From contig NZ_LUKF01000001.1 in NCBI RefSeq assembly GCF_001592755.1, forward strand, positions 98,774 to 162,773: DNA of 64,000 nt. Direction: 5' to 3'. The notes below the pieces were generated by a model that was given only the letters and a program-made list of their open reading frames with translations, ran no database searches and was not told where the DNA came from. The translations under genes were made by a program, and so were the position numbers. Source of the stretch: Bdellovibrio bacteriovorus. GTDB lineage: Bacteria; Bdellovibrionota; Bdellovibrionia; Bdellovibrionales; Bdellovibrionaceae. This document shows, in pieces, positions 1 through 64,000 of this stretch (within the stretch, counting starts at the first letter, position 1; every line of letters begins with the position of its first letter).

Positions 1-1
1 T

Positions 2-91
2 AAGAACGTCGAATGGGTAGAGCTTAAAGAATTGAAGAAGGTCAATCCTTCTTCTCTGTTACAGAAAGTGCTGCATAAGGTTGATATATGA
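2..91 (+). CDS. C-terminal end of an unidentified protein (partial)
   Basis: An open frame enters from the left edge and ends at TGA 89-91, overlapping the next start codon as ATGA. Only 29 residues are visible. They are charged and end in a segment reading EWVELKELKKV, then PSSLLQKVLHKV. This resembles the tail of MutY or NUDIX-type domains, where a W-x-x-L-x-E-L segment precedes a terminal helix, but the piece is too short to assign. The overlap suggests translational coupling with the lipoprotein gene downstream. Confidence 0.55.
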   Translation, partial: KNVEWVELKELKKVNPSSLLQKVLHKVDI

Positions 92-1113
92 AGTGGATCC
101 AGTGGAAAGTTGCAGGTGTATTTTTTCTTCTTTCGGCCTGCACACACTTGAGCGTCACCAAGGACGTATTAACTTCTGACTTTTTACTTACTAAAAACAC
201 AAAACAAATCACCTTCCTGGGTGATAACGATCATCCCCGCTTTTCCGAAGATGGAAAGCGTTTGATCTATAGCAGTCGTTCCCGCGCATCTCACAAAGGT
301 TGGCAAGTGTACGAGATGGACCTTGAAAACAACAAGGAACGTCGGGTGACCTTCTCTGATGGCGATGCCTTCGATGCCATCTATATCTCTAAATCTGAAA
401 TTCTTTATGCGTCGACAACAGATGAAATTAAAGAAAGTCCGTTGCTAAATAAAAACTTCGACAAAGAGTTTCCCCCTTCAGACCTTTACATGAGTGATCT
501 GTATGGGACAAACATTCTGCGCGTGACTCAACAGCCGGGCTTCGATGCTCAGCCATTTTTTGTTTCTCACGCGACAAGACCCTCTATATTTTTTACTTCG
601 CGACGTGGAGAGCTCTCAGGGATTTATCGCTTGGACTTAAAGAAAGTTCCGGTCAGTTTGATCTCTGCAGAAAAAGAAAAGGAAAAGCGGTTCCCCGCAA
701 TCACTCCCGACCGTTCGCAAGTGGCGTGGGCGGAAAAGAATTTGAAAACGGGCGAAGAAAGCTTGGTCCTTTATAATCTGAAAACAAAAATTCCTTTTAT
801 GTTGAAATCCAACGAAGGAAATTACCGCGATCTGTTCTTCTCGCCTCGCAATCCCCAACGTCTTTTTTATAGCATTTTACGTAAAGGCGAAAAGCGTTAC
901 CAAATCGAGGTCTATGACATCGACAAGCAGTGCACGCAGGTGGTTTTTAAAGGCAATGACTCGTTGTCTTCACCGGCTATTTCGAATGAAGAAACTGAAC
1001 GCGTCGCCTTCTCGCGCCTATTCCAGGATAAGAAACAAATTTACATTGTGAATCTTCCAGTTGATTTAGGCCCTTGCCTTGAACCGGCCGCCCAAGCTAC
1101 TCTTAAGAAGTGA
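88..1113 (+). CDS. TolB-like beta-propeller lipoprotein
   Basis: A 341-residue protein with a lipoprotein signal peptide: a hydrophobic stretch ends in the lipobox L-S-A-C with the modified Cys at residue 18. The rest shows repeats of the WD40-like PD40 type found in TolB, for example DDHPRFSEDGKRLIYSS near residue 47, a PGFDAQPFF segment, and AITPDRSQVAWAEK. Such propellers usually act in the periplasm as binding platforms. It lacks an obvious TolB N-terminal domain and has no tol-pal neighbours, so it is probably a TolB-like relative rather than TolB itself. It overlaps both neighbours by 4 bp and is likely co-transcribed with them. Confidence 0.8.
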   Translation: MKWIQWKVAGVFFLLSACTHLSVTKDVLTSDFLLTKNTKQITFLGDNDHPRFSEDGKRLIYSSRSRASHKGWQVYEMDLENNKERRVTFSDGDAFDAIYISKSEILYASTTDEIKESPLLNKNFDKEFPPSDLYMSDLYGTNILRVTQQPGFDAQPFFVSHATRPSIFFTSRRGELSGIYRLDLKKVPVSLISAEKEKEKRFPAITPDRSQVAWAEKNLKTGEESLVLYNLKTKIPFMLKSNEGNYRDLFFSPRNPQRLFYSILRKGEKRYQIEVYDIDKQCTQVVFKGNDSLSSPAISNEETERVAFSRLFQDKKQIYIVNLPVDLGPCLEPAAQATLKK

Positions 1114-1667
1114 AATCCTTAGTCGCCTTTATTACATTCTGTTCCTCAGTAACGTTGGCAGCGCCGCATCCGGCGACGAGTTCGTCTGCGTTCACCGCCC
1201 CCGAAAAAGGCCTCTATTTTCTGCACAAAGGTTTCACTTTAAAAACGGAAGGAACGAACTGGGTTCCGGTAGCAAACAGTGAGGAAAGTCTTTTAGACAC
1301 CGTTCGTTTTGCTCCGCGCGACAATCAGACAGAAGGCAGTCTTAGTATTCGTACTGATAAAGTCGCAAAAAATGCCTCGCTAGAGCTTTATACACGCAAA
1401 TGGATGCGTGATTACCCGAACTATGGCTTTGAGGTGATTTCAGCGAAGAACTTCACTTTGAATGGCAGTCCTGCTTTGGTTGTGGATATGCTTTCAAGAT
1501 CTAAGAATAAACAAATTCGCCAAGTCGTTTTAAAGAACGAAGACCGCGTCGCGATCATGACTTGTCTTGATGATAAGGCTCGCTTCACAAAAGCTCTGCA
1601 AAGCTGCAATCAAATCATGAAAACTTTTGCGTGGACGCCCCCTGAGACGATGCCCGCGAAGCGGTAG
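1110..1667 (+). CDS. Small exported protein of unknown function
   Basis: A 185-residue protein starting at GTG 1110, which overlaps the stop of the TolB-like gene. The N-terminus carries a Sec signal peptide, probably cleaved after LAA near residue 18. The mature part is hydrophilic, with a single predicted alpha/beta domain and a Cys pair near the C-terminus (TCLDD and SCNQI) that could form a disulfide. I do not recognise the family. Its position after a propeller lipoprotein and before a strong terminator makes it the last gene of a small envelope operon. Confidence 0.75.
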   Translation: MKSLVAFITFCSSVTLAAPHPATSSSAFTAPEKGLYFLHKGFTLKTEGTNWVPVANSEESLLDTVRFAPRDNQTEGSLSIRTDKVAKNASLELYTRKWMRDYPNYGFEVISAKNFTLNGSPALVVDMLSRSKNKQIRQVVLKNEDRVAIMTCLDDKARFTKALQSCNQIMKTFAWTPPETMPAKR

Positions 1668-1692
1668 CTTTATGTGCTTCCACTGACAAAAA

Positions 1693-1718
1693 AAAGAGCC
1701 AAGACAACTTGGCTCTTT
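1693..1718. terminator. Bidirectional intrinsic terminator
   Basis: Perfect 11-bp stem AAAGAGCCAAG / CTTGGCTCTTT with loop ACAA, A-rich on one side and T-rich on the other. It sits between two convergent genes and can serve both. Confidence 0.85.
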
Positions 1719-1745
1719 AAAGGAAATAACAATTTATAGCGGAAA

Positions 1746-2465
1746 CTAGTTACAGCTTTTACCCCACGTGTTGGCCGTTTTATCACCTACACCAATGTGT
1801 AAAGAAGCACTTCCGTAGTGACCGATCGCGCGCAATCTTTTCTTTGCTCTCATTTTACAAAGCTCACGGAAAGCACGGTCCGCCTCGCTATTACTTGCAA
1901 AGCGCACGTCAATAGAAGTTCCGTAAGGATGACGACCTTTTGCTCCGCCTACGTTTTTATTGTAAGGCTCGGGTCTCCACCAGTTATAGATATGGCTGAT
2001 TTTGATTCCTTTTGCGGAAAGATCCTGAAGGATTTTTACGCCCGCGATCGGATACTGCCAGGTCTTTTCATCGGGATGAATCAACTGATGTTCTTGGCTT
2101 GATCCGTAAGTACAACGGAATGTCGAAGCCGAATTCTTGTTAGGTCTAACAAGCTGGCTGCACCAAGATGAATTGTTTGTCTCTTTAGAACAACGTTGAA
2201 GGAATTCTTCTTCTTTCGTGTTTCCTAAATTTACTTGTGCTTTCTGGCTTGAAGAAGCTCTGACACAACCCAAAGATTCAATTTCGGGATCGATGGCTTC
2301 TTCGCTGTCATTATGAATGTGGTCTGCGATGTCTTCGGAAGCGCCGTCTTCAATAGCAGCAGAGGTTTCTTCGTTAAGAGCATCTCCTGAGCTCGCTGGT
2401 TGACATCCAATTTGGCCTAGACCTAATGCAAACATCAACGATAGCGTCGTCATTTTAAACTTCAT
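1746..2465 (-). CDS. M15-type zinc peptidase lipoprotein
   Basis: A 239-residue lipoprotein; the lipobox ends at Cys21 after a short hydrophobic helix. Residues 25-70 are acidic and probably a disordered tether. The C-terminal domain has HPYGTSID (His179, Asp186) and a later LHIGV (His223). This spacing fits the H-x6-D ... H zinc site of M15 (D-Ala-D-Ala carboxypeptidase / VanY-like) peptidases and of extensin-like C-terminal domains, which cut or bind peptidoglycan peptides. Six or more Cys residues suggest disulfides in the periplasm. The start is supported by AAGGAG shortly upstream of the ATG. Substrate is inferred only from the family. It is divergent from the glyoxylate gene across a shared promoter region. 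Confidence 0.75.
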   Translation of the reverse strand: MKFKMTTLSLMFALGLGQIGCQPASSGDALNEETSAAIEDGASEDIADHIHNDSEEAIDPEIESLGCVRASSSQKAQVNLGNTKEEEFLQRCSKETNNSSWCSQLVRPNKNSASTFRCTYGSSQEHQLIHPDEKTWQYPIAGVKILQDLSAKGIKISHIYNWWRPEPYNKNVGGAKGRHPYGTSIDVRFASNSEADRAFRELCKMRAKKRLRAIGHYGSASLHIGVGDKTANTWGKSCN

Positions 2466-2483
2466 CCATTCTCCTTGCTCGGG

Positions 2484-2532
2484 TTAATTCTTCGTAATGA
2501 GTTGCTAGGCTACACGCCTTACGAAGTTTTAA
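2484..2532. promoter_or_regulatory. Large inverted repeat in divergent promoter region (candidate operator)
   Basis: CTTCGTAA at 2490-2497 is matched by TTACGAAG at 2519-2526. After a 2-bp mismatch on each side the match continues as TTAA / TTAA, giving 14-bp arms with two mismatches and a 21-bp spacer. It lies between the M15 peptidase start (2465) and the glyoxylate fusion start (2684). A dimeric regulator could bind the two arms; a hairpin in an mRNA leader is the other reading. Confidence 0.45.
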
Positions 2533-2683
2533 TCCACCCTTTGAAAGGCACTTCTGGAGCTAAGTTCAGGGGAATGTGAGTCAGTTCTTCATCCGGAAAA
2601 ATACAAATATGAATGGATTCTTATTCACTTGTTTAGATCTTCACGAGGCCTCAGGATTTTTAGATCAGGAGAGGAGTCTTCCA

Positions 2684-5593
2684 ATGAACGTTAATGATCT
2701 TCAAGCCGAGTTAATCACCCCCGACGCCGCCAATTTTTTAATTTCTCTTCACGAAAAATTCGATGGCCTTCGTCGTCACATGCTGATGAAAAGAAAAACT
2801 TTGGTGAATGAATTCTGTGAAGGGGCTCGCCCTCAGTTCCTGGAAAAAACTCGCAGCATTCGTGAATCCGACTGGAAGATTGCAGAAGCTCCCAAAGATC
2901 TGCAGGATCGTAGGGTCGAGATCACAGGCCCCGCGGAACCTAAGATGATTATCAATGCGCTGAACTCCGGCGCCCAAGTTTTCATGGCGGACTTTGAAGA
3001 CTCCCTCAGTCCAACATGGTTCAATCTTCTTAACGGACAAGAGGCTTTGCAAAAAGCCGTTCGTCGCACACTCACTCATCGCAACGAAAATGGCAAAGAA
3101 TACAAGCTGAATAAAAATATCGCGACCCTTGTCGTACGCCCTCGTGGTCTTCACTTAGACGAGCAGCACTTTATGATTCGCGGAGAGCCTATCTCAGGGG
3201 CCCTTTTCGATTTCGGCCTTTACATGTTTCATAACGCCAAAGAACTGATTAAGCGCGGCACCGGGCCTTATTTCTATCTGGCTAAATTAGAAAATCATGA
3301 AGAAGCAACCTGGTGGGCTGATGTTTTCAAATTTACGGAAGAAAAATTAGAAATTCCCAGCGGGACCATTCGCGCGACGGTTTTAATTGAAACCATCACG
3401 GCCGCTTTTGAAATGGATGAAATTCTGTTTGCCCTTAAAGACTATGCGGCGGGCCTTAATGCCGGTCGCTGGGATTATATCTTCAGTCTTATTAAAAAGT
3501 TTCATGCTTGTCCTGAGTTCGTTCTTTCTGAACGCGCTCGTGTGACGATGACAACGCCCTTTATGGAAGCTTACTGCAAGCTCTTAGTGCAAACTTGTCA
3601 CAAGCGTGGCGCTCACGCTATGGGCGGAATGGCTGCCTTTATTCCGAACCGTCAAGACCCCGATCTTACAAAAAATGCCATTCACAAAGTCGCGGAAGAC
3701 AAATCCCGCGAAGTGCGTCTGGGATTTGATGGTACATGGGTGGCTCATCCTGATTTAGTTCCGGTGGCCTTTGCGGAATTCACTCGTGTGTTGGCCGATC
3801 GTCCTCACCAAAAACATGTTTCACCTCGCGGACCCGTTTTTGCGGAAGATCTTTTAAAAGTGCCTAAAGATATTCATGTCTCTGAAGAAGGCGTGCGCAC
3901 AAATATCTCTATCACCCTTCGTTATCTGGATAAGTGGCTTTCCGGTATTGGCGCTGCCGCTTTAGACAACCTGATGGAAGACGCCGCCACCGCCGAGATT
4001 TCGCGCAGTCAATTATGGCAGTGGCTGCATCATCACGTTGTTTTAACGGATGGCTCCCCATTAACTTACGGTCGATACAAACTGCTTTTGCAGGAAGAAA
4101 TTTTTAATTTGGAATCTCAGGACGTACCGCATTTGAAAAAGGCAGTTTCGCTTTTAAATTACATGGTTCTTACTGAGGACTTCCCAAATTTCCTAACCAC
4201 GATGGCTTATGAACAACTAACTAAAGCGGAATCAAAGGAGATTGAAATGGTCAACGGCATGGAAGCTCATAAAAAGTCAGTGGATGCTCAATGGGCCACA
4301 GATGAAAGATGGAAGGGCGTGAAGCGCAACTACGGTTCAGCCGAAGTGGCAAAACTTCGCACGTCCATTCCTGTTCAATACACGCTCGCTGAAATGGGCG
4401 CAAAAAAACTGTGGGGCCTTTTAAAGAACTCCCCTTATGTAAATACTTTTGGCGCAATGACAGGCGGTCAAGCGGCGCAAATGGTGAAAGCCGGACTGCA
4501 AGCGATTTACGTCAGTGGTTGGCAGGTGGCAGCGGACGCAAATCTTTCTGGTCAAACTTATCCCGATCAAAGCCTTTATCCTTCTAACAGCGTTCCGAAT
4601 CTTGTCAGACGCATTAACAACTCTTTCATGCGCGCGGACCAGATCGCGAATCAAACTGGGAAAGACATGCGCGGCGAAGACTGGTATGCACCCATCGTCG
4701 CCGATGCTGAAGCCGGCTTCGGGGGGCCGTTGCATGCCTTTGAATTGATGAAATCAATGATCGAGGCCGGAGCGGCCGGCGTGCACTTTGAAGATCAGTT
4801 AGCCGCTGAAAAAAAATGCGGACACATGGCGGGGAAAGTCCTTATTCCGACAAGTAATTTCATTCGTACTTTGCAAGCGGCTCGCTTGGCAACGGATGTT
4901 CTAGGTGTTCCAACAGTGATCATCGCAAGAACCGATGCCCTAAGCGCGACGTTGATGACTTCGGATATTGATCCTGCCGATCACCCATTCCTGACGGGCG
5001 AAAGAACTCCCGAAGGTTATCATGTAATTCGCGGGGGTCTAGAGTACGCCATCGCACGCGCGATCGCTTACGCTCCTTGGGCGGATGTGCTTTGGTTTGA
5101 AACATCCAAACCCGATATGAAAGAAGCTGAAACTTTTGCTAAAGAAGTTCATAAGAAGTACCCAGAAAAAATTCTGGCTTACAACTGCTCGCCTTCTTTC
5201 AATTGGAAAATGCACCTTAGTGATGGAGAGATTGCGGAATTCCAAGATCATCTTGGCAAACTTGGTTATAAGTTTCAGTTCATCACATTGGCAGGCTGGC
5301 ATTTAGTGAACTATCACACTTTCGATCTGGCTCATCGCTACTCGACCGACGGCATGACAGCTTACGTGGAATTGCAAGAGCAAGAATTCGAAGCGGCGGA
5401 AAAAGGTTATACCGCAGTGAAACACCAAGCCGAAGTGGGAACAGGATACTTCGACGAAGTTCTTCAAGTGATCACCGAGGGCCAAGGTTCTACAGGTGCG
5501 TTGAAGGGCTCTACCGAAGAACAATTCCATCAAGGTTCTTCAAATCAACCACCGCCTCCACCAGAGACAGTGACTCAACCGCTGCAACACTAA
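2684..5593 (+). CDS. Fused malate synthase - isocitrate lyase (glyoxylate cycle)
   Basis: One uninterrupted 969-residue frame carries both glyoxylate-bypass enzymes. Residues 1 to about 519 are malate synthase [19 protein letters not shown] and the signature region [12 protein letters not shown] are present, and the domain ends in a typical [13 protein letters not shown]. Residues 522-969 are a complete isocitrate lyase with the active-site motif KKCGHMAGK, the [10 protein letters not shown] metal-binding region and a TEEQFH end, followed by a proline-rich tail. I chose ATG 2684 because AGGAGAGGAG lies 7 nt upstream; a GTG at 2576 would add 36 residues without family support. Together the domains convert isocitrate plus acetyl-CoA to succinate plus malate, allowing growth on acetate or fatty acids. 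No frameshift or stop separates the domains. See the internal ribosome site entry. Confidence 0.95.
4234..4249 (+). promoter_or_regulatory. Internal ribosome-binding site and start for the isocitrate lyase half
   Basis: AAAGGAG at 4234-4240 is followed after 6 nt by an in-frame ATG at 4247, exactly at the junction of the malate synthase and lyase domains (residue 522). Translation from here would give a free 448-residue isocitrate lyase, close to the usual family length. It may be functional or a relic of two once separate genes. Confidence 0.55.
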
Positions 5594-5604
5594 TGCAAAA
5601 ATAA

Positions 5605-5636
5605 AAAAGAGATCTGGGTTTCCAGATCTCTTTTTC
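5605..5636. terminator. Bidirectional intrinsic terminator
   Basis: Stem GAGATCTGG (5609-5617) / CCAGATCTC (5622-5630) with a GTTT loop, extended by A-run/T-run pairing. It lies between the convergent fusion gene and the DUF1343 gene. Confidence 0.85.
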
Positions 5637-5637
5637 T

Positions 5638-6831
5638 TTAGTACAAAAGATATTTTTTTCTTTCCTTAGCCCAGGATTTTTCATCCACCGCCAAGGCTTT
5701 ATCCAGATCTTTCGGAGTGGCTTTGCTATCTTCGATCCACTCTCTCAAAGCCGGACCGCCATTGATCACATCAAAGGCCAAACGATCTTTCACATACTCA
5801 TAGGCGAAATCACGGTAGATCGGATAATCGGGATGCATTTCACGAATCACTTTCAACATCAAAGCCGTCAGGCGGAAAGGCTTAAACTGATCGTGTTTGT
5901 AAGCTTTGCTATCTGTATGGAACTGGAATCCGTGACAAAGTTTTCCGACGTGCTTGTGGAAAGTCGGTTCAAAATAGCATTCGCGAAGCACCACACCTTT
6001 AAACCATTGCGGCGCTTTTTTCTTCATGCGTTTTAAGACTTCGCTGAAATCAATATCCGAAGCTCCAATGATTTCTAAAGCTCGTGTCGTGCCACGTGCT
6101 TCAGACAAAGTCGTTCCTTCAATTAAAACTGTTCCAGAATAAGCGCGTGCCATATTGAGTGACGCCGCATTCGGCGAAGGATTCACCCACGGACGAGAAA
6201 GATCCCACCCGAAACCCGGCTTCTTATCGGGCGCATAGCCTTTCATCTTCACGACTTTTAAATCCAAGTTCATTTTGTAAAAGTCTTTGAAATAAAGCGC
6301 GAGTTCACCGACAGTCAGGCCGTGACGCATCGGAATCGGAGCCGCACCAACAAAAGATTCCCAACCCGGAAGCATTTTAAAACCCTCAATGGGTCGGCCC
6401 GCAGGATTCGGACGATCTAAAACGATCACTCCTTTACCTAGTTTCGCGCACTCTTCCATCACGTAAAGCAAGGTCGTGATGAAAGTATAAATACGGCAAC
6501 CCAAATCCTGAAGATCAAAAAGGACGACATCAAAGCTGTCCATCATCTTCGCCGTAGGACGACGAACTTCGCCATAAAGACTGAAGACAGGAATTTTATG
6601 AATGGGATCAATAAAGTCCGGGCTTTCAATCATGTTGTCTTGCTTGTCACCACGCACACCGTGCTGAGGACCAAAAGCACAAGACAGTTTTATTTTTTTA
6701 GAAAGCAAATCCAGACTGTGTTGAAGATTTTCATCGACACTGGCGGGATGGCAAACAAGACCAACGCGCTTGCCTTTCAGAGATTTTAATAGCGGAGCAC
6801 TGGATAAAAGAACCTCAACACCTAACTTCAT
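5638..6831 (-). CDS. DUF1343 / NamZ-like exo-beta-N-acetylmuramidase
   Basis: A 397-residue protein matching the DUF1343 (YbbC/NamZ, GH171) family throughout. Visible conserved segments are GPQHGVRGDKQDNM near residue 55, VVLFDLQDLGCRIYTFI, VLDRPNPAGR and the MRHGLTVGELA region. Characterised members remove N-acetylmuramic acid from peptidoglycan fragments. Many homologues are exported, but this one begins directly with the domain and shows no signal peptide, suggesting cytoplasmic recycling of imported (perhaps prey-derived) wall fragments. AAGGA precedes the ATG. It lies downstream of hemB on the same strand with about 70 bp between them and may be read from the same promoter. Confidence 0.85.
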   Translation of the reverse strand: MKLGVEVLLSSAPLLKSLKGKRVGLVCHPASVDENLQHSLDLLSKKIKLSCAFGPQHGVRGDKQDNMIESPDFIDPIHKIPVFSLYGEVRRPTAKMMDSFDVVLFDLQDLGCRIYTFITTLLYVMEECAKLGKGVIVLDRPNPAGRPIEGFKMLPGWESFVGAAPIPMRHGLTVGELALYFKDFYKMNLDLKVVKMKGYAPDKKPGFGWDLSRPWVNPSPNAASLNMARAYSGTVLIEGTTLSEARGTTRALEIIGASDIDFSEVLKRMKKKAPQWFKGVVLRECYFEPTFHKHVGKLCHGFQFHTDSKAYKHDQFKPFRLTALMLKVIREMHPDYPIYRDFAYEYVKDRLAFDVINGGPALREWIEDSKATPKDLDKALAVDEKSWAKERKKYLLY

Positions 6832-6900
6832 AACAACGTCCTTGTTAAAGGAAAATTGTAATAACGGAAGCAGGTGCTGTCAAAAAGGTTCAGGATAAGA

Positions 6901-7887
6901 CTAGTTGACGTTCTTGCGCAGCCACTCCGCCATTGGCAGTGCGAAATATGTAAAGATCACGTCAGCCCCGGCACGGCGGATGGAATACAAGGTCTCAACC
7001 ATCGCGCGAGTCTCGTCAAGGAAACCGGCTTTTGCGCCCGCCTTGATGATCCCGTATTCACCACTCACGTTGTAAGCTGCAACTGGCAAATGCGTGTGCG
7101 ACTTCACCAGGCTGATGATGTCCAAGTAACTTAACGCGGGCTTTACCATCACCATGTCGGCACCTTCAAGCTCATCGAGTTCGATCTCGCGCAAAGCCTC
7201 GCGGGCGTTACGGAAATCCATCTGATAAGTTTTTTTATCACCGAATTTAGGTGCCGAATCCAAGGCTTCACGGAAAGGCCCATAAAAACTGGAGGCGTAT
7301 TTTGCCGAATAAGAAAGGATGCCGACATCTGTGAACCCCTCGTCATCCAAGGCCTCACGAATAGCCCCCACGCGACCGTCCATCATATCCGATGGCGACA
7401 CGATGTCCGCACCATTTTGAGCGTGGACGATGGACATCTTCGCTAGAATTTCGACGGTTTCGTCATTCAGAATTTTGCCGTTTTTTACGACGCCATCGTG
7501 ACCATCAGAAGAATAGGGGTCCAGGGCCACATCCGAAATCAATGTCACATCGGGGAACTTATCGCGAATCATTCTCAAAGTGGTCGGTAAAAGGCCGTTT
7601 GGGTTTAAAGATTCTTTTCCGTAAGAATCCTTGAGTGTCTCGGAAATAGCCGGAAAAAGATCGAAGGACTTCACGCCCAATTCGACCGCTTTTTGCACTT
7701 CCTGTAGCAACATATCCGGGCTCATGCGGTAAATACCCGGCATAGATTGAATGGCTTGCTTTTCACCCTTACCGTCGACAACAAAAAGAGGTAATACGAG
7801 CTGAGAAGGTCTCAAATCGGTCTCTGCCACCATTTGGCGCAGGGCTTCAGTTTTGCGATTACGACGTGGTCTTTGAGTGAGCTTCAT
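6901..7887 (-). CDS. hemB: Porphobilinogen synthase (delta-aminolevulinate dehydratase)
   Basis: A full-length 328-residue HemB that condenses two 5-aminolevulinate molecules to porphobilinogen. The two active-site lysines are visible in SYSAKYASSFYGPFREA and MVMVKPALSYLD. The segment DVALDPYSSDGHDG lacks the cysteines of the zinc-dependent enzymes, so this is the magnesium-type, Asp-rich metal site. It is transcribed away from the main haem operon; about 107 bp separates its start from that of hemA, with direct repeats that could coordinate both. GGAGAT lies upstream of the ATG. Confidence 0.95.
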   Translation of the reverse strand: MKLTQRPRRNRKTEALRQMVAETDLRPSQLVLPLFVVDGKGEKQAIQSMPGIYRMSPDMLLQEVQKAVELGVKSFDLFPAISETLKDSYGKESLNPNGLLPTTLRMIRDKFPDVTLISDVALDPYSSDGHDGVVKNGKILNDETVEILAKMSIVHAQNGADIVSPSDMMDGRVGAIREALDDEGFTDVGILSYSAKYASSFYGPFREALDSAPKFGDKKTYQMDFRNAREALREIELDELEGADMVMVKPALSYLDIISLVKSHTHLPVAAYNVSGEYGIIKAGAKAGFLDETRAMVETLYSIRRAGADVIFTYFALPMAEWLRKNVN

Positions 7888-7940
7888 ATAATCTCCATCC
7901 CCTGCCTATTTCCCAGGCATTACAGCAATTTTCATTCGTC

Positions 7941-7959
7941 GGATGACAATTGGATGACA
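7941..7959. promoter_or_regulatory. Tandem 8-bp direct repeats in the hemB/hemA divergent region
   Basis: GGATGACA occurs at 7941-7948 and again at 7952-7959. The 11-bp step is one helical turn, the layout expected for two subunits of a regulator on one DNA face. The position between divergent haem genes suggests an operator; no known regulator motif is recognised. Confidence 0.4.
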
Positions 7960-7994
7960 CTTAATTGAAAGTTTAGTGATAAACCTTTCTGTAC

Positions 7995-8894
7995 ATGGAA
8001 GATATACTTCTCGTTCACAGAAAATCCAATAGAAACTTCTCGGAGTCTCTCCAAGATGCAGCGATCTGGAAAACCTGCCTTCGCAAAATTCTTTTTTGCA
8101 CGGAAGGCGAGTTGGCTGGTTACGCGGATGTTCTGGAAAAAGAAGATCACATCCTTCGCGGCGAACAAGCCCTGAGCTTGTTGTTAGAAATTCTTTGCGG
8201 CCTGCACTCACCGATTGTTGGTGAGACCGAAGTCTTCGGACAATTTAAAAACTTTGTTGAGTCACGTAAACAATTGGGTGACACGCTTTTTGGAGATCAC
8301 CAAAAATGGTTGAACTTCATCATGGCAGAAGTAAAGAAAACGCGCGCAGAACATCTTGTCGGTATTGGCTCGCAAAGCTACGGAAGCCTTTTGCGCAGAT
8401 ACACAAAAGATCTTGAGACCGTCACAATGTGCGGTTCGGGTCAATTGGCGCAAGAAATTCTTCCTTGGCTGGCTCACAAGAAAGCTCTTCAAGCGATCTG
8501 CCGTGATCCTGCAAAATTGCAAAATTTTTCAGAGAAATACAACAATCTGACTATCACGACTTACAATGAATCATACATTCATGGCGAGGCGATGGTGATT
8601 GCGGCTCCGTTGAGCGACGCACGTATCTTGGAACTGATGAGCAAACAGGACACCCGTCCGACAGCTGTTTTTGATTTGCGCGGAGAAGAAAACGAATTGG
8701 CTTCTTTGATCGCAGAAAAGTTCCCCCACGTGGTTTTCATGGGGCTTCATCAATTCTTTGCAGAGATTGAAGAAACAAAAAAGGATACTCACAACAAGAT
8801 TCAGGCTTTGAAAGCACATCTTCTTGAAAAAGCCGTAGCCTTTATGCAAAGAACGGAGCTTCGCCCACTTGGTTGGGACGATCTATGCGCATAA
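7995..8894 (+). CDS. hemA: Short, divergent glutamyl-tRNA reductase
   Basis: A 299-residue protein in the place where hemA is expected. The segment SPIVGETEVFGQFKNF (about residues 70-85) matches the family's S-x-x-x-GE-x-x-x-GQ-x-K motif. A nucleotide-binding region follows near VTMCGSGQLAQEILPWL. Usual GluTRs have over 400 residues; this one lacks most of the C-terminal dimerisation domain. The normal catalytic segment C-N-R-x-E is here C35-T-E-G-E, keeping the Cys and the Glu but not the conserved Asn-Arg. The assignment as HemA rests on these motifs and on context: hemCD and hemL follow at once, and hemL needs its product, glutamate-1-semialdehyde. No clear Shine-Dalgarno precedes the ATG. 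Confidence 0.75.
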   Translation: MEDILLVHRKSNRNFSESLQDAAIWKTCLRKILFCTEGELAGYADVLEKEDHILRGEQALSLLLEILCGLHSPIVGETEVFGQFKNFVESRKQLGDTLFGDHQKWLNFIMAEVKKTRAEHLVGIGSQSYGSLLRRYTKDLETVTMCGSGQLAQEILPWLAHKKALQAICRDPAKLQNFSEKYNNLTITTYNESYIHGEAMVIAAPLSDARILELMSKQDTRPTAVFDLRGEENELASLIAEKFPHVVFMGLHQFFAEIEETKKDTHNKIQALKAHLLEKAVAFMQRTELRPLGWDDLCA

Positions 8895-10393
8895 AAATTT
8901 CCGCTCGCAAGAGCGACTTGGCTCGCCTTCAGGCTTATACCGTCGGCGAAGCACTTCAAAAAAAACACCCTGCTTTAGAAGTAGAATATCGTTTCAAAGA
9001 ATCTTTGGGTGATATCAATCTGACGGATCCTTTATGGAAAATTCCAGAAAAAGGTGTCTTCACTGAAGATTTCTATGGCGAGCTTTTGCGCGACGAAACA
9101 GATATGGTCGTGCACTCTTGGAAGGATCTTCCGACAGAAGGCAAAGTCGATACTCTGATCGCTGCGACCTTGCCACGAGCGGATCAACGAGATCTTTTGC
9201 TTTTAAAAACTTCGCACTTTGAAAAAATCAAAGCGAGTGGCGCACTGAAAGTATTCAGCTCTTCTCCTCGTCGTGAATACAATCTGACGGACTTTTTTAA
9301 ATCGCACCTGCCTTTTAATTTGAACTCGGTGAAGTTTGAAAGCGTGCGCGGAAATATTCCCACGCGTGTTCGTAAACTTTTAGAAAGTTCGGAAACAGAT
9401 GGTCTGATCGTGGCGAAAGCGGCGTTGGATCGTTTGCTCACGGCACCCCAAGCTGAATTTAAAGAAGTTCAAGAATTGTTGCGTGGTTATATGCAACAGC
9501 TGACGTGGGCCGTATTGCCTTTAAGTATTAATCCCAATGCCGCCGCTCAAGGGGCCTTGGCCGTTGAGATTCTGACAACTCGTCGCGACCTCAATGACCT
9601 TCTTAAATCCATTCATGATGAAGACACGTACCGCTGCGCTCAAAAAGAGCGCGAGATTCTTTCAAGTTTCGGTGGCGGCTGTCATCAGAAGATCGGTGTT
9701 GCGGTGATGACTCGTCCCTACGGCGATATTACATTGCTCAAAGGTCTGACGGATCAGGGGCAAGTTTTGGATGCCCGCGAGCTTCAATTGAAGGAGAAAG
9801 CTCCTCAATTTAATGAAAACCAAATGTGGTCAAGTGAAGTGAAAGCCGACCGCAACAATTTGCACTTTTCCGGCTTACCGGCAAATACGAACGCGGTTTT
9901 CGTGGCTCGCAGCGAAGCTTGGCCTTCCGAACTTCAATTCCCAGGATTTGTTTGGACTGCAGGGCTTAAAACATGGAAAAACTTGGCCCAAAAAGGTATA
10001 TGGGTTCACGGCTCTTCGGAAAGCCTGGGCGAGCAAGAAAACGCACGCATTGATATTCTTGCGGGAACGTCTTTGCAGTGGGCGAAACTTTCGCACGACG
10101 AAGGCTTTGCCGCGAACTCCGCGGAACTTCCTTTGGTAGCGACTTACACGTTGAAACCAACAGGCAGCTTAGAAGGCCTCGCTGATAAAGAAAGCTTTTT
10201 CTGGAGTAGCGGCAGCCAATTCTTGCAAGCTGTGCAAGAGGCGCCTGAAATTTTGAATAAAAACCACGCCTGTGGCCCGGGCAACACTTACAAAGTGATC
10301 CGTGCTTACATGGAAAATAAAAATGCTTTTGATCCTTCCCGCTTAAGAATCTTTTTGGATCAAGATGACTGGAGAAAACAATGCACAAAGTAA
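8885..10393 (+). CDS. hemC-hemD: Fused hydroxymethylbilane synthase - uroporphyrinogen-III synthase
   Basis: A 502-residue two-domain protein. The N-terminal part (to about residue 300) is Hem[47 protein letters not shown] and [10 protein letters not shown], whose Cys holds the dipyrromethane cofactor. The C-terminal part (about 310-502) is weakly conserved but has the layout of HemD, with [13 protein letters not shown] and [11 protein letters not shown] resembling the HemD motifs for substrate binding. Together they turn four porphobilinogens into uroporphyrinogen III. I place the start at ATG 8885, overlapping the end of hemA; a TTG at 8873 would add four residues. The HemD half is an inference from position and faint motifs. 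Confidence 0.85.
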
Positions 10394-11661
10394 CCTCTGA
10401 AGAATTATTCCAACGCGCCTTGAATGTGGCTCCGGGTGGAGTTCACTCTCCTGTTCGTTCTTTTAAAGGCTTGGATCGCGCGCCTGTTTTCTTCAAAAAA
10501 GCGGAAGGTGCTTATTTAACTTCGGTTGAAGACAAAAAGTACATCGACTTCTGTCAAAGCTTTGGTCCATTGATCTTGGGTCACTTAGATCCCGAAGTGA
10601 AAGAAGAAGTTCATCGCATGGTCGACACCGCTTGGACTTTCGGGGCGACAGAAATCTACTCTTTAGAACTTGCAGAGTGGATCACTAGCACACTTCCTTT
10701 CATGGAAAAATTACGTTTCGTTTCTTCTGGAACAGAAGCGGTGATGAGTGCTTTGCGCGTCGCTCGCGCGGCAACAGGTCGTAATAAAATTTTAAAATTC
10801 GAAGGCTGCTATCACGGTCACGTTGACAATCTTCTGGTAAAAGCCGGAAGCGGACTTGCGGGAGCTGCGGCTTCTTCGAGTGCCGGTATCCCTGCGGAAG
10901 TAGCAGCGCAAACAGTAGTGACTCCTCTTGACGACGAACAAAAACTTCAAGAGGTCTTCCACAATTTCGGTAAAGACATTGCGGCTGTTATCATCGAACC
11001 ACTTCCCGCAAACTATGGTCTTTTGATTCAAACACAAGAGTTCTTAAAGAAAGTGGCTGAGCTTTGCGAAAAGAACGGAAGCCTTTTGATCTTCGACGAA
11101 GTGATCTCTGGTTTCCGCGTGGGCCTGCAAGGCATGGTTGAAAAAACCGGCATCCGTCCTGACTTGGTCACTTACGGTAAGATCATCGGTGGTGGTTTCC
11201 CAGTCGGTTGCTACGGTGGAAAAAAAGAACTGATGAACATGGTCGCTCCAAGCGGAGACGTTTACCAAGCGGGTACTTTAAGCGCGAATCCTATCGGCAT
11301 GCGCGCCGGTCTTACAACGCTTAAGAAAATGCAGCGCTTGGATGGATGGAATGTTCTAGAAAAAAGAACTCAAAAGTTCACAGATGCCATCCGCGCTGGA
11401 TTTGCGAAAAAAGGCGTGCCTTTGGAAGTCAGCCACTCGGCTTCTTTGTTCTGGATTCATGGTCCTTCAAAAACTCCAATTCGTACGATTGAACAAATTC
11501 CTGGAAACCAAGGAGCTACCTTCAAAGGTCTTTTCTTAAAATCTTTGGAAAAAGGTATTTATCTAGCGCCGAACGCTTACGAAGTGGGTTTTGTTTCTAT
11601 GGCTCATACGGATGAGATTCTAGAGCAGGCCGCACAAGCCATTATCGACGCTGCAGAATAG
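10381..11661 (+). CDS. hemL: Glutamate-1-semialdehyde 2,1-aminomutase
   Basis: A full-length 426-residue PLP enzyme that turns glutamate-1-semialdehyde into 5-aminolevulinate, confirming the C5 route to haem. Motifs include [15 protein letters not shown] at the N-terminus, [32 protein letters not shown] and the PLP-binding lysine in [13 protein letters not shown]. The gene starts 13 bp before the end of hemCD, so translation is probably coupled. AGAAAACA is the only weak ribosome signal. Confidence 0.97.
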
Positions 11662-11669
11662 GAATCGTG

Positions 11670-12545
11670 ATGTTGCAGAAGCTCCTCAAACCTCAAGTGA
11701 AAACAGCATTGGCCATTGTGTGGTTTGTGTTCACGTTTTCGCTTGTGGCTTGGTGGTGGGTCTTCTTCTTATTGCGTCTTAATCCGAACACGACAACCTT
11801 AGAACAAATGAAGATGTCTCACCGTATGTTTGTGTGGGAAGGTTCTATATTGCTTGCTGCCATTCTTTTGGGCGGTATCTCGTTAGTGGTTTTCACTTAT
11901 CGCGATCAAAAGCGCCATCAACGTCTGCGCTTTTTCTTTTCGACGTTCAGTCACGATATTAAAACTTCCATTGCGCGTTTGCGTCTGCAGGCCGAAGTCT
12001 TGGAAGAGGATATTACAAGCGCTAGCAGCCCTATCCTGAAACGTTTGATTGCCGATATCCAGCGTTTGGATTTGCAGTTAGAAAACTCTTTGCTTCTAGC
12101 GAACCTAGAAGACGGGGAACTTTTGCATGAAGACGTCTCTTTAAGATCTATCTTTTCAAGCCTGCGCAATGAATTTCCCGAGCTTTCTATTGAACTAGAG
12201 CGCGAAGCGACCATTCGCGGTGATCACCGTGCTTTATTGAGTGTCTTTAAAAATCTTTTGCAAAACTCGGTCTTGCACGGAAAAGCCACGACGGTTCGAA
12301 TTAAAATCAAATCTGTTTCTGACAATCGTATTGAGCTGCAAATGCAAGATGATGGATTGGGTTTTAAAGGGCCGGTTCATAAATTAGGTTCGGAAATATT
12401 GAAATCTCAAGACTCCCGAAGCAACGGCCTGGGGCTTTTGATCACCAGCCGTCTCTTAAAGCGTATGAATGGTCATATTCGCTATGACTCTCGTGAAAAT
12501 GAAGGCTTTAAATCCTACATTGAACTGGAAGGACAACTAAAATGA
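11670..12545 (+). CDS. Membrane sensor histidine kinase embedded in the haem operon
   Basis: A 291-residue kinase. Two transmembrane helices (about residues 10-36 and 55-80) flank a short loop of some 20 residues, so there is no real periplasmic sensor domain. HisKA follows, with the phospho-acceptor His in FSTFSHDIKTSIARLR near residue 96, then HATPase_c with a N box around LKNLLQNSVLHGKA and the G1/G2 boxes QDDGLGF and GLGLLIT. The small loop suggests that it senses something in the membrane or through a partner. ATG 11670 has ATAGGA upstream; GTG 11667 is possible. It sits between hemL and hemE and overlaps its response regulator by 4 bp. Its target is unknown; the setting points to haem or redox control. 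Confidence 0.92.
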   Translation: MLQKLLKPQVKTALAIVWFVFTFSLVAWWWVFFLLRLNPNTTTLEQMKMSHRMFVWEGSILLAAILLGGISLVVFTYRDQKRHQRLRFFFSTFSHDIKTSIARLRLQAEVLEEDITSASSPILKRLIADIQRLDLQLENSLLLANLEDGELLHEDVSLRSIFSSLRNEFPELSIELEREATIRGDHRALLSVFKNLLQNSVLHGKATTVRIKIKSVSDNRIELQMQDDGLGFKGPVHKLGSEILKSQDSRSNGLGLLITSRLLKRMNGHIRYDSRENEGFKSYIELEGQLK

Positions 12546-13216
12546 GAAAGATCCTTTTAGTTGAAGATGACACAAGCTTAGGTGAAACGCTGACTGACCG
12601 TCTAAAAAAAGAATATGATGTCAGTTGGGCTAAATCTTTATCTGAAGGTTGGACGACGTTTAACCAGAATAAAGATTTTGATCTGATTCTTTTAGACGTG
12701 GGTTTACCGGATGGAACTGGATTTGAGTTGGCGGCGAAAATTCGTCAAATCTCAAATGTATTATTCTTGTTCTTAACAGCGCAGGCCGACGCCGAATCTC
12801 GTCTGAAAGGTTTTGAATTGGGAGCACAAGAATACATTCCCAAGCCTTTCCACCTTAAAGAGCTTTTGATCCGGGTGAAACACGTTTTAGATGCGCATGC
12901 TCCGGCACGCGAAGTGGAATTAGAAACTTGCACCGTGAACTTCACGAATATGACGGTTCAAAAGAAATCAGGTCAGATTGAGTATCCACCGGTCACGGAC
13001 CTTAAAATTTTGCAGCTATTAATCGAAAAATCCCCCCGCGTTCTAAGCCGCGATGAAATTATGAACGAAATCTGGGGCGTGGATAAAAATCCAAGTCATC
13101 GCACGATCGATAATATTATTGTCCGCCTTCGCCAGCTTTTGGGCGACGACGGTGAAAAGCACATCCGCTCTGTGCGTGGTGTGGGTTACCAATGGTCCGT
13201 GGAGGAAAATGCATGA
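12542..13216 (+). CDS. OmpR/PhoB-family response regulator
   Basis: A 224-residue regulator with a receiver domain (residues 1-115) and a C-terminal winged helix (about 125-220). Visible receiver residues are the acidic pair in LLVEDDTSL, the phospho-acceptor Asp in LILLDVGLPDG near residue 52, a switch Thr in LFLTAQA and Lys in YIPKPF. The DNA-binding half ends in the typical SVRGVGYQW. It overlaps the kinase gene (ATGA) and contains the ribosome-binding site of hemE at its end, so the two-component pair is physically locked into the haem operon. Confidence 0.95.
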   Translation: MRKILLVEDDTSLGETLTDRLKKEYDVSWAKSLSEGWTTFNQNKDFDLILLDVGLPDGTGFELAAKIRQISNVLFLFLTAQADAESRLKGFELGAQEYIPKPFHLKELLIRVKHVLDAHAPAREVELETCTVNFTNMTVQKKSGQIEYPPVTDLKILQLLIEKSPRVLSRDEIMNEIWGVDKNPSHRTIDNIIVRLRQLLGDDGEKHIRSVRGVGYQWSVEENA

Positions 13217-14232
13217 ATACACTTTTTAAAAACTCTCTTCAAAGAACTCCACAGGCTGTTCCTCCGATCTGGTTTATGCGTCAAGCAGGTCGTTATCATC
13301 AGCACTATCAAGGCTTGCGTGCGAAACATTCTTTCATGGAGCTTTGTAAACAGCCGGAATTGGCGGCGCAAGTGGCCTTGGGTCCCGTTGCCGAATTTGA
13401 TTTCGACGTTTCCATTCTTTTTAGCGATATCTTATTCCCGCTAGAAGCTTTGGGTATGGGCCTTGATTACACGGATCACGGTCCCCAATTGGGATTTAAA
13501 TTAAATCCGCAGACGATGGCAAAGCTAGGTCCGGTGGATGAAGCTATCGAATTTATGAAGTTCCAAAAAGCCGCCGTGAAAGCGACTCGCGAAGTGTTAC
13601 CTTCAAGTAAAAGCTTGATCGGTTTTGTCGGTGGTCCTTGGACTTTGTTCGTGTATGCGGTGGAAGGATCTCACGCGGGTTCTTTGATTCAATCTAAAAC
13701 ATTGATCAATATGTTCCCGCAATTCCTAGAAAAGATGTATCCACTTCTTAAAGAAAACATCCGCCTGCAGTTTGAAGGTGGCGCGGAGATAGTGATGGTC
13801 TTTGATACGGCAGCGGGTGAAGTGTCACCTCTGTTCTTCCAAGAATGGATTCAACCGGTATTGACGCGTTTATCTCAAGATTATCCAGGCAAGATCGGCT
13901 ATTACTCTAAAGGAACTCAACCCGTGTTCTTTAATAAAGCCTTCACTGATTTGCCTTGGGCCGGTCAAGGCTTTGATCACCGTTGCTATTTGCCTGATTC
14001 ATTTAAAATTCAAAACAAAGGTTTCGTTCAAGGAAACTTTGATCAAAGTCTTCTTTTCATGGAAGACGCTGATTTCAAAAAAGCATTAACTCACTTCTTA
14101 GCTCCAATGAAAGCCATGAGCCCTGTAGAACGTGCGGGATGGGTTTGCGGTTTGGGCCACGGGGTTTTGCCAAAAACTCCGGAAAAGAATGTGAAACTCT
14201 TCGTGGACACTGTCCGTAAGGAGCTCTCATGA
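13213..14232 (+). CDS. hemE: Uroporphyrinogen decarboxylase
   Basis: A 339-residue HemE removing four carboxyl groups from uroporphyrinogen III to give coproporphyrinogen III. The N-terminal signature PPIWFMRQAGRY is present, with the ILFSDILFPLEALGMG region and GFVGGPWTLFVYAVEG. I chose ATG 13213 because GGAGGAAA lies 4-11 nt upstream within the regulator gene; the start 7 codons earlier lacks support. The end overlaps hemN by 4 bp. Confidence 0.96.
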   Translation: MNTLFKNSLQRTPQAVPPIWFMRQAGRYHQHYQGLRAKHSFMELCKQPELAAQVALGPVAEFDFDVSILFSDILFPLEALGMGLDYTDHGPQLGFKLNPQTMAKLGPVDEAIEFMKFQKAAVKATREVLPSSKSLIGFVGGPWTLFVYAVEGSHAGSLIQSKTLINMFPQFLEKMYPLLKENIRLQFEGGAEIVMVFDTAAGEVSPLFFQEWIQPVLTRLSQDYPGKIGYYSKGTQPVFFNKAFTDLPWAGQGFDHRCYLPDSFKIQNKGFVQGNFDQSLLFMEDADFKKALTHFLAPMKAMSPVERAGWVCGLGHGVLPKTPEKNVKLFVDTVRKELS

Positions 14233-15578
14233 TTAAAGATCTATTAGCCAAATACGACGTTCCCGCTCCTCGCTACACGTCTTATCCAACCGTACCTTAC
14301 TGGGAAACAAACCCCACGAAGGACCAATGGATTCAGCATTTGCGTGCGACATTAAATGAGCAAGATGGTGCATGGTCACTTTACCTGCACGTCCCCTACT
14401 GCGAGTCGCTTTGTACTTTCTGTGGTTGCAATAACATCATCACAAAAGATCATAAACGCGAACAGCCTTACGTGGATATGGTTGTTAAAGAATGGGAACT
14501 TTATATTCAGCAAGTTCCTGAACTTTTAGAAAAACCTTTGAAGCACATTCATATCGGCGGCGGCACACCGACATTTCTGTCTGCCGAATCGTTGTTGAAA
14601 CTACTTCGTCCGATTATGAATCGCGTGAAAGTGGATAAAAACGATTTCGAAGGCTCTATTGAAGTGGATCCTCGTCGTACAAACGTTGAGCAACTCAAAG
14701 CCCTGCGTGACTTAGGCTTTAACCGTGTCAGCATGGGCGTTCAAGATTTCCATCCAGAAGTGCAACGTCTGGTGAATCGTATTCAGCCTTTAGAGATCAC
14801 GCAAAATCTGACTCAAGCAGCGCGAGACCTGGGTTATACTTCCGTGAATTTCGATTTGATCTATGGCTTAGCAAAGCAGACTCCAGAAACGATTCGTGAA
14901 ACCGCAAAGGCGACGGTTCAACTTCGTCCGGACCGCATCGCTCTTTACAGCTTTGCCTTAGTTCCATGGATTAAGCCGGCCCAAAGACTTTTCAAAGATG
15001 AGGATCTTCCGAAGTCGGCAGAAAAGCGTGAGCTTTATGAAATCGCCCGCGATATTCTTTTAGCAAATGACTACGTCGAAGTGGGCATGGATCACTTTGC
15101 ACTTAAGACAGACAACCTGTCTTTAGCCATGAATGAAAAACGCTTGCATCGCAACTTCATGGGTTACACGGATCAGCGCACAGACGTGCTTTTGGGATTG
15201 GGAGTTTCTTCGATCTCTGAAACTCCTTATAGCTTCCATCAAAACGAAAAAGTTCTGCCTTTGTATGAAGCGGCTTTAAATGAGGGCCGTATTCCCACTT
15301 TACGCGGTCACGTCCTGACCGAGGAAGACCGTGTTCGCCGTCAGCAAATCTTAAAGCTGATGACGGAGTTCGAGGTGGAATTCACAGATGCAGATCAAGA
15401 AGCAAAGTCCAAAGAGTTCTTAAGCGAAATGCTGAAAGATCACTTAGTTGAAATCAAAGATCATAAGCTGCTTGTCAAAGAAGAGGGTCGCCCTTTCCTG
15501 CGCAACGCCTGCGTGTTCTTCGATGAACGCTTAAAATCAAAACAACCACAGACGAAGATTTTCTCTCAATCTATATGA
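14229..15578 (+). CDS. hemN: Oxygen-independent coproporphyrinogen III oxidase
   Basis: A 449-residue radical-SAM enzyme converting coproporphyrinogen III to protoporphyrinogen IX. The cluster motif C-x3-C-x2-C is in PYCESLCTFCGC near residue 55, followed by HIGGGTPTFL and SIEVDPRR, all typical of true HemN rather than HemW. The AQRLFKDEDLP and VGMDHFAL segments match the HemN substrate region. An ATGA overlap with both hemE and the following oxidase gene makes a coupled operon. No oxygen-dependent HemF is in the window. Confidence 0.95.
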   Translation: MIKDLLAKYDVPAPRYTSYPTVPYWETNPTKDQWIQHLRATLNEQDGAWSLYLHVPYCESLCTFCGCNNIITKDHKREQPYVDMVVKEWELYIQQVPELLEKPLKHIHIGGGTPTFLSAESLLKLLRPIMNRVKVDKNDFEGSIEVDPRRTNVEQLKALRDLGFNRVSMGVQDFHPEVQRLVNRIQPLEITQNLTQAARDLGYTSVNFDLIYGLAKQTPETIRETAKATVQLRPDRIALYSFALVPWIKPAQRLFKDEDLPKSAEKRELYEIARDILLANDYVEVGMDHFALKTDNLSLAMNEKRLHRNFMGYTDQRTDVLLGLGVSSISETPYSFHQNEKVLPLYEAALNEGRIPTLRGHVLTEEDRVRRQQILKLMTEFEVEFTDADQEAKSKEFLSEMLKDHLVEIKDHKLLVKEEGRPFLRNACVFFDERLKSKQPQTKIFSQSI

Positions 15579-16801
15579 AAAAAATCAGCGTGATCGGTGC
15601 GGGGTTTGCAGGCTTAAGCCTCTCCCTGCGACTGGCTCAAAAAGGCTTTGAAGTTGATATCTACGAAAAAGGCGCCCGCGTGGGCGGCCTTATCGGGACC
15701 GACAAAAATCAGTACGGCCTGGCTGAGCAAGCGGCGAATTCAATGATTCGCACGGCTAACGCCGAAGCACTCTTCAAAGATATTGGGCTCACTCCACTGA
15801 GCGCTTTAGAGTCCTCTAAAAAAAGATTTATCTTCCGTGAAAAACCGCGCCCTTGGCCGTTGTATTTTTCGGAAACTGTTCAATTTATCGGAAAGCTTGT
15901 TTTTAATCTTCTGCGTGGAAAGAAAAACTTGTCCCCGCGTGAAAACGAAACTTTGCAAAGCTGGGGTTACCGTATTATCGGCGCGCCGGCGACGCAGTTT
16001 ATTTTAAGCCCCGGAATGCAAGGCATTTATGGAAATGCCACCGACGAACTCAGCGCAAGCCTTATTCTGGGACCTCTTATTAATCGTAAGAAAAAAGACA
16101 AATCACAGCCTCAGTACAAAGGCATTATGACCGGACCTGAAGGCATGCAGGATGTGATTGATCGTCTTGAAGCCAAACTGAAAGACCTGGGCGTTCGCAT
16201 TCACTTGAATTCGAATATTAAAGTCAGTGAATTAAAGGGACCGGTTGTTGTTGCCACTTCCGCGCAGTCGGCAAGTGAAATTTTGAAGTCATCGCATGCC
16301 GAAATCGCGGCCCGGCTTTCTCGTATTCAGATGACTTCTTTGATGAGTGTGACGGTTTACTTTAGCAAATCGCAGAACACGTATCCTGGATTCGGATGTT
16401 TAATACCTAGATACTATGGTTTGAAAGCTCTTGGTATTTTGATGAACTCTTACATCTTTGCCGGAAGAGACAAAACTTATTCAGAGACATGGATTTTTGG
16501 TGGTGCTCACGACACTTCTATTTTGGATATGTCTGATGCCGAAGTTCTGAAGACGATTGCCACAGAGCGATTCCGTATTTTAGGAAATAAAGAAGCTCTT
16601 CTTGATTACCGTATCTTCCGCTGGCGCAATGCTCTTCCCTTTTACAACATTGAACTTGAAAAGACTTTGAAAGATTTAAGTGCTCAGAAACTTCCTGAGG
16701 GTCTTTTCTTACACGGGAACTATCTAGGCGGAATTGGTTTAAGCAAAATCTTAGAACGCGGTGATAAACTTGCCGAAGAAATCGCGAGTCGTTATGTCTA
16801 A
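15575..16801 (+). CDS. hemY: Protoporphyrinogen oxidase, FAD-dependent (HemY type)
   Basis: A 408-residue flavoprotein. The N-terminus has the Rossmann dinucleotide motif GAGFAGLSLSLRLAQKG followed by an acidic residue and VGGLIG. The middle shows FILSPGMQGIYGNATDELSAS, a region typical of HemY-type PPOX, and the C-terminus has the FAD-binding LHGNYLGGIGLSKILERG. It oxidises protoporphyrinogen IX to protoporphyrin IX, probably at the membrane face. The gene is slightly shorter than Bacillus HemY and overlaps hemN at its start and hemH at its end. Confidence 0.92.
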   Translation: MKKISVIGAGFAGLSLSLRLAQKGFEVDIYEKGARVGGLIGTDKNQYGLAEQAANSMIRTANAEALFKDIGLTPLSALESSKKRFIFREKPRPWPLYFSETVQFIGKLVFNLLRGKKNLSPRENETLQSWGYRIIGAPATQFILSPGMQGIYGNATDELSASLILGPLINRKKKDKSQPQYKGIMTGPEGMQDVIDRLEAKLKDLGVRIHLNSNIKVSELKGPVVVATSAQSASEILKSSHAEIAARLSRIQMTSLMSVTVYFSKSQNTYPGFGCLIPRYYGLKALGILMNSYIFAGRDKTYSETWIFGGAHDTSILDMSDAEVLKTIATERFRILGNKEALLDYRIFRWRNALPFYNIELEKTLKDLSAQKLPEGLFLHGNYLGGIGLSKILERGDKLAEEIASRYV

Positions 16802-17807
16802 AAAAGGTGTTTTGCTTTTAAATATCGGCAGTCCGCGCACTTATCAGGTTGAAGACGTGAAGGCCTATCTTAAAACCTTCTTGATGGATGAAGATATCAT
16901 CAATATCCCCTTCTTCGTGCGTTGGCCTTTGGTTCACGGAATCATCGTTCCTCGGCGAGCTCCTTTTTCGGCAGAAAACTATAAGAAGATCTGGATGGAA
17001 AACGAAGGTTCTCCGCTCACGGTCTATACAAATCGTTTCGCAAAGGCTTTGCAAGAGTCCTTAGGCTCTAGCTATAGCGTGAAAGTCGGAATGCGCTATT
17101 CTGATCCACTTATTGGCAAAGCCCTGGAAGAATTTGCTAACGAGGGAGTTTCATCTCTTCTGATTGTGCCTCTGTATCCTCAATATGCCGAGGCGACGAC
17201 GGGTTCTTCCGTCAAAGAAGTAAACCGCTGGTTAAAAAAGCTGGGTCTGGATATTCCGACGAACGTTCTGCCGCCATTTTATGCGGATGATTCTTTCATC
17301 AAGCCTTCCGTAAGATTAGTTAAAGAATCCACGGCAGGAAAAAACTTTGATCACTATCTGTTTTCTTTCCACGGATTGCCTGAAAGCCAAGTGCGCAAAG
17401 TACATGGCTGCCTTCGTACGGAAGACTGCTGTTTTGATCAGGAGGCGTGCGCAAAAAATTGTTACCGCGCCCAATGCTATGCCACGGCCACGAAGATGGC
17501 CGAAAGCTTGAATCTTCCCGACAGTCATTGGAGTGTCTCTTTTCAATCAAGACTCGGTCGAGCCGAGTGGATTAAGCCCGCCACGGATCACACATTAGAA
17601 GTGCTTGCGCAAAAGGGTAAAAAATCTGTCGCTGTCGTCTGCCCTTCTTTCGTTGCAGATTGCATCGAAACTTTGGAAGAGATCGGCATCGGTGGACAAG
17701 AAATCTTTGAACACAACGGCGGCACAGACTATCAATTGGTCCCTTGTGTGAACGACGACCGTGAATGGATCGAAGGTTTTGCTAGCCTCTTAAGGAATCA
17801 AAAATAA
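16794..17807 (+). CDS. hemH: Ferrochelatase with internal cysteine cluster
   Basis: A 337-residue ferrochelatase inserting iron into protoporphyrin IX. The catalytic His193 lies in SFHGLPES, and the C-terminal CPSFVADCIETLEEI region is present. Between residues 206 and 228 there are six cysteines (206, 212, 213, 219, 223, 228). This fits the described class of ferrochelatases that hold a [2Fe-2S] cluster by four cysteines in one internal segment, first shown for Myxococcus. I start at ATG 16794, overlapping the hemY stop. The gene end overlaps the convergent lrgB gene by 18 bp, leaving no space for a terminator. Confidence 0.95.
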   Translation: MSKKGVLLLNIGSPRTYQVEDVKAYLKTFLMDEDIINIPFFVRWPLVHGIIVPRRAPFSAENYKKIWMENEGSPLTVYTNRFAKALQESLGSSYSVKVGMRYSDPLIGKALEEFANEGVSSLLIVPLYPQYAEATTGSSVKEVNRWLKKLGLDIPTNVLPPFYADDSFIKPSVRLVKESTAGKNFDHYLFSFHGLPESQVRKVHGCLRTEDCCFDQEACAKNCYRAQCYATATKMAESLNLPDSHWSVSFQSRLGRAEWIKPATDHTLEVLAQKGKKSVAVVCPSFVADCIETLEEIGIGGQEIFEHNGGTDYQLVPCVNDDREWIEGFASLLRNQK

Positions 17808-18470
17808 GAGAAGTGGAATTAAGATGGCGGTCATTAGTCCATTGAGCGCCATCGCTAAGCCCGCAAAAGCTCCGGCCATTTCATTTACTTGAAACGCTCT
17901 GAATGTCCCTAACCCATGCGCCGAAAGTCCCATCGAAAATCCTTTAACCAAAGGATCATGTATCCTCATGAGCTTCATCACCGTGCCTGCGGCAATCGCC
18001 CCGACAATTCCGGTGATCATCACAAAGACCGTCGATAAAGCCGGCGCCCCACCGATTTTTTCAGCAATTCCCATCGCTATCGGAGTCGTGACGGATTTAG
18101 GAGAGAGCGATAGTAAAATATCGTGAGGCAAACCCAGTGCGGCCCCAATCAAAACCGCACTGAAGATTCCTACAAAAGATCCCACCGCCAAAGCTAAGAT
18201 CAACGGTTTTAAAACTCGTTTCAGTCGCGACATTTGATTGAACAATGGCAAAGCAAAGCCCACCGTCGCGGGTCCCAACATAAAGTGAATGGGACGGACT
18301 CCTGCAAAGTACTCTTTGTAAGGAATATTGAAAGCCATAAGCACGAAAACAATCGCAAACATCGTGATGACCGGCGGACTTAAGAAAGGATGTTCTTTCC
18401 CCCAGGTACTTAAACGTCGCGCGATCAGATAAAATCCCAGAGTCATGATTAAAGAGAAAAGCTCGATCAT
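17790..18470 (-). CDS. lrgB: LrgB-family membrane protein
   Basis: A 226-residue protein with about six transmembrane helices. Conserved family segments include HFMLGPATVGFALPLFNQ, SLSPKSVTTPIAMGIAEKIGG and GLSAHGLGTFRAF. LrgB-type proteins act with LrgA in transport or control of murein hydrolase export and in metabolite (for example pyruvate) movement in some species; the role here is unknown. The ATG overlaps the lrgA stop, so both form one operon. Confidence 0.9.
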   Translation of the reverse strand: MIELFSLIMTLGFYLIARRLSTWGKEHPFLSPPVITMFAIVFVLMAFNIPYKEYFAGVRPIHFMLGPATVGFALPLFNQMSRLKRVLKPLILALAVGSFVGIFSAVLIGAALGLPHDILLSLSPKSVTTPIAMGIAEKIGGAPALSTVFVMITGIVGAIAAGTVMKLMRIHDPLVKGFSMGLSAHGLGTFRAFQVNEMAGAFAGLAMALNGLMTAILIPLLLFLIP

Positions 18471-18823
18471 GACTTTGGCTCCTCAGGATTCATTTTTAAA
18501 AGGAAGTTAAAGAACCATGCGGTCACAGCCAAGGTAATCAGTGTACTGATGATAAGCGTGATGGCCATAGCCCAGCCATAACGACCAAATAAATCAAAGT
18601 AATCGATGATGCCTACACCCGCAGGCACAAAGAACAAAGCCAAGTGCGCATTCATAAAACGGCTGAGTGCTTCCACTTTTTCTTTCAAGGGCGGCCATAA
18701 CACCAGCGCAATAAAAAAGTACACCATCCCCAAAACCGGTCCCGGAATAAAGAGATTCAAGAGAGCCACCGTGCCCTCTCCTAAGAACTGGAATGTCAGC
18801 AGAATCAAAAGTGCCAATATCAT
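18467..18823 (-). CDS. lrgA: LrgA/CidA-family holin-like membrane protein
   Basis: About 118 residues with four transmembrane helices, beginning at a Met that opens the first helix (ILALLILLTFQFLGEG). The segments NLFIPGPVLGM and FVPAGVGIIDY are family hallmarks. The open frame extends 27 codons upstream, but that part is Arg- and Cys-rich and unlike the family, so I prefer ATG 18823 although no good ribosome site precedes it. It forms a pair with lrgB. Confidence 0.85.
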   Translation of the reverse strand: MILALLILLTFQFLGEGTVALLNLFIPGPVLGMVYFFIALVLWPPLKEKVEALSRFMNAHLALFFVPAGVGIIDYFDLFGRYGWAMAITLIISTLITLAVTAWFFNFLLKMNPEEPKS

Positions 18824-19099
18824 GGTTAAAGACTGTAACGGGCCCCGGGGTTGGAGGCAACGAGCTTCCCGAAGGTTTCTTGTCCTTTCACATAGCGGGG
18901 CCATTTCACTTTATAGAGACCCAAAACCGCCCTATATCAATAAACCGGCTTAGAAGAGGGACCAACCAGGTACCTTTTTCCAAACCGGTCTCAAAATGCG
19001 TCAATGTCAAAAATTGAGACACTTCAGATCCAATACAGGCAGTTCACGAAGCGCACAGATCTTGTATCTGGGTTACACGTTGTTAAAGGAGTACGTTAG
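18824..19099. other. Intergenic region, divergent promoters
   Basis: A 276-bp gap between divergent lrgA and the PBP4-type gene. It contains AAAGGAG at 19085-19091, the ribosome site of the latter, and a short CAGAT / ATCTG inverted repeat at 19055-19069. No tRNA, small gene or convincing promoter was found. Confidence 0.6.
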
Positions 19100-20467
19100 A
19101 TGGCTCAGGCTTCTCTACTAAAAAATATTGCTGCTAGCATTATCGTTTCTACCGCCGTTGCAAGTACCGCATCTGCGTTCTCTTATAAAATGAATGCCAT
19201 GTGCTTTATGAAGGATTCGACGAATAAAGCCGAAGCTTTCAACCCCACCGCACAAGAAATCAAAGACAGTGGCAGCAGTTACGTGCGGTCGACTCCCACA
19301 AACGTGACGGAAACAGATATTAAAACGAAATTCCGTGTCGCTTCTCTTTCAAAAATCCTAGTTACACATTGGGCGACGGCCACCTTGGGCCCTGAATACC
19401 GCTTTAAAACCCGTCTTTATATTACTCCGACAAATCCAGATAAAACTTGTTATGTTCACCTAGCTGGTGACGGCGATATCTTCATGGGTAAAGAGATGTT
19501 GTCGACGGTGTTTAAGCAGTTGAAACCTATTCTTACGAGCCGTGGTTGTACTTCCATCAGCCAGCTTTCTTATGATGAAAAATTCGTAGTGCCAATGGGA
19601 CCGGGCAGTGCTTATATCGTTCAACATCGCGACGATAGCACTTTCCGTGGCGCCGATCCGGATTTGTTCTATGGTCCATTGACGACACAAAAAGCGCTGA
19701 CTCATTTCGTAAGAAACTACAGTCAAATCCGTGTGAAAACTATCAAACCTTCAATCTCTTCTGAGTTTAAAAAGTACACTGAAGAGGTAAAAGTCACGGG
19801 CTATTCTTTCCAATCTCGTCCTCTTTATATGATGATGCGTGAATTCAATGCTTACTCTTCCAACGTTCCACCGAATATTTTGTTTGAGCGTTTGGGCGGT
19901 GTGAACGGTTATAAAGCCTTCATCAAAAATCGTTTGGGTATGGATGAAAGCACCGTCGTAATGAAGAATGGTTCTGGTTATCCAGTCATGATCAACGATG
20001 AAAAAATTTATAACGAAGTAACATGCGAATCTATCGTACGCATCATCCAAGACTTGGATCATATGCTGAAGGCTTATAAAGGCTCTAAAGCATTCCAATT
20101 GGCAGACGTCATGGCTGTCGGTGGAGACGGCGAACACTACTCTACATTTAAGTCCTTGTACGGTTCAGATACTTTCGAAAACACACTGACAGGCAAGACA
20201 GGTTCCGCAGATAAAGCCATCACTTTCGGTGGAGCTCTTTCAACGACCGACGGGAACTTGTACTTCGCGGTCTTAACAGAACCAGATATCTATGATCAAA
20301 GAAACCTTAACAAGCCACGCACTTATATCCGTGATCTTGTCTCTATCTTGGCAGAGCGTGTAAGATTGAAGAAGTTTGACTACACTCAAGTGGGCTTGAT
20401 GAATCCTATCGATTCAGCATCAACACTGGTGGCGGAATCAAACAATCTTTCCTTGAAGATGAAATAA
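19100..20467 (+). CDS. D-alanyl-D-alanine carboxypeptidase/endopeptidase, PBP4 (S13) type
   Basis: A 455-residue exported penicillin-binding protein. A Sec signal peptide ends near residue 26 (ASA). The three active-site boxes are present: S82-L-S-K85 in RVASLSK, an S-x-N in AYSSNVPPN, and KTG in LTGKTGSADKA. This makes it a family S13 DacB-like enzyme that trims or cuts peptidoglycan cross-links. Bdellovibrio DacB-like enzymes round the prey cell during invasion; whether this copy does so cannot be told from sequence. It is followed after 11 bp by an ankyrin protein gene, a pairing that suggests a shared operon. Confidence 0.93.
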   Translation: MAQASLLKNIAASIIVSTAVASTASAFSYKMNAMCFMKDSTNKAEAFNPTAQEIKDSGSSYVRSTPTNVTETDIKTKFRVASLSKILVTHWATATLGPEYRFKTRLYITPTNPDKTCYVHLAGDGDIFMGKEMLSTVFKQLKPILTSRGCTSISQLSYDEKFVVPMGPGSAYIVQHRDDSTFRGADPDLFYGPLTTQKALTHFVRNYSQIRVKTIKPSISSEFKKYTEEVKVTGYSFQSRPLYMMMREFNAYSSNVPPNILFERLGGVNGYKAFIKNRLGMDESTVVMKNGSGYPVMINDEKIYNEVTCESIVRIIQDLDHMLKAYKGSKAFQLADVMAVGGDGEHYSTFKSLYGSDTFENTLTGKTGSADKAITFGGALSTTDGNLYFAVLTEPDIYDQRNLNKPRTYIRDLVSILAERVRLKKFDYTQVGLMNPIDSASTLVAESNNLSLKMK

Positions 20468-20478
20468 GGTGATTTGTT

Positions 20479-21132
20479 ATGAACCTTTTTAGATTGGCCT
20501 TAATCGCATGTATGGTTTTCGCGGGCTCCGTGAGTCCCGCTGCAGGCAGCAAGAAACTTGTCGACGACAAAGCTTTTGAATTGGCTTACGCCGGAAAAAC
20601 CAAAGAGCTTCAGAAATCCGTAGATGCGGGAATCAACATCAATAAGCCCAACGAAAAAGGCGAAACTCTTCTTATGACCGCAGCGTCTAGCGGCCAGATC
20701 GACGTCGTAAAATTCCTGCTTTCTAAAAAAGCCGACGTCACTATCAAAGACAAAGATCAAAAGACCGCTTTGTACTATGCGCTCACCAACGAGCAGCCTG
20801 AAGTTTCAAAAGCCTTGATTGAAGCCAATGCTCCTTTGAATGATTTGAATGAGCTAGGCGACAACGCCCTGACTCTCGCTTCGTCATTGAACGACCACGC
20901 CACAATGAAAGTGCTTTTAGCTAAAGATGCCTCTTTAGTGAATAAAGGAAACTCCGAAGGCAAAACTCCTTTGATGGAAGCTGCCCGCCACGGAAACGCT
21001 GAAACGATCAAGATTTTGTTAGACGCCGGCGCTGATAAAAAAGCCAAAAATTCATCTGGAAAAACAGCTTTAGATATCGCAACAAAAGCGCAAAACCAAA
21101 AAGCCGTCACTCTACTTTCCGCAAAAAAATAA
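20479..21132 (+). CDS. Exported ankyrin-repeat protein
   Basis: A 217-residue protein with a signal peptide (cleavage near residue 24, AAG) and about five ankyrin repeats. They show the usual G-x-T-x-L-M-x-A-A and V-x-x-L-L pattern (GETLLMTAASSGQIDVVKFLL, split here only by description). In the Bdellovibrio literature an ankyrin-type protein protects the predator from its own DacB-like prey-attack enzymes. The immediate linkage to a PBP4-type gene makes a comparable self-protection role an attractive inference, though that known protein is from another locus. Confidence 0.9.
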   Translation: MNLFRLALIACMVFAGSVSPAAGSKKLVDDKAFELAYAGKTKELQKSVDAGININKPNEKGETLLMTAASSGQIDVVKFLLSKKADVTIKDKDQKTALYYALTNEQPEVSKALIEANAPLNDLNELGDNALTLASSLNDHATMKVLLAKDASLVNKGNSEGKTPLMEAARHGNAETIKILLDAGADKKAKNSSGKTALDIATKAQNQKAVTLLSAKK

Positions 21133-21152
21133 ATCACAAAACATAATTGAAT

Positions 21153-21189
21153 AAGAAGACGATATCCGAAAGGATGTCGCTTCTTTTTT
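21153..21189 (+). terminator. Intrinsic terminator after the ankyrin gene
   Basis: A stem of about 13 bp (AAGAAG-CGA-ATCC pairing with GGAT-TCG-CTTCTT, one bulge and one G-T pair), GAAA loop, and a run of six T after the stem. Confidence 0.8.
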
Positions 21190-21200
21190 GCGCCTGGCAA

Positions 21201-21352
21201 CTTTGGGAAGGTAAGGATTTTTGGTATTCTTATCTGAAGGAGGCCTTTGCCGGCGCCACGATGGCGCGAACCGCACGAAGTGCGGCGGCAACTGAGCCCG
21301 GATGGCGTGCCTCCGAAAGGTAAGAATACCAAAAATCCTTACCTTCCCAAAG
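21201..21352. repeat. 152-bp folded element with perfect 32-bp terminal inverted repeats
   Basis: Arms at 21201-21232 and 21321-21352 are exact reverse complements over 32 bp. Inside, GGAGGC (21239-21244) pairs with GCCTCC (21309-21314). Further in, TTGCCG (21247-21252) pairs with CGGCAA (21286-21291) and encloses two perfect hairpins: GCGCCA-CGA-TGGCGC (21253-21267) and CCGCAC-GAA-GTGCGG (21271-21285). The whole has a branched, cloverleaf-like fold on either strand. It contains no gene. It could be a non-autonomous mobile repeat (MITE- or REP-like), a structured RNA, or a complex terminator. No target duplication is obvious at its edges and no second copy was noticed in this window. Confidence 0.85.
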
Positions 21353-21372
21353 CCCCGCCCGGAGACAAAATA

Positions 21373-21392
21373 GGCGCTCGTCCCTGAGCGCC
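21373..21392 (-). terminator. Intrinsic terminator of sodC
   Basis: GGCGCTC / GAGCGCC, 7-bp stem with a 6-nt loop. On the minus strand it is followed by TATTTTG. It lies just downstream of the sodC stop. Confidence 0.7.
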
Positions 21393-21405
21393 CGTGCAAT
21401 CTAAA

Positions 21406-21966
21406 TTAATTTGCGCGGTCCGGAGTTTTTACGACTCCGCAAGCGATTCGCTTTCCTGAAGCTCCTGCAGGTTGGCTTTTGTAGTCGTCGCCTTTTTCAT
21501 GCACGACGACCGAAGTGCCTTCAGCTCTTAGCAGTGAGTTCGGGCCCGATAATAGAGAGATGTTTTTATTAATTTCTTCCAAGTGACCGCGACCGCTTTT
21601 CACTTCGACATTCTTAAAGTCCCCAGCGTGCGGTCCCCCCTTTACTTGGCCGTGTTTTTTCTTATCGGGGTTGAAGTGATCACCCGCAGATTTGAACTCC
21701 GGCGGCAGACAGCTTCCTTTTTCATGAATGTGAAACGCATAGGTGCCATCTGGCATACCGGTTAGATTCACGACCGTTTTTACACCTTCGGCTTCTTGAG
21801 TGAAGTTCACGTCGCCCACTTGTTTTCCTTGAGCATCTTTCAAGATGACTGAAACTGGAGGCATAGGTTTGTCATGTGCAGGTTTTCCTGCAGGACCTTT
21901 GGATTCCTGCGCTTTTACTCCACCTGTTAGTCCAAGTATGAAGAGAAAAAAGATCATGCTTCTCAC
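21406..21966 (-). CDS. sodC: Periplasmic Cu,Zn superoxide dismutase
   Basis: A 186-residue exported enzyme; the signal peptide ends near residue 19 (VKA). Metal ligands are visible in YAFHIHEKGSC, in SAGDHFNPDKKKHG and in GGPHAGD, with a late VVHEKGDDY His and a GKRIACGVV Cys for the conserved disulfide. It dismutates superoxide in the periplasm and may protect against oxidative bursts of prey or hosts. It stands alone, with its own terminator. Confidence 0.95.
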   Translation of the reverse strand: MRSMIFFLFILGLTGGVKAQESKGPAGKPAHDKPMPPVSVILKDAQGKQVGDVNFTQEAEGVKTVVNLTGMPDGTYAFHIHEKGSCLPPEFKSAGDHFNPDKKKHGQVKGGPHAGDFKNVEVKSGRGHLEEINKNISLLSGPNSLLRAEGTSVVVHEKGDDYKSQPAGASGKRIACGVVKTPDRAN

Positions 21967-22146
21967 AAACGACCTCCTTGATTCGATTCAAATATTGGAA
22001 CACGGACAATGGTGTGAGAAAAGGTCGCGCGCTAATTAACAAATTCTCTAGTGAAAGCATGATTCTTAAAAATTTGAAGGACGTGACTTTGAGGCTTCGC
22101 TTTGAATTGATAAACTTTAAAAGTGAACGCTGGAAAGGAGAAGCTT

Positions 22147-22590
22147 ATGAGTCGCCTAGGGCAAAAATCTCGTCGCCGTCAGCCCGATCAATTGGCTGAA
22201 GATGAAGCCAAAGATTCTCCTCGTGTTGAAGAACAAGAAAGTCAACCAGGGGACTTCAATCCGAAATCCACGTTCAGCGCGATCTATGAGAGTTCACAAA
22301 CTCCCCGTCGTTCTTACACGGGCCGAGGTCCTAAAAACTACAAACGCAGTGACGAACGCATTCGCGAAGAAGTCTGCGAAATGCTGACACGCGATCAATA
22401 TGTCGATGCTTACAATATTGATGTCGATGTCGTGGATGGCGAAGTCATCCTTCGCGGCACCGTCCCTGACCGTCACATGAAGTATCTTGCCGAAGATTCC
22501 GTAGAAAAAGTATTCGGAGTGAAGGACATTTCAAACCGCCTGCACGTCGATCGTCACGAAGATCTGATCCGCAAACACGGGCGCCACTAA
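22147..22590 (+). CDS. BON-domain protein
   Basis: A 147-residue protein. The first 75 residues are hydrophilic, rich in Arg, Gln and Glu, and probably disordered. Residues about 80-145 form a BON domain (EEVCEMLTRD, then DVVDGEVILRGTVPD and VKDISNRLHV), a fold that binds phospholipid or other surfaces and often occurs in stress proteins. No signal peptide is present, so it is likely cytoplasmic. ATG 22147 has AAAGGAG nine bases upstream; an upstream GTG at 22123 lacks this. Confidence 0.88.
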   Translation: MSRLGQKSRRRQPDQLAEDEAKDSPRVEEQESQPGDFNPKSTFSAIYESSQTPRRSYTGRGPKNYKRSDERIREEVCEMLTRDQYVDAYNIDVDVVDGEVILRGTVPDRHMKYLAEDSVEKVFGVKDISNRLHVDRHEDLIRKHGRH

Positions 22591-22595
22591 AAGAA

Positions 22596-22615
22596 AAGGG
22601 GCCGTGAAGCCCCTT
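22596..22615. terminator. Bidirectional intrinsic terminator
   Basis: Stem AAGGGGC / GCCCCTT with a 6-nt loop, followed by TGTTTTC on the plus strand and by T-rich sequence on the minus strand, between convergent genes. Confidence 0.75.
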
Positions 22616-22622
22616 GTTTTCT

Positions 22623-24239
22623 TTATGAGAAAAGTCGTTTGAAGAATCCTGAGATCTTTTGTCCCAAGGATTTTTGAGCGACCACGGCCGGCGTTTTCTT
22701 GCCTTGGTGGTGTTGATGAGGACCTTTGCGGTGCTCATGCTTTTTGTGCTCTGGACGCTTACCGTGTTGTGGCTTGCGTGGTCCGTCGTGTTTTTTATGT
22801 TCAGGACGAGGTCCGCGGTTTTGACCGCCTTGAGCTGACTTGTGTTGATCACGTTCACCGCGCTCTGGACGAGGTCCTTTGTCATGACGGCGTTGTTCAC
22901 CATCACGGCGTGGACGATTTGGTCCGCCACCACTGCGACGTTCGCCGCCGCCTTGTCGATCACCACGCTCTCCGCGAGGCGCACGAGCACGATCCAATGA
23001 TTTTGGATAGTGACCTTCGTGATGTCTTGGCATTGGTTTGAAATCTTGAATCAATTGATCGTTTTCAAGATAACCAACTTCAATTTTATGTTTCAAATAT
23101 TCTTCGATACGCGCCAAAGACTCGATGTCTTTATCGCCAACCAAGGAATACGCGTGACCTGTTGTTCCCGCACGGCCTGTACGACCGATACGGTGAACGT
23201 AAGATTCACTGTCCATGGGAAGTTCGTAGTTGATCACAAGGTCGACACCTTTGATATCCAAACCACGAGCCGCCACATCCGTAGCCACTAGGATGTTCAT
23301 GTTGTTTTCTGCTTTAAACTGCTCAATCACGCGGTTGCGCTGCGCTTGAGTCAGAAGGCTTGAAATCGCCATCGCAGGAACACCATTATCCACCAAGAAC
23401 TTCGCAATCTTTTCAACACTCAACTTAAAGTTCGTGAAGATGATCGCTTGTTTTGGATTGTTCACTTTTAACAAAGATAAAAGATGCTGGGGCTTTTCAT
23501 CACTGCCCACATGGAAGATCTGATCTTTCACGTTTTCAGCTTTGGCTTGATCACGGCTGATGTTGATTTCAACAGGCTCTGAACCGAACTGGTAAGCCGT
23601 ATTTAAAACATCAAAGTTCAAAGTCGCACTGAAGACTAGGAACTGACGCTCACGAGGTACACGTTGCAAGATGTACTTCATGTCGTCTTTAAAACCCATG
23701 TCGAACATACGATCAGCTTCATCGAACACGATCGCGCGAACTTGTTTCAAGTCCACCAAGTGTTCTTTGTAAAGATCGATCAAACGACCTGGCGTTGCGA
23801 CGATAAATTCTACGCCGTTTTTCAAAGCATCTTTTTGTTTGTCGTAACCTGTCCCACCGTAAATCGCAAAGCCCTTAAGGCCGGAGTGCTCGCCCAGTTT
23901 TAGGATGTTATCCTGAACCTGTTCAGCCAACTCGCGCGTCGGTACCAAAACTAAAATAAAGTTCTGAGGTTTCCAGTCTTTGAAAGCGCGCTTTTCGATC
24001 ACAGCTTTTTGTTCTTCTGTGACATCACCTGCAGCAGGGCGCGCTCTTAAAATGCGCTCCATAAGAGGAATAACAAAAGCGGCCGTTTTACCTGTACCTG
24101 TTTGAGCAAGACCAGCAACGTCTTTGCCTTCTAAGATCACGGGGATAGCTTGCGACTGGACGGGAGTGCAATCCTCATAGTTCATACTATGGATTGCCGA
24201 ATACAATTGAGAATCTAAATTCAATTCTGAGAATTTCAA
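22623..24239 (-). CDS. DEAD-box RNA helicase with basic tail (RhlE-like)
   Basis: A 538-residue ATP-dependent RNA helicase. All core motifs are present: AQTGTGKTAAF, PTRELAEQ, VFDEADRMFD, FSATL and HRIGRTGRAG, with a Q motif near residue 25. After the core (about residue 400) comes a tail of some 130 residues rich in Arg, Gly, His and Lys, with repeats of RGERD/RPEHKKH type, likely an RNA-binding extension. The tail causes long meaningless open frames on the other strand. The likely role is RNA remodelling, such as ribosome assembly or mRNA decay. Confidence 0.95.
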   Translation of the reverse strand: MKFSELNLDSQLYSAIHSMNYEDCTPVQSQAIPVILEGKDVAGLAQTGTGKTAAFVIPLMERILRARPAAGDVTEEQKAVIEKRAFKDWKPQNFILVLVPTRELAEQVQDNILKLGEHSGLKGFAIYGGTGYDKQKDALKNGVEFIVATPGRLIDLYKEHLVDLKQVRAIVFDEADRMFDMGFKDDMKYILQRVPRERQFLVFSATLNFDVLNTAYQFGSEPVEINISRDQAKAENVKDQIFHVGSDEKPQHLLSLLKVNNPKQAIIFTNFKLSVEKIAKFLVDNGVPAMAISSLLTQAQRNRVIEQFKAENNMNILVATDVAARGLDIKGVDLVINYELPMDSESYVHRIGRTGRAGTTGHAYSLVGDKDIESLARIEEYLKHKIEVGYLENDQLIQDFKPMPRHHEGHYPKSLDRARAPRGERGDRQGGGERRSGGGPNRPRRDGEQRRHDKGPRPERGERDQHKSAQGGQNRGPRPEHKKHDGPRKPQHGKRPEHKKHEHRKGPHQHHQGKKTPAVVAQKSLGQKISGFFKRLFS

Positions 24240-24303
24240 ATTTTACTACTCCGATCTGAAACCCCAAAGTACTGACAGCAAAGGGAAAAGTCAAAGAGGC
24301 GGC

Positions 24304-25119
24304 TTAAAAGCCGCCCACAAACAGGCGCAAAGCCTCGCTAAAAGCCTGAGGTTGATCTGAGTGGACCCAGTGGCCCGCATTCGGGATTTCGACGCCCTTA
24401 ATCAAGCGGTTGCTAGCCAACATCTTCTGATAGTTTTCATGGCTGAGCTCTTGGGATTGGGCCCCGCGAACCAAAAGAGTGGGGACCTCCAAGGCCTCAA
24501 TCTCGTTCCAACGGCCCTCACCTCGCCCCAAGCGGACCGAATCGATGATCCCTTGTTTCGAGAAGCGCCAGTCGACAAGACCATTCGGCTTTTCTTCCAT
24601 GTTGGCGTAAAAATAGTTGGCCATGACCTGCACGTTTTCGCGGGTCTTTGCGGTTTTAATGAACTCTCCAAAGAAATACTCTTTGGCTTGTTCGCGGTTC
24701 GCGAAAGGAGCTGGGACTAAATTCAATAAATATTCGTAATACTCGTGGGCCTTCGGGTTCCCTTCAGGTCCGATATCTTCAATCACCAGACGTTCCACGT
24801 AATCTGGAAAGCGGGTTGCAAAGTTTAAAACATTGCGACCACCCATGGAGTGCCCGACCAGGATGAACTTTTCCCACCCTAGCTCGTCGACAATCATTTT
24901 CAAGTCGTCCGCATAGTCTTCGGGCGCATAACCAGATTCAGGCTGAAAAGAGCGGCCGTGGCCTCGCTGATCGTAGGCTAAGCAACGCTCAGTGCCCTCG
25001 ATGCCGGAAATGATCTTGCGCCAGTTTTGCCCGTAGCCCATCAGGCCGTGCACGAAAACCCAGCGTCTTCCGTTTTCAGGGCCGTAAATGTGATGATAAA
25101 AATTGTTGAGATAAGACAT
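24304..25119 (-). CDS. Alpha/beta hydrolase
   Basis: A 271-residue cytoplasmic hydrolase. The nucleophile elbow is GHSMGG (Ser near residue 97), the oxyanion region is FVHGLMGYGQNW and the late His is in NAGHWVHSDQP; an acidic residue follows a TLLVRGAQS segment. The layout resembles the YbfF/abhydrolase-1 esterases. Substrate is unknown. It stands alone between convergent and divergent neighbours with short gaps. Confidence 0.88.
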   Translation of the reverse strand: MSYLNNFYHHIYGPENGRRWVFVHGLMGYGQNWRKIISGIEGTERCLAYDQRGHGRSFQPESGYAPEDYADDLKMIVDELGWEKFILVGHSMGGRNVLNFATRFPDYVERLVIEDIGPEGNPKAHEYYEYLLNLVPAPFANREQAKEYFFGEFIKTAKTRENVQVMANYFYANMEEKPNGLVDWRFSKQGIIDSVRLGRGEGRWNEIEALEVPTLLVRGAQSQELSHENYQKMLASNRLIKGVEIPNAGHWVHSDQPQAFSEALRLFVGGF

Positions 25120-25257
25120 CCTTTTCCTATACCCCGAGCCCCTTGGGCATTCAAGCCTCCCTTAATTATTTCAAGGACTTAAGTTCTACAGCCTTTGTTG
25201 CGAGTTTTTGTTATTCCAATTTGAATTTTGATGCGAAGGGGTATAGATTCAGCGTCA

Positions 25258-26457
25258 ATGATGTCCCAAAATAGACCCCAGCTCCATGAGGACTGGATTG
25301 ATTCGTATGCTTTAAGAATTGTGCGCAACCTGCAGGATGCTGGCTTTGAGACTTACCTGGTCGGCGGCTGCGTGCGTGATTTGCTTGTGGGCATTCATCC
25401 AAAAGACTTCGATATCGCAACCAGCGCTCTTCCCAATCAAGTTCGTAAAAAAGTTCCTAATGCTTATGTCATTGGCCGCCGCTTCAAACTTGTTCTGGTA
25501 AAACGTGGAGATCATCAATTCGAAGTCGCTACTTTCCGTCGCAATGTCACGGCCGAGGAAATTTCCACTGGAGATGACTCGGTTGAAGGCGATAACTACT
25601 TCGGAACTTCCGAAGAAGATGCGCAACGCCGCGACTTTACCTGCAACGCCGTTTTTTATGATCCCGTTCAACACAAACTGATCGATCATTGCGGCGGGCT
25701 TCAAGATATCCAAGATCGCGTTCTGCGCATGATCGGCGATCCGAAAGGTCGCTTGATTGAAGATCCGATTCGTATTTTGCGCGCGATCCGTCTTTCTCAT
25801 AAATTGCATTTTTCTATTGAGTCTTCGATGCGTGCTGCGATCGCCGAATGCAGTCCGGAATTAAAAAAATCCGTTCTGCCTCGCCGTCGTGAAGAGTGGT
25901 TGAAGTTCTTGCGCCTTAAAGAGCCGCACTTGGCCTTCATGGAACTTTTTGATTTGCACATCCTAGAGCAAATTCTTCCAGGCCTGAATTCCGTCTTCAT
26001 GGATCCGCACCAAATGGAAATCTTTGAGATCCATTTAGCGCGCATGAATTCAGCGGGCATTAACAAAGATGATTCCACCGAATTGTTCGCGGCTTTCATG
26101 ATGGCATTTATGAAAGCGAAGTACGGTGAAGAGCCTTGGAACCACGATGAAATCTTGAATGATCCAAAACTTGCTTACTTCATGCGAGAGGAAATGGGCA
26201 TCTTCAAACAAGAGGGCGCCATTTTCTTTAAAGCTTTACACATCATGCAAGGTCTTCACCGCATCGAAAACTATTCGCGCAAAGGTGAAAGAAGACAGAT
26301 GGCTTTCGTTCACAATGAAGGTTTCGGTCTGGCGATGAAGCTGGCGTTTATGGATTACTCTTTGTCTGCTTCGCAAATGCACTATTGGTTGCAGCAAGTG
26401 GAAAAGTACCGTGGAGGAATGCCGGTGAAGGCTTCTTCCGAGGAATCCCATCATTAA
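25258..26457 (+). CDS. pcnB: Poly(A) polymerase / tRNA nucleotidyltransferase family protein
   Basis: About 399 residues. The nucleotidyltransferase head has YLVGGCVRDLL and the metal-binding DFDIATSA, then RRDFTCNAVFYDP, DHCGGLQDI and RILRAIRLSHKL, typical of class II poly(A) polymerase and CCA-adding enzymes. The start region is uncertain: TTG 25228, ATG 25231, ATG 25258 and ATG 25261 are all in frame with no well-spaced ribosome site. The C-terminal half lacks an HD domain and looks like the PcnB helical region, so poly(A) addition to RNA is more likely than CCA addition; sequence alone cannot settle it. Confidence 0.88.
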   Translation: MMSQNRPQLHEDWIDSYALRIVRNLQDAGFETYLVGGCVRDLLVGIHPKDFDIATSALPNQVRKKVPNAYVIGRRFKLVLVKRGDHQFEVATFRRNVTAEEISTGDDSVEGDNYFGTSEEDAQRRDFTCNAVFYDPVQHKLIDHCGGLQDIQDRVLRMIGDPKGRLIEDPIRILRAIRLSHKLHFSIESSMRAAIAECSPELKKSVLPRRREEWLKFLRLKEPHLAFMELFDLHILEQILPGLNSVFMDPHQMEIFEIHLARMNSAGINKDDSTELFAAFMMAFMKAKYGEEPWNHDEILNDPKLAYFMREEMGIFKQEGAIFFKALHIMQGLHRIENYSRKGERRQMAFVHNEGFGLAMKLAFMDYSLSASQMHYWLQQVEKYRGGMPVKASSEESHH

Positions 26458-26595
26458 TTTCTCAAAGTAAAACGTATTGTTTGGTTTTTAGCTCTGAAAC
26501 TTGCTGAGCGTAAACTCCCATATGATAATGGAAGTGTCTCGCCATTGACTGAGTCTCAAACAGAGACTTTAGTTTAATTAGGGAAGGTTTTAGCG

Positions 26596-27354
26596 ATGGG
26601 GCAGGAAAAAAAGAACACGTTCTTGATCGTCAGCGGAGATAAAACACGCATCCAGCGTTGCACCGATATTCTCACCCGCAATTTTCCAAACTGCACAGTC
26701 TTTCACGGATCTGAGTGGTTTGAGACCAAGTACAAACTGGACAACGTTCACCCGAAAGCCATTCTGGTAGATGAATATCTGCCGAAGGGTTCCGGCTTTG
26801 ATATCGTCAGTAAAATTCTGAAAGAAAAAAATAATGACGACATTTCTATCGTCATTATGTCTTATGTTGCCGATCACGATATCTTTCATCAAGAAGTGAC
26901 CTCGGGCCGTATTCAGTTCTTAACGGAACCGGATCGTGAACAAGCCGTTATTGATTGCATTTCAAAAATAGTGTCTCCGAAAAAACAAGAAGATCCGCAA
27001 CAGCAATATGAATTGAAGCAGTTGCAACCGGGCGAGGTGCTTTTCAAAGAAGGCGATCGCACCGAACTGGCTTACATCGTGAAAAAAGGTAGCTTGCGCG
27101 CTTATTGCCTGGATAACGAAGGCGATCGCATCATGCTAGGTGAAATCATGGCCGGAGAATTTGTCGGAGAAATGGGTCACTTCAATCAAGATCCACGCTC
27201 TGCCACAGTCGAAGCCATCACTGAAGTAGAGCTTATTGCTATTCCAAATAGCGCCATTGAAAATGTGATATTCACGCGGCCTTCATGGGCTAAGGCGTTG
27301 GTAAAAACACTTTCTCAGCGTCTTAAGAAAGCCAATAAAGCTTTAACAGGTTAA
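26596..27354 (+). CDS. Receiver-like plus cyclic-nucleotide-binding domain protein
   Basis: A 252-residue protein with two domains. Residues 1-125 have a receiver fold with the phosphorylatable-type Asp in ILVDEYLPKGSGFDIV, but the usual N-terminal acidic pair is replaced by a VSGDK segment, so phosphorylation is uncertain. Residues about 140-250 form a cNMP-binding domain with FKEGDRTELAYIVKKG and GEFVGEMGHFNQDPRSATVEA, including the Arg of the phosphate-binding cassette. There is no helix-turn-helix, so it is not a CRP transcription factor; it may pass a nucleotide signal to a partner protein. Confidence 0.88.
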   Translation: MGQEKKNTFLIVSGDKTRIQRCTDILTRNFPNCTVFHGSEWFETKYKLDNVHPKAILVDEYLPKGSGFDIVSKILKEKNNDDISIVIMSYVADHDIFHQEVTSGRIQFLTEPDREQAVIDCISKIVSPKKQEDPQQQYELKQLQPGEVLFKEGDRTELAYIVKKGSLRAYCLDNEGDRIMLGEIMAGEFVGEMGHFNQDPRSATVEAITEVELIAIPNSAIENVIFTRPSWAKALVKTLSQRLKKANKALTG

Positions 27355-28095
27355 TCACGGGATCAATTCAAAACTTCGCGACGGCGGAGCATCGTCTTTG
27401 AATTTAATTAAGCGCAGCCGCGGAATCTGCACATTTTCTTTTAGTTTTGTTACTTTGATAGTACCAAAACGCCCTTCGACTTTCAGACCTTCAATACTTT
27501 CTAAAAAGTCTGTTATGGTTAAATTTTTTTCTGGCGTACGAATGCTGGTCGCGAAGTTTGTGGCGTGAATATAAAACTCCCCGCCCACATTCATCAGATC
27601 GAAAGTTTTTTGCAGGGACGTGTGAAGGTCATGCGTGTAAGAAACGACGCCAAAAACATCGGTTACTAAATCCGCTTTTTTCCATTGAGAAGTGTTCTGA
27701 GATTCAAAAGCCCCCTCACGGATCTGAAGCTTTCCATCAAACTTTGGCGGAGAAAACCAGCGATCGAGTTTAAAGGCCACGGCTGTCGCCGAAGCGGCGG
27801 ACGAAGAATTAGAAAATGATTTGATATAATCAATTTGCGCGTTGGCTTTTCCCGCACCTAAATCCACCCAATGCTGACTGGGTGTCAGACGACTAAGACT
27901 CTCTGAGAAGTCTTTATGAAGCATGTACTTGTATTCCCAAAGGTCACGACTGGTAGCAAATTTATTCTTTTCAACTCGTGTGGTGATGACCCAGGTGGCC
28001 TCTTCAAAGACGGATGAGCACGTGACATTGCCCCACGCAGGTGCCGCGATGATGGCGAAGACAAAGATCATGAATGACGAGCGCAAGTGTCTCAA
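27355..28095 (-). CDS. Exported methyltransferase-like protein
   Basis: About 246 residues with a signal peptide (cleavage near AWG) and then a domain resembling class I SAM methyltransferases: WVDLGAGKANAQIDYIKSF looks like motif I, KADLVTDVFGVVSYTHDL like motif II, and LMNVGGEFYIHATN like motif III. An exported SAM-type enzyme is odd because SAM is cytoplasmic; it may be a degenerate or repurposed fold. I favour a TTG start at 28095, since GGGAG lies 7 nt upstream and the resulting n-region RHLR suits a signal peptide; an in-frame ATG at 28119 is the alternative. It ends right against the stop of the convergent cNMP gene. Confidence 0.6.
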   Translation of the reverse strand: MRHLRSSFMIFVFAIIAAPAWGNVTCSSVFEEATWVITTRVEKNKFATSRDLWEYKYMLHKDFSESLSRLTPSQHWVDLGAGKANAQIDYIKSFSNSSSAASATAVAFKLDRWFSPPKFDGKLQIREGAFESQNTSQWKKADLVTDVFGVVSYTHDLHTSLQKTFDLMNVGGEFYIHATNFATSIRTPEKNLTITDFLESIEGLKVEGRFGTIKVTKLKENVQIPRLRLIKFKDDAPPSRSFELIP

Positions 28096-28306
28096 AACGA
28101 TACTCCCATAGATATACATTTAATGATGCAAATTCCGCGCGCATTCGCTTCGGAGTTTTACTTATGCTTCGCCTGTTCAAGCTTCGCGTGTGTGCCAATT
28201 TCTGTTGCTTTCAAAGTGTTTTCGCAATGTCTAGACACTTGCGACCGCTTATACGCCAGGTGAGCAGGTCCATGGTTTGCTTTAAGATTCTTTATTGAGG
28301 TGGATT

Positions 28307-29368
28307 ATGGCTTTCCGGGACCACAAAATTTTTTATGTGACCTTCGTTTTACTTTTGTCGTTTATTTCTTCGGCCGAAGCTATGGACGAAGACACGAATC
28401 TTTTGGTTTTTGAAGATAAACCCGCTCGTGAAGCCGTCGTTGAAACCGAAAATCTGGAAATCAAACTTGATCCCTCTGAGGTGAAAGAATCCGTGAAGGA
28501 TTTTGACCGTGAAGCTTTCATTCGCGAAGCCCGCGACAATATGAATCGAGAGCCTTCCAAAGAACAGATTGAAATCTGGAATGGTCCTCGTAACGAAAAT
28601 GACCTCGTCAAAGTATTGCAGTTGAATGACTCTGAGATCGCTTCGTTCTTAGCTAAGAAAAATGCGTTCTTGAATAAATTTGCGAAGTCTTTAGCTTTCT
28701 TCCGTCTTTCACCCGGCAAGATCAACAAAGCTTTGTTAGAGCTGAACAATCGCTTTTATGAAAGCTCTCACACGGTTTCCCGCAGTAACACGAAAATGGG
28801 GACTGTTATGTTCTCCCTTTCTGGTGGATTGGCTTTACCTAAAAAGATGGTGGAAGCTATGAACAATCGTGGCCTGGGCGGCTATGTTCCCAAATCAGGT
28901 GGCTTCGTCTATCTTTTGGGTTTTGGTGCTTCCTTCGGAAGAAAAGTTGATAGCACGGGAAAAGGTAAATTCGTCTTTGAACTTTTCATGGACGTTGAAA
29001 GATTGAAATCAACACTCACGGGAGTGGCCGAAGTTTCCGCGGCGGGGACTTACGGACTGGTCTTCGAACAACGCCCTGATAAATTTGCTACTCAGAAAAA
29101 CAGCGTCACTTATGGTGGCGTGACTGGTGTTTTTCGCCAAGGTCCAAACCAGTTTGGTTGGGCGGCTTCAACCGGAATGTCTTTTCCTCCGGGCATCGGT
29201 GCAATCTTAGTTTTCCAGAATGAAGCGACACGTTTTTATCTTTTCCGCAGTGAAGGTTTGAAGGCGACGCTTCCCGCATTAGCGATGGTGAAAACCAACG
29301 TGCTTTCGTATTTCAGAAATCTTCTAGGTGGAAAAAACCAGATCGTTAACTGCAGTCACGTCTTCTAA
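28307..29368 (+). CDS. Exported protein of unknown function
   Basis: A 353-residue protein. A signal peptide ends at SSAEA near residue 24. Residues 25-90 are acidic and probably extended. The middle (about 110-165) is helical, and the C-terminal half holds Gly-rich, alternating strands (FSLSGGLALPKKMV, YLLGFGASFGRK, TYGLVFEQRP, WAASTGMSFPPG) that suggest a beta-rich or small barrel-like fold. I do not recognise the family. ATG 28307 is preceded by AGGTGG. A terminator follows immediately. Confidence 0.75.
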   Translation: MAFRDHKIFYVTFVLLLSFISSAEAMDEDTNLLVFEDKPAREAVVETENLEIKLDPSEVKESVKDFDREAFIREARDNMNREPSKEQIEIWNGPRNENDLVKVLQLNDSEIASFLAKKNAFLNKFAKSLAFFRLSPGKINKALLELNNRFYESSHTVSRSNTKMGTVMFSLSGGLALPKKMVEAMNNRGLGGYVPKSGGFVYLLGFGASFGRKVDSTGKGKFVFELFMDVERLKSTLTGVAEVSAAGTYGLVFEQRPDKFATQKNSVTYGGVTGVFRQGPNQFGWAASTGMSFPPGIGAILVFQNEATRFYLFRSEGLKATLPALAMVKTNVLSYFRNLLGGKNQIVNCSHVF

Positions 29369-29372
29369 TAAA

Positions 29373-29394
29373 AAAGGCACCTTGCGGTGCCTTT
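29373..29394. terminator. Bidirectional intrinsic terminator
   Basis: Stem AAAGGCACC / GGTGCCTTT with loop TTGC, preceded by an A-run, between convergent genes. Confidence 0.85.
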
Positions 29395-29396
29395 GC

Positions 29397-31508
29397 TTAC
29401 TTCAGTTTTTCCCAAAGATAAGTATATTCTAAGGTATTCCACAGAATACTTTGTTCGATGTTGGCATTGCCGGCGTGCCCGCCTTCCATGTTTTCATAAT
29501 AGAAAAGCGGATGACCTTGTTCGCGCATCTTAGCCACCATTTTTCTAGCGTGACCGGGATGAACGCGATCATCTTTTGTGCTGGTCATAAAAAAGACTTC
29601 GGGATACTTCGTTTGCGCATTCACTTTTTGATAAGGAGAATATTTTAAAATCGCTTCACGCATTTTTGGATCGTCAGGATTTCCATATTCATCCATCCAG
29701 CTCGCCCCCGCTAAGAGTTTATGGTAGCGAAGCATATCCAAAAGCGGGACGCCCACAATAACCGCATTGTAAAGGTCGGGGCGTTGTGTGAAGGTCGCCC
29801 CGGTAAGAAGCCCTCCGTTAGAGCGCCCGGAAATTCCTAAGTGCTCAGGCGAAGTCACGCCACGAGCAATAAGATCTTCGGAAATCGCAATATTGTCTTC
29901 GTATACTTTATAGCGATTTTCTTTTAAGACCGCCTTATGCCAAGCCGGACCAAACTCTCCGCCGCCGCGAAGATTTGTCAAAACATAAACTCCGCCTCGT
30001 TCTAACCAGACTTTTCCTATCGAACCCAAGTAGCTCGGCTGCATCGCGGCTTCAAAACCTCCATAGCCGTACTGAAGCGTCGGATTTTTTCCATCCAACT
30101 TGATATTTTCTTTTGCGACCATGAAGTAAGGGATTTTCGTTCCGTCTTTGCTTGTCGCCAAGTGACGGGTGATTTTCAATCCTTGCGGATTAAATCTTTC
30201 TGGAGATTTTTTAATAAGCTCTAATTTATTTTGTGGATCGGCAGCATCTCCAACGAAAGTAGAAAACGGTGTTAAGAAATCCACGTATTGAGCAAGGTAG
30301 GTGTCACTTTCATCCTCGGTCGAAGTGACATAAGCCATACCATTTCCGCCCAATTCGACATTTTCAAGCTTCCACTTCTCGCCTTCATAAGAAGCCTTCA
30401 CGATTTTAGAAAGAACATTATCAATCGTGTAAAGGAAAAGATAATTCTTCGAAGAAGACACGCCTTGAAGGAATCGTGTGTCTGTCGGCGCAAATATCAG
30501 CTGCAAGAACTTGTGCGCATTTTTTCCTAAAGAGACTTTATCCACAGGTAAAGCCACAAGACTTCCTTGCTTAAAGCCACCTAGGTCGGAACGCAAAAGA
30601 TATAAGAACTGATTTTTAAAGACGCCATTGAATTCCGCATCGTGAGGCATAGGGATTTCAACACGGCTTCCATCCGGAAGTTCGTACCAATCCACACCTT
30701 CGTAAAAACCAACACGTTTCGTAAAGAAAGTGTAAGTTCCTTCAGGAGTGAACTGTGTATAACCATAGACCGACATGTCTTCCTTCACGCCTTCGATCTT
30801 AGTTTTAGCTTCGCTAAGTGGCGTGCCGCGCTTCCATTCTTTGACAATACGAGGATACCCAGAATCCGTCATGGAGTCGGGACCAAAATTAGTTCCGACT
30901 AAAACGGTGTTTTCATCTTTCCACGAAACGTTGCTTTTTTCTTCAGGAAGCTCGAAGCCCCCTTTGATGAATTGCTTCGTCTTCATATCGAACTCACGAA
31001 CAACAACGGCGTCTTTACCTCCGCGAGATAAATACACCAAAGCTCTTTCATGATGTGGCGGTAAAGTGGAAGCGCCCTTCCAAACCCAGTTTTCCCCGTC
31101 TTTCTTGGCTAGAGCATCGACGTCGATAATCACGTCCCACTGGGGCTGTGCGGTTTTATAACTTTCAAGAGCTGTTTTTCTCCAAAGTCCACGCACGTGT
31201 TTTTCGTCTTGCCAGAAATTATACAGATCTCCATTTTTGAGGCTGACGCCCGGAACACGATCCTTCGCCAATAGAATTTTGCGAATATCGGCTTCCAAAG
31301 ATTTGAACAGAGGATTCTTTTTGAAGTGCTCGAGAGTTTTTTTATTTTCATCTTTGGCGAACTGCAAAGCTTTCGGGCTTTCGACTTCTTCTAACCAAAG
31401 ATATTTGTCTTCCGCTTCGTAAGGCTTCGCCATTTCTTTTTGCATGGTATTGGTTTTACAAGCCACTAGCAGAAAGGGCAATAGCAGAATGGATTTCGAA
31501 AATGTCAT
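29397..31508 (-). CDS. Prolyl oligopeptidase family (S9A) lipoprotein
   Basis: A 703-residue lipoprotein; the lipobox L-V-A-C lies near residue 16. The N-terminal two-thirds is the beta-propeller gate of S9A enzymes (a KYLWLEEVESPKA start is typical). The catalytic domain has Ser in GISGRSNGGLL, Asp in TSTKDDRVHPGHA and His in EGGHAGN. It should cut short proline-containing peptides at the cell envelope and may digest prey peptides. Its start codon sits beside a hairpin that holds the Shine-Dalgarno, described separately. Confidence 0.95.
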   Translation of the reverse strand: MTFSKSILLLPFLLVACKTNTMQKEMAKPYEAEDKYLWLEEVESPKALQFAKDENKKTLEHFKKNPLFKSLEADIRKILLAKDRVPGVSLKNGDLYNFWQDEKHVRGLWRKTALESYKTAQPQWDVIIDVDALAKKDGENWVWKGASTLPPHHERALVYLSRGGKDAVVVREFDMKTKQFIKGGFELPEEKSNVSWKDENTVLVGTNFGPDSMTDSGYPRIVKEWKRGTPLSEAKTKIEGVKEDMSVYGYTQFTPEGTYTFFTKRVGFYEGVDWYELPDGSRVEIPMPHDAEFNGVFKNQFLYLLRSDLGGFKQGSLVALPVDKVSLGKNAHKFLQLIFAPTDTRFLQGVSSSKNYLFLYTIDNVLSKIVKASYEGEKWKLENVELGGNGMAYVTSTEDESDTYLAQYVDFLTPFSTFVGDAADPQNKLELIKKSPERFNPQGLKITRHLATSKDGTKIPYFMVAKENIKLDGKNPTLQYGYGGFEAAMQPSYLGSIGKVWLERGGVYVLTNLRGGGEFGPAWHKAVLKENRYKVYEDNIAISEDLIARGVTSPEHLGISGRSNGGLLTGATFTQRPDLYNAVIVGVPLLDMLRYHKLLAGASWMDEYGNPDDPKMREAILKYSPYQKVNAQTKYPEVFFMTSTKDDRVHPGHARKMVAKMREQGHPLFYYENMEGGHAGNANIEQSILWNTLEYTYLWEKLK

Positions 31509-31540
31509 ATCAAGACTCCCTTGTTTCCGAGAGTCTTGAT
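31509..31540 (-). promoter_or_regulatory. Leader hairpin overlapping the ribosome site of the S9 peptidase
   Basis: Perfect 10-bp arms ATCAAGACTC and GAGTCTTGAT (31509-31518 and 31531-31540) with a 12-nt loop. In the mRNA the 3' arm abuts the start codon, and the ribosome site AAGGGAG is half in the loop and half in the stem. Folding could limit translation, for example with temperature or a bound factor. Confidence 0.55.
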
Positions 31541-31570
31541 ACTAAAAGGAAGCGGTCCGTCGGTCTACAA

Positions 31571-32368
31571 CTATCGGCTTAGCTCTGCCATAGAATCAGT
31601 GATCCATGTTTGATATGCATCCACACGAGTGAATACAGAAAAGAGCATGCACTTCGGAGTTAAGAAGCCAGGCAATGAGTCTCCACGGCTGGCAACTCCC
31701 CACACATGCAAACGTCCGTTGATCTCAAGGTAAGCAGGCCCGCCAGAGTCGCCACTGCAAATGCCTTTACGCACAGACTGACCCAACATCGCTTCCGTGC
31801 GAGAGTATTGGGCCTTATCAATTTTTAATTCGGTTGTTCTTAAAGTTCCGGCACCGCGCTTCAACGCAATTGTCCAGCTTAGACCATAACCAGCAACAAT
31901 AGTTTTTGTGCCGTTATAAAGGTGCCCGCCTTCAAATAAGATCGGGGCTGGAACAAATCCAGGCGCCGCTTCACCTTCGAAGCGAATTAATGCAAGATCC
32001 GCCATATCTGCTTCTTTCATCTCTTCTGTATAGTCAGGATGAACAATCGCAGCAGTTACGCGGCGAAGTTGATCTTGAGAAGCCTTTTTCATTTCTTGCG
32101 CGAAGAACACAACAAGATCTTTGGCTTTTGGATCCACACAGTGCGCGGCTGTTAATACTAAATTCTTAGCAACCAGAGTCCCCGAGCAAATATATCCTAA
32201 TTTCGCTTCGTAAATTCCTACCGTGCTGCGACCGATAGCCGTGTTTGCTTCAACCTTATCGCCACCTACAATAGCTGTGTCAGGAGATTGGATCGTTGAA
32301 ATATCATTCTGTGGAGCACATGCAGCGAGCGCCAAGAATGAAAGAGAAATAAGAAATGCTTTGTTCAT
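31571..32368 (-). CDS. Trypsin-like serine protease lipoprotein
   Basis: A 265-residue S1-family protease with lipobox L-A-A-C (Cys near residue 17). The catalytic triad is visible: His in LTAAHCVD, Asp in ADLALIRFEGE and Ser in CSGDSGGPAY. The AIVGGDKVEA segment resembles the activation site I-V-G-G, so the enzyme is probably made as a zymogen with a short pro-region. A Cys set fits the usual disulfides. It is anchored outside the cytoplasm and likely digests prey protein. Two relatives occur at 52304 and 53231. Confidence 0.95.
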   Translation of the reverse strand: MNKAFLISLSFLALAACAPQNDISTIQSPDTAIVGGDKVEANTAIGRSTVGIYEAKLGYICSGTLVAKNLVLTAAHCVDPKAKDLVVFFAQEMKKASQDQLRRVTAAIVHPDYTEEMKEADMADLALIRFEGEAAPGFVPAPILFEGGHLYNGTKTIVAGYGLSWTIALKRGAGTLRTTELKIDKAQYSRTEAMLGQSVRKGICSGDSGGPAYLEINGRLHVWGVASRGDSLPGFLTPKCMLFSVFTRVDAYQTWITDSMAELSR

Positions 32369-32591
32369 AAAAAAACCTCATTCGTTTTGATGAAGCCTTT
32401 TTAGCCGAACTGAAGAATAGAAACCACGCTATTGATTGACACTTTTGTGGGAAATCTGTCGGAAATCGCCCGTTAATAGCCCTAAAAGATGAAACATTTG
32501 CAAAGTCGAGTGCGACCTTACACCATGCCGACCGTCGAAATCGCGGGTTTAAAGAGGTAGCATAGAATCATCAACTTACAAAGAGGTGCCT

Positions 32592-32765
32592 ATGGCTAAA
32601 AATCCCCCTCCAGGCGATTCTCGCCGCTACGGAGCCGTCAAAAAAAGATCTCAAGTGCCAAATCCAAAAACACATCGCTATACCAAACGCGATCCTGATA
32701 CGGGAGAGTTCACCGATCAAAAAGAAGATGGTGGAAAATTTAAAGGTGTAAGAAAAGAAAAGTAA
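32592..32765 (+). CDS. Small basic conserved protein, 57 residues
   Basis: ATG 32592 opens a 57-residue frame preceded by AGAGG. The protein is very hydrophilic, begins AKNPPPGDSRRYGAVKKRSQ, contains NPKTHRYTKRD and ends KFKGVRKEK. I recall a widespread short family with this pattern (G-D-x-R-x-G-A-V, R-S-Q, N-P-x-T, K-R-D and F-K-G-V-R-K-E) but know no function. Its own ribosome site, its conserved ends and the terminator right at its stop make it real. The charge would suit binding to nucleic acid. Confidence 0.8.
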   Translation: MAKNPPPGDSRRYGAVKKRSQVPNPKTHRYTKRDPDTGEFTDQKEDGGKFKGVRKEK

Positions 32766-32787
32766 AAGAGCCCTTGCGGGCTCTTTT
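32764..32787. terminator. Bidirectional intrinsic terminator
   Basis: Perfect 10-bp stem AAAAGAGCCC / GGGCTCTTTT with loop TTGC. It overlaps the stop of the 57-residue gene and lies 2 bp beyond the cheB stop, so it serves both. Confidence 0.9.
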
Positions 32788-32789
32788 CA

Positions 32790-33848
32790 TTAAGCAGCGT
32801 TTCTGACTTGAACTTGTTTCAAGAGATCGCCGGCAATCTTATCTAAGGGAAGTATTTTGTCAGCAGCCCCTAAAGCGACAGCGGCAGCTGGCATACCATA
32901 AACGACGCAAGTTTCTTCGTTCTGAGCAACGGTGTAAGCACCGGCATTCTTCATTTCAAGAAGGCCTTCCGCTCCGTCTTTACCCATTCCCGTCAAAACT
33001 ACACCCAAGGCATTCTTACCTACGTACTTGGCGACGGACTTCATCATATAGTCTGCGGCAGGACGCACGCTGTGCAATGCCGGTCCTTGATGAAGTTTCA
33101 CGTGATAGAAGGCACCACTACGGTGAATTTCCATATGATAGTTTCCCGGAGCAATCAGCACTCGACCGGGAACAACTTGATCCCCCTCTTGCGCCTCTTT
33201 GACTTCAAAAGGAAACATGTTGTTCAAATTATCTGCGAAAGATTTCGTAAATCCCGGCGGCATGTGTTGCACAATCAAAGTCCCAGGAATATCTGCTGGC
33301 ATACCGGATAAGAAAACTTTCAAAGCCTCTGTACCACCTGTGGAAGAAGCCACGGCGATCAACTGATGCGTTGTACGCGCCAAAGATGTCGCCACTTTTT
33401 GAACTGGCACACCCGGCGTCACCACTTTTTTCACGGGATTGATACGAGCTTTCGCAACGGCTTTTACTTTTTCGATGATCGAGTTTGAAAGCGTTTCTAA
33501 GCTTTGACTGACGTCGATGGAAGGCTTTTCCATGATCTCAATCGCACCGGCCTCCAAAGCACGCAGATAGGTTTCGGAGCCCGTTTTAGCCAAACTTGAA
33601 AAGATAATCGTACGAGTCGGAAAATGCTGCATGACTTTTTCTAAGAAGCTGATGCCATCCATACGAGGCATCTCGACGTCTAAAGTCATCACATCTGGTT
33701 TCAAAGCCACTAGTTTGTCACGAGCAATATAGGGATCTGAAGCGGTGCCTACAACTTCAATGTCAGGCGATGAACTGAAGATCTTTTCTAAGAGCTTACG
33801 AATCACCGCAGAGTCATCCACAATTAAAACACGAATTTTTTGCGCCAT
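32790..33848 (-). CDS. cheB: Chemotaxis response regulator protein-glutamate methylesterase
   Basis: A 352-residue CheB. The receiver domain has IVDDSAVIRK and the phospho-acceptor Asp in LDVEMPRMDG. The C-terminal methylesterase has the catalytic Ser in AVASSTGGTEAL, His in IVQHMPPGFTK and Asp in LTGMGKDGAEG. It removes methyl groups from chemoreceptors during adaptation. The gene is last in a cheA-cheR-cheB set, after an 18-bp gap. Confidence 0.97.
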   Translation of the reverse strand: MAQKIRVLIVDDSAVIRKLLEKIFSSSPDIEVVGTASDPYIARDKLVALKPDVMTLDVEMPRMDGISFLEKVMQHFPTRTIIFSSLAKTGSETYLRALEAGAIEIMEKPSIDVSQSLETLSNSIIEKVKAVAKARINPVKKVVTPGVPVQKVATSLARTTHQLIAVASSTGGTEALKVFLSGMPADIPGTLIVQHMPPGFTKSFADNLNNMFPFEVKEAQEGDQVVPGRVLIAPGNYHMEIHRSGAFYHVKLHQGPALHSVRPAADYMMKSVAKYVGKNALGVVLTGMGKDGAEGLLEMKNAGAYTVAQNEETCVVYGMPAAAVALGAADKILPLDKIAGDLLKQVQVRNAA

Positions 33849-33866
33849 AAATGGGGCCTTTATTGG

Positions 33867-34736
33867 TTAAAGCTTTTGGTAAACAGCTCTGGAAAGGGGT
33901 TTCAAACCAGCATGCTTAACATTTCCAGACTCGGAATGGCCCAAAATCAAATAGCCACCCGGTGCCAAGCAAGATACCAAATTGTCGATGACCTTTTTCG
34001 TGGTCTGCTCATCAAAATAAATCAAAACGTTACGGCAAAAGATCACATGGAACTTATGCTGAAATTCATACTTGGGATTCATCAAGTTGAAAGGCGCAAA
34101 ACGAATCATCTTGTGAATTGTGTCTTTAGCTCTGAAGAATTCATCTCCGTTGGCTTTCACCTTCTCAAAGTATTTCACTCTTTGAGCTGGTGGAAGACCT
34201 TGCATTTCGCGCTCTTCGTAAGTGCCGACAGAGGCTTTTTTTAAAACTTGCAAATCAATGTCCGTTGCAAGAAGACGCACTTTCGTCGATGAATTTTCAC
34301 CCAATGCTTCACACGCTGTCATTGCGATTGTATAGGGCTCTTGACCAGTACTGGCCGCGGCACACCACATGCGGATGTCCGAGCCAAACTTTTTACCGAG
34401 CTCAGGAATAATGTTCTGAAGGAAATCGAAGTGATTCGATTCTCGATAAAAAGACGTCATATTCGTTGTTAGTGCCGAAATAAACTCTGACGTTAAATCC
34501 GGCCCGCCTTTTTCTATTAGAGCCCAATACTCTTCATAACTTTTCAAAGAGTGTCTTCTTAGAAGTTTCACAATACGATTGCGGATCAGCGCATGATTTT
34601 TGGGCGTCAGTGGAAGATCCACACCCGCCAACTCATACATGTGCTCAGCAAACTTCGTAAACATTTTATCTGAAAGCTTGATCTCTTCGAAATCGTAAAG
34701 AGATCCTACTAATTCATTCTTTTTTACAGCCGTCAT
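33867..34736 (-). CDS. cheR: Chemoreceptor methyltransferase
   Basis: A 289-residue CheR that methylates receptor glutamates with SAM. The N-terminal helical region carries RNRIVKLLRRH, and the SAM-binding domain has MWCAAASTGQEPYTIAM, LLATDIDLQVL and IFCRNVLIYF. The C-terminal GHSESG is typical. The start overlaps the cheA stop by 4 bp. Confidence 0.97.
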   Translation of the reverse strand: MTAVKKNELVGSLYDFEEIKLSDKMFTKFAEHMYELAGVDLPLTPKNHALIRNRIVKLLRRHSLKSYEEYWALIEKGGPDLTSEFISALTTNMTSFYRESNHFDFLQNIIPELGKKFGSDIRMWCAAASTGQEPYTIAMTACEALGENSSTKVRLLATDIDLQVLKKASVGTYEEREMQGLPPAQRVKYFEKVKANGDEFFRAKDTIHKMIRFAPFNLMNPKYEFQHKFHVIFCRNVLIYFDEQTTKKVIDNLVSCLAPGGYLILGHSESGNVKHAGLKPLSRAVYQKL

Positions 34737-36745
34737 GCTGCCATCTCCCGACCCTTAGCTACGTTATTCACCAAAGCCCCTGGTTCCAAAATTAGAACCG
34801 TGCGGCCGTCCCCTAGAATCGCAGCCCCTGCAACTTCTGGGATGTCTTGACCTGTCGTGATTGGTTTCACGACCACTTGAGCCTGTCCTAAAACATCGTC
34901 CACAGGGAACGCCATTTGGCCGGTCATAGACTCAATAATCACCAACATTGTTTCTTCACGGCGCGCGCTCAAAGAGTTCTCACGACGCTTTTCCAATTGC
35001 TGATCTTTTTTATTCAAACTCCAGTTGATCGAACCCAAAGTTTTTGAAACATCAATCACCGGTAACAAATGACCGCGAATGCTGGCCACTTTTCCCGCGC
35101 CAGAAATATTTGTGTAGTCCTTTGGAAGAACACGCACGATTTCACGGATTGAATGAATCGGAAGGATGTAACGAGCCCCATCCAAAGCCACGATGATACC
35201 GTCAGTGATCGCCGTGCTCAGTGGAATCGTCAGGCGGAATGTTGTTCCCTGACCCGCTTTAGAATAGATATTGATCTTACCATTGATCTTATCAAGGTTC
35301 GATTTAACAACGTCCAAGCCCACACCACGACCTGAAAGGTCTGAGATCTTATCGGCCGTCGAAAAACCCGGATAGAAGATATATTGATAAACTTGTTCAT
35401 CAGGAATCGTCGCAGGATCCACTCCTTGCGGAACGAAACCTTTTTCAATCGCCTTGCCTAATACTTTTTCGCGGTTGATACCGCCACCGTCATCCGTGAT
35501 ATCAATCGTCACGTTACCGCCCGATTGTTTCGCAGACACTGTCACTTTCGCCGTTGCCGGTTTACCACGCTCTAGGCGCACTTCCTTCTTTTCAACTCCG
35601 TGGTCCATTGAGTTACGAACCAAGTGAACGAGAGGATCACCAAGAAGTTCAAAGACGGTTCTTTCAACTTCCGTTTCTTCACCAATCAATTGCAAATCAA
35701 CTGGTTTATCCAAAGTCAAAGACACGTCACGAACGATACGTTGAATTTTAATGAACATGGATTTCAGTGGCGTCATGCGAATGCTCAAAGTTTTTTCGTA
35801 CAACTCGCGCACAGCTTTATCCAATTGATCCACAATGCCCTCAAGACGCAAGTTCACACCACTGCGAACCGTCTCGTCGTGCACAAGCTGATTCTTAAGA
35901 ACCACAAGCTCGCCGACAGCATCCAGAACCGAGTCCACACGACCCGTGTCGACTTTGATAGTTCCGTTTAATTTACCTTTGTTACCACCATTAGAATCAG
36001 ACGCCGCTGGAGCAGAACTCGCTGCAGGCTTGGCCTCTTTCGCCGCCACAGGTTGAGACGCGACAACTTTCAATGCCGGTTTTTCTGCCACAGGTGTTGG
36101 AGTCGGTGCCGCAGCTACGGGAGCCGGCGCCGCTTTTTTCTGTTCGGCTTCTTTAGCTTCAAATTCGGCGCGATCTTCCGGTGAAAGCTGTCCAAGAAGT
36201 TCTGCTAACAATTCGTGATTTGTACAATCATCTTCAGGAGCTGCCTCAGCAGCTGGAGCGGACGTTGCAAAGAAATCATCTGGCGCAGCTTCTTTCACTT
36301 CATCGTGAGCCGGAGCGACTGCTTTACTGTGTGAAGATTGTTTGCCAGAAAGTTCTTCGGTGATTTGAATCAACTGTGTTTTTAATTCAGCGGGATCCCA
36401 CGCACCCGTTTTACCTTGCTGTAAAAAGGCAATGCGGTTTTTCAATTCATCACCAGAAGTTAAAAGCAAAGAAATAACATTGGAGTTCACAAGCTCAGGA
36501 CGCGAACGCAAAAGATCCAAAAGATCTTCCATGACATGGGCGAATTTAGAAAGATCCGTCAATCCTACTGCAGCAGCTCCACCCTTCACTGAGTGCGCCA
36601 CGCGGAAGATATCCGTAAGGTCTTTTGCAGGATCTTGACTGTTTTCCAGCCTCATCATGTATTCTTCGTATTGCTCAAGCATGAACGCAGATTCGTTCAA
36701 AAAATCCATCTGCAGTTCTTCAAAAAAGGAATTATCACCGCTCAT
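34733..36745 (-). CDS. cheA: Chemotaxis histidine kinase
   Basis: A 670-residue CheA. In order: an Hpt domain (residues 1-115) with the phospho-His in FRVAHSVKGGAAAVG; an acidic and then Ala/Pro-rich linker (about 130-250) that replaces the usual P2 domain; the dimerisation domain; an HATPase domain with VRNSMDHGVE, DDGGGIN and DLSGRGVGLDVV; and a CheW-like regulatory domain at the end. It phosphorylates CheY and CheB in response to receptors. The P2-like region is poorly conserved, so the mode of CheY docking is unclear. GGAG precedes the ATG, and a sigma-28-like -10 box lies 35 nt upstream. Confidence 0.97.
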   Translation of the reverse strand: MSGDNSFFEELQMDFLNESAFMLEQYEEYMMRLENSQDPAKDLTDIFRVAHSVKGGAAAVGLTDLSKFAHVMEDLLDLLRSRPELVNSNVISLLLTSGDELKNRIAFLQQGKTGAWDPAELKTQLIQITEELSGKQSSHSKAVAPAHDEVKEAAPDDFFATSAPAAEAAPEDDCTNHELLAELLGQLSPEDRAEFEAKEAEQKKAAPAPVAAAPTPTPVAEKPALKVVASQPVAAKEAKPAASSAPAASDSNGGNKGKLNGTIKVDTGRVDSVLDAVGELVVLKNQLVHDETVRSGVNLRLEGIVDQLDKAVRELYEKTLSIRMTPLKSMFIKIQRIVRDVSLTLDKPVDLQLIGEETEVERTVFELLGDPLVHLVRNSMDHGVEKKEVRLERGKPATAKVTVSAKQSGGNVTIDITDDGGGINREKVLGKAIEKGFVPQGVDPATIPDEQVYQYIFYPGFSTADKISDLSGRGVGLDVVKSNLDKINGKINIYSKAGQGTTFRLTIPLSTAITDGIIVALDGARYILPIHSIREIVRVLPKDYTNISGAGKVASIRGHLLPVIDVSKTLGSINWSLNKKDQQLEKRRENSLSARREETMLVIIESMTGQMAFPVDDVLGQAQVVVKPITTGQDIPEVAGAAILGDGRTVLILEPGALVNNVAKGREMAA

Positions 36746-37021
36746 GTGCGCTCCATTATCATATAAAAATCACAAGGAATTATCGGACGATAGGCAGTTC
36801 TTCTATTTCCGTCGTTAGTCCAGAATGAGACGAAATAAAATGGGGGTCGAAGTTTCTCTCTTTAGCAAGACTATTGTCTCAGATCGAGAGGTCTGAAATG
36901 TGACTTTGTTAACTTTTTAACTTAATTAGGTCTAGCAACAAATTCCCTTAAAGTTCGTCGCCGTTTTTCTCGAAGAGTTGTCTGATGTGATTTTATTTCT
37001 ACTACTTGAAAGGCAATTACA
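36746..37021. other. Divergent promoter region between cheA and cheW
   Basis: A 276-bp gap, A+T-rich in the middle (36900-36935). It contains the sigma-28-like box listed separately and TAAAGTT at 36949, a good match to a sigma-28 -35 element but with a poor -10 (CTCGAAGA) behind it. No gene is seen. Confidence 0.5.
36780..36787 (-). promoter_or_regulatory. Sigma-28-like -10 element upstream of cheA
   Basis: On the minus strand the bases read TCCGATAA, 7 of 8 to the FliA consensus GCCGATAA, and lie about 35 nt before the cheA ATG. The -35 region at the expected distance is weak. Confidence 0.35.
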
Positions 37022-37510
37022 ATGAGCGATGTATCTATGAAAGCAAAACCAGGCCAGTATCTAACTTTCCAGTTGATGGCTGAACAATATGGCGTGGCCA
37101 TCGAAACAGTGCGTGAGATCAATCAGTTTGGTGAAATCACTCCTGTTCCTCGTACTCCAGACTATGTAAAAGGTGTGATGAACCTTCGTGGTAAAATCAT
37201 TCCTGTAGTAAACCTTCGTGTGAAATTTGGTATGTCTGCACAAGACACTACACGCGACACTTGCATCATCGTGATCGATACTGAAATCGGACAAGTGGGC
37301 ATGATCGTAGACTCTGTAAAAGAGGTTGTAGATCTTCAGGAAAACCAAATCGAACCTTCACCAGTTCTAGGTAACGAAAACGCGATGTCTTTCGTTCGTG
37401 GTATGGGTAAAGTTGATAACAAAGTTGTTATCCTTGTGGATATCGTTTCTGCCTTCTCTTCAGAGCAAATGGGCACTATGGCTCAGTTCTCTCACTCAGA
37501 AGCTGCTTAA
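37022..37510 (+). CDS. cheW: Chemotaxis coupling protein
   Basis: A 162-residue single-domain CheW that links receptors to CheA. Typical segments are YLTFQLMAEQYGVAIETVREI, PDYVKGVMNLRGKIIPVVNLR and VGMIVDSVKEVVDL. It is transcribed away from cheA-cheR-cheB. CheY and receptors are not in this window. Confidence 0.97.
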   Translation: MSDVSMKAKPGQYLTFQLMAEQYGVAIETVREINQFGEITPVPRTPDYVKGVMNLRGKIIPVVNLRVKFGMSAQDTTRDTCIIVIDTEIGQVGMIVDSVKEVVDLQENQIEPSPVLGNENAMSFVRGMGKVDNKVVILVDIVSAFSSEQMGTMAQFSHSEAA

Positions 37511-37537
37511 TAGATATTTTAAAAGTAGATTTAAAAG

Positions 37538-37566
37538 AAAAACCCGCAGGAAACTGCGGGTTTTTT
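37538..37566 (+). terminator. Intrinsic terminator
   Basis: Stem AAAACCCGCAG / CTGCGGGTTTT with loop GAAA and T-run, after cheW and ahead of the convergent transketolase stop. Confidence 0.9.
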
Positions 37567-37592
37567 ATTTCGAAATGAAGGGGCTCGTAGGT

Positions 37593-39632
37593 CTACCAAG
37601 CCTGGCTTTTTTGAAAGAAACTGCCGGCGGCTTCAACGATCGCACCTGCATCCACTTTGTGTTTACGGTAGAGGTCCATCGCCGTGTAAGCACTTTGACC
37701 AAACTCTCCATGCACGCCTAGGCTTTTCACTTTCAACGTCGCCACATCTGCTTGCAATAAAGCATGAGTCAGCATTTGTCCAAAGCCACCGATCAACTGA
37801 TGATCTTCGACCGTGATTAGCTGACCTTGCGTTTTTTCCAAAGAAGCTTTGAACGTCGCAACGTCAATGTGGTTCACACAAGCTGAATTCACAACAATCG
37901 CACCTACACCTTTGGCTTCAAGGTCTTGCGCTGCTTTCAAAGCCTGCGGAACCAATGAGCCCGTCGTTGCGATCGTCACGCACTTTCCATTCTTACCCGA
38001 TGTTGTGTCGACAAGAATTTGCGCTTTTCTTAAGTCATAAGAACTTGGCGTCACGTAAGATTTAGGGAAGTTTTCACGACCCAGGAAGAAGATAGAAGAA
38101 TTTGGCACCTCGCCGTTCTTACGAGCCTTCGCGAAATTCTCGATAGCTGCAGAAACCAAAGCATCCGCTTCTTCACTGCAAGACAAAGAATAAACATCCA
38201 CATGAGGAATCGAAGACACCATCGCCATATAGCTGAGCGCTTGGTGAGAAGCTCCGTCAGCCGCATCTTGAAAACCTGTGTGCGAGAAGATCGCAATGAT
38301 CGGAGCTTCAGAAAGAGCTCCCATCGTTAAAGGCAAAGCACCTTTGGTCACCCCAAACTGAGCAAAAGTATCAACCACTGGAATATAGCCAAGCTTAGAA
38401 AGACCGGCCGCTGTTGAAACCATGTTGCTTTCCGCAATACCCACGTCAAAAGAGTCGTGAGGGAATTCTTTGCGGAATCCTGCAACACCCGTGGAACCCG
38501 GAAGATCCGATGTGACACTCAAAACAGGAAGACCGGCTTTGCGCGCACGAATCATCGCCGCAGAAACGCCTGTCTGAATTTTTTCGCCGGAATCTTTGAC
38601 GCCGCTGGCTTTGATTTCCGCTTCCCATTTGTGAAGTTCATCAATCCACATATTGTAAATCGGAAGAAGCGCTTCCCCGCCATAGATTTCGCCTAAGAAC
38701 GCCGCGAGTTCAGTGGGGCTCTTTAAAGGGAAACCGTGACCGCCCGACGCAGACTCAATCGTTTTCTTTGTTCCGATGCCTTTGACAGTTTTCGCGTGAA
38801 TCACAACGGGCATTTTTGGATTTGCTTGAGCTGTTTCAATCGCATTCACGATCGTGTCGTAACATTTCTGCAAGTCGTTGCCTTCTTGCAAAGTGATCAC
38901 ATTCCAGCCCAAAGCTTTCAAAGATTCAAATGTCGGAGTCATAGAGAATGACTCGGCATCAATACGACCAGAAAGTTTCGTGTTATTATCACTGATGATC
39001 AAAACAAAAGGACCCATCTTTCCCTTTTGCGCCAGACCCGGAATAGCAGCGAAAGATTCTTTCGCCTCTCCTTCCATACAAGCTCCATCCGAAATCGTCG
39101 TCACCGTCACACGGTTTGTGCCCGCAATGGCTTCACCCATCGCCACACCTTGGGATTGCGGGAAGGCCGAACCCAAAGGTCCGTTAGAGATAAAAACACC
39201 TTCAGGGAAGCAATGAACCTCACCGTGACCTGTTAAACCGCTTTCAATCGAACGGAATTTTTTAAGACTGTCTAAAGTCAAACCGGCCATGCCGTAGTTG
39301 GCTTTCAAAGCATACAAACCGTTTTCGCAGTGACCCGCATCGTTGATCAAATGGAACATCTCGTACCATTGCTTTTTTACGCGAGAAGAAACGTCGAAGA
39401 CATGTCCATGAAGCGCAGACATCAGCTCTGCTAAAGCGGCAGGTCCACCGTAATGCGAAGCCGCTCCGCCGAGGACGGCATTCATGTCCATCAAAGACAC
39501 AAGCACACGTGTGGCGCGAGGATCCGCCACAGGAATTTGGCGTCCGTCTTTGCTTTTAACATAGGTTTTAAATTGAGGCTCCTGTGAAGGGTTGCCCGCG
39601 AGTTTTGTTTTGATTTGGATGGGTTCTGTCAT
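37593..39632 (-). CDS. tkt: Transketolase
   Basis: A 679-residue thiamine-diphosphate enzyme of the pentose phosphate pathway. The TPP motif runs from ISDGACMEGEAKES to FVLIISDNNTKLSG, and the pyrimidine-binding domain has DVGIAESNMVSTAAGLS and FSHTGFQDAADGASHQ. Length is that of a full transketolase. It lacks the first His-rich segment typical of E. coli TktA but has GHGEVHCFPEG and HGFPLKSPTE. The active-site pattern agrees with a sugar transketolase rather than an E1 component. It is a stand-alone gene. Confidence 0.92.
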   Translation of the reverse strand: MTEPIQIKTKLAGNPSQEPQFKTYVKSKDGRQIPVADPRATRVLVSLMDMNAVLGGAASHYGGPAALAELMSALHGHVFDVSSRVKKQWYEMFHLINDAGHCENGLYALKANYGMAGLTLDSLKKFRSIESGLTGHGEVHCFPEGVFISNGPLGSAFPQSQGVAMGEAIAGTNRVTVTTISDGACMEGEAKESFAAIPGLAQKGKMGPFVLIISDNNTKLSGRIDAESFSMTPTFESLKALGWNVITLQEGNDLQKCYDTIVNAIETAQANPKMPVVIHAKTVKGIGTKKTIESASGGHGFPLKSPTELAAFLGEIYGGEALLPIYNMWIDELHKWEAEIKASGVKDSGEKIQTGVSAAMIRARKAGLPVLSVTSDLPGSTGVAGFRKEFPHDSFDVGIAESNMVSTAAGLSKLGYIPVVDTFAQFGVTKGALPLTMGALSEAPIIAIFSHTGFQDAADGASHQALSYMAMVSSIPHVDVYSLSCSEEADALVSAAIENFAKARKNGEVPNSSIFFLGRENFPKSYVTPSSYDLRKAQILVDTTSGKNGKCVTIATTGSLVPQALKAAQDLEAKGVGAIVVNSACVNHIDVATFKASLEKTQGQLITVEDHQLIGGFGQMLTHALLQADVATLKVKSLGVHGEFGQSAYTAMDLYRKHKVDAGAIVEAAGSFFQKSQAW

Positions 39633-39698
39633 AAGATCTAGTTTTACTCTAAGGGCCTAGCGGCGTAAAGCGCAGGGGCTGCTTACCGGGAGCGTTAA

Positions 39699-40718
39699 AT
39701 GGAAAAACTTTATTCCCATAATATTCGCGACATCCTGAAGGTGGAATTGCACCGCCATTTAGACTGCTCAGTGCGTTGGAGTACACTCATCGAACTGGCC
39801 CCGCAGGTCGGAATTCCCCTGGCTAAGACGACTCAAGGTCAAAAAGACCAATTTCTGATCACGGGTCCCATGAAAGACCTCGGCACCGTGCTAAACAAAT
39901 TCCTGAATGCACAAAAAGTTTTAGCCAGCGAGGAAATCCTGACTCGCATTGCTTTTGAGGCCTGCGAAGACGCCTATAACGATGGAGTTCGCCTTTTGGA
40001 ACTTCGTTATGCTCCGACCTTCATCGCCGATGGCCACAAATCATTAACTTATGAAAAGATTCACAAGTCTTTGCACAAAGGCATTGAGATGGCTCGCAAA
40101 ACATATCCCATGGCTATCGGACTTATTTGCATCATTCAAAGAATCAAACCTTATGAAGTGGCTGAGGAAGTCGTGGATTTTGCAATTGATCACAAAGACA
40201 GCTTCTTGGCTTTGGATCTCGCTGATAACGAGGAAGGCTTTGACCCCAAAATCTTTGCACCACTTTTTCAAAAAGCCAAAAAAGCCGGCCTGCATATCAC
40301 GGTCCATTCGGGCGAAGCACCGAATTCGGCGACCTGGGTTCGCGACAGCATTGAAATCTTAGGGGCCGAACGCATCGGGCACGGCATTCAGATTATCAAC
40401 AATCCCGACGTGTTAAACTTCGTGCGTGACCGAAAAATTCCCTTGGAAGTTTGCCCGATCAGCAATTATCTGACACAAAGTTTTAAAACCTACGAAGAAC
40501 ATCCGATTCGTAAATTGATGGAGCAAGGAATTCTTGTGACCATCAACTCGGATGACCCAGGTGTTTTTGCGACGCAATTAAGTGATGACTATGAAGTTCT
40601 TCATCGCGTGCATGGTTTCAGCAAAGAAGACTTCAAACGCTGCAATCAAGTTTCCTTTGATGCGAGCTTCTTTCCTGAAGCCGAAAAGAATCGTTTTATG
40701 TCGGAGTTTTTTGGATGA
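39699..40718 (+). CDS. add: Adenosine deaminase
   Basis: A 339-residue zinc hydrolase converting adenosine to inosine. Metal ligands and active-site residues are in VELHRHLDCSVR, ITVHSGEAPN, ERIGHGIQ and TINSDDPGVF. In a predator it would help salvage purines from prey nucleic acid. GGGAG lies 8 nt upstream of the ATG. The next gene overlaps it by 4 bp. Confidence 0.95.
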   Translation: MEKLYSHNIRDILKVELHRHLDCSVRWSTLIELAPQVGIPLAKTTQGQKDQFLITGPMKDLGTVLNKFLNAQKVLASEEILTRIAFEACEDAYNDGVRLLELRYAPTFIADGHKSLTYEKIHKSLHKGIEMARKTYPMAIGLICIIQRIKPYEVAEEVVDFAIDHKDSFLALDLADNEEGFDPKIFAPLFQKAKKAGLHITVHSGEAPNSATWVRDSIEILGAERIGHGIQIINNPDVLNFVRDRKIPLEVCPISNYLTQSFKTYEEHPIRKLMEQGILVTINSDDPGVFATQLSDDYEVLHRVHGFSKEDFKRCNQVSFDASFFPEAEKNRFMSEFFG

Positions 40719-41305
40719 ACGAAAAACTAAAAGAAGAGCTTTTGCATCTGATTCGTGAAGACGAAGCGACACGAGAAGTTCTGGCAAGCACGGGAGAACT
40801 TTTTCACGGCTACCATCCCGCAATGGAGAAAGTGCATCTTCGAAATGCCGATAAGCTAAAAAAACTGATTGAAGACAATAAGGGCTTTCCGACCATAGAC
40901 CAAGTTGGTGAAGATGCTTGCGTGGCTGCTTTAAGAATTGTTCTTCATGCCATCAGCTTGCCTGATTTTATGCGGGCCCAAGAGCAAGTGCTGGTGGATC
41001 TTGCCAAACAAAATAAAGTCCCAAAATCTTACGTCGCTATTCTTGTGGATCGCATTCGTTTTTACGAAGGTCGTAAGCAGATTTATGCGACTAATGCCGA
41101 CTGGGACGAAAACGGAATTCTACGAATCACCGAAGTGGAAGATCCAGAACAATTAAACCAACGCCGACATCAAATGGGACTGACACCTTTAGAAAGTTTG
41201 GTCGTGACACCTCAGGACGGAGAATACCATCCTCCCGACCCTGCTAAGCGCCATCAAGAGTTTCTTGAATGGACGCGCAAAACAGGCTGGCGGTCTCTAA
41301 CCTAG
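40715..41305 (+). CDS. DUF6624-like protein
   Basis: A 196-residue soluble protein. Features such as KLKKLIEDNKGFPTIDQVGEDA, LHAISLPDFMRAQEQVLV, SYVAILVDRIRFYEGRKQIYAT and a late R-R-x-x-M-G-L-T-P-L-E match the DUF6624 pattern as I recall it. Function is unknown. It overlaps the adenosine deaminase gene (ATGA), so the two are probably co-translated. Confidence 0.75.
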   Translation: MNEKLKEELLHLIREDEATREVLASTGELFHGYHPAMEKVHLRNADKLKKLIEDNKGFPTIDQVGEDACVAALRIVLHAISLPDFMRAQEQVLVDLAKQNKVPKSYVAILVDRIRFYEGRKQIYATNADWDENGILRITEVEDPEQLNQRRHQMGLTPLESLVVTPQDGEYHPPDPAKRHQEFLEWTRKTGWRSLT

Positions 41306-41373
41306 GAGGAGGAGCCCGCTGTCATCCTACTTCCAAGTTGACTAACAAAGCTTGGGCCTGATTATCTCTATCT

Positions 41374-42654
41374 ATGGAAACACAATACTTATCAGGCTTT
41401 GGTAATCACTTTTCGTCAGAAGCTCGCTCCGGTGCGCTTCCTTTAGAACAAAATTCTCCGCAAGTAGCTCCCTTGGGACTTTATCCAGAGCAACTGAGTG
41501 GTTCCGCATTCACGGCTCCCCGTCATCACAATATGTATACCTGGCTTTATCGCATTCGCCCTTCGGTGATGCACAAAGCCTTTAAGCCGTTAAAAGAGCT
41601 GACACAGAAAACATTCTTTAAGCCTCAGCATATCAACCCGAATCAAATGCGCTGGAATGCCACAAGCGACACTGCTGGAAACTTCGTCGAAGGAATCCGC
41701 ACGGTGTGCGGTAATGGCTCTGCTTACGAACAGCGCGGCCTGCACGTTCATCTTTATTCCTTCAATCAAGACATGGGGAATAAGTATTTCATGAATGCCG
41801 ATGGCGATTTCCTTTTTGTTCCGCAAGCAGGTTCTGTGCAAATCAAAACCGAATTGGGAATCATCGAAGCAGAACCAGGTGAAATCGTTTTAGTCCCTCG
41901 AGGAATGAAATTTCAAGTGAATCCACTGAAAGGTGGAAACTGCAAAGGCTATATCGGCGAAAACTTCGGCGCGCCTTTCCGTCTTCCTGAGCTGGGTCCG
42001 ATTGGTGCCAATGGCTTAGCTCATCGTCGTCACTTCTTAACTCCGGTGGCAGCTTTTGAAGATAAAGAAGGTTCTTTTGAATTGATCGGTAAATTCAACA
42101 ACGACTTGTGGGTGGCCGAGATGGGTCATTCTCCATTGGATGTCGTTGCATGGCACGGGAACTATGTTCCTTTCAAATATGACCTTCGTAAATTCAACAC
42201 TGTGAACACAGTCAGCTACGATCATCCAGATCCTTCGATCTTCACGGTTCTTACCTCTACAAGTGATACACCGGGAACAGCGAACGTGGATTTTGCCATC
42301 TTCCCACCACGCTGGATGGTGGCAGAACATACATTCCGTCCCCCTTACTTCCATAGAAACTGCATGAGTGAATACATGGGACTCATCTATGGTGAGTACG
42401 ACGCAAAAACGGCGGGAGGTTTTGTTCCTGGCGGTGGAAGTTTGCACAACTTCTATTCTGCTCACGGACCTGATGTCGATGCGTTTGAAAAAGCGAGCAA
42501 GGCGGACTTAAAGCCACATAAAATTGTCGATACAATGGCCTTTATGTTTGAATCTCGCGTTCCTTACATGGTGACGGACTTCGCAATGGGTAAAGGTTTT
42601 ATCCAAGAAGACTACCAAGACTGCTGGCAGAGCTTTAAAAAGAATTTCAAATAG
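41374..42654 (+). CDS. hmgA: Homogentisate 1,2-dioxygenase
   Basis: A 426-residue ring-cleaving enzyme of tyrosine and phenylalanine breakdown. The N-terminus YLSGFGNHFSSEA is typical, and the iron-binding C-terminal cupin has HTFRPPYFHRNCMSEYMG and GGSLHNFYSAHGPDVDAF. It makes maleylacetoacetate. Its usual partners (fumarylacetoacetase, HPPD) are not adjacent, so the pathway is dispersed. No strong ribosome site precedes the ATG. Confidence 0.97.
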   Translation: METQYLSGFGNHFSSEARSGALPLEQNSPQVAPLGLYPEQLSGSAFTAPRHHNMYTWLYRIRPSVMHKAFKPLKELTQKTFFKPQHINPNQMRWNATSDTAGNFVEGIRTVCGNGSAYEQRGLHVHLYSFNQDMGNKYFMNADGDFLFVPQAGSVQIKTELGIIEAEPGEIVLVPRGMKFQVNPLKGGNCKGYIGENFGAPFRLPELGPIGANGLAHRRHFLTPVAAFEDKEGSFELIGKFNNDLWVAEMGHSPLDVVAWHGNYVPFKYDLRKFNTVNTVSYDHPDPSIFTVLTSTSDTPGTANVDFAIFPPRWMVAEHTFRPPYFHRNCMSEYMGLIYGEYDAKTAGGFVPGGGSLHNFYSAHGPDVDAFEKASKADLKPHKIVDTMAFMFESRVPYMVTDFAMGKGFIQEDYQDCWQSFKKNFK

Positions 42655-42660
42655 TCTTTT

Positions 42661-42695
42661 AGGCGACATCCAGAGTAGACACTCTGATGTCGCCT
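42661..42695 (+). terminator. Strong hairpin after hmgA
   Basis: AGGCGACATC-AGAGT pairs with ACTCT-GATGTCGCCT: 15 bp with one bulged C and a 4-nt loop. There is no T-run, so it may end transcription with help or stabilise the mRNA end. Confidence 0.6.
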
Positions 42696-42759
42696 TCAGC
42701 TTACAGCCCGGAAAGACTCGTGTCCTCTGAGAGATCCCAAATACATTCCTCTCATCTAA

Positions 42760-42778
42760 GTGTCTCATTCTAAGACAC
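42760..42778. promoter_or_regulatory. GTGTCT / AGACAC inverted repeat upstream of the fibre gene
   Basis: Perfect 6-bp arms with a 7-bp spacer, 58 bp before the fibre start. Operator-like; no known motif. Confidence 0.3.
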
Positions 42779-42815
42779 GTAATAACCAAAAAAACTCAAT
42801 AATATGTCTTAAGTA

Positions 42816-42823
42816 GCCGATAA
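42816..42823 (+). promoter_or_regulatory. Sigma-28 (FliA)-like -10 element at the fibre gene
   Basis: GCCGATAA, an exact match to the FliA -10 consensus, lies 12 nt before the fibre ATG. At 15 nt upstream the -35 position reads CAAT instead of TAAA, a poor match. Transcription from here would leave only about six leader bases, consistent with the absence of a ribosome site. Confidence 0.4.
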
Positions 42824-42835
42824 GTTTCATATCTT

Positions 42836-45800
42836 ATGAAATCCGGTACGTGCTTGTCTTTCATAGTTGGCTTTGTGCTAACCCTTGCTTTATACGCACA
42901 GGCTTCGCCGAATGCGTTGACATATCAGGGTCGCATCCTGAATGTGAACGGCCAACCTTTAGAACACAACAACGTCAGCTTTTTATTTGAAATCACAAGT
43001 CCTAATGGGAACTGCGTTATCTATCGTGAACAAAAAGATGGCGTCAGTATGCTGAACTCTCGCGGTGTGTTTGACGTTCCCATTGGTTCAGGGAATAAGC
43101 TCTTTCCCGCGGATCCTCTTTTCACTCTTTTAGACTCTTTCAATAATTCTTCGCCTCAAAACTGTTATGGTGGTGGTGCTCCTTATGTTCCTAGTTCCGG
43201 CGACATTCGTCTTTTAAAAGTTCAGTTTCACGACGGCTCCGGCTGGAGAGTGATTTCACCTTCCAACGAAATTCGCACCGTGCCTTATGCGGCCTATGCC
43301 CATTCGGCCGAAAAGCTGGGAACAAAAACTGAAAATGATTTCGTTGTAAAAACCGGTGTTCCCACTTGTGCGGCCAATGAATTCTTAAAATGGAATGGAT
43401 CTGCTTTAGTCTGTGCACCCGTCAGTGGTGCTAGTAGCGGAACTGTAACTACTGTCACGTCGGCAAATTCCTACGTGACGATAGTAAATAACACTTCGAC
43501 TCCTCTTGTGACGTTGAATGTGGGATCAACGACTGGAACAGTCGCTGCCGGAGACGACGCCCGCTTCAGTGATGCGCGCACGCCCAAAGGAACCGCCGGC
43601 GGAGATTTAAGCGGCACCTATCCGAATCCTTCTGTTGCAAAAATTCAAAACATATCGATTTCAAGTACGGCGCCTACATCCAACCAGTTTTTCAAATTTG
43701 ATGGAACTCAATGGTCTGGCGCCAGTATTGGCATGAGTGACGTGACAAATTTAAACTCGACCTTGAACAACTATCTTTTGAAATCAAGTTTTGATGGATA
43801 TGTCAGCTCTGCAGGATGTTTGCCTCATCAAACTATGTACTGGAGTGCCGTGCTGGGATTTCAGTGTCAATCCATCAACGTCTCTGTTGCCGGAGACGTC
43901 AGTGGCACAATTGGTTCTGTGTCTGTGAATAGAATCAAAGGCGTTGATGTCGACACGACCGGTTTAACTTCAGGACAAATTCTGAAATACGATGGCACAA
44001 AATGGGCGCCCGCGAGCGATAGTAACGGCGGAGGCACCGTCACTAATATTGCGACGGGGACTGGCTTATCGGGAGGACCCATCACCGGAACAGGGACGAT
44101 ATCCCTAGCTGACACCGCTGTGACTGCGGGATCTTACACACGAGCCAATATCACGGTCGATGCTCAAGGTCGCTTAACAGCAGCAAGCAGTGGTTCCGCT
44201 CTCAATCTTGGCACTGAAGTTACGGGCACATTACCCATTGCGAATGGGGGAACAGGACAGACTTCCGCACTTTCTGCCTTCAACGCCCTTTCTCCTCTTA
44301 CCACGAAAGGTGATCTTCTTATTCGCAACGATACTAACAATGCTCGCCTTCCGGTCGGTGCAAATGGACAGATACTTTCTGCGAATTCTGCAACCGCCTC
44401 CGGCCTTGAATGGATCACACCTTCATACGGAACCGTAACTAACGTGACTGGAACGGCGCCTATTTCTGTCGCCTCGGGCACAACGGCTCCGGTCATTTCA
44501 ATCAGCGATGCCACAACCGCAGCTAAAGGTGCGGTGCGAGTTGGTGCCGGTATCGCCGTGTCTTCAGGCACGATCAGCGCAGACCCTGCTAATTTTCCTT
44601 CCACGGTGCCGGTGACCAAAGGTGGAACGGGCTCGACGACTTTCACGGCAAACAGATTGATCGCATCGGATGGAACGGGCTCGACACTTTCCACTTTCAA
44701 TTGCGCTGTGGGGCAACTGGTTTCTTTTGATTCCACCGGAATGATGACGTGCTCCTCATTTACGACGGGATCTGTTTTTATTCAAGATGGAAACTCTTTC
44801 GCAGCAAACGCAACAATCGGAACAAACGATGCCTTTGCTTTAAATCTTGAAACCAACAATCAAGCCAGAATGACTCTGACTTCCGATGGAAATGTCGGTA
44901 TCGGAACGGCGACTCCACACACCACCGCTTTGCTAGATCTTTCATCCGCAGCGAAAGGTTTCTTGCCACCGCGGATGACTCGTGCACAACGAAATGCAAT
45001 CACAGGAGCACCTCAAGGATTGGTCATCTATAACACCGATGACAATACGGTTGATTACTATAATGGCGCAAATTGGTTTTCGTTGAATGGGTCTCCAAAA
45101 TTTATGAAACGCGGAATGTCTGGCTATCAAACTGTCGATCAGAATTCTATAGTCGCATTTACTTCTACATTGGCGAATAACGGCATGACCACAACAAGCA
45201 ACGGGATCAATCTTAAAGCCGGCGTCACTTATCGTCTTGAGGCCTCGCTGAACACTTATCAAAGTGATGGCAATGGATATTTAGGTTACGTGTTCTTCAA
45301 TGGCACGACCACCTTTGGTTCCCCGGCCTACACGGACGAACCTGACTCTGTGGGTGCCTATGGATTTAAATCAAGTCTGCTGGAAATTTACACTCCTTCA
45401 ACAGATCAAACAGTTTATGTTCGCATCAGTGACGACAACATCGGAGCCGGCCAAGTCACTCCGAACTACAATACTTATTTCATGGCAACCGAACTTGTGC
45501 CATCGGGCCCCGGCGGTGGGGGCAGCGACAATCTTGGAAACCACGCAGCCACACAGAATATTAATTTAGGTACACACTGGATTTCTGGAGACGGCACTTC
45601 CAATGGAATTCGTGTCGATAGCACCGGCAATGTCGGTGTTAAAACGGCGTCACCAACGGCTTCATTAGAAGTTACCGGCGATGTTAAAATCTCGGGTCAA
45701 ATTGTGAATAATGCGTGGATCGATGTCGCGGCCTTTACGAACTCCTGGACAGCCTATTCTCCGATCGCAGGTGTTGCGGCTCCAGGTTACCGGAAAGGCA

Positions 45801-46045
45801 AAGATGGAAGAGTCTATCTGCGTGGGTGCATGGCTCCTGGAACTTGGGGAAATCCTGCCTTCACCTTTCCCGTTGGATACAGACCCAGCACGCATATGAC
45901 ATTAAACCTGACAGCTTATTCCGGTACAGCGGGAACAGCTGTAGCCGTCTATGCTTGGATCTACACCGACGGAGGCTTCAGACCCTGGATAGCAAACGGA
46001 GCTACTTGGATTTGCATGGATGGAACGAGTTTTCCAACGGATTGA
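42836..46045 (+). CDS. Large exported fibre-like surface protein (mosaic adhesive fibre candidate)
   Basis: A 1069-residue protein. Signal peptide 1-23 (ending AQA). Residues 24-165 are a head-type domain (ALTYQGRILNVNGQPL) shared with cell-surface fibres. Then comes a long low-complexity shaft rich in Gly, Ser, Thr and Asn, with phage tail-fibre phrases such as GGDLSGTYPNPSV, LPIANGGTGQTSA and VTKGGTGSTTF, and NVGIGTATPHTTALLDLS with FLPPRMTRAQRNAI. About residues 755-895 resemble a C1q-like jelly roll (KAGVTYRLEAS, YFMATELVPSG). A last domain (about 960-1069, YRKGKDGRVYLRG) is a likely receptor-binding tip. The order head, shaft, inserted modules, tip is that of the Bdellovibrio mosaic adhesive trimer fibres used for prey recognition. 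Trimer formation and prey binding are inferred. Confidence 0.8.
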   Translation: MKSGTCLSFIVGFVLTLALYAQASPNALTYQGRILNVNGQPLEHNNVSFLFEITSPNGNCVIYREQKDGVSMLNSRGVFDVPIGSGNKLFPADPLFTLLDSFNNSSPQNCYGGGAPYVPSSGDIRLLKVQFHDGSGWRVISPSNEIRTVPYAAYAHSAEKLGTKTENDFVVKTGVPTCAANEFLKWNGSALVCAPVSGASSGTVTTVTSANSYVTIVNNTSTPLVTLNVGSTTGTVAAGDDARFSDARTPKGTAGGDLSGTYPNPSVAKIQNISISSTAPTSNQFFKFDGTQWSGASIGMSDVTNLNSTLNNYLLKSSFDGYVSSAGCLPHQTMYWSAVLGFQCQSINVSVAGDVSGTIGSVSVNRIKGVDVDTTGLTSGQILKYDGTKWAPASDSNGGGTVTNIATGTGLSGGPITGTGTISLADTAVTAGSYTRANITVDAQGRLTAASSGSALNLGTEVTGTLPIANGGTGQTSALSAFNALSPLTTKGDLLIRNDTNNARLPVGANGQILSANSATASGLEWITPSYGTVTNVTGTAPISVASGTTAPVISISDATTAAKGAVRVGAGIAVSSGTISADPANFPSTVPVTKGGTGSTTFTANRLIASDGTGSTLSTFNCAVGQLVSFDSTGMMTCSSFTTGSVFIQDGNSFAANATIGTNDAFALNLETNNQARMTLTSDGNVGIGTATPHTTALLDLSSAAKGFLPPRMTRAQRNAITGAPQGLVIYNTDDNTVDYYNGANWFSLNGSPKFMKRGMSGYQTVDQNSIVAFTSTLANNGMTTTSNGINLKAGVTYRLEASLNTYQSDGNGYLGYVFFNGTTTFGSPAYTDEPDSVGAYGFKSSLLEIYTPSTDQTVYVRISDDNIGAGQVTPNYNTYFMATELVPSGPGGGGSDNLGNHAATQNINLGTHWISGDGTSNGIRVDSTGNVGVKTASPTASLEVTGDVKISGQIVNNAWIDVAAFTNSWTAYSPIAGVAAPGYRKGKDGRVYLRGCMAPGTWGNPAFTFPVGYRPSTHMTLNLTAYSGTAGTAVAVYAWIYTDGGFRPWIANGATWICMDGTSFPTD

Positions 46046-46074
46046 TTTTTTGAGACACTGTCGTGGCCCTCCAG

Positions 46075-46623
46075 CTATTTTCTTTTGCCTTTTAAAAAAT
46101 TTAAAACGTGAACCCAAGATCCTCTGTCTTTTTCGGCATCACTTTTTTTGATCCTATCCAAAGCATCATTATGCATTCTTTCGATAGCCTCACTTGAAAG
46201 ATAGTCCTCTAGACGAAACTCGAAGTCATACCAAGTGGTTCCTCTGACAACGTCACCCAACTCTCGTTCAAGATGATCTTGCAACATCGTCATCTGGATC
46301 ACCCAGTTTTTTGACCAGCTTTTTTCCTCTGCCACGCGATTGTAGTTGTATAGGTCTCCTGGAAACCACGTTAGGAATTGATTGAAGTTAAAACTCTTAT
46401 CTTCGTTACTAAAGCTGACCACAGAAATATATGAGGGATATAAAAACATGATATTCATATGAGCGGGCGAGCCCGGTACCTGCAACGTCCACAACCACTT
46501 CGTGTCGCCCGCTTTCGCTTCCAGATTTCCTTTATAATCAACAACCGTCATTCCGAATCGCTGAGCCATTCGCTCAACAAATTGACTGACGGATTTGTCT
46601 GGGAATTCATATGAGGATTTCAT
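46075..46623 (-). CDS. Candidate immunity protein to the upstream toxin-like protein
   Basis: A 182-residue protein with no signal peptide or membrane helix, so cytoplasmic. It is rich in aromatic residues (WLWTLQV, WFPGDLYNYN, TTWYDFEF) and ends in a basic helix. No family is recognised. Its ATG overlaps the stop of the secreted pretoxin protein by 4 bp, the usual position of an immunity gene in polymorphic toxin loci. The role is an inference from this layout. Confidence 0.6.
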   Translation of the reverse strand: MKSSYEFPDKSVSQFVERMAQRFGMTVVDYKGNLEAKAGDTKWLWTLQVPGSPAHMNIMFLYPSYISVVSFSNEDKSFNFNQFLTWFPGDLYNYNRVAEEKSWSKNWVIQMTMLQDHLERELGDVVRGTTWYDFEFRLEDYLSSEAIERMHNDALDRIKKSDAEKDRGSWVHVLNFLKGKRK

Positions 46624-48155
46624 TTTTTAACCCCAAAGATTTTTCTAACCTCATCATCATAAAATCGGCTTGCTTCTTTTTTGTGAGAAGGATTTCCGAT
46701 ATCCACAACGGAAATATCATCCTGCAGGACTTTATCAGTCCACGCCATATCTTCTTTATAAACTTGTGTGGCCGGGACGTCATCATATCCCACTAATTTA
46801 TTTCCGTTTCTAGCAAAGTCGGCAGCCAAGTCATCTTTTGCCGCCGTTGAAGGAGTGAACGTCCTTGTTTTCAAACCGGCAGATTGCAGTCGCCCCTCGG
46901 CTTCCTTAACATAGTTCATATCTCTGCCTATGATGGCGACTTCGGCGGTATTTCTGCCTTCTTTGAACCGAACCGGCTTCAAGTCTCCCAACAATTCCCC
47001 GATTTTTTCTACTTCAACGATGGCTTTACTGATTCCCTGGCGTGTCAGAGGATTGCGCGCAATAATCTTCATTCCCGCAAAGGCCAATCCGGCTACTCCC
47101 GGCATCATCACTCCAATTCCGGCAGCAAGTCTTTCTCCATCGGTAAGTTTTTTTCCATCAAGCAAACGCGTTCCTGTTATAAGTTCATAAGCATCTTTAG
47201 CCCAACCTAACGGGGAAACACTGATCCCGACGTCCGTAAGAAAAAAAGCCAGTTCCTTTGCACCTCTTTGCAAAGCTTCCGCTTCCTCGCGACGTGATTG
47301 GATATAGGCTTGTCGTGCCTGACCATGAAGAAAGTCGGCCTCGCGAAGCACGGCGTATTTCGCAGAACTAGAACGAACGGCTGGATTTGAGTACGCCTTA
47401 TTAAGTTGCTTTTTTATTTCGAATTGTTTTTCGTAGAAAGCTGAAACTTCCAGCCAGTCTCCCGCTTGCTCTCCGTTTTCGAAATCAGGACTTTGTGAGT
47501 AATTCCACCAATCAGCTCTATAGCCCCGGGATGAACACGAATCGTTCGCCACACAGGCTTTAAGTCCTTCCAAAGGAAGCAATCGGGATTGATCAACGGA
47601 TTTTACGAAGACATTATTTTTTGTATCAAAATACAAATCACGATGATCCGGATGGTAAAAATCTCCTTGATCAGTTTCTTCCACCCAAGCCGGTTCCCCG
47701 CGATAATAAACGTTCCCTCGATGATCTCTTACGAAAATAACTCCGTCGCCACGGTCTCTATCTCCGTGTTGTAAAACGCGTTCACCGTATTTTGCATTAT
47801 TTCTATCGTTTCGATCACCGTTTTGAGTATGGCGGTCGTCATGTCGGTCTCGATCATCCCGATCCCAATCACCACTGTCGCCGTGGTCCTGATGATCATC
47901 CGGGCTCTGATCATCGTAATCTGCTTGGCCTCCGCCACCTTGATTGCCACCGTCGTCGCGATCCCTGCCGTCTTCATAGCCACCTTCGCCTTCGCAGCGC
48001 CCGATACAAAGAACACCGGGAAGATCCCTGTCATCTCCACTTTCATGGTCTTCGTCATAAGAAAAGGCCTTATAGGGAAATAAGATCTGAATGGTTAGAA
48101 TAAGACTGAGAGCTAATCGCAGAAAATGACGGAAGCTAGGTTCTTTGCGAGACAT
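46620..48155 (-). CDS. Secreted polymorphic-toxin-like protein
   Basis: A 511-residue protein starting at ATG 48155, with CGGAGT upstream; an earlier in-frame start adds 15 odd residues. Signal peptide 1-32. Residues 33-135 are extremely rich in Asp, Gly, Arg and His (a likely disordered or metal-binding stretch). Residues 235-300 are helical. Residues about 304-365 (GWAKDAYELITGTRLL, DGKKLTDGERLA) resemble the pretoxin TG segment found before toxin tips. The final domain, about 405-511, has IIGRDM (408-413), then VVDIG around Asp485 and RFYDDE (497-502), a pattern that could form a nuclease-like or other active site; I cannot assign it. A small overlapping gene follows. Toxic activity is inferred. 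Confidence 0.7.
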   Translation of the reverse strand: MSRKEPSFRHFLRLALSLILTIQILFPYKAFSYDEDHESGDDRDLPGVLCIGRCEGEGGYEDGRDRDDGGNQGGGGQADYDDQSPDDHQDHGDSGDWDRDDRDRHDDRHTQNGDRNDRNNAKYGERVLQHGDRDRGDGVIFVRDHRGNVYYRGEPAWVEETDQGDFYHPDHRDLYFDTKNNVFVKSVDQSRLLPLEGLKACVANDSCSSRGYRADWWNYSQSPDFENGEQAGDWLEVSAFYEKQFEIKKQLNKAYSNPAVRSSSAKYAVLREADFLHGQARQAYIQSRREEAEALQRGAKELAFFLTDVGISVSPLGWAKDAYELITGTRLLDGKKLTDGERLAAGIGVMMPGVAGLAFAGMKIIARNPLTRQGISKAIVEVEKIGELLGDLKPVRFKEGRNTAEVAIIGRDMNYVKEAEGRLQSAGLKTRTFTPSTAAKDDLAADFARNGNKLVGYDDVPATQVYKEDMAWTDKVLQDDISVVDIGNPSHKKEASRFYDDEVRKIFGVKK

Positions 48156-48286
48156 GTTTACTCCGTTTACAGCAGCCAAAAAACGGCAACGCCAAGGCAC
48201 GCTTTCATAAACGAAAAGAGCCCCAGTGAATTAAGCCGTAACGGCAGTCCTAAAAGCAATTAGTAGGCCTGCGTATTTCCGGGAGT

Positions 48287-49912
48287 TTACTGCAAAAGCT
48301 CGGGTTGACGAGATTGATGGCCCACGGGTTCTTCCGCTAGCCAAGATTGAATCACCGCCACCAGTTCTTGGCGACGAGTCGGTTTTGTTAAGACAGCGTC
48401 GAAGCCGGCTTTGATACATCTCATGGTTTCTTCTCTCATTGCGTGAGCTGTGAGAGCGACAATAGGCCCTTCGTAACCCAGCTTACGAATGCGTTCGACG
48501 GCTTCATAGCCATCCATTAACGGCATTTGTATGTCCATGAGAATTAAGTCCACGTGAGATTCACAAACAACTTCTAAAGCTTCCACACCGCTTCCGGCTT
48601 GAAGCAAACGGACTTTGTGGGGACGAAGATAGCGATCAATCAAAAGTCTGTTATCGCTGACATCATCCACAATCAAAATCACTTTATCTTCTAAAGAGTG
48701 AGGGATGAGATCCCCGCGCGACGCCACGGGTATGCGCCCTCGAGGCGCTCCATCGACTGTATCCAAGACAAGAGTGATTTCAAAAACAGAACCGACCTGA
48801 ACCTCAGAAGAAATCAGCTTCAGATCCCCGCCCAACTTCTGCGCTAATTGTTGAGAGATCACCAAACCCAAACCCGTTCCGCCAAACCTTCTTGCCGTTG
48901 AGACATCCGCCTGAGCAAAAGGCTTAAACAGTTTTTGAACTTCATCCACGGTTAGCCCTGCACCAGTGTCACGCACGGTGAAAGTCACGCGACGAGCTTC
49001 ACAGGATTCACGTTCAGAGACCGCATCTTGAACGCGCACCTGAACATCGACTTGCCCCTTTGAGGTAAACTTAATGGCATTGCCGATGACGTTGAAAAGA
49101 ATTTGCTTAATACGCAGTGGATCTGACACGAAAGTCAGATTTTTATCACAGGATTGAACATGTAAAGAAATGCCTTTTTCGGTCGCACGAAATCCCAAAC
49201 TTGCTTCAACATCCTTCAAAAGATCCTGCAAAGAAAATTCTTTCTTTTCAAATTCCAAACGCTGCGCTTCGATCTTTGTAAGATCCAAGATATCGTCAAT
49301 AAGACGAAGCAAAAGCTCTCCATTGCGACGAATGACCGCTAAGAACTCATTTCTTTCCGAGTCACTTAATTTATCTTGAGACAAAATATCGGCAAATCCC
49401 AAGACCGCACCCAATGGTGTACGAATTTCGTGAGAGATATTTGCTAGGAAGTGGCTTTTGGCGATGTTGGCCTCTTCAGCCTTTTTCTTTAAGAACTCCA
49501 TCTCTTCAACTTGCTTATTCAAAAGACGACGTTGCTGATCTAGAAGTACAAACGTGCGAACCTTGCTGCGAACAGCGTGAGGATCTAAAGGCTTAAATAA
49601 AAAATCCACAGCGCCCGTATCGTATCCTTCAAAAAGAACGGAGCGATCTTGCTGACGCGAGGTCATCAGAATCATTGGAAGATGGCGGGTCTTTTTTAAA
49701 GCACGAACCAGTCGTGCCAGCTCAAAGCCGTTCATTCCCGGCATTTGCACATCCATCAAAGCCAGTGCAAAGTCATGATTCATCAATAGCGACAGAGCTT
49801 CCTCAGCACTTTTTGCTGAAAGAACTTGAATGTCTTCTCCTGAAATCAGGTGAGACAGAAATAAAATGTTCTCATGATGATCGTCCACGATGAGTAGCTT
49901 GGTTTTCTCCAT
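48287..49912 (-). CDS. Hybrid sensor kinase: receiver - HisKA - HATPase - receiver
   Basis: About 541 residues, starting at ATG 49912 with AGGGGA upstream. Domain order: receiver (about 5-120, LLIVDDHHEN and LMDVQMPGMNG), HisKA with phospho-His in FLANISHEIRTPLGAV, HATPase with NVIGNAIKFTSKG, DTGAGLT and GTGLGLVISQ, then a second receiver (about 410-530, LIVDDVSDNRLL and LMDIQMPLMDGYEA, ending in LTKPTRR). No membrane segment, so it is a soluble kinase that takes its input through the first receiver, probably from another two-component system. Output target unknown. Confidence 0.94.
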   Translation of the reverse strand: MEKTKLLIVDDHHENILFLSHLISGEDIQVLSAKSAEEALSLLMNHDFALALMDVQMPGMNGFELARLVRALKKTRHLPMILMTSRQQDRSVLFEGYDTGAVDFLFKPLDPHAVRSKVRTFVLLDQQRRLLNKQVEEMEFLKKKAEEANIAKSHFLANISHEIRTPLGAVLGFADILSQDKLSDSERNEFLAVIRRNGELLLRLIDDILDLTKIEAQRLEFEKKEFSLQDLLKDVEASLGFRATEKGISLHVQSCDKNLTFVSDPLRIKQILFNVIGNAIKFTSKGQVDVQVRVQDAVSERESCEARRVTFTVRDTGAGLTVDEVQKLFKPFAQADVSTARRFGGTGLGLVISQQLAQKLGGDLKLISSEVQVGSVFEITLVLDTVDGAPRGRIPVASRGDLIPHSLEDKVILIVDDVSDNRLLIDRYLRPHKVRLLQAGSGVEALEVVCESHVDLILMDIQMPLMDGYEAVERIRKLGYEGPIVALTAHAMREETMRCIKAGFDAVLTKPTRRQELVAVIQSWLAEEPVGHQSRQPELLQ

Positions 49913-50298
49913 GCAACTTTTCCCCTGATTCGATGAATGGTGATCCCGCGGACGTGCTATTGAATTTGATCTCATTCTTTTAATATCGAATCTTGGTAAA
50001 GGACTTAACACAACCTATTTAGAATATCCAAAGCAAACAACATAGAGTGTGCTCGCTCCGAACAAGTTCCAGTAAAAAGATCGGTAGAAATTTTATGATA
50101 CAGTTAAGATTCGTTCTGTATTCGAAATAATCCAATCTTCGACCGCGAAGGATGGGGGACACACTTCGCGGTCCTTGTGAAACGACACCGTTACTATTTT
50201 ACAATTTAAACAGGATTTATCAGCCAAACACTTTGTATAAATCCAGAAGCAAAGCTTTCTTGAAGGAGTGATTTCCTCACCATGATAGCCTGGTTCCT
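49913..50298. other. 386-bp gap without a gene
   Basis: The stretch between the divergent hybrid kinase and YihY genes. It holds a perfect 10-bp hairpin at 50141-50173, listed separately, and AAGGAG at 50262 with no well-spaced start codon. No tRNA, riboswitch core or small frame with support was found. Confidence 0.6.
50141..50173. other. Perfect hairpin with G-rich loop
   Basis: GACCGCGAAG (50141-50150) pairs with CTTCGCGGTC (50164-50173) around a 13-nt loop containing GGGGGA. It could end a small RNA, act in the yihY leader, or present a GGA-type motif to an RNA-binding protein such as CsrA. None of these is established. Confidence 0.5.
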
Positions 50299-51183
50299 AT
50301 GAAAATGAAGATGATGCCTTTCATTCATCGGCTGCACAGCGATCGTTTTTTAGACAAACTTGGAAACGATAAGATCCTGGATCTTGCGGCGGCTCTTTCT
50401 TATTACACCGCTCTTTCTTTAGCTCCTCTTCTGATACTCATGATCACCTTCGTATCCTTTCTGGGTATGGAGTTTAAAACCGAGATGATCAGTGAAATCG
50501 AAAATCTTGTGGGCTCGCAAGCCAGTCAGGCTATCAAAGCGATTGCGATGAACGCCGACAAAACTCCCACAATCAGAGACTGGGCCGGCTTAGTCGGTGT
50601 CATCACTCTGCTTTTTTCTGCAGGGGCTATTTTTGGTCAGCTGCGCGAATCATTAAATGTGATCTTCGAAGTCAAAGACCCAACACCTGAAGAGCAGGAT
50701 GAAGGTCTCTTAAAAACTTCATGGGCTTTTATTAAGAAAAAAATATTCAGCATGGGAATGGTGCTCGCTTTCGTATTTATTTCGATGGTGTCCTTGGTGA
50801 TTTCGTCGGTGATTTCACTCGTACTTAGTGGGGCTGCCGCCATTATTGGTCAGATCGCAAATTTCCTTATTTCGCTCTTAATTTTCACTCTGCTTTTTGC
50901 CGCAATCTATTTCTTTCTGCCTCAAAAAAAAATGCGTGCGGCCGAGACTTTGACTGGCGGCTTGATCACCGCCATTCTTTTTTCAATAGGCAAAACCCTG
51001 ATCGGTCTTTACTTGGGACAAAGCGCCGTGGGTTCCTTGTACGGCGCCGCAGGATCCTTGATTGTTCTTCTTATGTGGGTCTATTACTCCTCGATCATCA
51101 TTTTCATTGGAGCAGAAATCGCCAATGAGATTCATAAAGTCGATGACGAAGAGGCTTCGACTTTGACAAAAACCCGCGGCTAA
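50299..51183 (+). CDS. YihY/BrkB-family membrane protein
   Basis: A 294-residue inner-membrane protein with about six helices. The family signature LAAALSYYTALSLAPLLILMI begins near residue 30 (shown only in part as LSYYTALSLAPLL), and later VYYSSIIIFIGAEIANE closes the domain. It was once annotated as ribonuclease BN, which is a misnomer. Function is uncertain; transport or envelope roles have been suggested. Several in-frame ATG codons lie at the start. Confidence 0.92.
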   Translation: MKMKMMPFIHRLHSDRFLDKLGNDKILDLAAALSYYTALSLAPLLILMITFVSFLGMEFKTEMISEIENLVGSQASQAIKAIAMNADKTPTIRDWAGLVGVITLLFSAGAIFGQLRESLNVIFEVKDPTPEEQDEGLLKTSWAFIKKKIFSMGMVLAFVFISMVSLVISSVISLVLSGAAAIIGQIANFLISLLIFTLLFAAIYFFLPQKKMRAAETLTGGLITAILFSIGKTLIGLYLGQSAVGSLYGAAGSLIVLLMWVYYSSIIIFIGAEIANEIHKVDDEEASTLTKTRG

Positions 51184-51219
51184 GAGAAATTTCAATCTCC
51201 AACCACCGCGAGGTTTTTT

Positions 51220-52167
51220 ATGCGTGATTTTTATCCTTCGATTGAACCCAATAATTCCGGAATGTTGAAAGTATCTGATATTCACACTTTATACTGGGAA
51301 GAGTGTGGAAATCCCCAGGGAAAACCCGTGGTATTTCTGCATGGCGGACCAGGTGGTGGTGTGGCTCCCGATCACCGTCGCTTTTTTGATCCGAAAGCTT
51401 ATCGCATCATTCTTTTTGATCAACGTGGCTCAGGAAAATCCACACCTTGCGCCGAGCTTCGCGAAAACAACACGTGGGAACTAATCAAAGACATTGAAAC
51501 CATTCGCACCCTGCTTAAGATTGATAAATGGGTGGTCTTTGGTGGCAGTTGGGGATCTACTTTGGCGCTGACTTATGCGATCTCTCATCCAGAAAGAGTG
51601 AAGGCCTTGGTCTTGCGCGGAATCTTCTTGTGCCGCCCTTCTGAAATCAAATGGTTTTATCAAGAAGGCGCTTCCGAAATTTTCCCAGACGTGTGGGATG
51701 AATACTTAAAACCAATTCCTGTCGCTGAACGTGGTGACATGGTGACGGCTTATTACAAACGCCTGACTCACGAAAGCTCAGAAGTGCGCCTGCAAGCGGC
51801 GAAAGCGTGGAGTAAGTGGGAGGCGGCGACGTCACGTCTCATCGTAGATCAAAACGCGATTGATGAATTCGACGATCCTGAATATGCGTTGAGCTTTGCG
51901 CGCATTGAGTGTCATTACTTCACGAACAACGCCTTCTTCTCGACGAACAATTGGATCTTGGAAAACATCGAAGCCATTCGCAAAATTCCCGCAGTGATTG
52001 TTCAAGGTCGCTATGATGTGGTCTGCCCGGCTCGCTCGGCGTGGGACCTTCATAAGGCTTGGCCAGAGGCAAAATTTACAATCATTCCTGACTCTGGTCA
52101 TGCAGCTGCAGAGCCCGGAACTCGCTCAGCTCTTATTGAAGCCACAGACAGCTTCAGGCACCTGTAA
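51220..52167 (+). CDS. pip: Proline iminopeptidase
   Basis: A 315-residue alpha/beta hydrolase of family S33 that removes N-terminal proline from peptides. HGGPGGG is the oxyanion segment, FDQRGSGKS and GGSWGSTLAL (nucleophile Ser near 111) are classic, and Asp and His are in GRYDVVCP and DSGHAAAEPG. No signal peptide, so it works on peptides in the cytoplasm, in keeping with an amino-acid-scavenging life. Confidence 0.95.
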   Translation: MRDFYPSIEPNNSGMLKVSDIHTLYWEECGNPQGKPVVFLHGGPGGGVAPDHRRFFDPKAYRIILFDQRGSGKSTPCAELRENNTWELIKDIETIRTLLKIDKWVVFGGSWGSTLALTYAISHPERVKALVLRGIFLCRPSEIKWFYQEGASEIFPDVWDEYLKPIPVAERGDMVTAYYKRLTHESSEVRLQAAKAWSKWEAATSRLIVDQNAIDEFDDPEYALSFARIECHYFTNNAFFSTNNWILENIEAIRKIPAVIVQGRYDVVCPARSAWDLHKAWPEAKFTIIPDSGHAAAEPGTRSALIEATDSFRHL

Positions 52168-52303
52168 GAATTTCAGCTAACGAGGGGGCCTAGCGCCCCT
52201 TATAGAACGTATAAGTATTATGATGTTGTAAAGTGGTTCCAAATTGGGTTTATTAGCTTTCACGCACTGTAGGGGTTTACGGTGCAACTATCCGGGGGGA
52301 TAC

Positions 52304-53131
52304 GTGAAGTTGAATAAACTTGTTTTGGCGGGGCTAGTTTCAAGTTTGGCTTTAACAGCTTGCTCACCTCAAGCTTCTAATCAAGGTGAAATTCAAACGA
52401 CAGGCGAGGGAATCATTGGCGGCAAAGTCGTTGAAGCCGGTGATAAGATTCAAGAAAGCATCGTCGCTGTTTACGATGCGGTGGAAGGACAGCTTTGCAC
52501 AGGGTCCCTTCTTCCGAATAACTTGGTGCTGACAGCCGCTCACTGCATCGGCACGGAGCCAGAAGCGATGTATGTTTTCTTCGGCACAGAGGTAAATAAA
52601 TTCGCTGTTCGTCGTCAGGTAGACAAAGTCGCTATTTCTTCATTGTGGGAAACTCGCCAATACGAAGACTTCGATACGGGTGACATCGCTTTGATGCACT
52701 TCCAAGGAGAAGTTCCAGCCGGTTACAAACCAGCGACATTCTTAAGCGAAACTAATAAAAAACTTCTGAAAAAAGGCGCAAAAGTCGTGCTTGCCGGATA
52801 CGGAATCACTGACGGTGTTACGGGTGACGGCGCAGGAACTTTGCGTGTAACTTCTGTAAAAATCGCGGATCCAAAATTCAGCCTCACCGAAGTAAAATTG
52901 GACCAAACTGGCGGTACGGGCGCTTGTCACGGGGACTCTGGCGGACCGGCTTACATCGAAGTGAAAGGCAAGTACTACCTTTGGGGTGTTACAAGCCGCG
53001 GAGTTGAAGATGCCGAAAACGACTGTTCGAAGTATTCTGCATACACCAGCGCTTTGGCTCACAAAGTATGGCTGAACAGAATGGCGAACAAGCTTTCTGT
53101 CTCTTTAGCGAATCCAGAAATTTCCAAATAG
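52304..53131 (+). CDS. Trypsin-like serine protease lipoprotein
   Basis: About 275 residues with lipobox L-T-A-C. The triad is visible as His in LTAAHCIGTE, Asp in TGDIALMHFQGE and Ser in CHGDSGGPAY; GIIGGKVVEAG resembles the activation site. The start is unsettled: GTG 52304 has GGGGGGA very close, while TTG 52310 has better spacing; both give the same signal peptide. The open frame continues 20 codons upstream without support. It is followed by another protease of the same type. Confidence 0.92.
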   Translation: MKLNKLVLAGLVSSLALTACSPQASNQGEIQTTGEGIIGGKVVEAGDKIQESIVAVYDAVEGQLCTGSLLPNNLVLTAAHCIGTEPEAMYVFFGTEVNKFAVRRQVDKVAISSLWETRQYEDFDTGDIALMHFQGEVPAGYKPATFLSETNKKLLKKGAKVVLAGYGITDGVTGDGAGTLRVTSVKIADPKFSLTEVKLDQTGGTGACHGDSGGPAYIEVKGKYYLWGVTSRGVEDAENDCSKYSAYTSALAHKVWLNRMANKLSVSLANPEISK

Positions 53132-53168
53132 ACTCACAAATTTCAGAGTAAAAAAAATTTAAAACACG

Positions 53169-53200
53169 AAGGGCTGCTACCAAAATAGCGGCCCTTTTGT
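53169..53200 (+). terminator. Intrinsic terminator between tandem proteases
   Basis: An 11-bp stem AAGGGCTGCTA / TAGCGGCCCTT (one G-T pair), 6-nt loop and TTTTGTT tail. The next protease therefore needs its own promoter or read-through. Confidence 0.8.
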
Positions 53201-53230
53201 TATTTCATTCCCAATCATGCCTGGGGAACT

Positions 53231-54079
53231 ATGAAAACGAAGTTGTACGTAAGCTCTTTTATCGTTTTGTTGTTGGCAGCCTGTGGGGGACCTAACGGAG
53301 TTGAAAACATCAATTTCAATCCGGAAGATGCGATCATCGGCGGCAAAGAGACAACCAGAGACAATGTGCTTTCTAAGTACGTTGTACTTATTCATGATGG
53401 CCCTACAAAAACTTACTGCACGGGAACTTTGATCAAAAAAAATGTGATCCTGACGGCGGCTCACTGCATTCCCAGTGGTCCTGCCACTTTGTCCTTGGCG
53501 TTTGGTTTGAAACCTTTGGCGGGTCAATACATTCTTCGTCAGGCGGCACGTGCAGTTCCTCACCCCGATTATAAAAAACAAAGTGCGAACGATCGCGATG
53601 ATGTGGCGTTGATCTTAATCAAAGGCGACGCTCCTCGAGGATTTGAACCGGCACTTCTTCCTGATGATAACTTTCCGTTCAAAGCGGGATTGGGTTTCAC
53701 GGCGACAGGTTATGGTCGCACGTCGGGAAAAACCCCGGTGCAGAAAAGCGATACACAAGGATCTGGAACTCTTCGCCATGTGGACCTTTTGATCGACAGC
53801 ATCTCGAAAGACGACGCACAATTTTACGTGAATCAGAAATGGAATAAAGGCATCTGTAACGGAGACTCTGGTGGACCGGCCATGATGCGCTATCAGGGTA
53901 AGGACTATCTTGTCGGCGTTGCTTCTGCGACGTCGTGGAGCGTTCCTAGTGAAATCACCGAAAGCGAACGCGAAGAATACATTCGCAAAAAAGATTTCTG
54001 TTCAGAGAAATCAATCTACATGAGCGTTAAAAAATACCGCCCGTGGATTGAAAAAGAATCAAAGAAATTGTTGTACTAA
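53231..54079 (+). CDS. Trypsin-like serine protease lipoprotein
   Basis: A 282-residue protease with lipobox L-A-A-C. Triad: His in LTAAHCIPSG, Asp in RDDVALILIKGD and Ser in CNGDSGGPAM. AIIGGKETT is the likely activation site. GGGGAAC lies just before the ATG. It lacks the usual catalytic Cys pairing of its neighbour in part, so disulfides may differ. It overlaps the stop of the convergent menH gene by 21 bp. Confidence 0.93.
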   Translation: MKTKLYVSSFIVLLLAACGGPNGVENINFNPEDAIIGGKETTRDNVLSKYVVLIHDGPTKTYCTGTLIKKNVILTAAHCIPSGPATLSLAFGLKPLAGQYILRQAARAVPHPDYKKQSANDRDDVALILIKGDAPRGFEPALLPDDNFPFKAGLGFTATGYGRTSGKTPVQKSDTQGSGTLRHVDLLIDSISKDDAQFYVNQKWNKGICNGDSGGPAMMRYQGKDYLVGVASATSWSVPSEITESEREEYIRKKDFCSEKSIYMSVKKYRPWIEKESKKLLY

Positions 54080-54826
54080 TTGGCGAAGTCTTTCGCCAAG
54101 GACTTTGGGGCTGTCAAAAAGAATCCGGTGCGAAGAATTAGGAACCACTTCCACACGAAGCCCCATCACTTCTTCCTGCAAGCGACGTGAAAGTTCCATA
54201 AATTTTTCGTCGCGGTCGCCGACCATCCATACGATCTTCTGAATATTCTTAATCAAAAGACTGCGCATGTTTTTCTGTTGGGCAAGGGACCATTGAGTTA
54301 ACGCCAGACTTAAGGATTCGCGGGAATATTCTTTTTCCAGGCGAAGAGGTTCGTTTTCTCCCCCGCCGAACACAGGTTGCGCATTCCAGTTACGAAGAAC
54401 ACTTTCCCAAGGGGCTTTTAAAAATTCTTCGGCCCAGTACGAATCATTCATCCAGCGCTGACGGCGTTCTTCTGAAGTCGGATCTAAATCTTCGTGGGGA
54501 TCATTAAAGCCGGGATTGGTCGAAACTAAGACAACTTTATGCCAAATGTTCGGTCGACGCTGAAGAGCATGCAAGGCCAGTCGCCCGCCCAAAGAATATC
54601 CTACGAGGATGTTTCTATCCGCCGAACAGCCGTGCACTTCAATCCACTTGATGAAATTATCGGCCCAAGCCTCGAACGCGTGCTGGGGGCCTAATAGCGC
54701 TTCTTTAAAGTAATCCGGTGTATAGATCCTAACGCCATCATGCTGAGGCACGTGGGCTTTGACAATGGCCCAATCAGAGGGCCGTCCTAGGAATCCATGC
54801 AGGAAAAAGAGATTCACTCTTTCCAC
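54059..54826 (-). CDS. menH: 2-succinyl-6-hydroxy-2,4-cyclohexadiene-1-carboxylate synthase
   Basis: A 255-residue alpha/beta hydrolase with FLHGFLGRPSDW, the nucleophile in LVGYSLGGRLAL and a late His in NSSHRILFDSP. The family covers many esterases; the MenH call rests mainly on the operon, where it overlaps menD by 13 bp. It removes pyruvate from the MenD product in menaquinone synthesis. Confidence 0.9.
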   Translation of the reverse strand: MERVNLFFLHGFLGRPSDWAIVKAHVPQHDGVRIYTPDYFKEALLGPQHAFEAWADNFIKWIEVHGCSADRNILVGYSLGGRLALHALQRRPNIWHKVVLVSTNPGFNDPHEDLDPTSEERRQRWMNDSYWAEEFLKAPWESVLRNWNAQPVFGGGENEPLRLEKEYSRESLSLALTQWSLAQQKNMRSLLIKNIQKIVWMVGDRDEKFMELSRRLQEEVMGLRVEVVPNSSHRILFDSPKVLGERLRQLVQQFL

Positions 54827-56382
54827 AGAAATTCGTACTCCTTCCAGAATTCTTGAGTCTGCTCCCAGTGAGGGCAGAGTTCGATGATCTGGTGATCAGC
54901 AAAATTGTTCTCTTCAGGAATATTATGCCATTTCTGATAAGACCAATTCCACATCTTTGCCCATGATTCGAAAGAAATCTGGTGTTTGTTTACGAAAATC
55001 TCTTTATTGAACATGCGGGAGAAAATTTGCCCCCCACCGTTGTTGATGACGACAATACGGAATTTGTTGGCTTCGAGTTGAGAAGTTGCCCAAAGTGACG
55101 ATAAATCATACAGCGCTGTTAAATCTCCAACAAGACACCAGTTTTCCGTCTGTGGAGAGGCCCAACCTAAGAATGTTGAAAGCTGTCCATCAATGCCGTT
55201 AGCACCGCGATTGGCCGCCACTCGCAATGGCATCGCATCGTGAGAAGAACAAGAATCCCATTCACGAATCGGCAAAGAGTTCCCCAAATAAACGGACGCC
55301 CCTTTCATCTTTTTTGAAAGAGAATAAATCAAACCTTGCTCTGACTGCGGATATTTTTCTAAGAGTGCGCGCACGGCTTCAGTTCGAGTGTTGTCTTCGA
55401 TATTAAGCTTCACATTTTCACGATGCACGTGTGTGAATTCGACCTGGCTTAATAAGTCGATCGAGTTGCAATGAAGCACCGGACGACTTAAGCCGGAGAA
55501 GTGATTGAAGCTGATGTTAAACACCGGAATTTCGCGGTACTTGACTTCAAGATCACGCCAGAAACGTGCGGTGGGCACGCCACCGATGCGCAAGACAGAA
55601 TCGCAAAGACCTGAATTTAGAACTCGATGGATCATCTTTTCGCCCGAACGAATTTCAATATCTTTGATATCGGGATGACCGCGCAGACTCGAGATACCTT
55701 CGCAATAAACCGGCGCTTTGTATTGCTTCAAAAATTCGAGCACTGTGGTGTGTGCTTTTTCTGGCAAGATTCCGACGATCACCAAAGGCTTGTGAGAGTT
55801 GATGAAATCTTCAACCTCTTTCAAAGTTCCCAAAGGCAATTGACCTGGCAACTTCGTTCTTTCTGAAACTGAAAATTCAATTTTTGGAACAGGGCCATCG
55901 ATCAGTGGCTCTTCAAAACAGATATTCACGTGAATTGGTTTTTTCCACGAAAGTGACTTGAAAGAGATGTGTGAATTTTCGGCGTCGATATCCAACGCCA
56001 CTTCATTGTAGTAAGAAAAAATTCCGACTTGTTCGATCGTCTGCGGAGCACCTGAGCCACGATAGTGCTTCGGACGATCTGCAGTGACCATGATCAGTGG
56101 CAAAGAAGAATAAGTTCCTTCAACGGCCGCAGGTAAAAGCTCTGCCACCGCCGTTCCCGATGTCGTGATAATGGCAACGGGACGACGAGTGCTTGCGATT
56201 CTTCCCAAAGCGAAGAAAGCGGCCGAGCGCTCTTCGAAGAAAGAATACACTTTCAGATTTTTATTTTCGTCAAGGATGTGAACTAAAGGGCTGTTGCGAG
56301 CTCCGGCACATAAAACAAATTCACGAACACCGGTGTGCACCAGTTCCTGAATGACCTTCGCTGCTAATTCCATGTTTGTCAT
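54814..56382 (-). CDS. menD: SEPHCHC synthase
   Basis: A 522-residue thiamine-diphosphate enzyme that joins 2-oxoglutarate and isochorismate. The N-terminus FVLCAGARNSPLVHIL keeps the S/N substrate-binding region; the TPP Glu region is FFEERSAAFFALGRIA, and the domain has TTSGTAVAELLPAAVEG, NRGANGIDGQLST and LVGDLTALYDLSS. It overlaps menF by 4 bp. Length is slightly below E. coli MenD (about 556). Confidence 0.95.
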   Translation of the reverse strand: MTNMELAAKVIQELVHTGVREFVLCAGARNSPLVHILDENKNLKVYSFFEERSAAFFALGRIASTRRPVAIITTSGTAVAELLPAAVEGTYSSLPLIMVTADRPKHYRGSGAPQTIEQVGIFSYYNEVALDIDAENSHISFKSLSWKKPIHVNICFEEPLIDGPVPKIEFSVSERTKLPGQLPLGTLKEVEDFINSHKPLVIVGILPEKAHTTVLEFLKQYKAPVYCEGISSLRGHPDIKDIEIRSGEKMIHRVLNSGLCDSVLRIGGVPTARFWRDLEVKYREIPVFNISFNHFSGLSRPVLHCNSIDLLSQVEFTHVHRENVKLNIEDNTRTEAVRALLEKYPQSEQGLIYSLSKKMKGASVYLGNSLPIREWDSCSSHDAMPLRVAANRGANGIDGQLSTFLGWASPQTENWCLVGDLTALYDLSSLWATSQLEANKFRIVVINNGGGQIFSRMFNKEIFVNKHQISFESWAKMWNWSYQKWHNIPEENNFADHQIIELCPHWEQTQEFWKEYEFLWKE

Positions 56383-57467
56383 AACTCAAGCCCCAAAATC
56401 TTTCTTACTGATTGGCGTTTTTGAAATACTTCTCGCCACTCTCGTTCCAATTCACTGTCAGCGACGATCCCGCAACCCGAACCAATCATCGCAAGGTTTC
56501 TATTCCACTGCAAATTTCGAATGCCGACAAGGCACAAGGCCTCTTCGCCCGCAAAAACAGCGAAAGGTCCCCCATAAGGTCCGCGGTCGTCTTGCCCTGG
56601 AAGCTCGGCCATCCACTTGTAACCCTGCGCACGTGGAGCCACTCCCAACGCTGGGGTTGGATGCAGATCTTTTATCAAAGAAAGAAACTCGGGTTTTTTA
56701 CGGCAGCGAATCTCGATATCACTTTTTAAGTGATAAAGTGTCGGCAGTTCCACGATGTAAGGCCCGTGAGTTTTCACTTCACCCCAGGGACTTAAGACCT
56801 CTTTGATGTCTTGTAAAACCAGAAGATGCTCTTGCATCTCTTTCGCGTCCTTCAAAAGAGAATTCCGTTCGGAAGCCTCACTCTTCGGGCAAGTACCAGC
56901 CAGAGCCATGGTTTTTAAAATTCCATGTGAATAGTCAAAAAGTGTTTCTGGAGTCGCCCCTAAAACACCCTGCCCGTTCTGCCAAAGTCCATAGACGTAA
57001 AGAGTCGGCGGAGCTTTCAAAAGATTCAAAATCATTTGCGCTCGCTCCGTAGCCGTCACGGTTTGTGTTGATCTAGAAAACACGACGGGAACGGCCTTTT
57101 GAATTTCGTTATTGCGAATGCGATTTTGAATGACTGTCAGAGCTTGCGCGAAGTCTTCTTTTTGGGGCTCTTCCCAAGAAGCTTTCATTACGGGGACCTC
57201 AGAAGACGGATGTTGAGCCAAGTAAGCCTCACAATGAAGGCGCATGTCTTCGGTCGAGAGACGGTAAGTTTTCGCTCCCCGCAAGGGTTTGCTTGAGCCT
57301 AGATCATAGAAATCAGGGCAAAATACTGTAATTTCATCACTATTCGCGTCGGAAGCAGGCTGAAAAGGACCTTCAATAAGAATCCATTGATCCTTATGGC
57401 GCAAGAGGGCCCCTGCCTCCAAAAAGTTTGTAATGCCTGAGAGCGTTATGCTATTCTGCCGTTCCAC
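56379..57467 (-). CDS. menF: Isochorismate synthase
   Basis: A 362-residue chorismate-utilising enzyme. The C-terminal domain has LGATPETLFDY, TMALAGTCPKS, HLKSDIEIRCRKK, LHPTPALGVAPR, GPYGGPFAVF and IGSGCGIVADSELEREW, with the conserved magnesium- and chorismate-binding acids. It is shorter than E. coli MenF. The start is a GTG at 57467 with no ribosome site, only 15 bp from the divergent DAHP synthase gene. In context with menD and menH it supplies menaquinone rather than a siderophore. Confidence 0.92.
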   Translation of the reverse strand: MERQNSITLSGITNFLEAGALLRHKDQWILIEGPFQPASDANSDEITVFCPDFYDLGSSKPLRGAKTYRLSTEDMRLHCEAYLAQHPSSEVPVMKASWEEPQKEDFAQALTVIQNRIRNNEIQKAVPVVFSRSTQTVTATERAQMILNLLKAPPTLYVYGLWQNGQGVLGATPETLFDYSHGILKTMALAGTCPKSEASERNSLLKDAKEMQEHLLVLQDIKEVLSPWGEVKTHGPYIVELPTLYHLKSDIEIRCRKKPEFLSLIKDLHPTPALGVAPRAQGYKWMAELPGQDDRGPYGGPFAVFAGEEALCLVGIRNLQWNRNLAMIGSGCGIVADSELEREWREVFQKRQSVRKILGLEL

Positions 57468-57482
57468 TAGAGAAGTCGTATT

Positions 57483-58316
57483 ATGGAAATGCTAACTATG
57501 CAAACAACTCCCTCAACCCAAATCGTCAATGTCGGCGGATATGATATCGGCGGACCACAGTTCACTGTGATCGCTGGTCCTTGCTCGATCGAAAGTTACG
57601 AGCAATTCATGGAAACCGCAAAAGGCGTTAAATCTTCAGGCGCGCACATTCTTCGTGGCGGCATCTGGAAAATGCGCACGTCTTCAAAAGCCTTCCAAGG
57701 TTTGGGTTCTTCATCCTTCGATTTTATCAAAGCTGTTTGCAAAGAGACAAACATGAGCCTGATTTCTGAAGTCACAGATGCTCGTCAAATCGAAGAAATC
57801 TATGACATCGTAGAATGCTTCCAAGTCGGTTCTCGCAACATGCACAACTACTCTTTGCTTAAAGAGTTGGGCATGCAAAAAAAACCCGTGATGTTGAAAC
57901 GTGGTTTCGCCGCTTTGATTGAAGAGTGGGTGAAAGCCGCTGAATACATCACAAACGGTGGCAACCCGAACGTGATCCTTTGCGAACGCGGTATCCGCAC
58001 TTTCGAAACAGCGACACGCAACACGCTAGATATCAACGCCGTAGCTTTCGCAAAAAGAAATACACATCTTCCAGTGATCGTCGATCCTTCTCACGCTGTC
58101 GGCATTCGCGCTCTTGTGCCAGATTTAGCTTACGCCGCGGCGGCAGTAGGGGCTGACGGTATCATCGTTGAAGTACATCCTCGCCCGGCAGAAGCTCTTT
58201 CTGACGGCATGCAAGCTCTGACTTTGGATGATTTCAAACACATGATGAACAAGATGGATAAAATCTTGAAAGCCGTCGACAGACCTCTTCACAAGGTAGA
58301 GCTTTATGCAAACTAA
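57483..58316 (+). CDS. aroF: 3-deoxy-7-phosphoheptulonate (DAHP) synthase
   Basis: A 277-residue first enzyme of the shikimate pathway, of the short type related to KDO8P synthase and lacking an added regulatory domain. VIAGPCSIESYEQF, LRGGIWKMRTS, QVGSRNMHNYSLLKELG, PVMLKRGFAAL, LCERGIRTFETATRN and IVDPSHAVG are all present. The start is unsettled among ATG 57483, 57489 and 57498, none with a clear ribosome site. It overlaps menG by 11 bp. Confidence 0.95.
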   Translation: MEMLTMQTTPSTQIVNVGGYDIGGPQFTVIAGPCSIESYEQFMETAKGVKSSGAHILRGGIWKMRTSSKAFQGLGSSSFDFIKAVCKETNMSLISEVTDARQIEEIYDIVECFQVGSRNMHNYSLLKELGMQKKPVMLKRGFAALIEEWVKAAEYITNGGNPNVILCERGIRTFETATRNTLDINAVAFAKRNTHLPVIVDPSHAVGIRALVPDLAYAAAAVGADGIIVEVHPRPAEALSDGMQALTLDDFKHMMNKMDKILKAVDRPLHKVELYAN

Positions 58317-59016
58317 ACATTCTCCAAATCCAGAAGTGATTCGCAGCATGTTCTCTAAAGTCGCAGCGAACTACGACAAAGGGAACAATGTCTTGTCGAT
58401 GGGCATCCATCACCTTTGGAGAAAAAAATTAGTTAAGTACAGCGGCGCTAAAGCCGGCGACAAAGTCCTAGACTGCGCCACAGGCACAGGCGACTTAGCC
58501 ATCGAATTCAAAAAAACCGTAGGAACGGGTGACGTTGTAGGAACAGACTTCTGCGCCGAAATGTTAATCCCCGCTCCAGGCAAAGCCAAAGAACGCGGCC
58601 TAGAAATCAAATTCGAACAAGCCGACGTAACTCAACTTCAATACGCCGATAACTCTTTCGATATCAGCAGCATCTCTTTCGGAATCCGCAACGTAGGTGA
58701 CCCAGTAAAAGGCCTGAAAGAAATGGCAAGAGTGGTGAAACCCGGCGGCCAAGTGATGGTCCTAGAATTCGGCCAAGTAAATCTGCCCATCTTCGGCGCC
58801 ATCTACAATTTCTACTCACAAAACATCCTACCCAAAATAGGAGGCCTAGTAACAGGCCAAGGCGAAGCCTACGAATACCTACAAAAATCTTCAGCAGCCT
58901 TCCCCTGCCGAGAAGGCTTCCTAGATCTAATGAAAGAAACAAACTCTTTCGAAAAAATGGAATACATCAGCCTGACCGGCGGAATAGCCTACATCTACAA
59001 AGGCACCGTAAAATAA
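58306..59016 (+). CDS. menG: Demethylmenaquinone methyltransferase
   Basis: A 236-residue UbiE/MenG enzyme that methylates demethylmenaquinone with SAM. MFSKVAANYDKGNNVLSMG, VLDCATGTGDLAIEFKK, GTDFCAEML, ISFGIRNVGDP and LEFGQVN are the family motifs. From about 58450 onward the gene uses codons ending in A or C (cta, gta, ata, gcc) far more than its neighbours, which may mark a recombined part. It is the last step of the pathway begun by menF. Confidence 0.95.
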   Translation: MQTKHSPNPEVIRSMFSKVAANYDKGNNVLSMGIHHLWRKKLVKYSGAKAGDKVLDCATGTGDLAIEFKKTVGTGDVVGTDFCAEMLIPAPGKAKERGLEIKFEQADVTQLQYADNSFDISSISFGIRNVGDPVKGLKEMARVVKPGGQVMVLEFGQVNLPIFGAIYNFYSQNILPKIGGLVTGQGEAYEYLQKSSAAFPCREGFLDLMKETNSFEKMEYISLTGGIAYIYKGTVK

Positions 59017-59111
59017 CGGAAGATTTCATTTAGCAGTGCATATGGACTAACGTCTATATTTGTCACTATACTTCCTAATGTGATGAAGGTATTAGATAAT
59101 AGACTTGAGGT

Positions 59112-59843
59112 GTGAACTTGGAGAATAAACTTAAGAATCCTCCTATCATAGAAGCTATTGTAGATTTTATTTTCGAAAATAATTTTGACCCAAAATCTTA
59201 CACCTTAATGTGCAATTACCTTAAGCCTTTGTCGGAACGTTCTGAACGGATACAAAATTATCAAATTCAGGTTGGCGCAGAAGAAAATTCCGTACCACAA
59301 GTTAAGAAAGCCGAAGGCCAAGGCCAGAGATATTTTTTTGAATCAGGAAAGTATGTAATCACAATTAAGGACAACGGCATCACTTTCGGGAGGCTTAAAC
59401 CTTACTCAAGCTTCGTAGACTTTAGAAACTGGATTGAATCAAATCTAAGGAAATTACCACTTCCTTCTGAGCTTAAAGTTCTTCGTGTGGGTGTGAGGTA
59501 CATTAATTCATTTAGCGTACCATCTTCGTCTAGCTACGCTAGAGATTATCTTTTCAACATTCCACCTAGTCCTCCGGGTTTAGATGAATTTCCCATCGAC
59601 TTCGTTAGTCGCATTTCAGTGCCCATTCCTGATCTCGCAGCCATGAGCATATTGACTCAAACCTGGAATCCGGCTTCTAATCCAAAAGAGAGCAGTGTTA
59701 CCATTGACATCGATGTTTTTCGACTTTTTGAAAAAAGCCAGCCGATATCAGATACTTGGGATACAATTTTAGGATTGAAAGCTAAACTTAATAGTATATT
59801 CTTCCGAACAGTAACAAAAAGAACATTGGATACCTTTCTATGA
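59112..59843 (+). CDS. TIGR04255-like protein of unknown function
   Basis: A 243-residue protein. The start NPPIIEAIVDFIF and the segments YVITIKDNGITFGRLKPYSSF and VGVRYINSF match the pattern of the sporadically distributed TIGR04255 family as I recall it. No signal peptide or membrane helix. The start is GTG 59112 or, with better ribosome spacing, TTG 59118. First gene of an A+T-rich cassette of three overlapping genes that interrupts the menaquinone cluster. Function unknown. Confidence 0.8.
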   Translation: MNLENKLKNPPIIEAIVDFIFENNFDPKSYTLMCNYLKPLSERSERIQNYQIQVGAEENSVPQVKKAEGQGQRYFFESGKYVITIKDNGITFGRLKPYSSFVDFRNWIESNLRKLPLPSELKVLRVGVRYINSFSVPSSSSYARDYLFNIPPSPPGLDEFPIDFVSRISVPIPDLAAMSILTQTWNPASNPKESSVTIDIDVFRLFEKSQPISDTWDTILGLKAKLNSIFFRTVTKRTLDTFL

Positions 59844-60310
59844 CATATAATTTTGATTATGAAGTTGGAAGCCCCAGCGTAACTCGCCCCGCAGCTATGT
59901 TCGCTATTGTTGTCGACAAAGATAAATCCACCGCGTTCACCACTGACGCAAAAGAAGCTTTAGTAGAAGAAGTTGAGCATTTTTGGCGAGAAAATACCTC
60001 CGGCCAATCGGATAATTTTGATACTCCGGTATCTTATTTGACGTACTCTAACGCACTATTTTTTCTTCGATTATTACCTCTTGCGCAATTACCTCAAGAA
60101 GTTTTACCCATCTCAGAGGACGGTTTTTTGTCCTTCGAATGGAACAATCAGGATGGAAGATCTCTATCTATAGTTATTGCTGATGAAAAACTCTTTTTCG
60201 CAGCTCTGTTAAACAATGGTAGCCGCCTGAAAGGTTCTGCTCAGTTCGATGGAATTAAAATCCCCACGCATGTTGTTGATGCCATTAAATCCACATTGAA
60301 CAATGAATAG
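59840..60310 (+). CDS. Unknown protein, cassette gene 2
   Basis: A 156-residue soluble, acidic protein with no recognised motif. An N-terminal third is polar, the middle contains helix-like FWREN and FFLRLLPLAQLP, and a C-terminal beta-rich part has SIVIADEKLFFAALLN. It overlaps the TIGR04255-like gene (ATGA) and the following gene (8 bp), which indicates one translationally coupled operon. Confidence 0.7.
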   Translation: MTYNFDYEVGSPSVTRPAAMFAIVVDKDKSTAFTTDAKEALVEEVEHFWRENTSGQSDNFDTPVSYLTYSNALFFLRLLPLAQLPQEVLPISEDGFLSFEWNNQDGRSLSIVIADEKLFFAALLNNGSRLKGSAQFDGIKIPTHVVDAIKSTLNNE

Positions 60311-60746
60311 TACACAGCCGGCACTAGTAGGTGATACGGAAAATATTAATAGATATATTTTCTCTAGTTCCCACTATAATCAAAACAGAGCAAAGTGGCC
60401 TGCGTTTAAGCCTTATCAGTCGGAAGTCTCTGTGATGAGAGTTCAAGGCTTGAATTATGATCAAATTAAGCAAATAGGTATCGAATTTGTTGGCGTTGGC
60501 AGGGGAAAACCACCAAAAGCTTGGGTAGAATTTAAGGCTCTAGAAGTAAGAGTTTTAGAATATCCAGATAAAAAGAAATTGTCACTAGATGTAATTCCAG
60601 AAACTACTCATCATAATCGTCACGCAAACATTAAAGATTTATCGAAACAAAACTACGAAGATTGGGTAGAAGAAGCGAAAATTCTCGCTGAGAAAATACC
60701 AATGACTCTATTTGAAATTCCTGAAACCACCCCTTCTGAAAGTTGA
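60303..60746 (+). CDS. Unknown protein, cassette gene 3
   Basis: A 147-residue soluble protein, basic in the middle. Segments such as YDQIKQIGIEFVGVGRGKPPK and WVEFKALEVRVLEYPDKK suggest a small alpha/beta fold. A His-rich turn (ETTHHNRHANI) follows. No family recognised. It ends the three-gene operon; an A+T-rich gap of about 135 bp follows. Confidence 0.7.
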   Translation: MNSTQPALVGDTENINRYIFSSSHYNQNRAKWPAFKPYQSEVSVMRVQGLNYDQIKQIGIEFVGVGRGKPPKAWVEFKALEVRVLEYPDKKKLSLDVIPETTHHNRHANIKDLSKQNYEDWVEEAKILAEKIPMTLFEIPETTPSES

Positions 60747-60881
60747 AAAATTATTTCTTTCACAGCTTAATTAAAATATCTCGCTTAAGTGGCCACAAGC
60801 TATTGCATTATAAGTAACAAGCTACCCCGTTGACCGTAAAAGGCCCCAGCGTAAATCCGTCGCTCGAAGCGAAAACCCAAT

Positions 60882-61127
60882 CTAAGGCCGAAGCGAAGTC
60901 TCAGAAGAGGAAGCAAGAAGACGAAGAGGCTCAACACGAACTCCGATATGAGGCGCGCGGCCTTCAAGACTAAGAAGCTCGTCATAAAAAGCCCGAACCT
61001 CAAGCCGTGTTGGAATCACCATTTCAGGTTCTGGTGGTGTAGGATCCGGAACATTCTTCTTCGTAGGACATCCCCAGATGCCCAATCCCAAAGAGCCAGT
61101 GATAAGAAGAATGAGTGCGAGTTTCAT
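60882..61127 (-). CDS. Small lipoprotein
   Basis: An 81-residue protein. A short hydrophobic helix ends in the lipobox-like I-W-G-C near residue 20, followed by a Pro/Glu-rich linker (PDPTPPEPEM). GGAGGAAA upstream of the ATG supports it. No further domain is recognised; the short length makes it either a small envelope anchor or the remnant of a longer gene. Confidence 0.6.
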   Translation of the reverse strand: MKLALILLITGSLGLGIWGCPTKKNVPDPTPPEPEMVIPTRLEVRAFYDELLSLEGRAPHIGVRVEPLRLLASSSETSLRP

Positions 61128-61253
61128 ACGTCCATTTTCCTCCGGTTCATTTGTAGGAGGAACTTGTATTCGTGCAGAAACCCTAAGAACATCCCCGTTT
61201 ATAAATACATCGTAATAAACAGGGATGTCTGGTTGGTCTAATTCATGAGAAAA

Positions 61254-62153
61254 TTAGTAATGCCAAGGGAACTTTTTGAAATCTTTGGGACGTTTTTCAA
61301 CGAAAGAATTGCGACCTTCGACGGCTTCTTCAGTGCCGTAAGCAAGGCGAGTGGCCTCTCCGGCAAACAATTGCTGGCCCACCAAACCATCGTCAATCAA
61401 GTTGAATCCATACTTCAACATGCGCATCGCCGTTGGAGATTTTGAATTCATTTCGTAAGCCCATTCCAATGCGACTTTTTCTAGGTCTTTATGAGGGATA
61501 ACGGCGTTGACCATGCCCATATCAAAAGCTTCCTGCGCTGAATAGTTGCGACCTAAGAAGAAGATTTCACGCGCACGCTTTTGCCCCACCATGCGAGCAA
61601 GATAAGCAGAACCATAACCGCTATCAAAGCTCGCGACATCTGGGTCGGTTTGTTTGAAAATGGCATGTTCTTGTGAAGCCAAAGTCAGGTCACAGACCAC
61701 GTGCAAAGAATGTCCACCACCTACCGACCAGCCTGGCACAACCGCCATCACGATCTTCGGCATGAAACGAATCAAGCGTTGAACTTCAAGGATATGCAAA
61801 CGACCCAGGCGTGCTAGATCCATTTTACCAACCGCTTCTTTTTCTTCATACTTGTAGCCGTCTTTGCCACGAATACGCTGGTCACCGCCAGAACAGAAAG
61901 CCCAGCCGCCATCTTTAGGTGAAGGACCATTTCCAGTGATAATAACGACACCGACATCCGCTGTGATACGTGCGTGCTCTAAAGCAGTGTAAAGTTCATC
62001 CACGGTTTGTGGGCGAAAAGCATTGCGCACTTCAGGGCGATTGAAGGCGATACGAACTGTGCCCTGATCTTTAGCGCGGTGATAAGTGATGTCTTTGAAT
62101 TTAAAACCAGGAACTTCAGTCCACCATTCGGGATTGAAAATATCGGAAACCAT
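61254..62153 (-). CDS. menB: 1,4-dihydroxy-2-naphthoyl-CoA synthase
   Basis: A 299-residue crotonase-fold enzyme closing the naphthoquinone ring. AFNRPEVRNAFRPQTVDEL, WAFCSGGDQRIRG, VVPGWSVGGGHSLHVVCDL and FKQTDPDVASFDSGYGSAYL match MenB closely, with the ring-closing Asp region. It is shifted from the other men genes by the inserted cassette. It lies directly downstream of aroC (11-bp gap), whose product chorismate feeds MenF. Confidence 0.97.
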   Translation of the reverse strand: MVSDIFNPEWWTEVPGFKFKDITYHRAKDQGTVRIAFNRPEVRNAFRPQTVDELYTALEHARITADVGVVIITGNGPSPKDGGWAFCSGGDQRIRGKDGYKYEEKEAVGKMDLARLGRLHILEVQRLIRFMPKIVMAVVPGWSVGGGHSLHVVCDLTLASQEHAIFKQTDPDVASFDSGYGSAYLARMVGQKRAREIFFLGRNYSAQEAFDMGMVNAVIPHKDLEKVALEWAYEMNSKSPTAMRMLKYGFNLIDDGLVGQQLFAGEATRLAYGTEEAVEGRNSFVEKRPKDFKKFPWHY

Positions 62154-62164
62154 TTTTACCTCGA

Positions 62165-63190
62165 TTAGATACGATCTGTTTTAGACCACAGCCAGTGATC
62201 TGCCAATACCAACCATGTCATCGCCTCTAGCACCGGAATGGCGCGAGTGACAATACAAGGATCATGACGACCCTTCTTTGCTACATCCAAAATGGAGCTT
62301 GTTGGTTTAAAAGACACTTTTAATAAAATACTCTCGCCTGTCGAAATGCCGCCGCGGATGCCGCCGTAAGCTTCTTGAGTCCCTTGGTGAAATTCGGTGC
62401 CTTTCACCTCAGCAGATTCAAAGCCCAGGCCTAATTCGAAGCCATTCGTTGCGCCAACGCTTAAAAAGGCTTGAGCCAGATCTGATTTCAATTTGTGAAA
62501 CACGGGTTGCCCCAAGTACGCCGGTGGATTTTCGATGAGAATCTCAGCAACTCCTCCGTAACTGTCTCCAGATTCCTGAGCGGACTTTAAAAGCTCCGCC
62601 ACTTCGACATCTCGATTCGAGGGAAAGCGCGCCTGGAATGAATCAATATTTTTCGAAGGAACTTGCACACGCTCATCCGGCGTTAAAGAAAAAGGCCCAA
62701 TTTGCGAGGCGTAGCCCATCACACGAGTTTTCGGCGACGTTTCTTTTAGAAGCATTTGTGCTACGGCCCCTGCCATCACGCGCGAAACAGTTTCTCTTCC
62801 TGAAGAGCGACCACCGCCGCGATGATCACTGTGACCAAACTTATTCCGCCACATATCATCGGCATGGCCGGCGCGCGGGCTGTTTTTGATTTCTTTATAA
62901 TCTTGAGAGCGAGCATCTTGATTACGCACGATGATCGCAATCGGAGTTCCTAAAGTTTTTTCTTCAAACACACCGCTCAGTACTTCGGGGGCATCTGCCT
63001 CCTGACGACCCGAAACGATTTGTCCTGAGCCATGATGGCCGGGACGACGACGTTCCAATTCTTTTTTAAGAATTTCTGAATCAAAGCGGACTCCCGCAGG
63101 GCATCCATCAATGACAACGCCTAAAGCCGTGCCGTGGCTTTCACCGAAGCTCGTGATGACGAAGCGAGATCCAAACTGACTTGCGCTCAT
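62165..63190 (-). CDS. aroC: Chorismate synthase
   Basis: A 341-residue FMN enzyme that makes chorismate from EPSP. GESHGTALGVVIDGCPAG, RRPGHHGSGQIVSGRQEAD, the HSDHRGGGRSSGRETVSRV segment and GGIRGGISTGE are conserved. The start overlaps the aroE-like stop by 4 bp, forming an aroE-aroC-menB operon. Confidence 0.97.
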   Translation of the reverse strand: MSASQFGSRFVITSFGESHGTALGVVIDGCPAGVRFDSEILKKELERRRPGHHGSGQIVSGRQEADAPEVLSGVFEEKTLGTPIAIIVRNQDARSQDYKEIKNSPRAGHADDMWRNKFGHSDHRGGGRSSGRETVSRVMAGAVAQMLLKETSPKTRVMGYASQIGPFSLTPDERVQVPSKNIDSFQARFPSNRDVEVAELLKSAQESGDSYGGVAEILIENPPAYLGQPVFHKLKSDLAQAFLSVGATNGFELGLGFESAEVKGTEFHQGTQEAYGGIRGGISTGESILLKVSFKPTSSILDVAKKGRHDPCIVTRAIPVLEAMTWLVLADHWLWSKTDRI

Positions 63191-64000
63191 GCGTTCTCCT
63201 CGCAGTGACGCCAGAAAAGGCGTTGCCCTTGGGCCTGGGCGGTAAACATAACTAGCCCCGACTGATAGTTCGCTCCACAGGTTTGTGCGTATTCTTTTCC
63301 CATGGAGTCTTCTTTGTAATTTAAATCAAATACCATCACCGGATTCCAAGAAGCCGGAGGCATCATGGTTTCTTTAGCTCTGGGTGCGGCCCAAATAATA
63401 ATCTTTGGAGAAAGATCCATAGCCGACTCACTTCCAGCCCGAGGCTGCCCCGTTCTAGAAGAAAAATAACTCGCGTGAGGCAAGGCTTTTTGAATCACTT
63501 CCAAAGTTCCACCACCACCCCATACGGAAATTTCTTTCTGTAACGGAGCAATCATCCCAACGCCTTCGATAAGTTCGACAAAACCTTCTTCATCAGTAGA
63601 AGTCCCGATCCACATCTCTTGCTTTTTATTCCAATAAAGCGTGTTCACTGCTTTCAGCTCAGGATGATGACAAAGCTTCGCCGCATTTTCTTTGTGAGGA
63701 GCTGTAACTGCGGCATGAGTAAGACCTAGTTTACGCAGGACGGGTAAAGCCTCATCCCACTCTTCCCGTTCGATGTGAACGGCACAGACAGGCATTTCCT
63801 TTTTAGCAAAATAATCGGAATGCTCAAGAGGCGTAAAACTGTGTGCAACAGGTGCTCCTAGAACAGCCGCAAATTCCTGAGGTGACTGCGGCGTCATAAG
63901 CCAAGACCATAAGGAAGGCTGCTCTAAAGCACTGCCGTCACCCTCACGGATAAAATTCAGAAGCTGCTGACCTTTTTGCAAACGACGATACCACTCCCAG
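63187..64000 (-). CDS. aroE: Shikimate dehydrogenase-like protein, partial, with N-terminal extension
   Basis: The visible part is over 270 residues and open to the window edge. A shikimate dehydrogenase domain has GAPVAHSFTPLEHSDYF, AVTAPHKENAAKL, AVNTLYWN, GTSTDEEGF and a SVWGGGGTLEV nucleotide loop. Its core lysine and acids are seen in TAPHKEN and STDEE. Before it lies a further in-frame segment (WEWYRRLQKGQQLLNFIREG and SALEQPSLWSWL) running off the window, so this is probably a fusion with an upstream enzyme, possibly 3-dehydroquinate dehydratase as in other AroD-AroE proteins. The real start is not visible. Confidence 0.85.
   Translation of the reverse strand, partial: WEWYRRLQKGQQLLNFIREGDGSALEQPSLWSWLMTPQSPQEFAAVLGAPVAHSFTPLEHSDYFAKKEMPVCAVHIEREEWDEALPVLRKLGLTHAAVTAPHKENAAKLCHHPELKAVNTLYWNKKQEMWIGTSTDEEGFVELIEGVGMIAPLQKEISVWGGGGTLEVIQKALPHASYFSSRTGQPRAGSESAMDLSPKIIIWAAPRAKETMMPPASWNPVMVFDLNYKEDSMGKEYAQTCGANYQSGLVMFTAQAQGQRLFWRHCEENA

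Follow-up and report, generated by a model that had tools for sequence, protein, structure and literature searches.

The window analyzed here, 64,000 nucleotides of Bdellovibrio bacteriovorus DNA, contains two convergent genes, one for an ankyrin-repeat protein (ank; 20479-21132, + strand) and one for a Cu/Zn superoxide dismutase (sodC; 21406-21966, - strand). Between them lies a perfect inverted repeat with 32-bp arms (21201-21232 and 21321-21352, + strand), the right arm being the reverse complement of the left, that encloses a cloverleaf. Pairing extends on the left to 21235 with one G.T, and the same inverted repeat, when scored longer, covers 44 nt at 91%. An earlier note had described a cloverleaf-like element with perfect 32-bp arms at 21201-21352, and we confirmed this. 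The window has no other palindrome of this kind: no second inverted repeat in the 64 kb has arms >14 bp at a spacing <200, and the runner-up within 200 bases has arms of 14 bp. Folded as a single strand, the element reaches -98.8 kcal/mol (z = -14.0). As the note had also stated, each flanking gene has its own terminator: a terminator-like hairpin with a T-run follows ank (21160-21189, hairpin 21160-21179, + strand) and a terminator-like hairpin follows sodC (21393-21372, - strand), both outside the element.

The inner part of the element comprises a GGAGGC/GCCTCC stem and a TTGCCG/CGGCAA stem enclosing two triloop hairpins, and it harbors a conserved 70-nt cloverleaf core (21242-21311, + strand; 97.6 bits with covariance model R1) with covariation over 107 distinct cores. 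The stem that bears the two triloop hairpins (5' side 21247-21252, partner 21286-21291) changes two-sidedly in 3 of its 6 pairs in alignment A2 and in 5 of 6 in alignment A6. On the same + strand, hairpin 1 (21253-21267; alignments A2 and A6) reads GCGCCA-CGA-TGGCGC, hairpin 2 (21271-21285) reads CCGCAC-GAA-GTGCGG with a GNA-type triloop, and hairpin 3 (21296-21306) reads GCC-CGGAT-GGC. The two hairpins with 3-nt loops (CGA and GAA) were correctly noted, but we count six helices rather than the five reported. A further motif at the outer 3' edge, AAAGCCCCGCCCGGAG (~21349-21364, + strand), is common to other copies when compared by eye, with a consensus of about AAATCCCCGCTCGAAGC; this motif belongs to the element, which should be taken to reach slightly past the limits first given.

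Searching the genome with the element returned 17 other places, nearly all matching the inner part only, besides a match to its own reverse complement. All but one of these copies have a long inverted repeat of differing sequence around the shared core; in the remaining one (L009/L037) the core is enlarged and the arms are further out. With a covariance model of the 70-nt core, 26 copies were found in the same genome. The genome-wide search for the arm and the inner hairpins that the note had proposed thus found the core in 26 copies and the arm sequence at its own site only. Elsewhere in the genus, the same model detected the core in 21 of 23 genomes, each with 2-28 copies. Two genomes filed under Bdellovibrio (G002 and G003) have zero copies. 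Outside the genus, one other genus of the family has 4 copies; of the 59 relatives examined with the core model, the 35 not yet mentioned have none. Similarly, a strict pattern run against GTDB, one genome per species, matched Bdellovibrio records only. A phage or plasmid origin of the core was rejected, as neither the phage nor the plasmid collection gave a match. The element belongs to none of the families tested, and we found no description of the family in the open-access literature, where absence is no proof of novelty. The repeat family is real and apparently undescribed. A single copy with the same neighbors in all relatives, the finding said to weaken the mobile and RNA readings, is not what is seen.

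Read 5' to 3' on the + strand, a copy shows a loosely conserved ATTTG edge and then an arm of 30-35 bp. An internal loop of about CGAAG leads into the head, which is followed by CGAAGC, the partner arm, CAAATCC, and another CGAAGC; the whole element measures 150-190 bp. The head is composed of five helices; among 107 distinct copies, 98.3% of its cells are paired and 21 of its 23 pairs change two-sidedly somewhere. Because core length varies by 1-2 nt among copies, there is no conserved reading frame, and protein coding was rejected.

The head is conserved while the sequence of the stem differs at every site. Arms align over at least 20 bp in 124 of 126 copies (mean alignment length 41 columns, ~91% complementary, ragged ends included), and nearly every copy has ~30-35 bp of near-perfect arms. 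However, the left arm of one copy can be paired with the right arm of another in 0.2% of combinations, the best being an ortholog. The left-arm sequence of the window copy matches only its own site and its own partner in the genome, and each of the 26 left arms of this genome likewise matches its own two places only, with the next hit at E = 0.4. The arms are therefore not guides to other genes, and none is a recent copy of another; we discarded the idea that they derive from or target other genes. Terminal inverted repeats shared between copies, the hallmark of a MITE, were not found; only short outer motifs are common to the copies.

Orthologous copies reveal how the arms change. Arm changes were two-sided in 25 cases and one-sided in 0 among six orthologs of L019, 31 and 0 among four orthologs of L012, and 5 and 0 among three orthologs of L033. 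Over 24 pairwise comparisons, arms underwent 56 double changes from one Watson-Crick pair to another, compared with 6 changes from Watson-Crick to G.U, and 29 one-sided changes to non-pairs (10 A.C and 19 other). Some of these non-pairs stem from one hybrid, L112 in G018, whose right arm and downstream sequence are identical to those of L013 in G000 and whose left arm differs, with loss of pairing, as if a recombination crossover had taken place inside the head. In the head, the 107 distinct cores gave 361 two-sided and 4 one-sided changes; by comparison, RNase P RNA, aligned as a control from 22 Bdellovibrio genomes, gave 132 and 84. The share of G.U was 0.25% in the head and 7.8% in RNase P RNA, the head being GC-rich (~73%), a property that alone lowers G.U, and its A6 alignment being fitted to a model trained on G.U-free copies, such that a few G.U pairs may be hidden. 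The differences between the head and RNase P RNA correspond to Fisher p values of 2e-36 and 7e-49, counted over cells, which are not independent events. We also considered hypermutation of the arms. In the two closest genomes, mean arm identity is 0.90 versus 0.80 at 4-fold sites of the adjacent genes; since the arms are on average more conserved than these sites, hypermutation was rejected as a general trend. Arm identity is instead bimodal, ranging from 1.00 to 0.72 plus gaps, with some arms identical and others replaced in blocks, which fits homogenization in jumps. Polymerase template switching at quasipalindromes and short inverted repeats homogenizes arms in this manner (PMC8604942, PMC7202029). 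Finally, at 8 of 19 loci the head resembles a paralogue more than its ortholog, which suggests that heads are exchanged between loci.

Several features bear on which strand folds. On the + strand, inner and middle arm mismatches favor G.T over A.C (65 versus 27) and G.A over C.T (90 versus 6), which suggests that one strand is selected for folding in addition to being homogenized. The excess of G.T over A.C is confined to the inner and middle columns (G.U equals A.C when all arm columns are counted) and carries little weight; the few one-sided changes in the 24 arm comparisons likewise show no excess of G.T over A.C. Computed stability also favors the + strand over the - strand, in 105 of 125 copies under DNA parameters and in 83 of 125 under RNA parameters. 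Hairpin 2 is mostly closed by a GAA, AAA, or GCA triloop; among DNA triloops, C-GNA-G stands out for its stability. The mismatch bias, the stability of the + strand, and the triloops weakly point to folding of single-stranded DNA. We also examined whether hairpin 1 could be a CsrA decoy, and rejected this idea: its loops are mostly CGA rather than GGA, and the presence of CsrA in 24 of 24 genomes of the genus lends it no support.

We favor, with moderate confidence, a model in which the element belongs to a family of repeated extragenic palindromes in Bdellovibrio that act at the DNA level and whose arms are kept matched by template switching. Both the DNA-level action and the template switching are inferred from the footprint of paired changes. 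In this model, replication would leave a strand single, allowing the element to fold, and the polymerase would switch template between the arms. A mutation in one arm would then be erased or copied into the other, such that the stem would stay complementary while its sequence drifts. The head would be kept by selection, by ectopic conversion between copies, or both. A footprint of this kind could also arise from strong selection for Watson-Crick pairing. Such long palindromes may persist for want of SbcCD, which cuts long hairpins. The SbcD model TIGR00619 scored above cut-off in none of 24 Bdellovibrio genomes but in 8 of 14 controls, although this is a single model for which five controls also fell below the cut-off and with which a divergent SbcD could be missed. 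Bdellovibrio may thus be without SbcD, the palindrome nuclease, and long palindromes would be tolerated if SbcCD is indeed absent. A further-reaching version of the model, which we regard as possible but hold only tentatively, is that the copies constitute a new class of bacterial repeat, selfish or domesticated single-stranded-DNA cloverleaves with a putative Bdellovibrio protein as recognizer: private, self-correcting palindromes whose two arms are rewritten jointly by template switching in a genus devoid of SbcCD.

An alternative that we judge unlikely, yet the strongest of those considered, is that the element is a structured RNA, either a 3'-UTR element or a small RNA, with a stem selected for pairing and a head that binds a protein or affects mRNA stability. 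The earlier note had raised an RNA among its readings. Consistent with it, the helices of both head and arms are supported by covariation, and the same locus keeps a copy in several species. However, G.U pairs and one-sided changes, the intermediates expected of a structured RNA, are nearly absent, unlike in RNase P RNA from the same genus, and the reading is disfavored for that reason. Covariation alone is no proof of RNA, as replication that copies one arm into the other also makes helices covary; near absence of G.U intermediates provides a simple test that separates covariation at the DNA level from that of RNA. The loops are triloops in place of RNA tetraloops, no sigma-70-like promoter was found in 21000-21600, and no Rfam family reaches its gathering threshold. 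A weak match to the TwoAYGGAY RNA in the window was not reproduced at six other loci, and this candidate was dropped.

The position of the copies is part of the favored description of the family and also speaks for an RNA. They favor the spot just behind the 3' end of a gene, with the head in a preferred orientation: by simple gene calls, 78 of 126 copies have an opposite-strand gene that ends no more than 110 nt away on their 3' side, and 15 of 126 have a same-strand gene that ends equally close on their 5' side. Divergent pairs of copies often belong to two convergent genes with one copy apiece. The neighbors, named by eye, are ordinary genes (GroEL, EF-G, RpoN, MurC, S9, and TrmL), and a rough look by eye at single-contig genomes, whose contigs were assumed to start at the origin, revealed no clear trend in replication-strand bias. 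In G005, which we take to be B. bacteriovorus HD100, one copy (1339161-1339234, minus strand) falls within APsRNA6. This published HD100 transcript spans 1,338,787-1,339,441 on the plus strand (Karunker et al. 2013, PMC3627812). The same table (PMC3627812) gives seven further sRNAs, and no listed HD100 copy overlaps any of them. APsRNA6 (L199, 1127-1781) begins upstream of a 92-codon frame and continues well past the element, and may therefore be a small mRNA carrying the palindrome in its 3' region. The 92-codon frame near its start encodes a small membrane-like protein. APsRNA6 represents the gene-sense strand, but mismatch tolerance favors the opposite strand for folding.

A second alternative, and an improbable one, is that a Y1 (TnpA-REP/RAYT) transposase mobilizes the element in single-stranded form, which would make it a miniature mobile element of the REP type. 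REP elements are 20-40 bp long with a GTAG or CGTC tag (PMC3733652) and usually exceed 100 copies per genome (PMC2817692). Like REP, BIME, and REPIN elements with their RAYTs, the Bdellovibrio copies are dispersed extragenic palindromes, 26 in this genome, for which folding of one strand is favored and which sometimes occur as divergent pairs. Moreover, Y1_Tnp genes are present in 21 of 24 genomes of the genus, and presence or absence of a copy differs between close relatives. In contrast to REPs, the element measures 150-190 bp, is found in few copies (26 here, 2-28 in congeners), and has a long stem private to its locus. Conservation by position around the core reveals neither a GTAG nor a CGTC tag that stands out. 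Nor is there linkage to Y1: none of the ten Y1_Tnp genes fetched has a copy within 1.5 kb, copy number is uncorrelated with Y1_Tnp (Spearman 0.24, p 0.25), and G007, G012 (a complete genome), and G016, which are without Y1_Tnp, still have 11, 11, and 6 copies. Copies in the same genome have no common arms, unlike recent products of transposition. The proposal that the element is a REP moved by TnpA-REP is accordingly not supported, while the broader suggestion of a repeat is borne out by a genus-wide family that has 26 copies in this genome and is absent from the sodC-ank gap in four relatives.

Comparison of this site in relatives, another step the note had advised, identified G018, G020, G006, and G017 as having no element between sodC and ank. 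In the close relative G018 the gap is short, and in the other three the gene pair is kept. The piece missing from G018 is ~240 bp, larger than the element, and has TATTTT repeats at its bounds, and thus deletion is as possible as insertion. L027 is also vacant in G018, where the missing piece again exceeds the element and has short repeats at its bounds, making deletion equally possible. At L037, likewise vacant, the junction is of another type. L023 and L035 have kept the element, and L024 has lost hairpin 1. A remnant of a second copy, consisting of the last 25 bases of its outer 3' end (60847-60871, + strand), lies in the window itself. It adjoins a 1.8-kb insert (59017-60846) with three genes, one of the TIGR04255 family and two without an NCBIfam match, that replaced most of this copy; G018 holds the intact counterpart (L114). 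Copies are lost or replaced by deletion or by an insert, and gains must presumably occur.

These sites also bear on a third and still less probable explanation, in which another enzyme moved the element and the arms were made at insertion, host flank being copied into an inverted duplicate by snap-back synthesis. Such an origin would account for the different arms at every locus, and the vacant G018 site at L037 loosely resembles the arm. However, the vacant counterpart of the site in the window has no arm sequence, and conserved motifs (ATTTG ... CAAATCC, CGAAGC) lie outside the arms, which argues that the arms are part of the element. In addition, orthologous arms change in place, and a one-time arm-making event is therefore not needed. 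Lastly, the location behind genes, often between convergent ones, could suit a large transcription terminator, but a terminator function is unlikely, and this reading very much so, because the copies read have no T-run past the stem, both neighbors in the window have terminators of their own (the two hits of the scan), and APsRNA6 runs well past its HD100 copy.

Returning to the favored model of DNA-level palindromes, the family shares traits with several known systems. ERIC, YPAL, and NEMIS are long palindromic bacterial repeats whose stem sequence is common to their copies. Like them, the Bdellovibrio element is intergenic, genus-restricted, 100-200 bp in size, hairpin-forming, and non-coding; unlike them, its copies have only the head in common and not the stem. 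The attC site of integrons is a palindrome behind a gene end that is read as folded single-stranded DNA and has a stem that varies between sites. The Bdellovibrio palindrome similarly lies behind a gene end with a stem that varies by site, but no cassette array was seen and its conserved part is the head rather than stem-end boxes. As in template-switched quasipalindromes (PMC8604942, PMC7202029), the arms stay complementary and change in multi-base jumps; those are isolated sites, whereas Bdellovibrio has a repeat family with a conserved head. Nematomorpha mitochondria also have many long perfect inverted repeats per genome, which are coding and for which the published abstract describes no common head (PMC6649704). 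By analogy, the family is best seen as working like quasipalindrome homogenization combined with a REP-like repeat. The ~150 natural palindromes fetched, with more in the genomes, have known sites and many ortholog series in which concerted arm change can be followed over time, and they would make it testable how template switching shapes genomes without SbcCD. In addition, Bdellovibrio, under study as a living antibiotic, gains a repeat family that has no name as yet.

Copies vary in their cores. HD100 often has a second core subtype, GACCTCCGTGGGCGCC...GGCGTGTC, there with arms that look less perfect; this subtype is also common among the few loci read from G011, G021, and G022. At L182, L187, L188, and L195-L198, all from B. 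bacteriovorus strains, the core is of a subtype with GACC...GTGTC ends, and arms at the same locus differ blockwise among the strains. Finally, at L037 (1432-1566), and also at L139, L148, and L155, extra hairpins enlarge the cloverleaf heads up to 135 nt.
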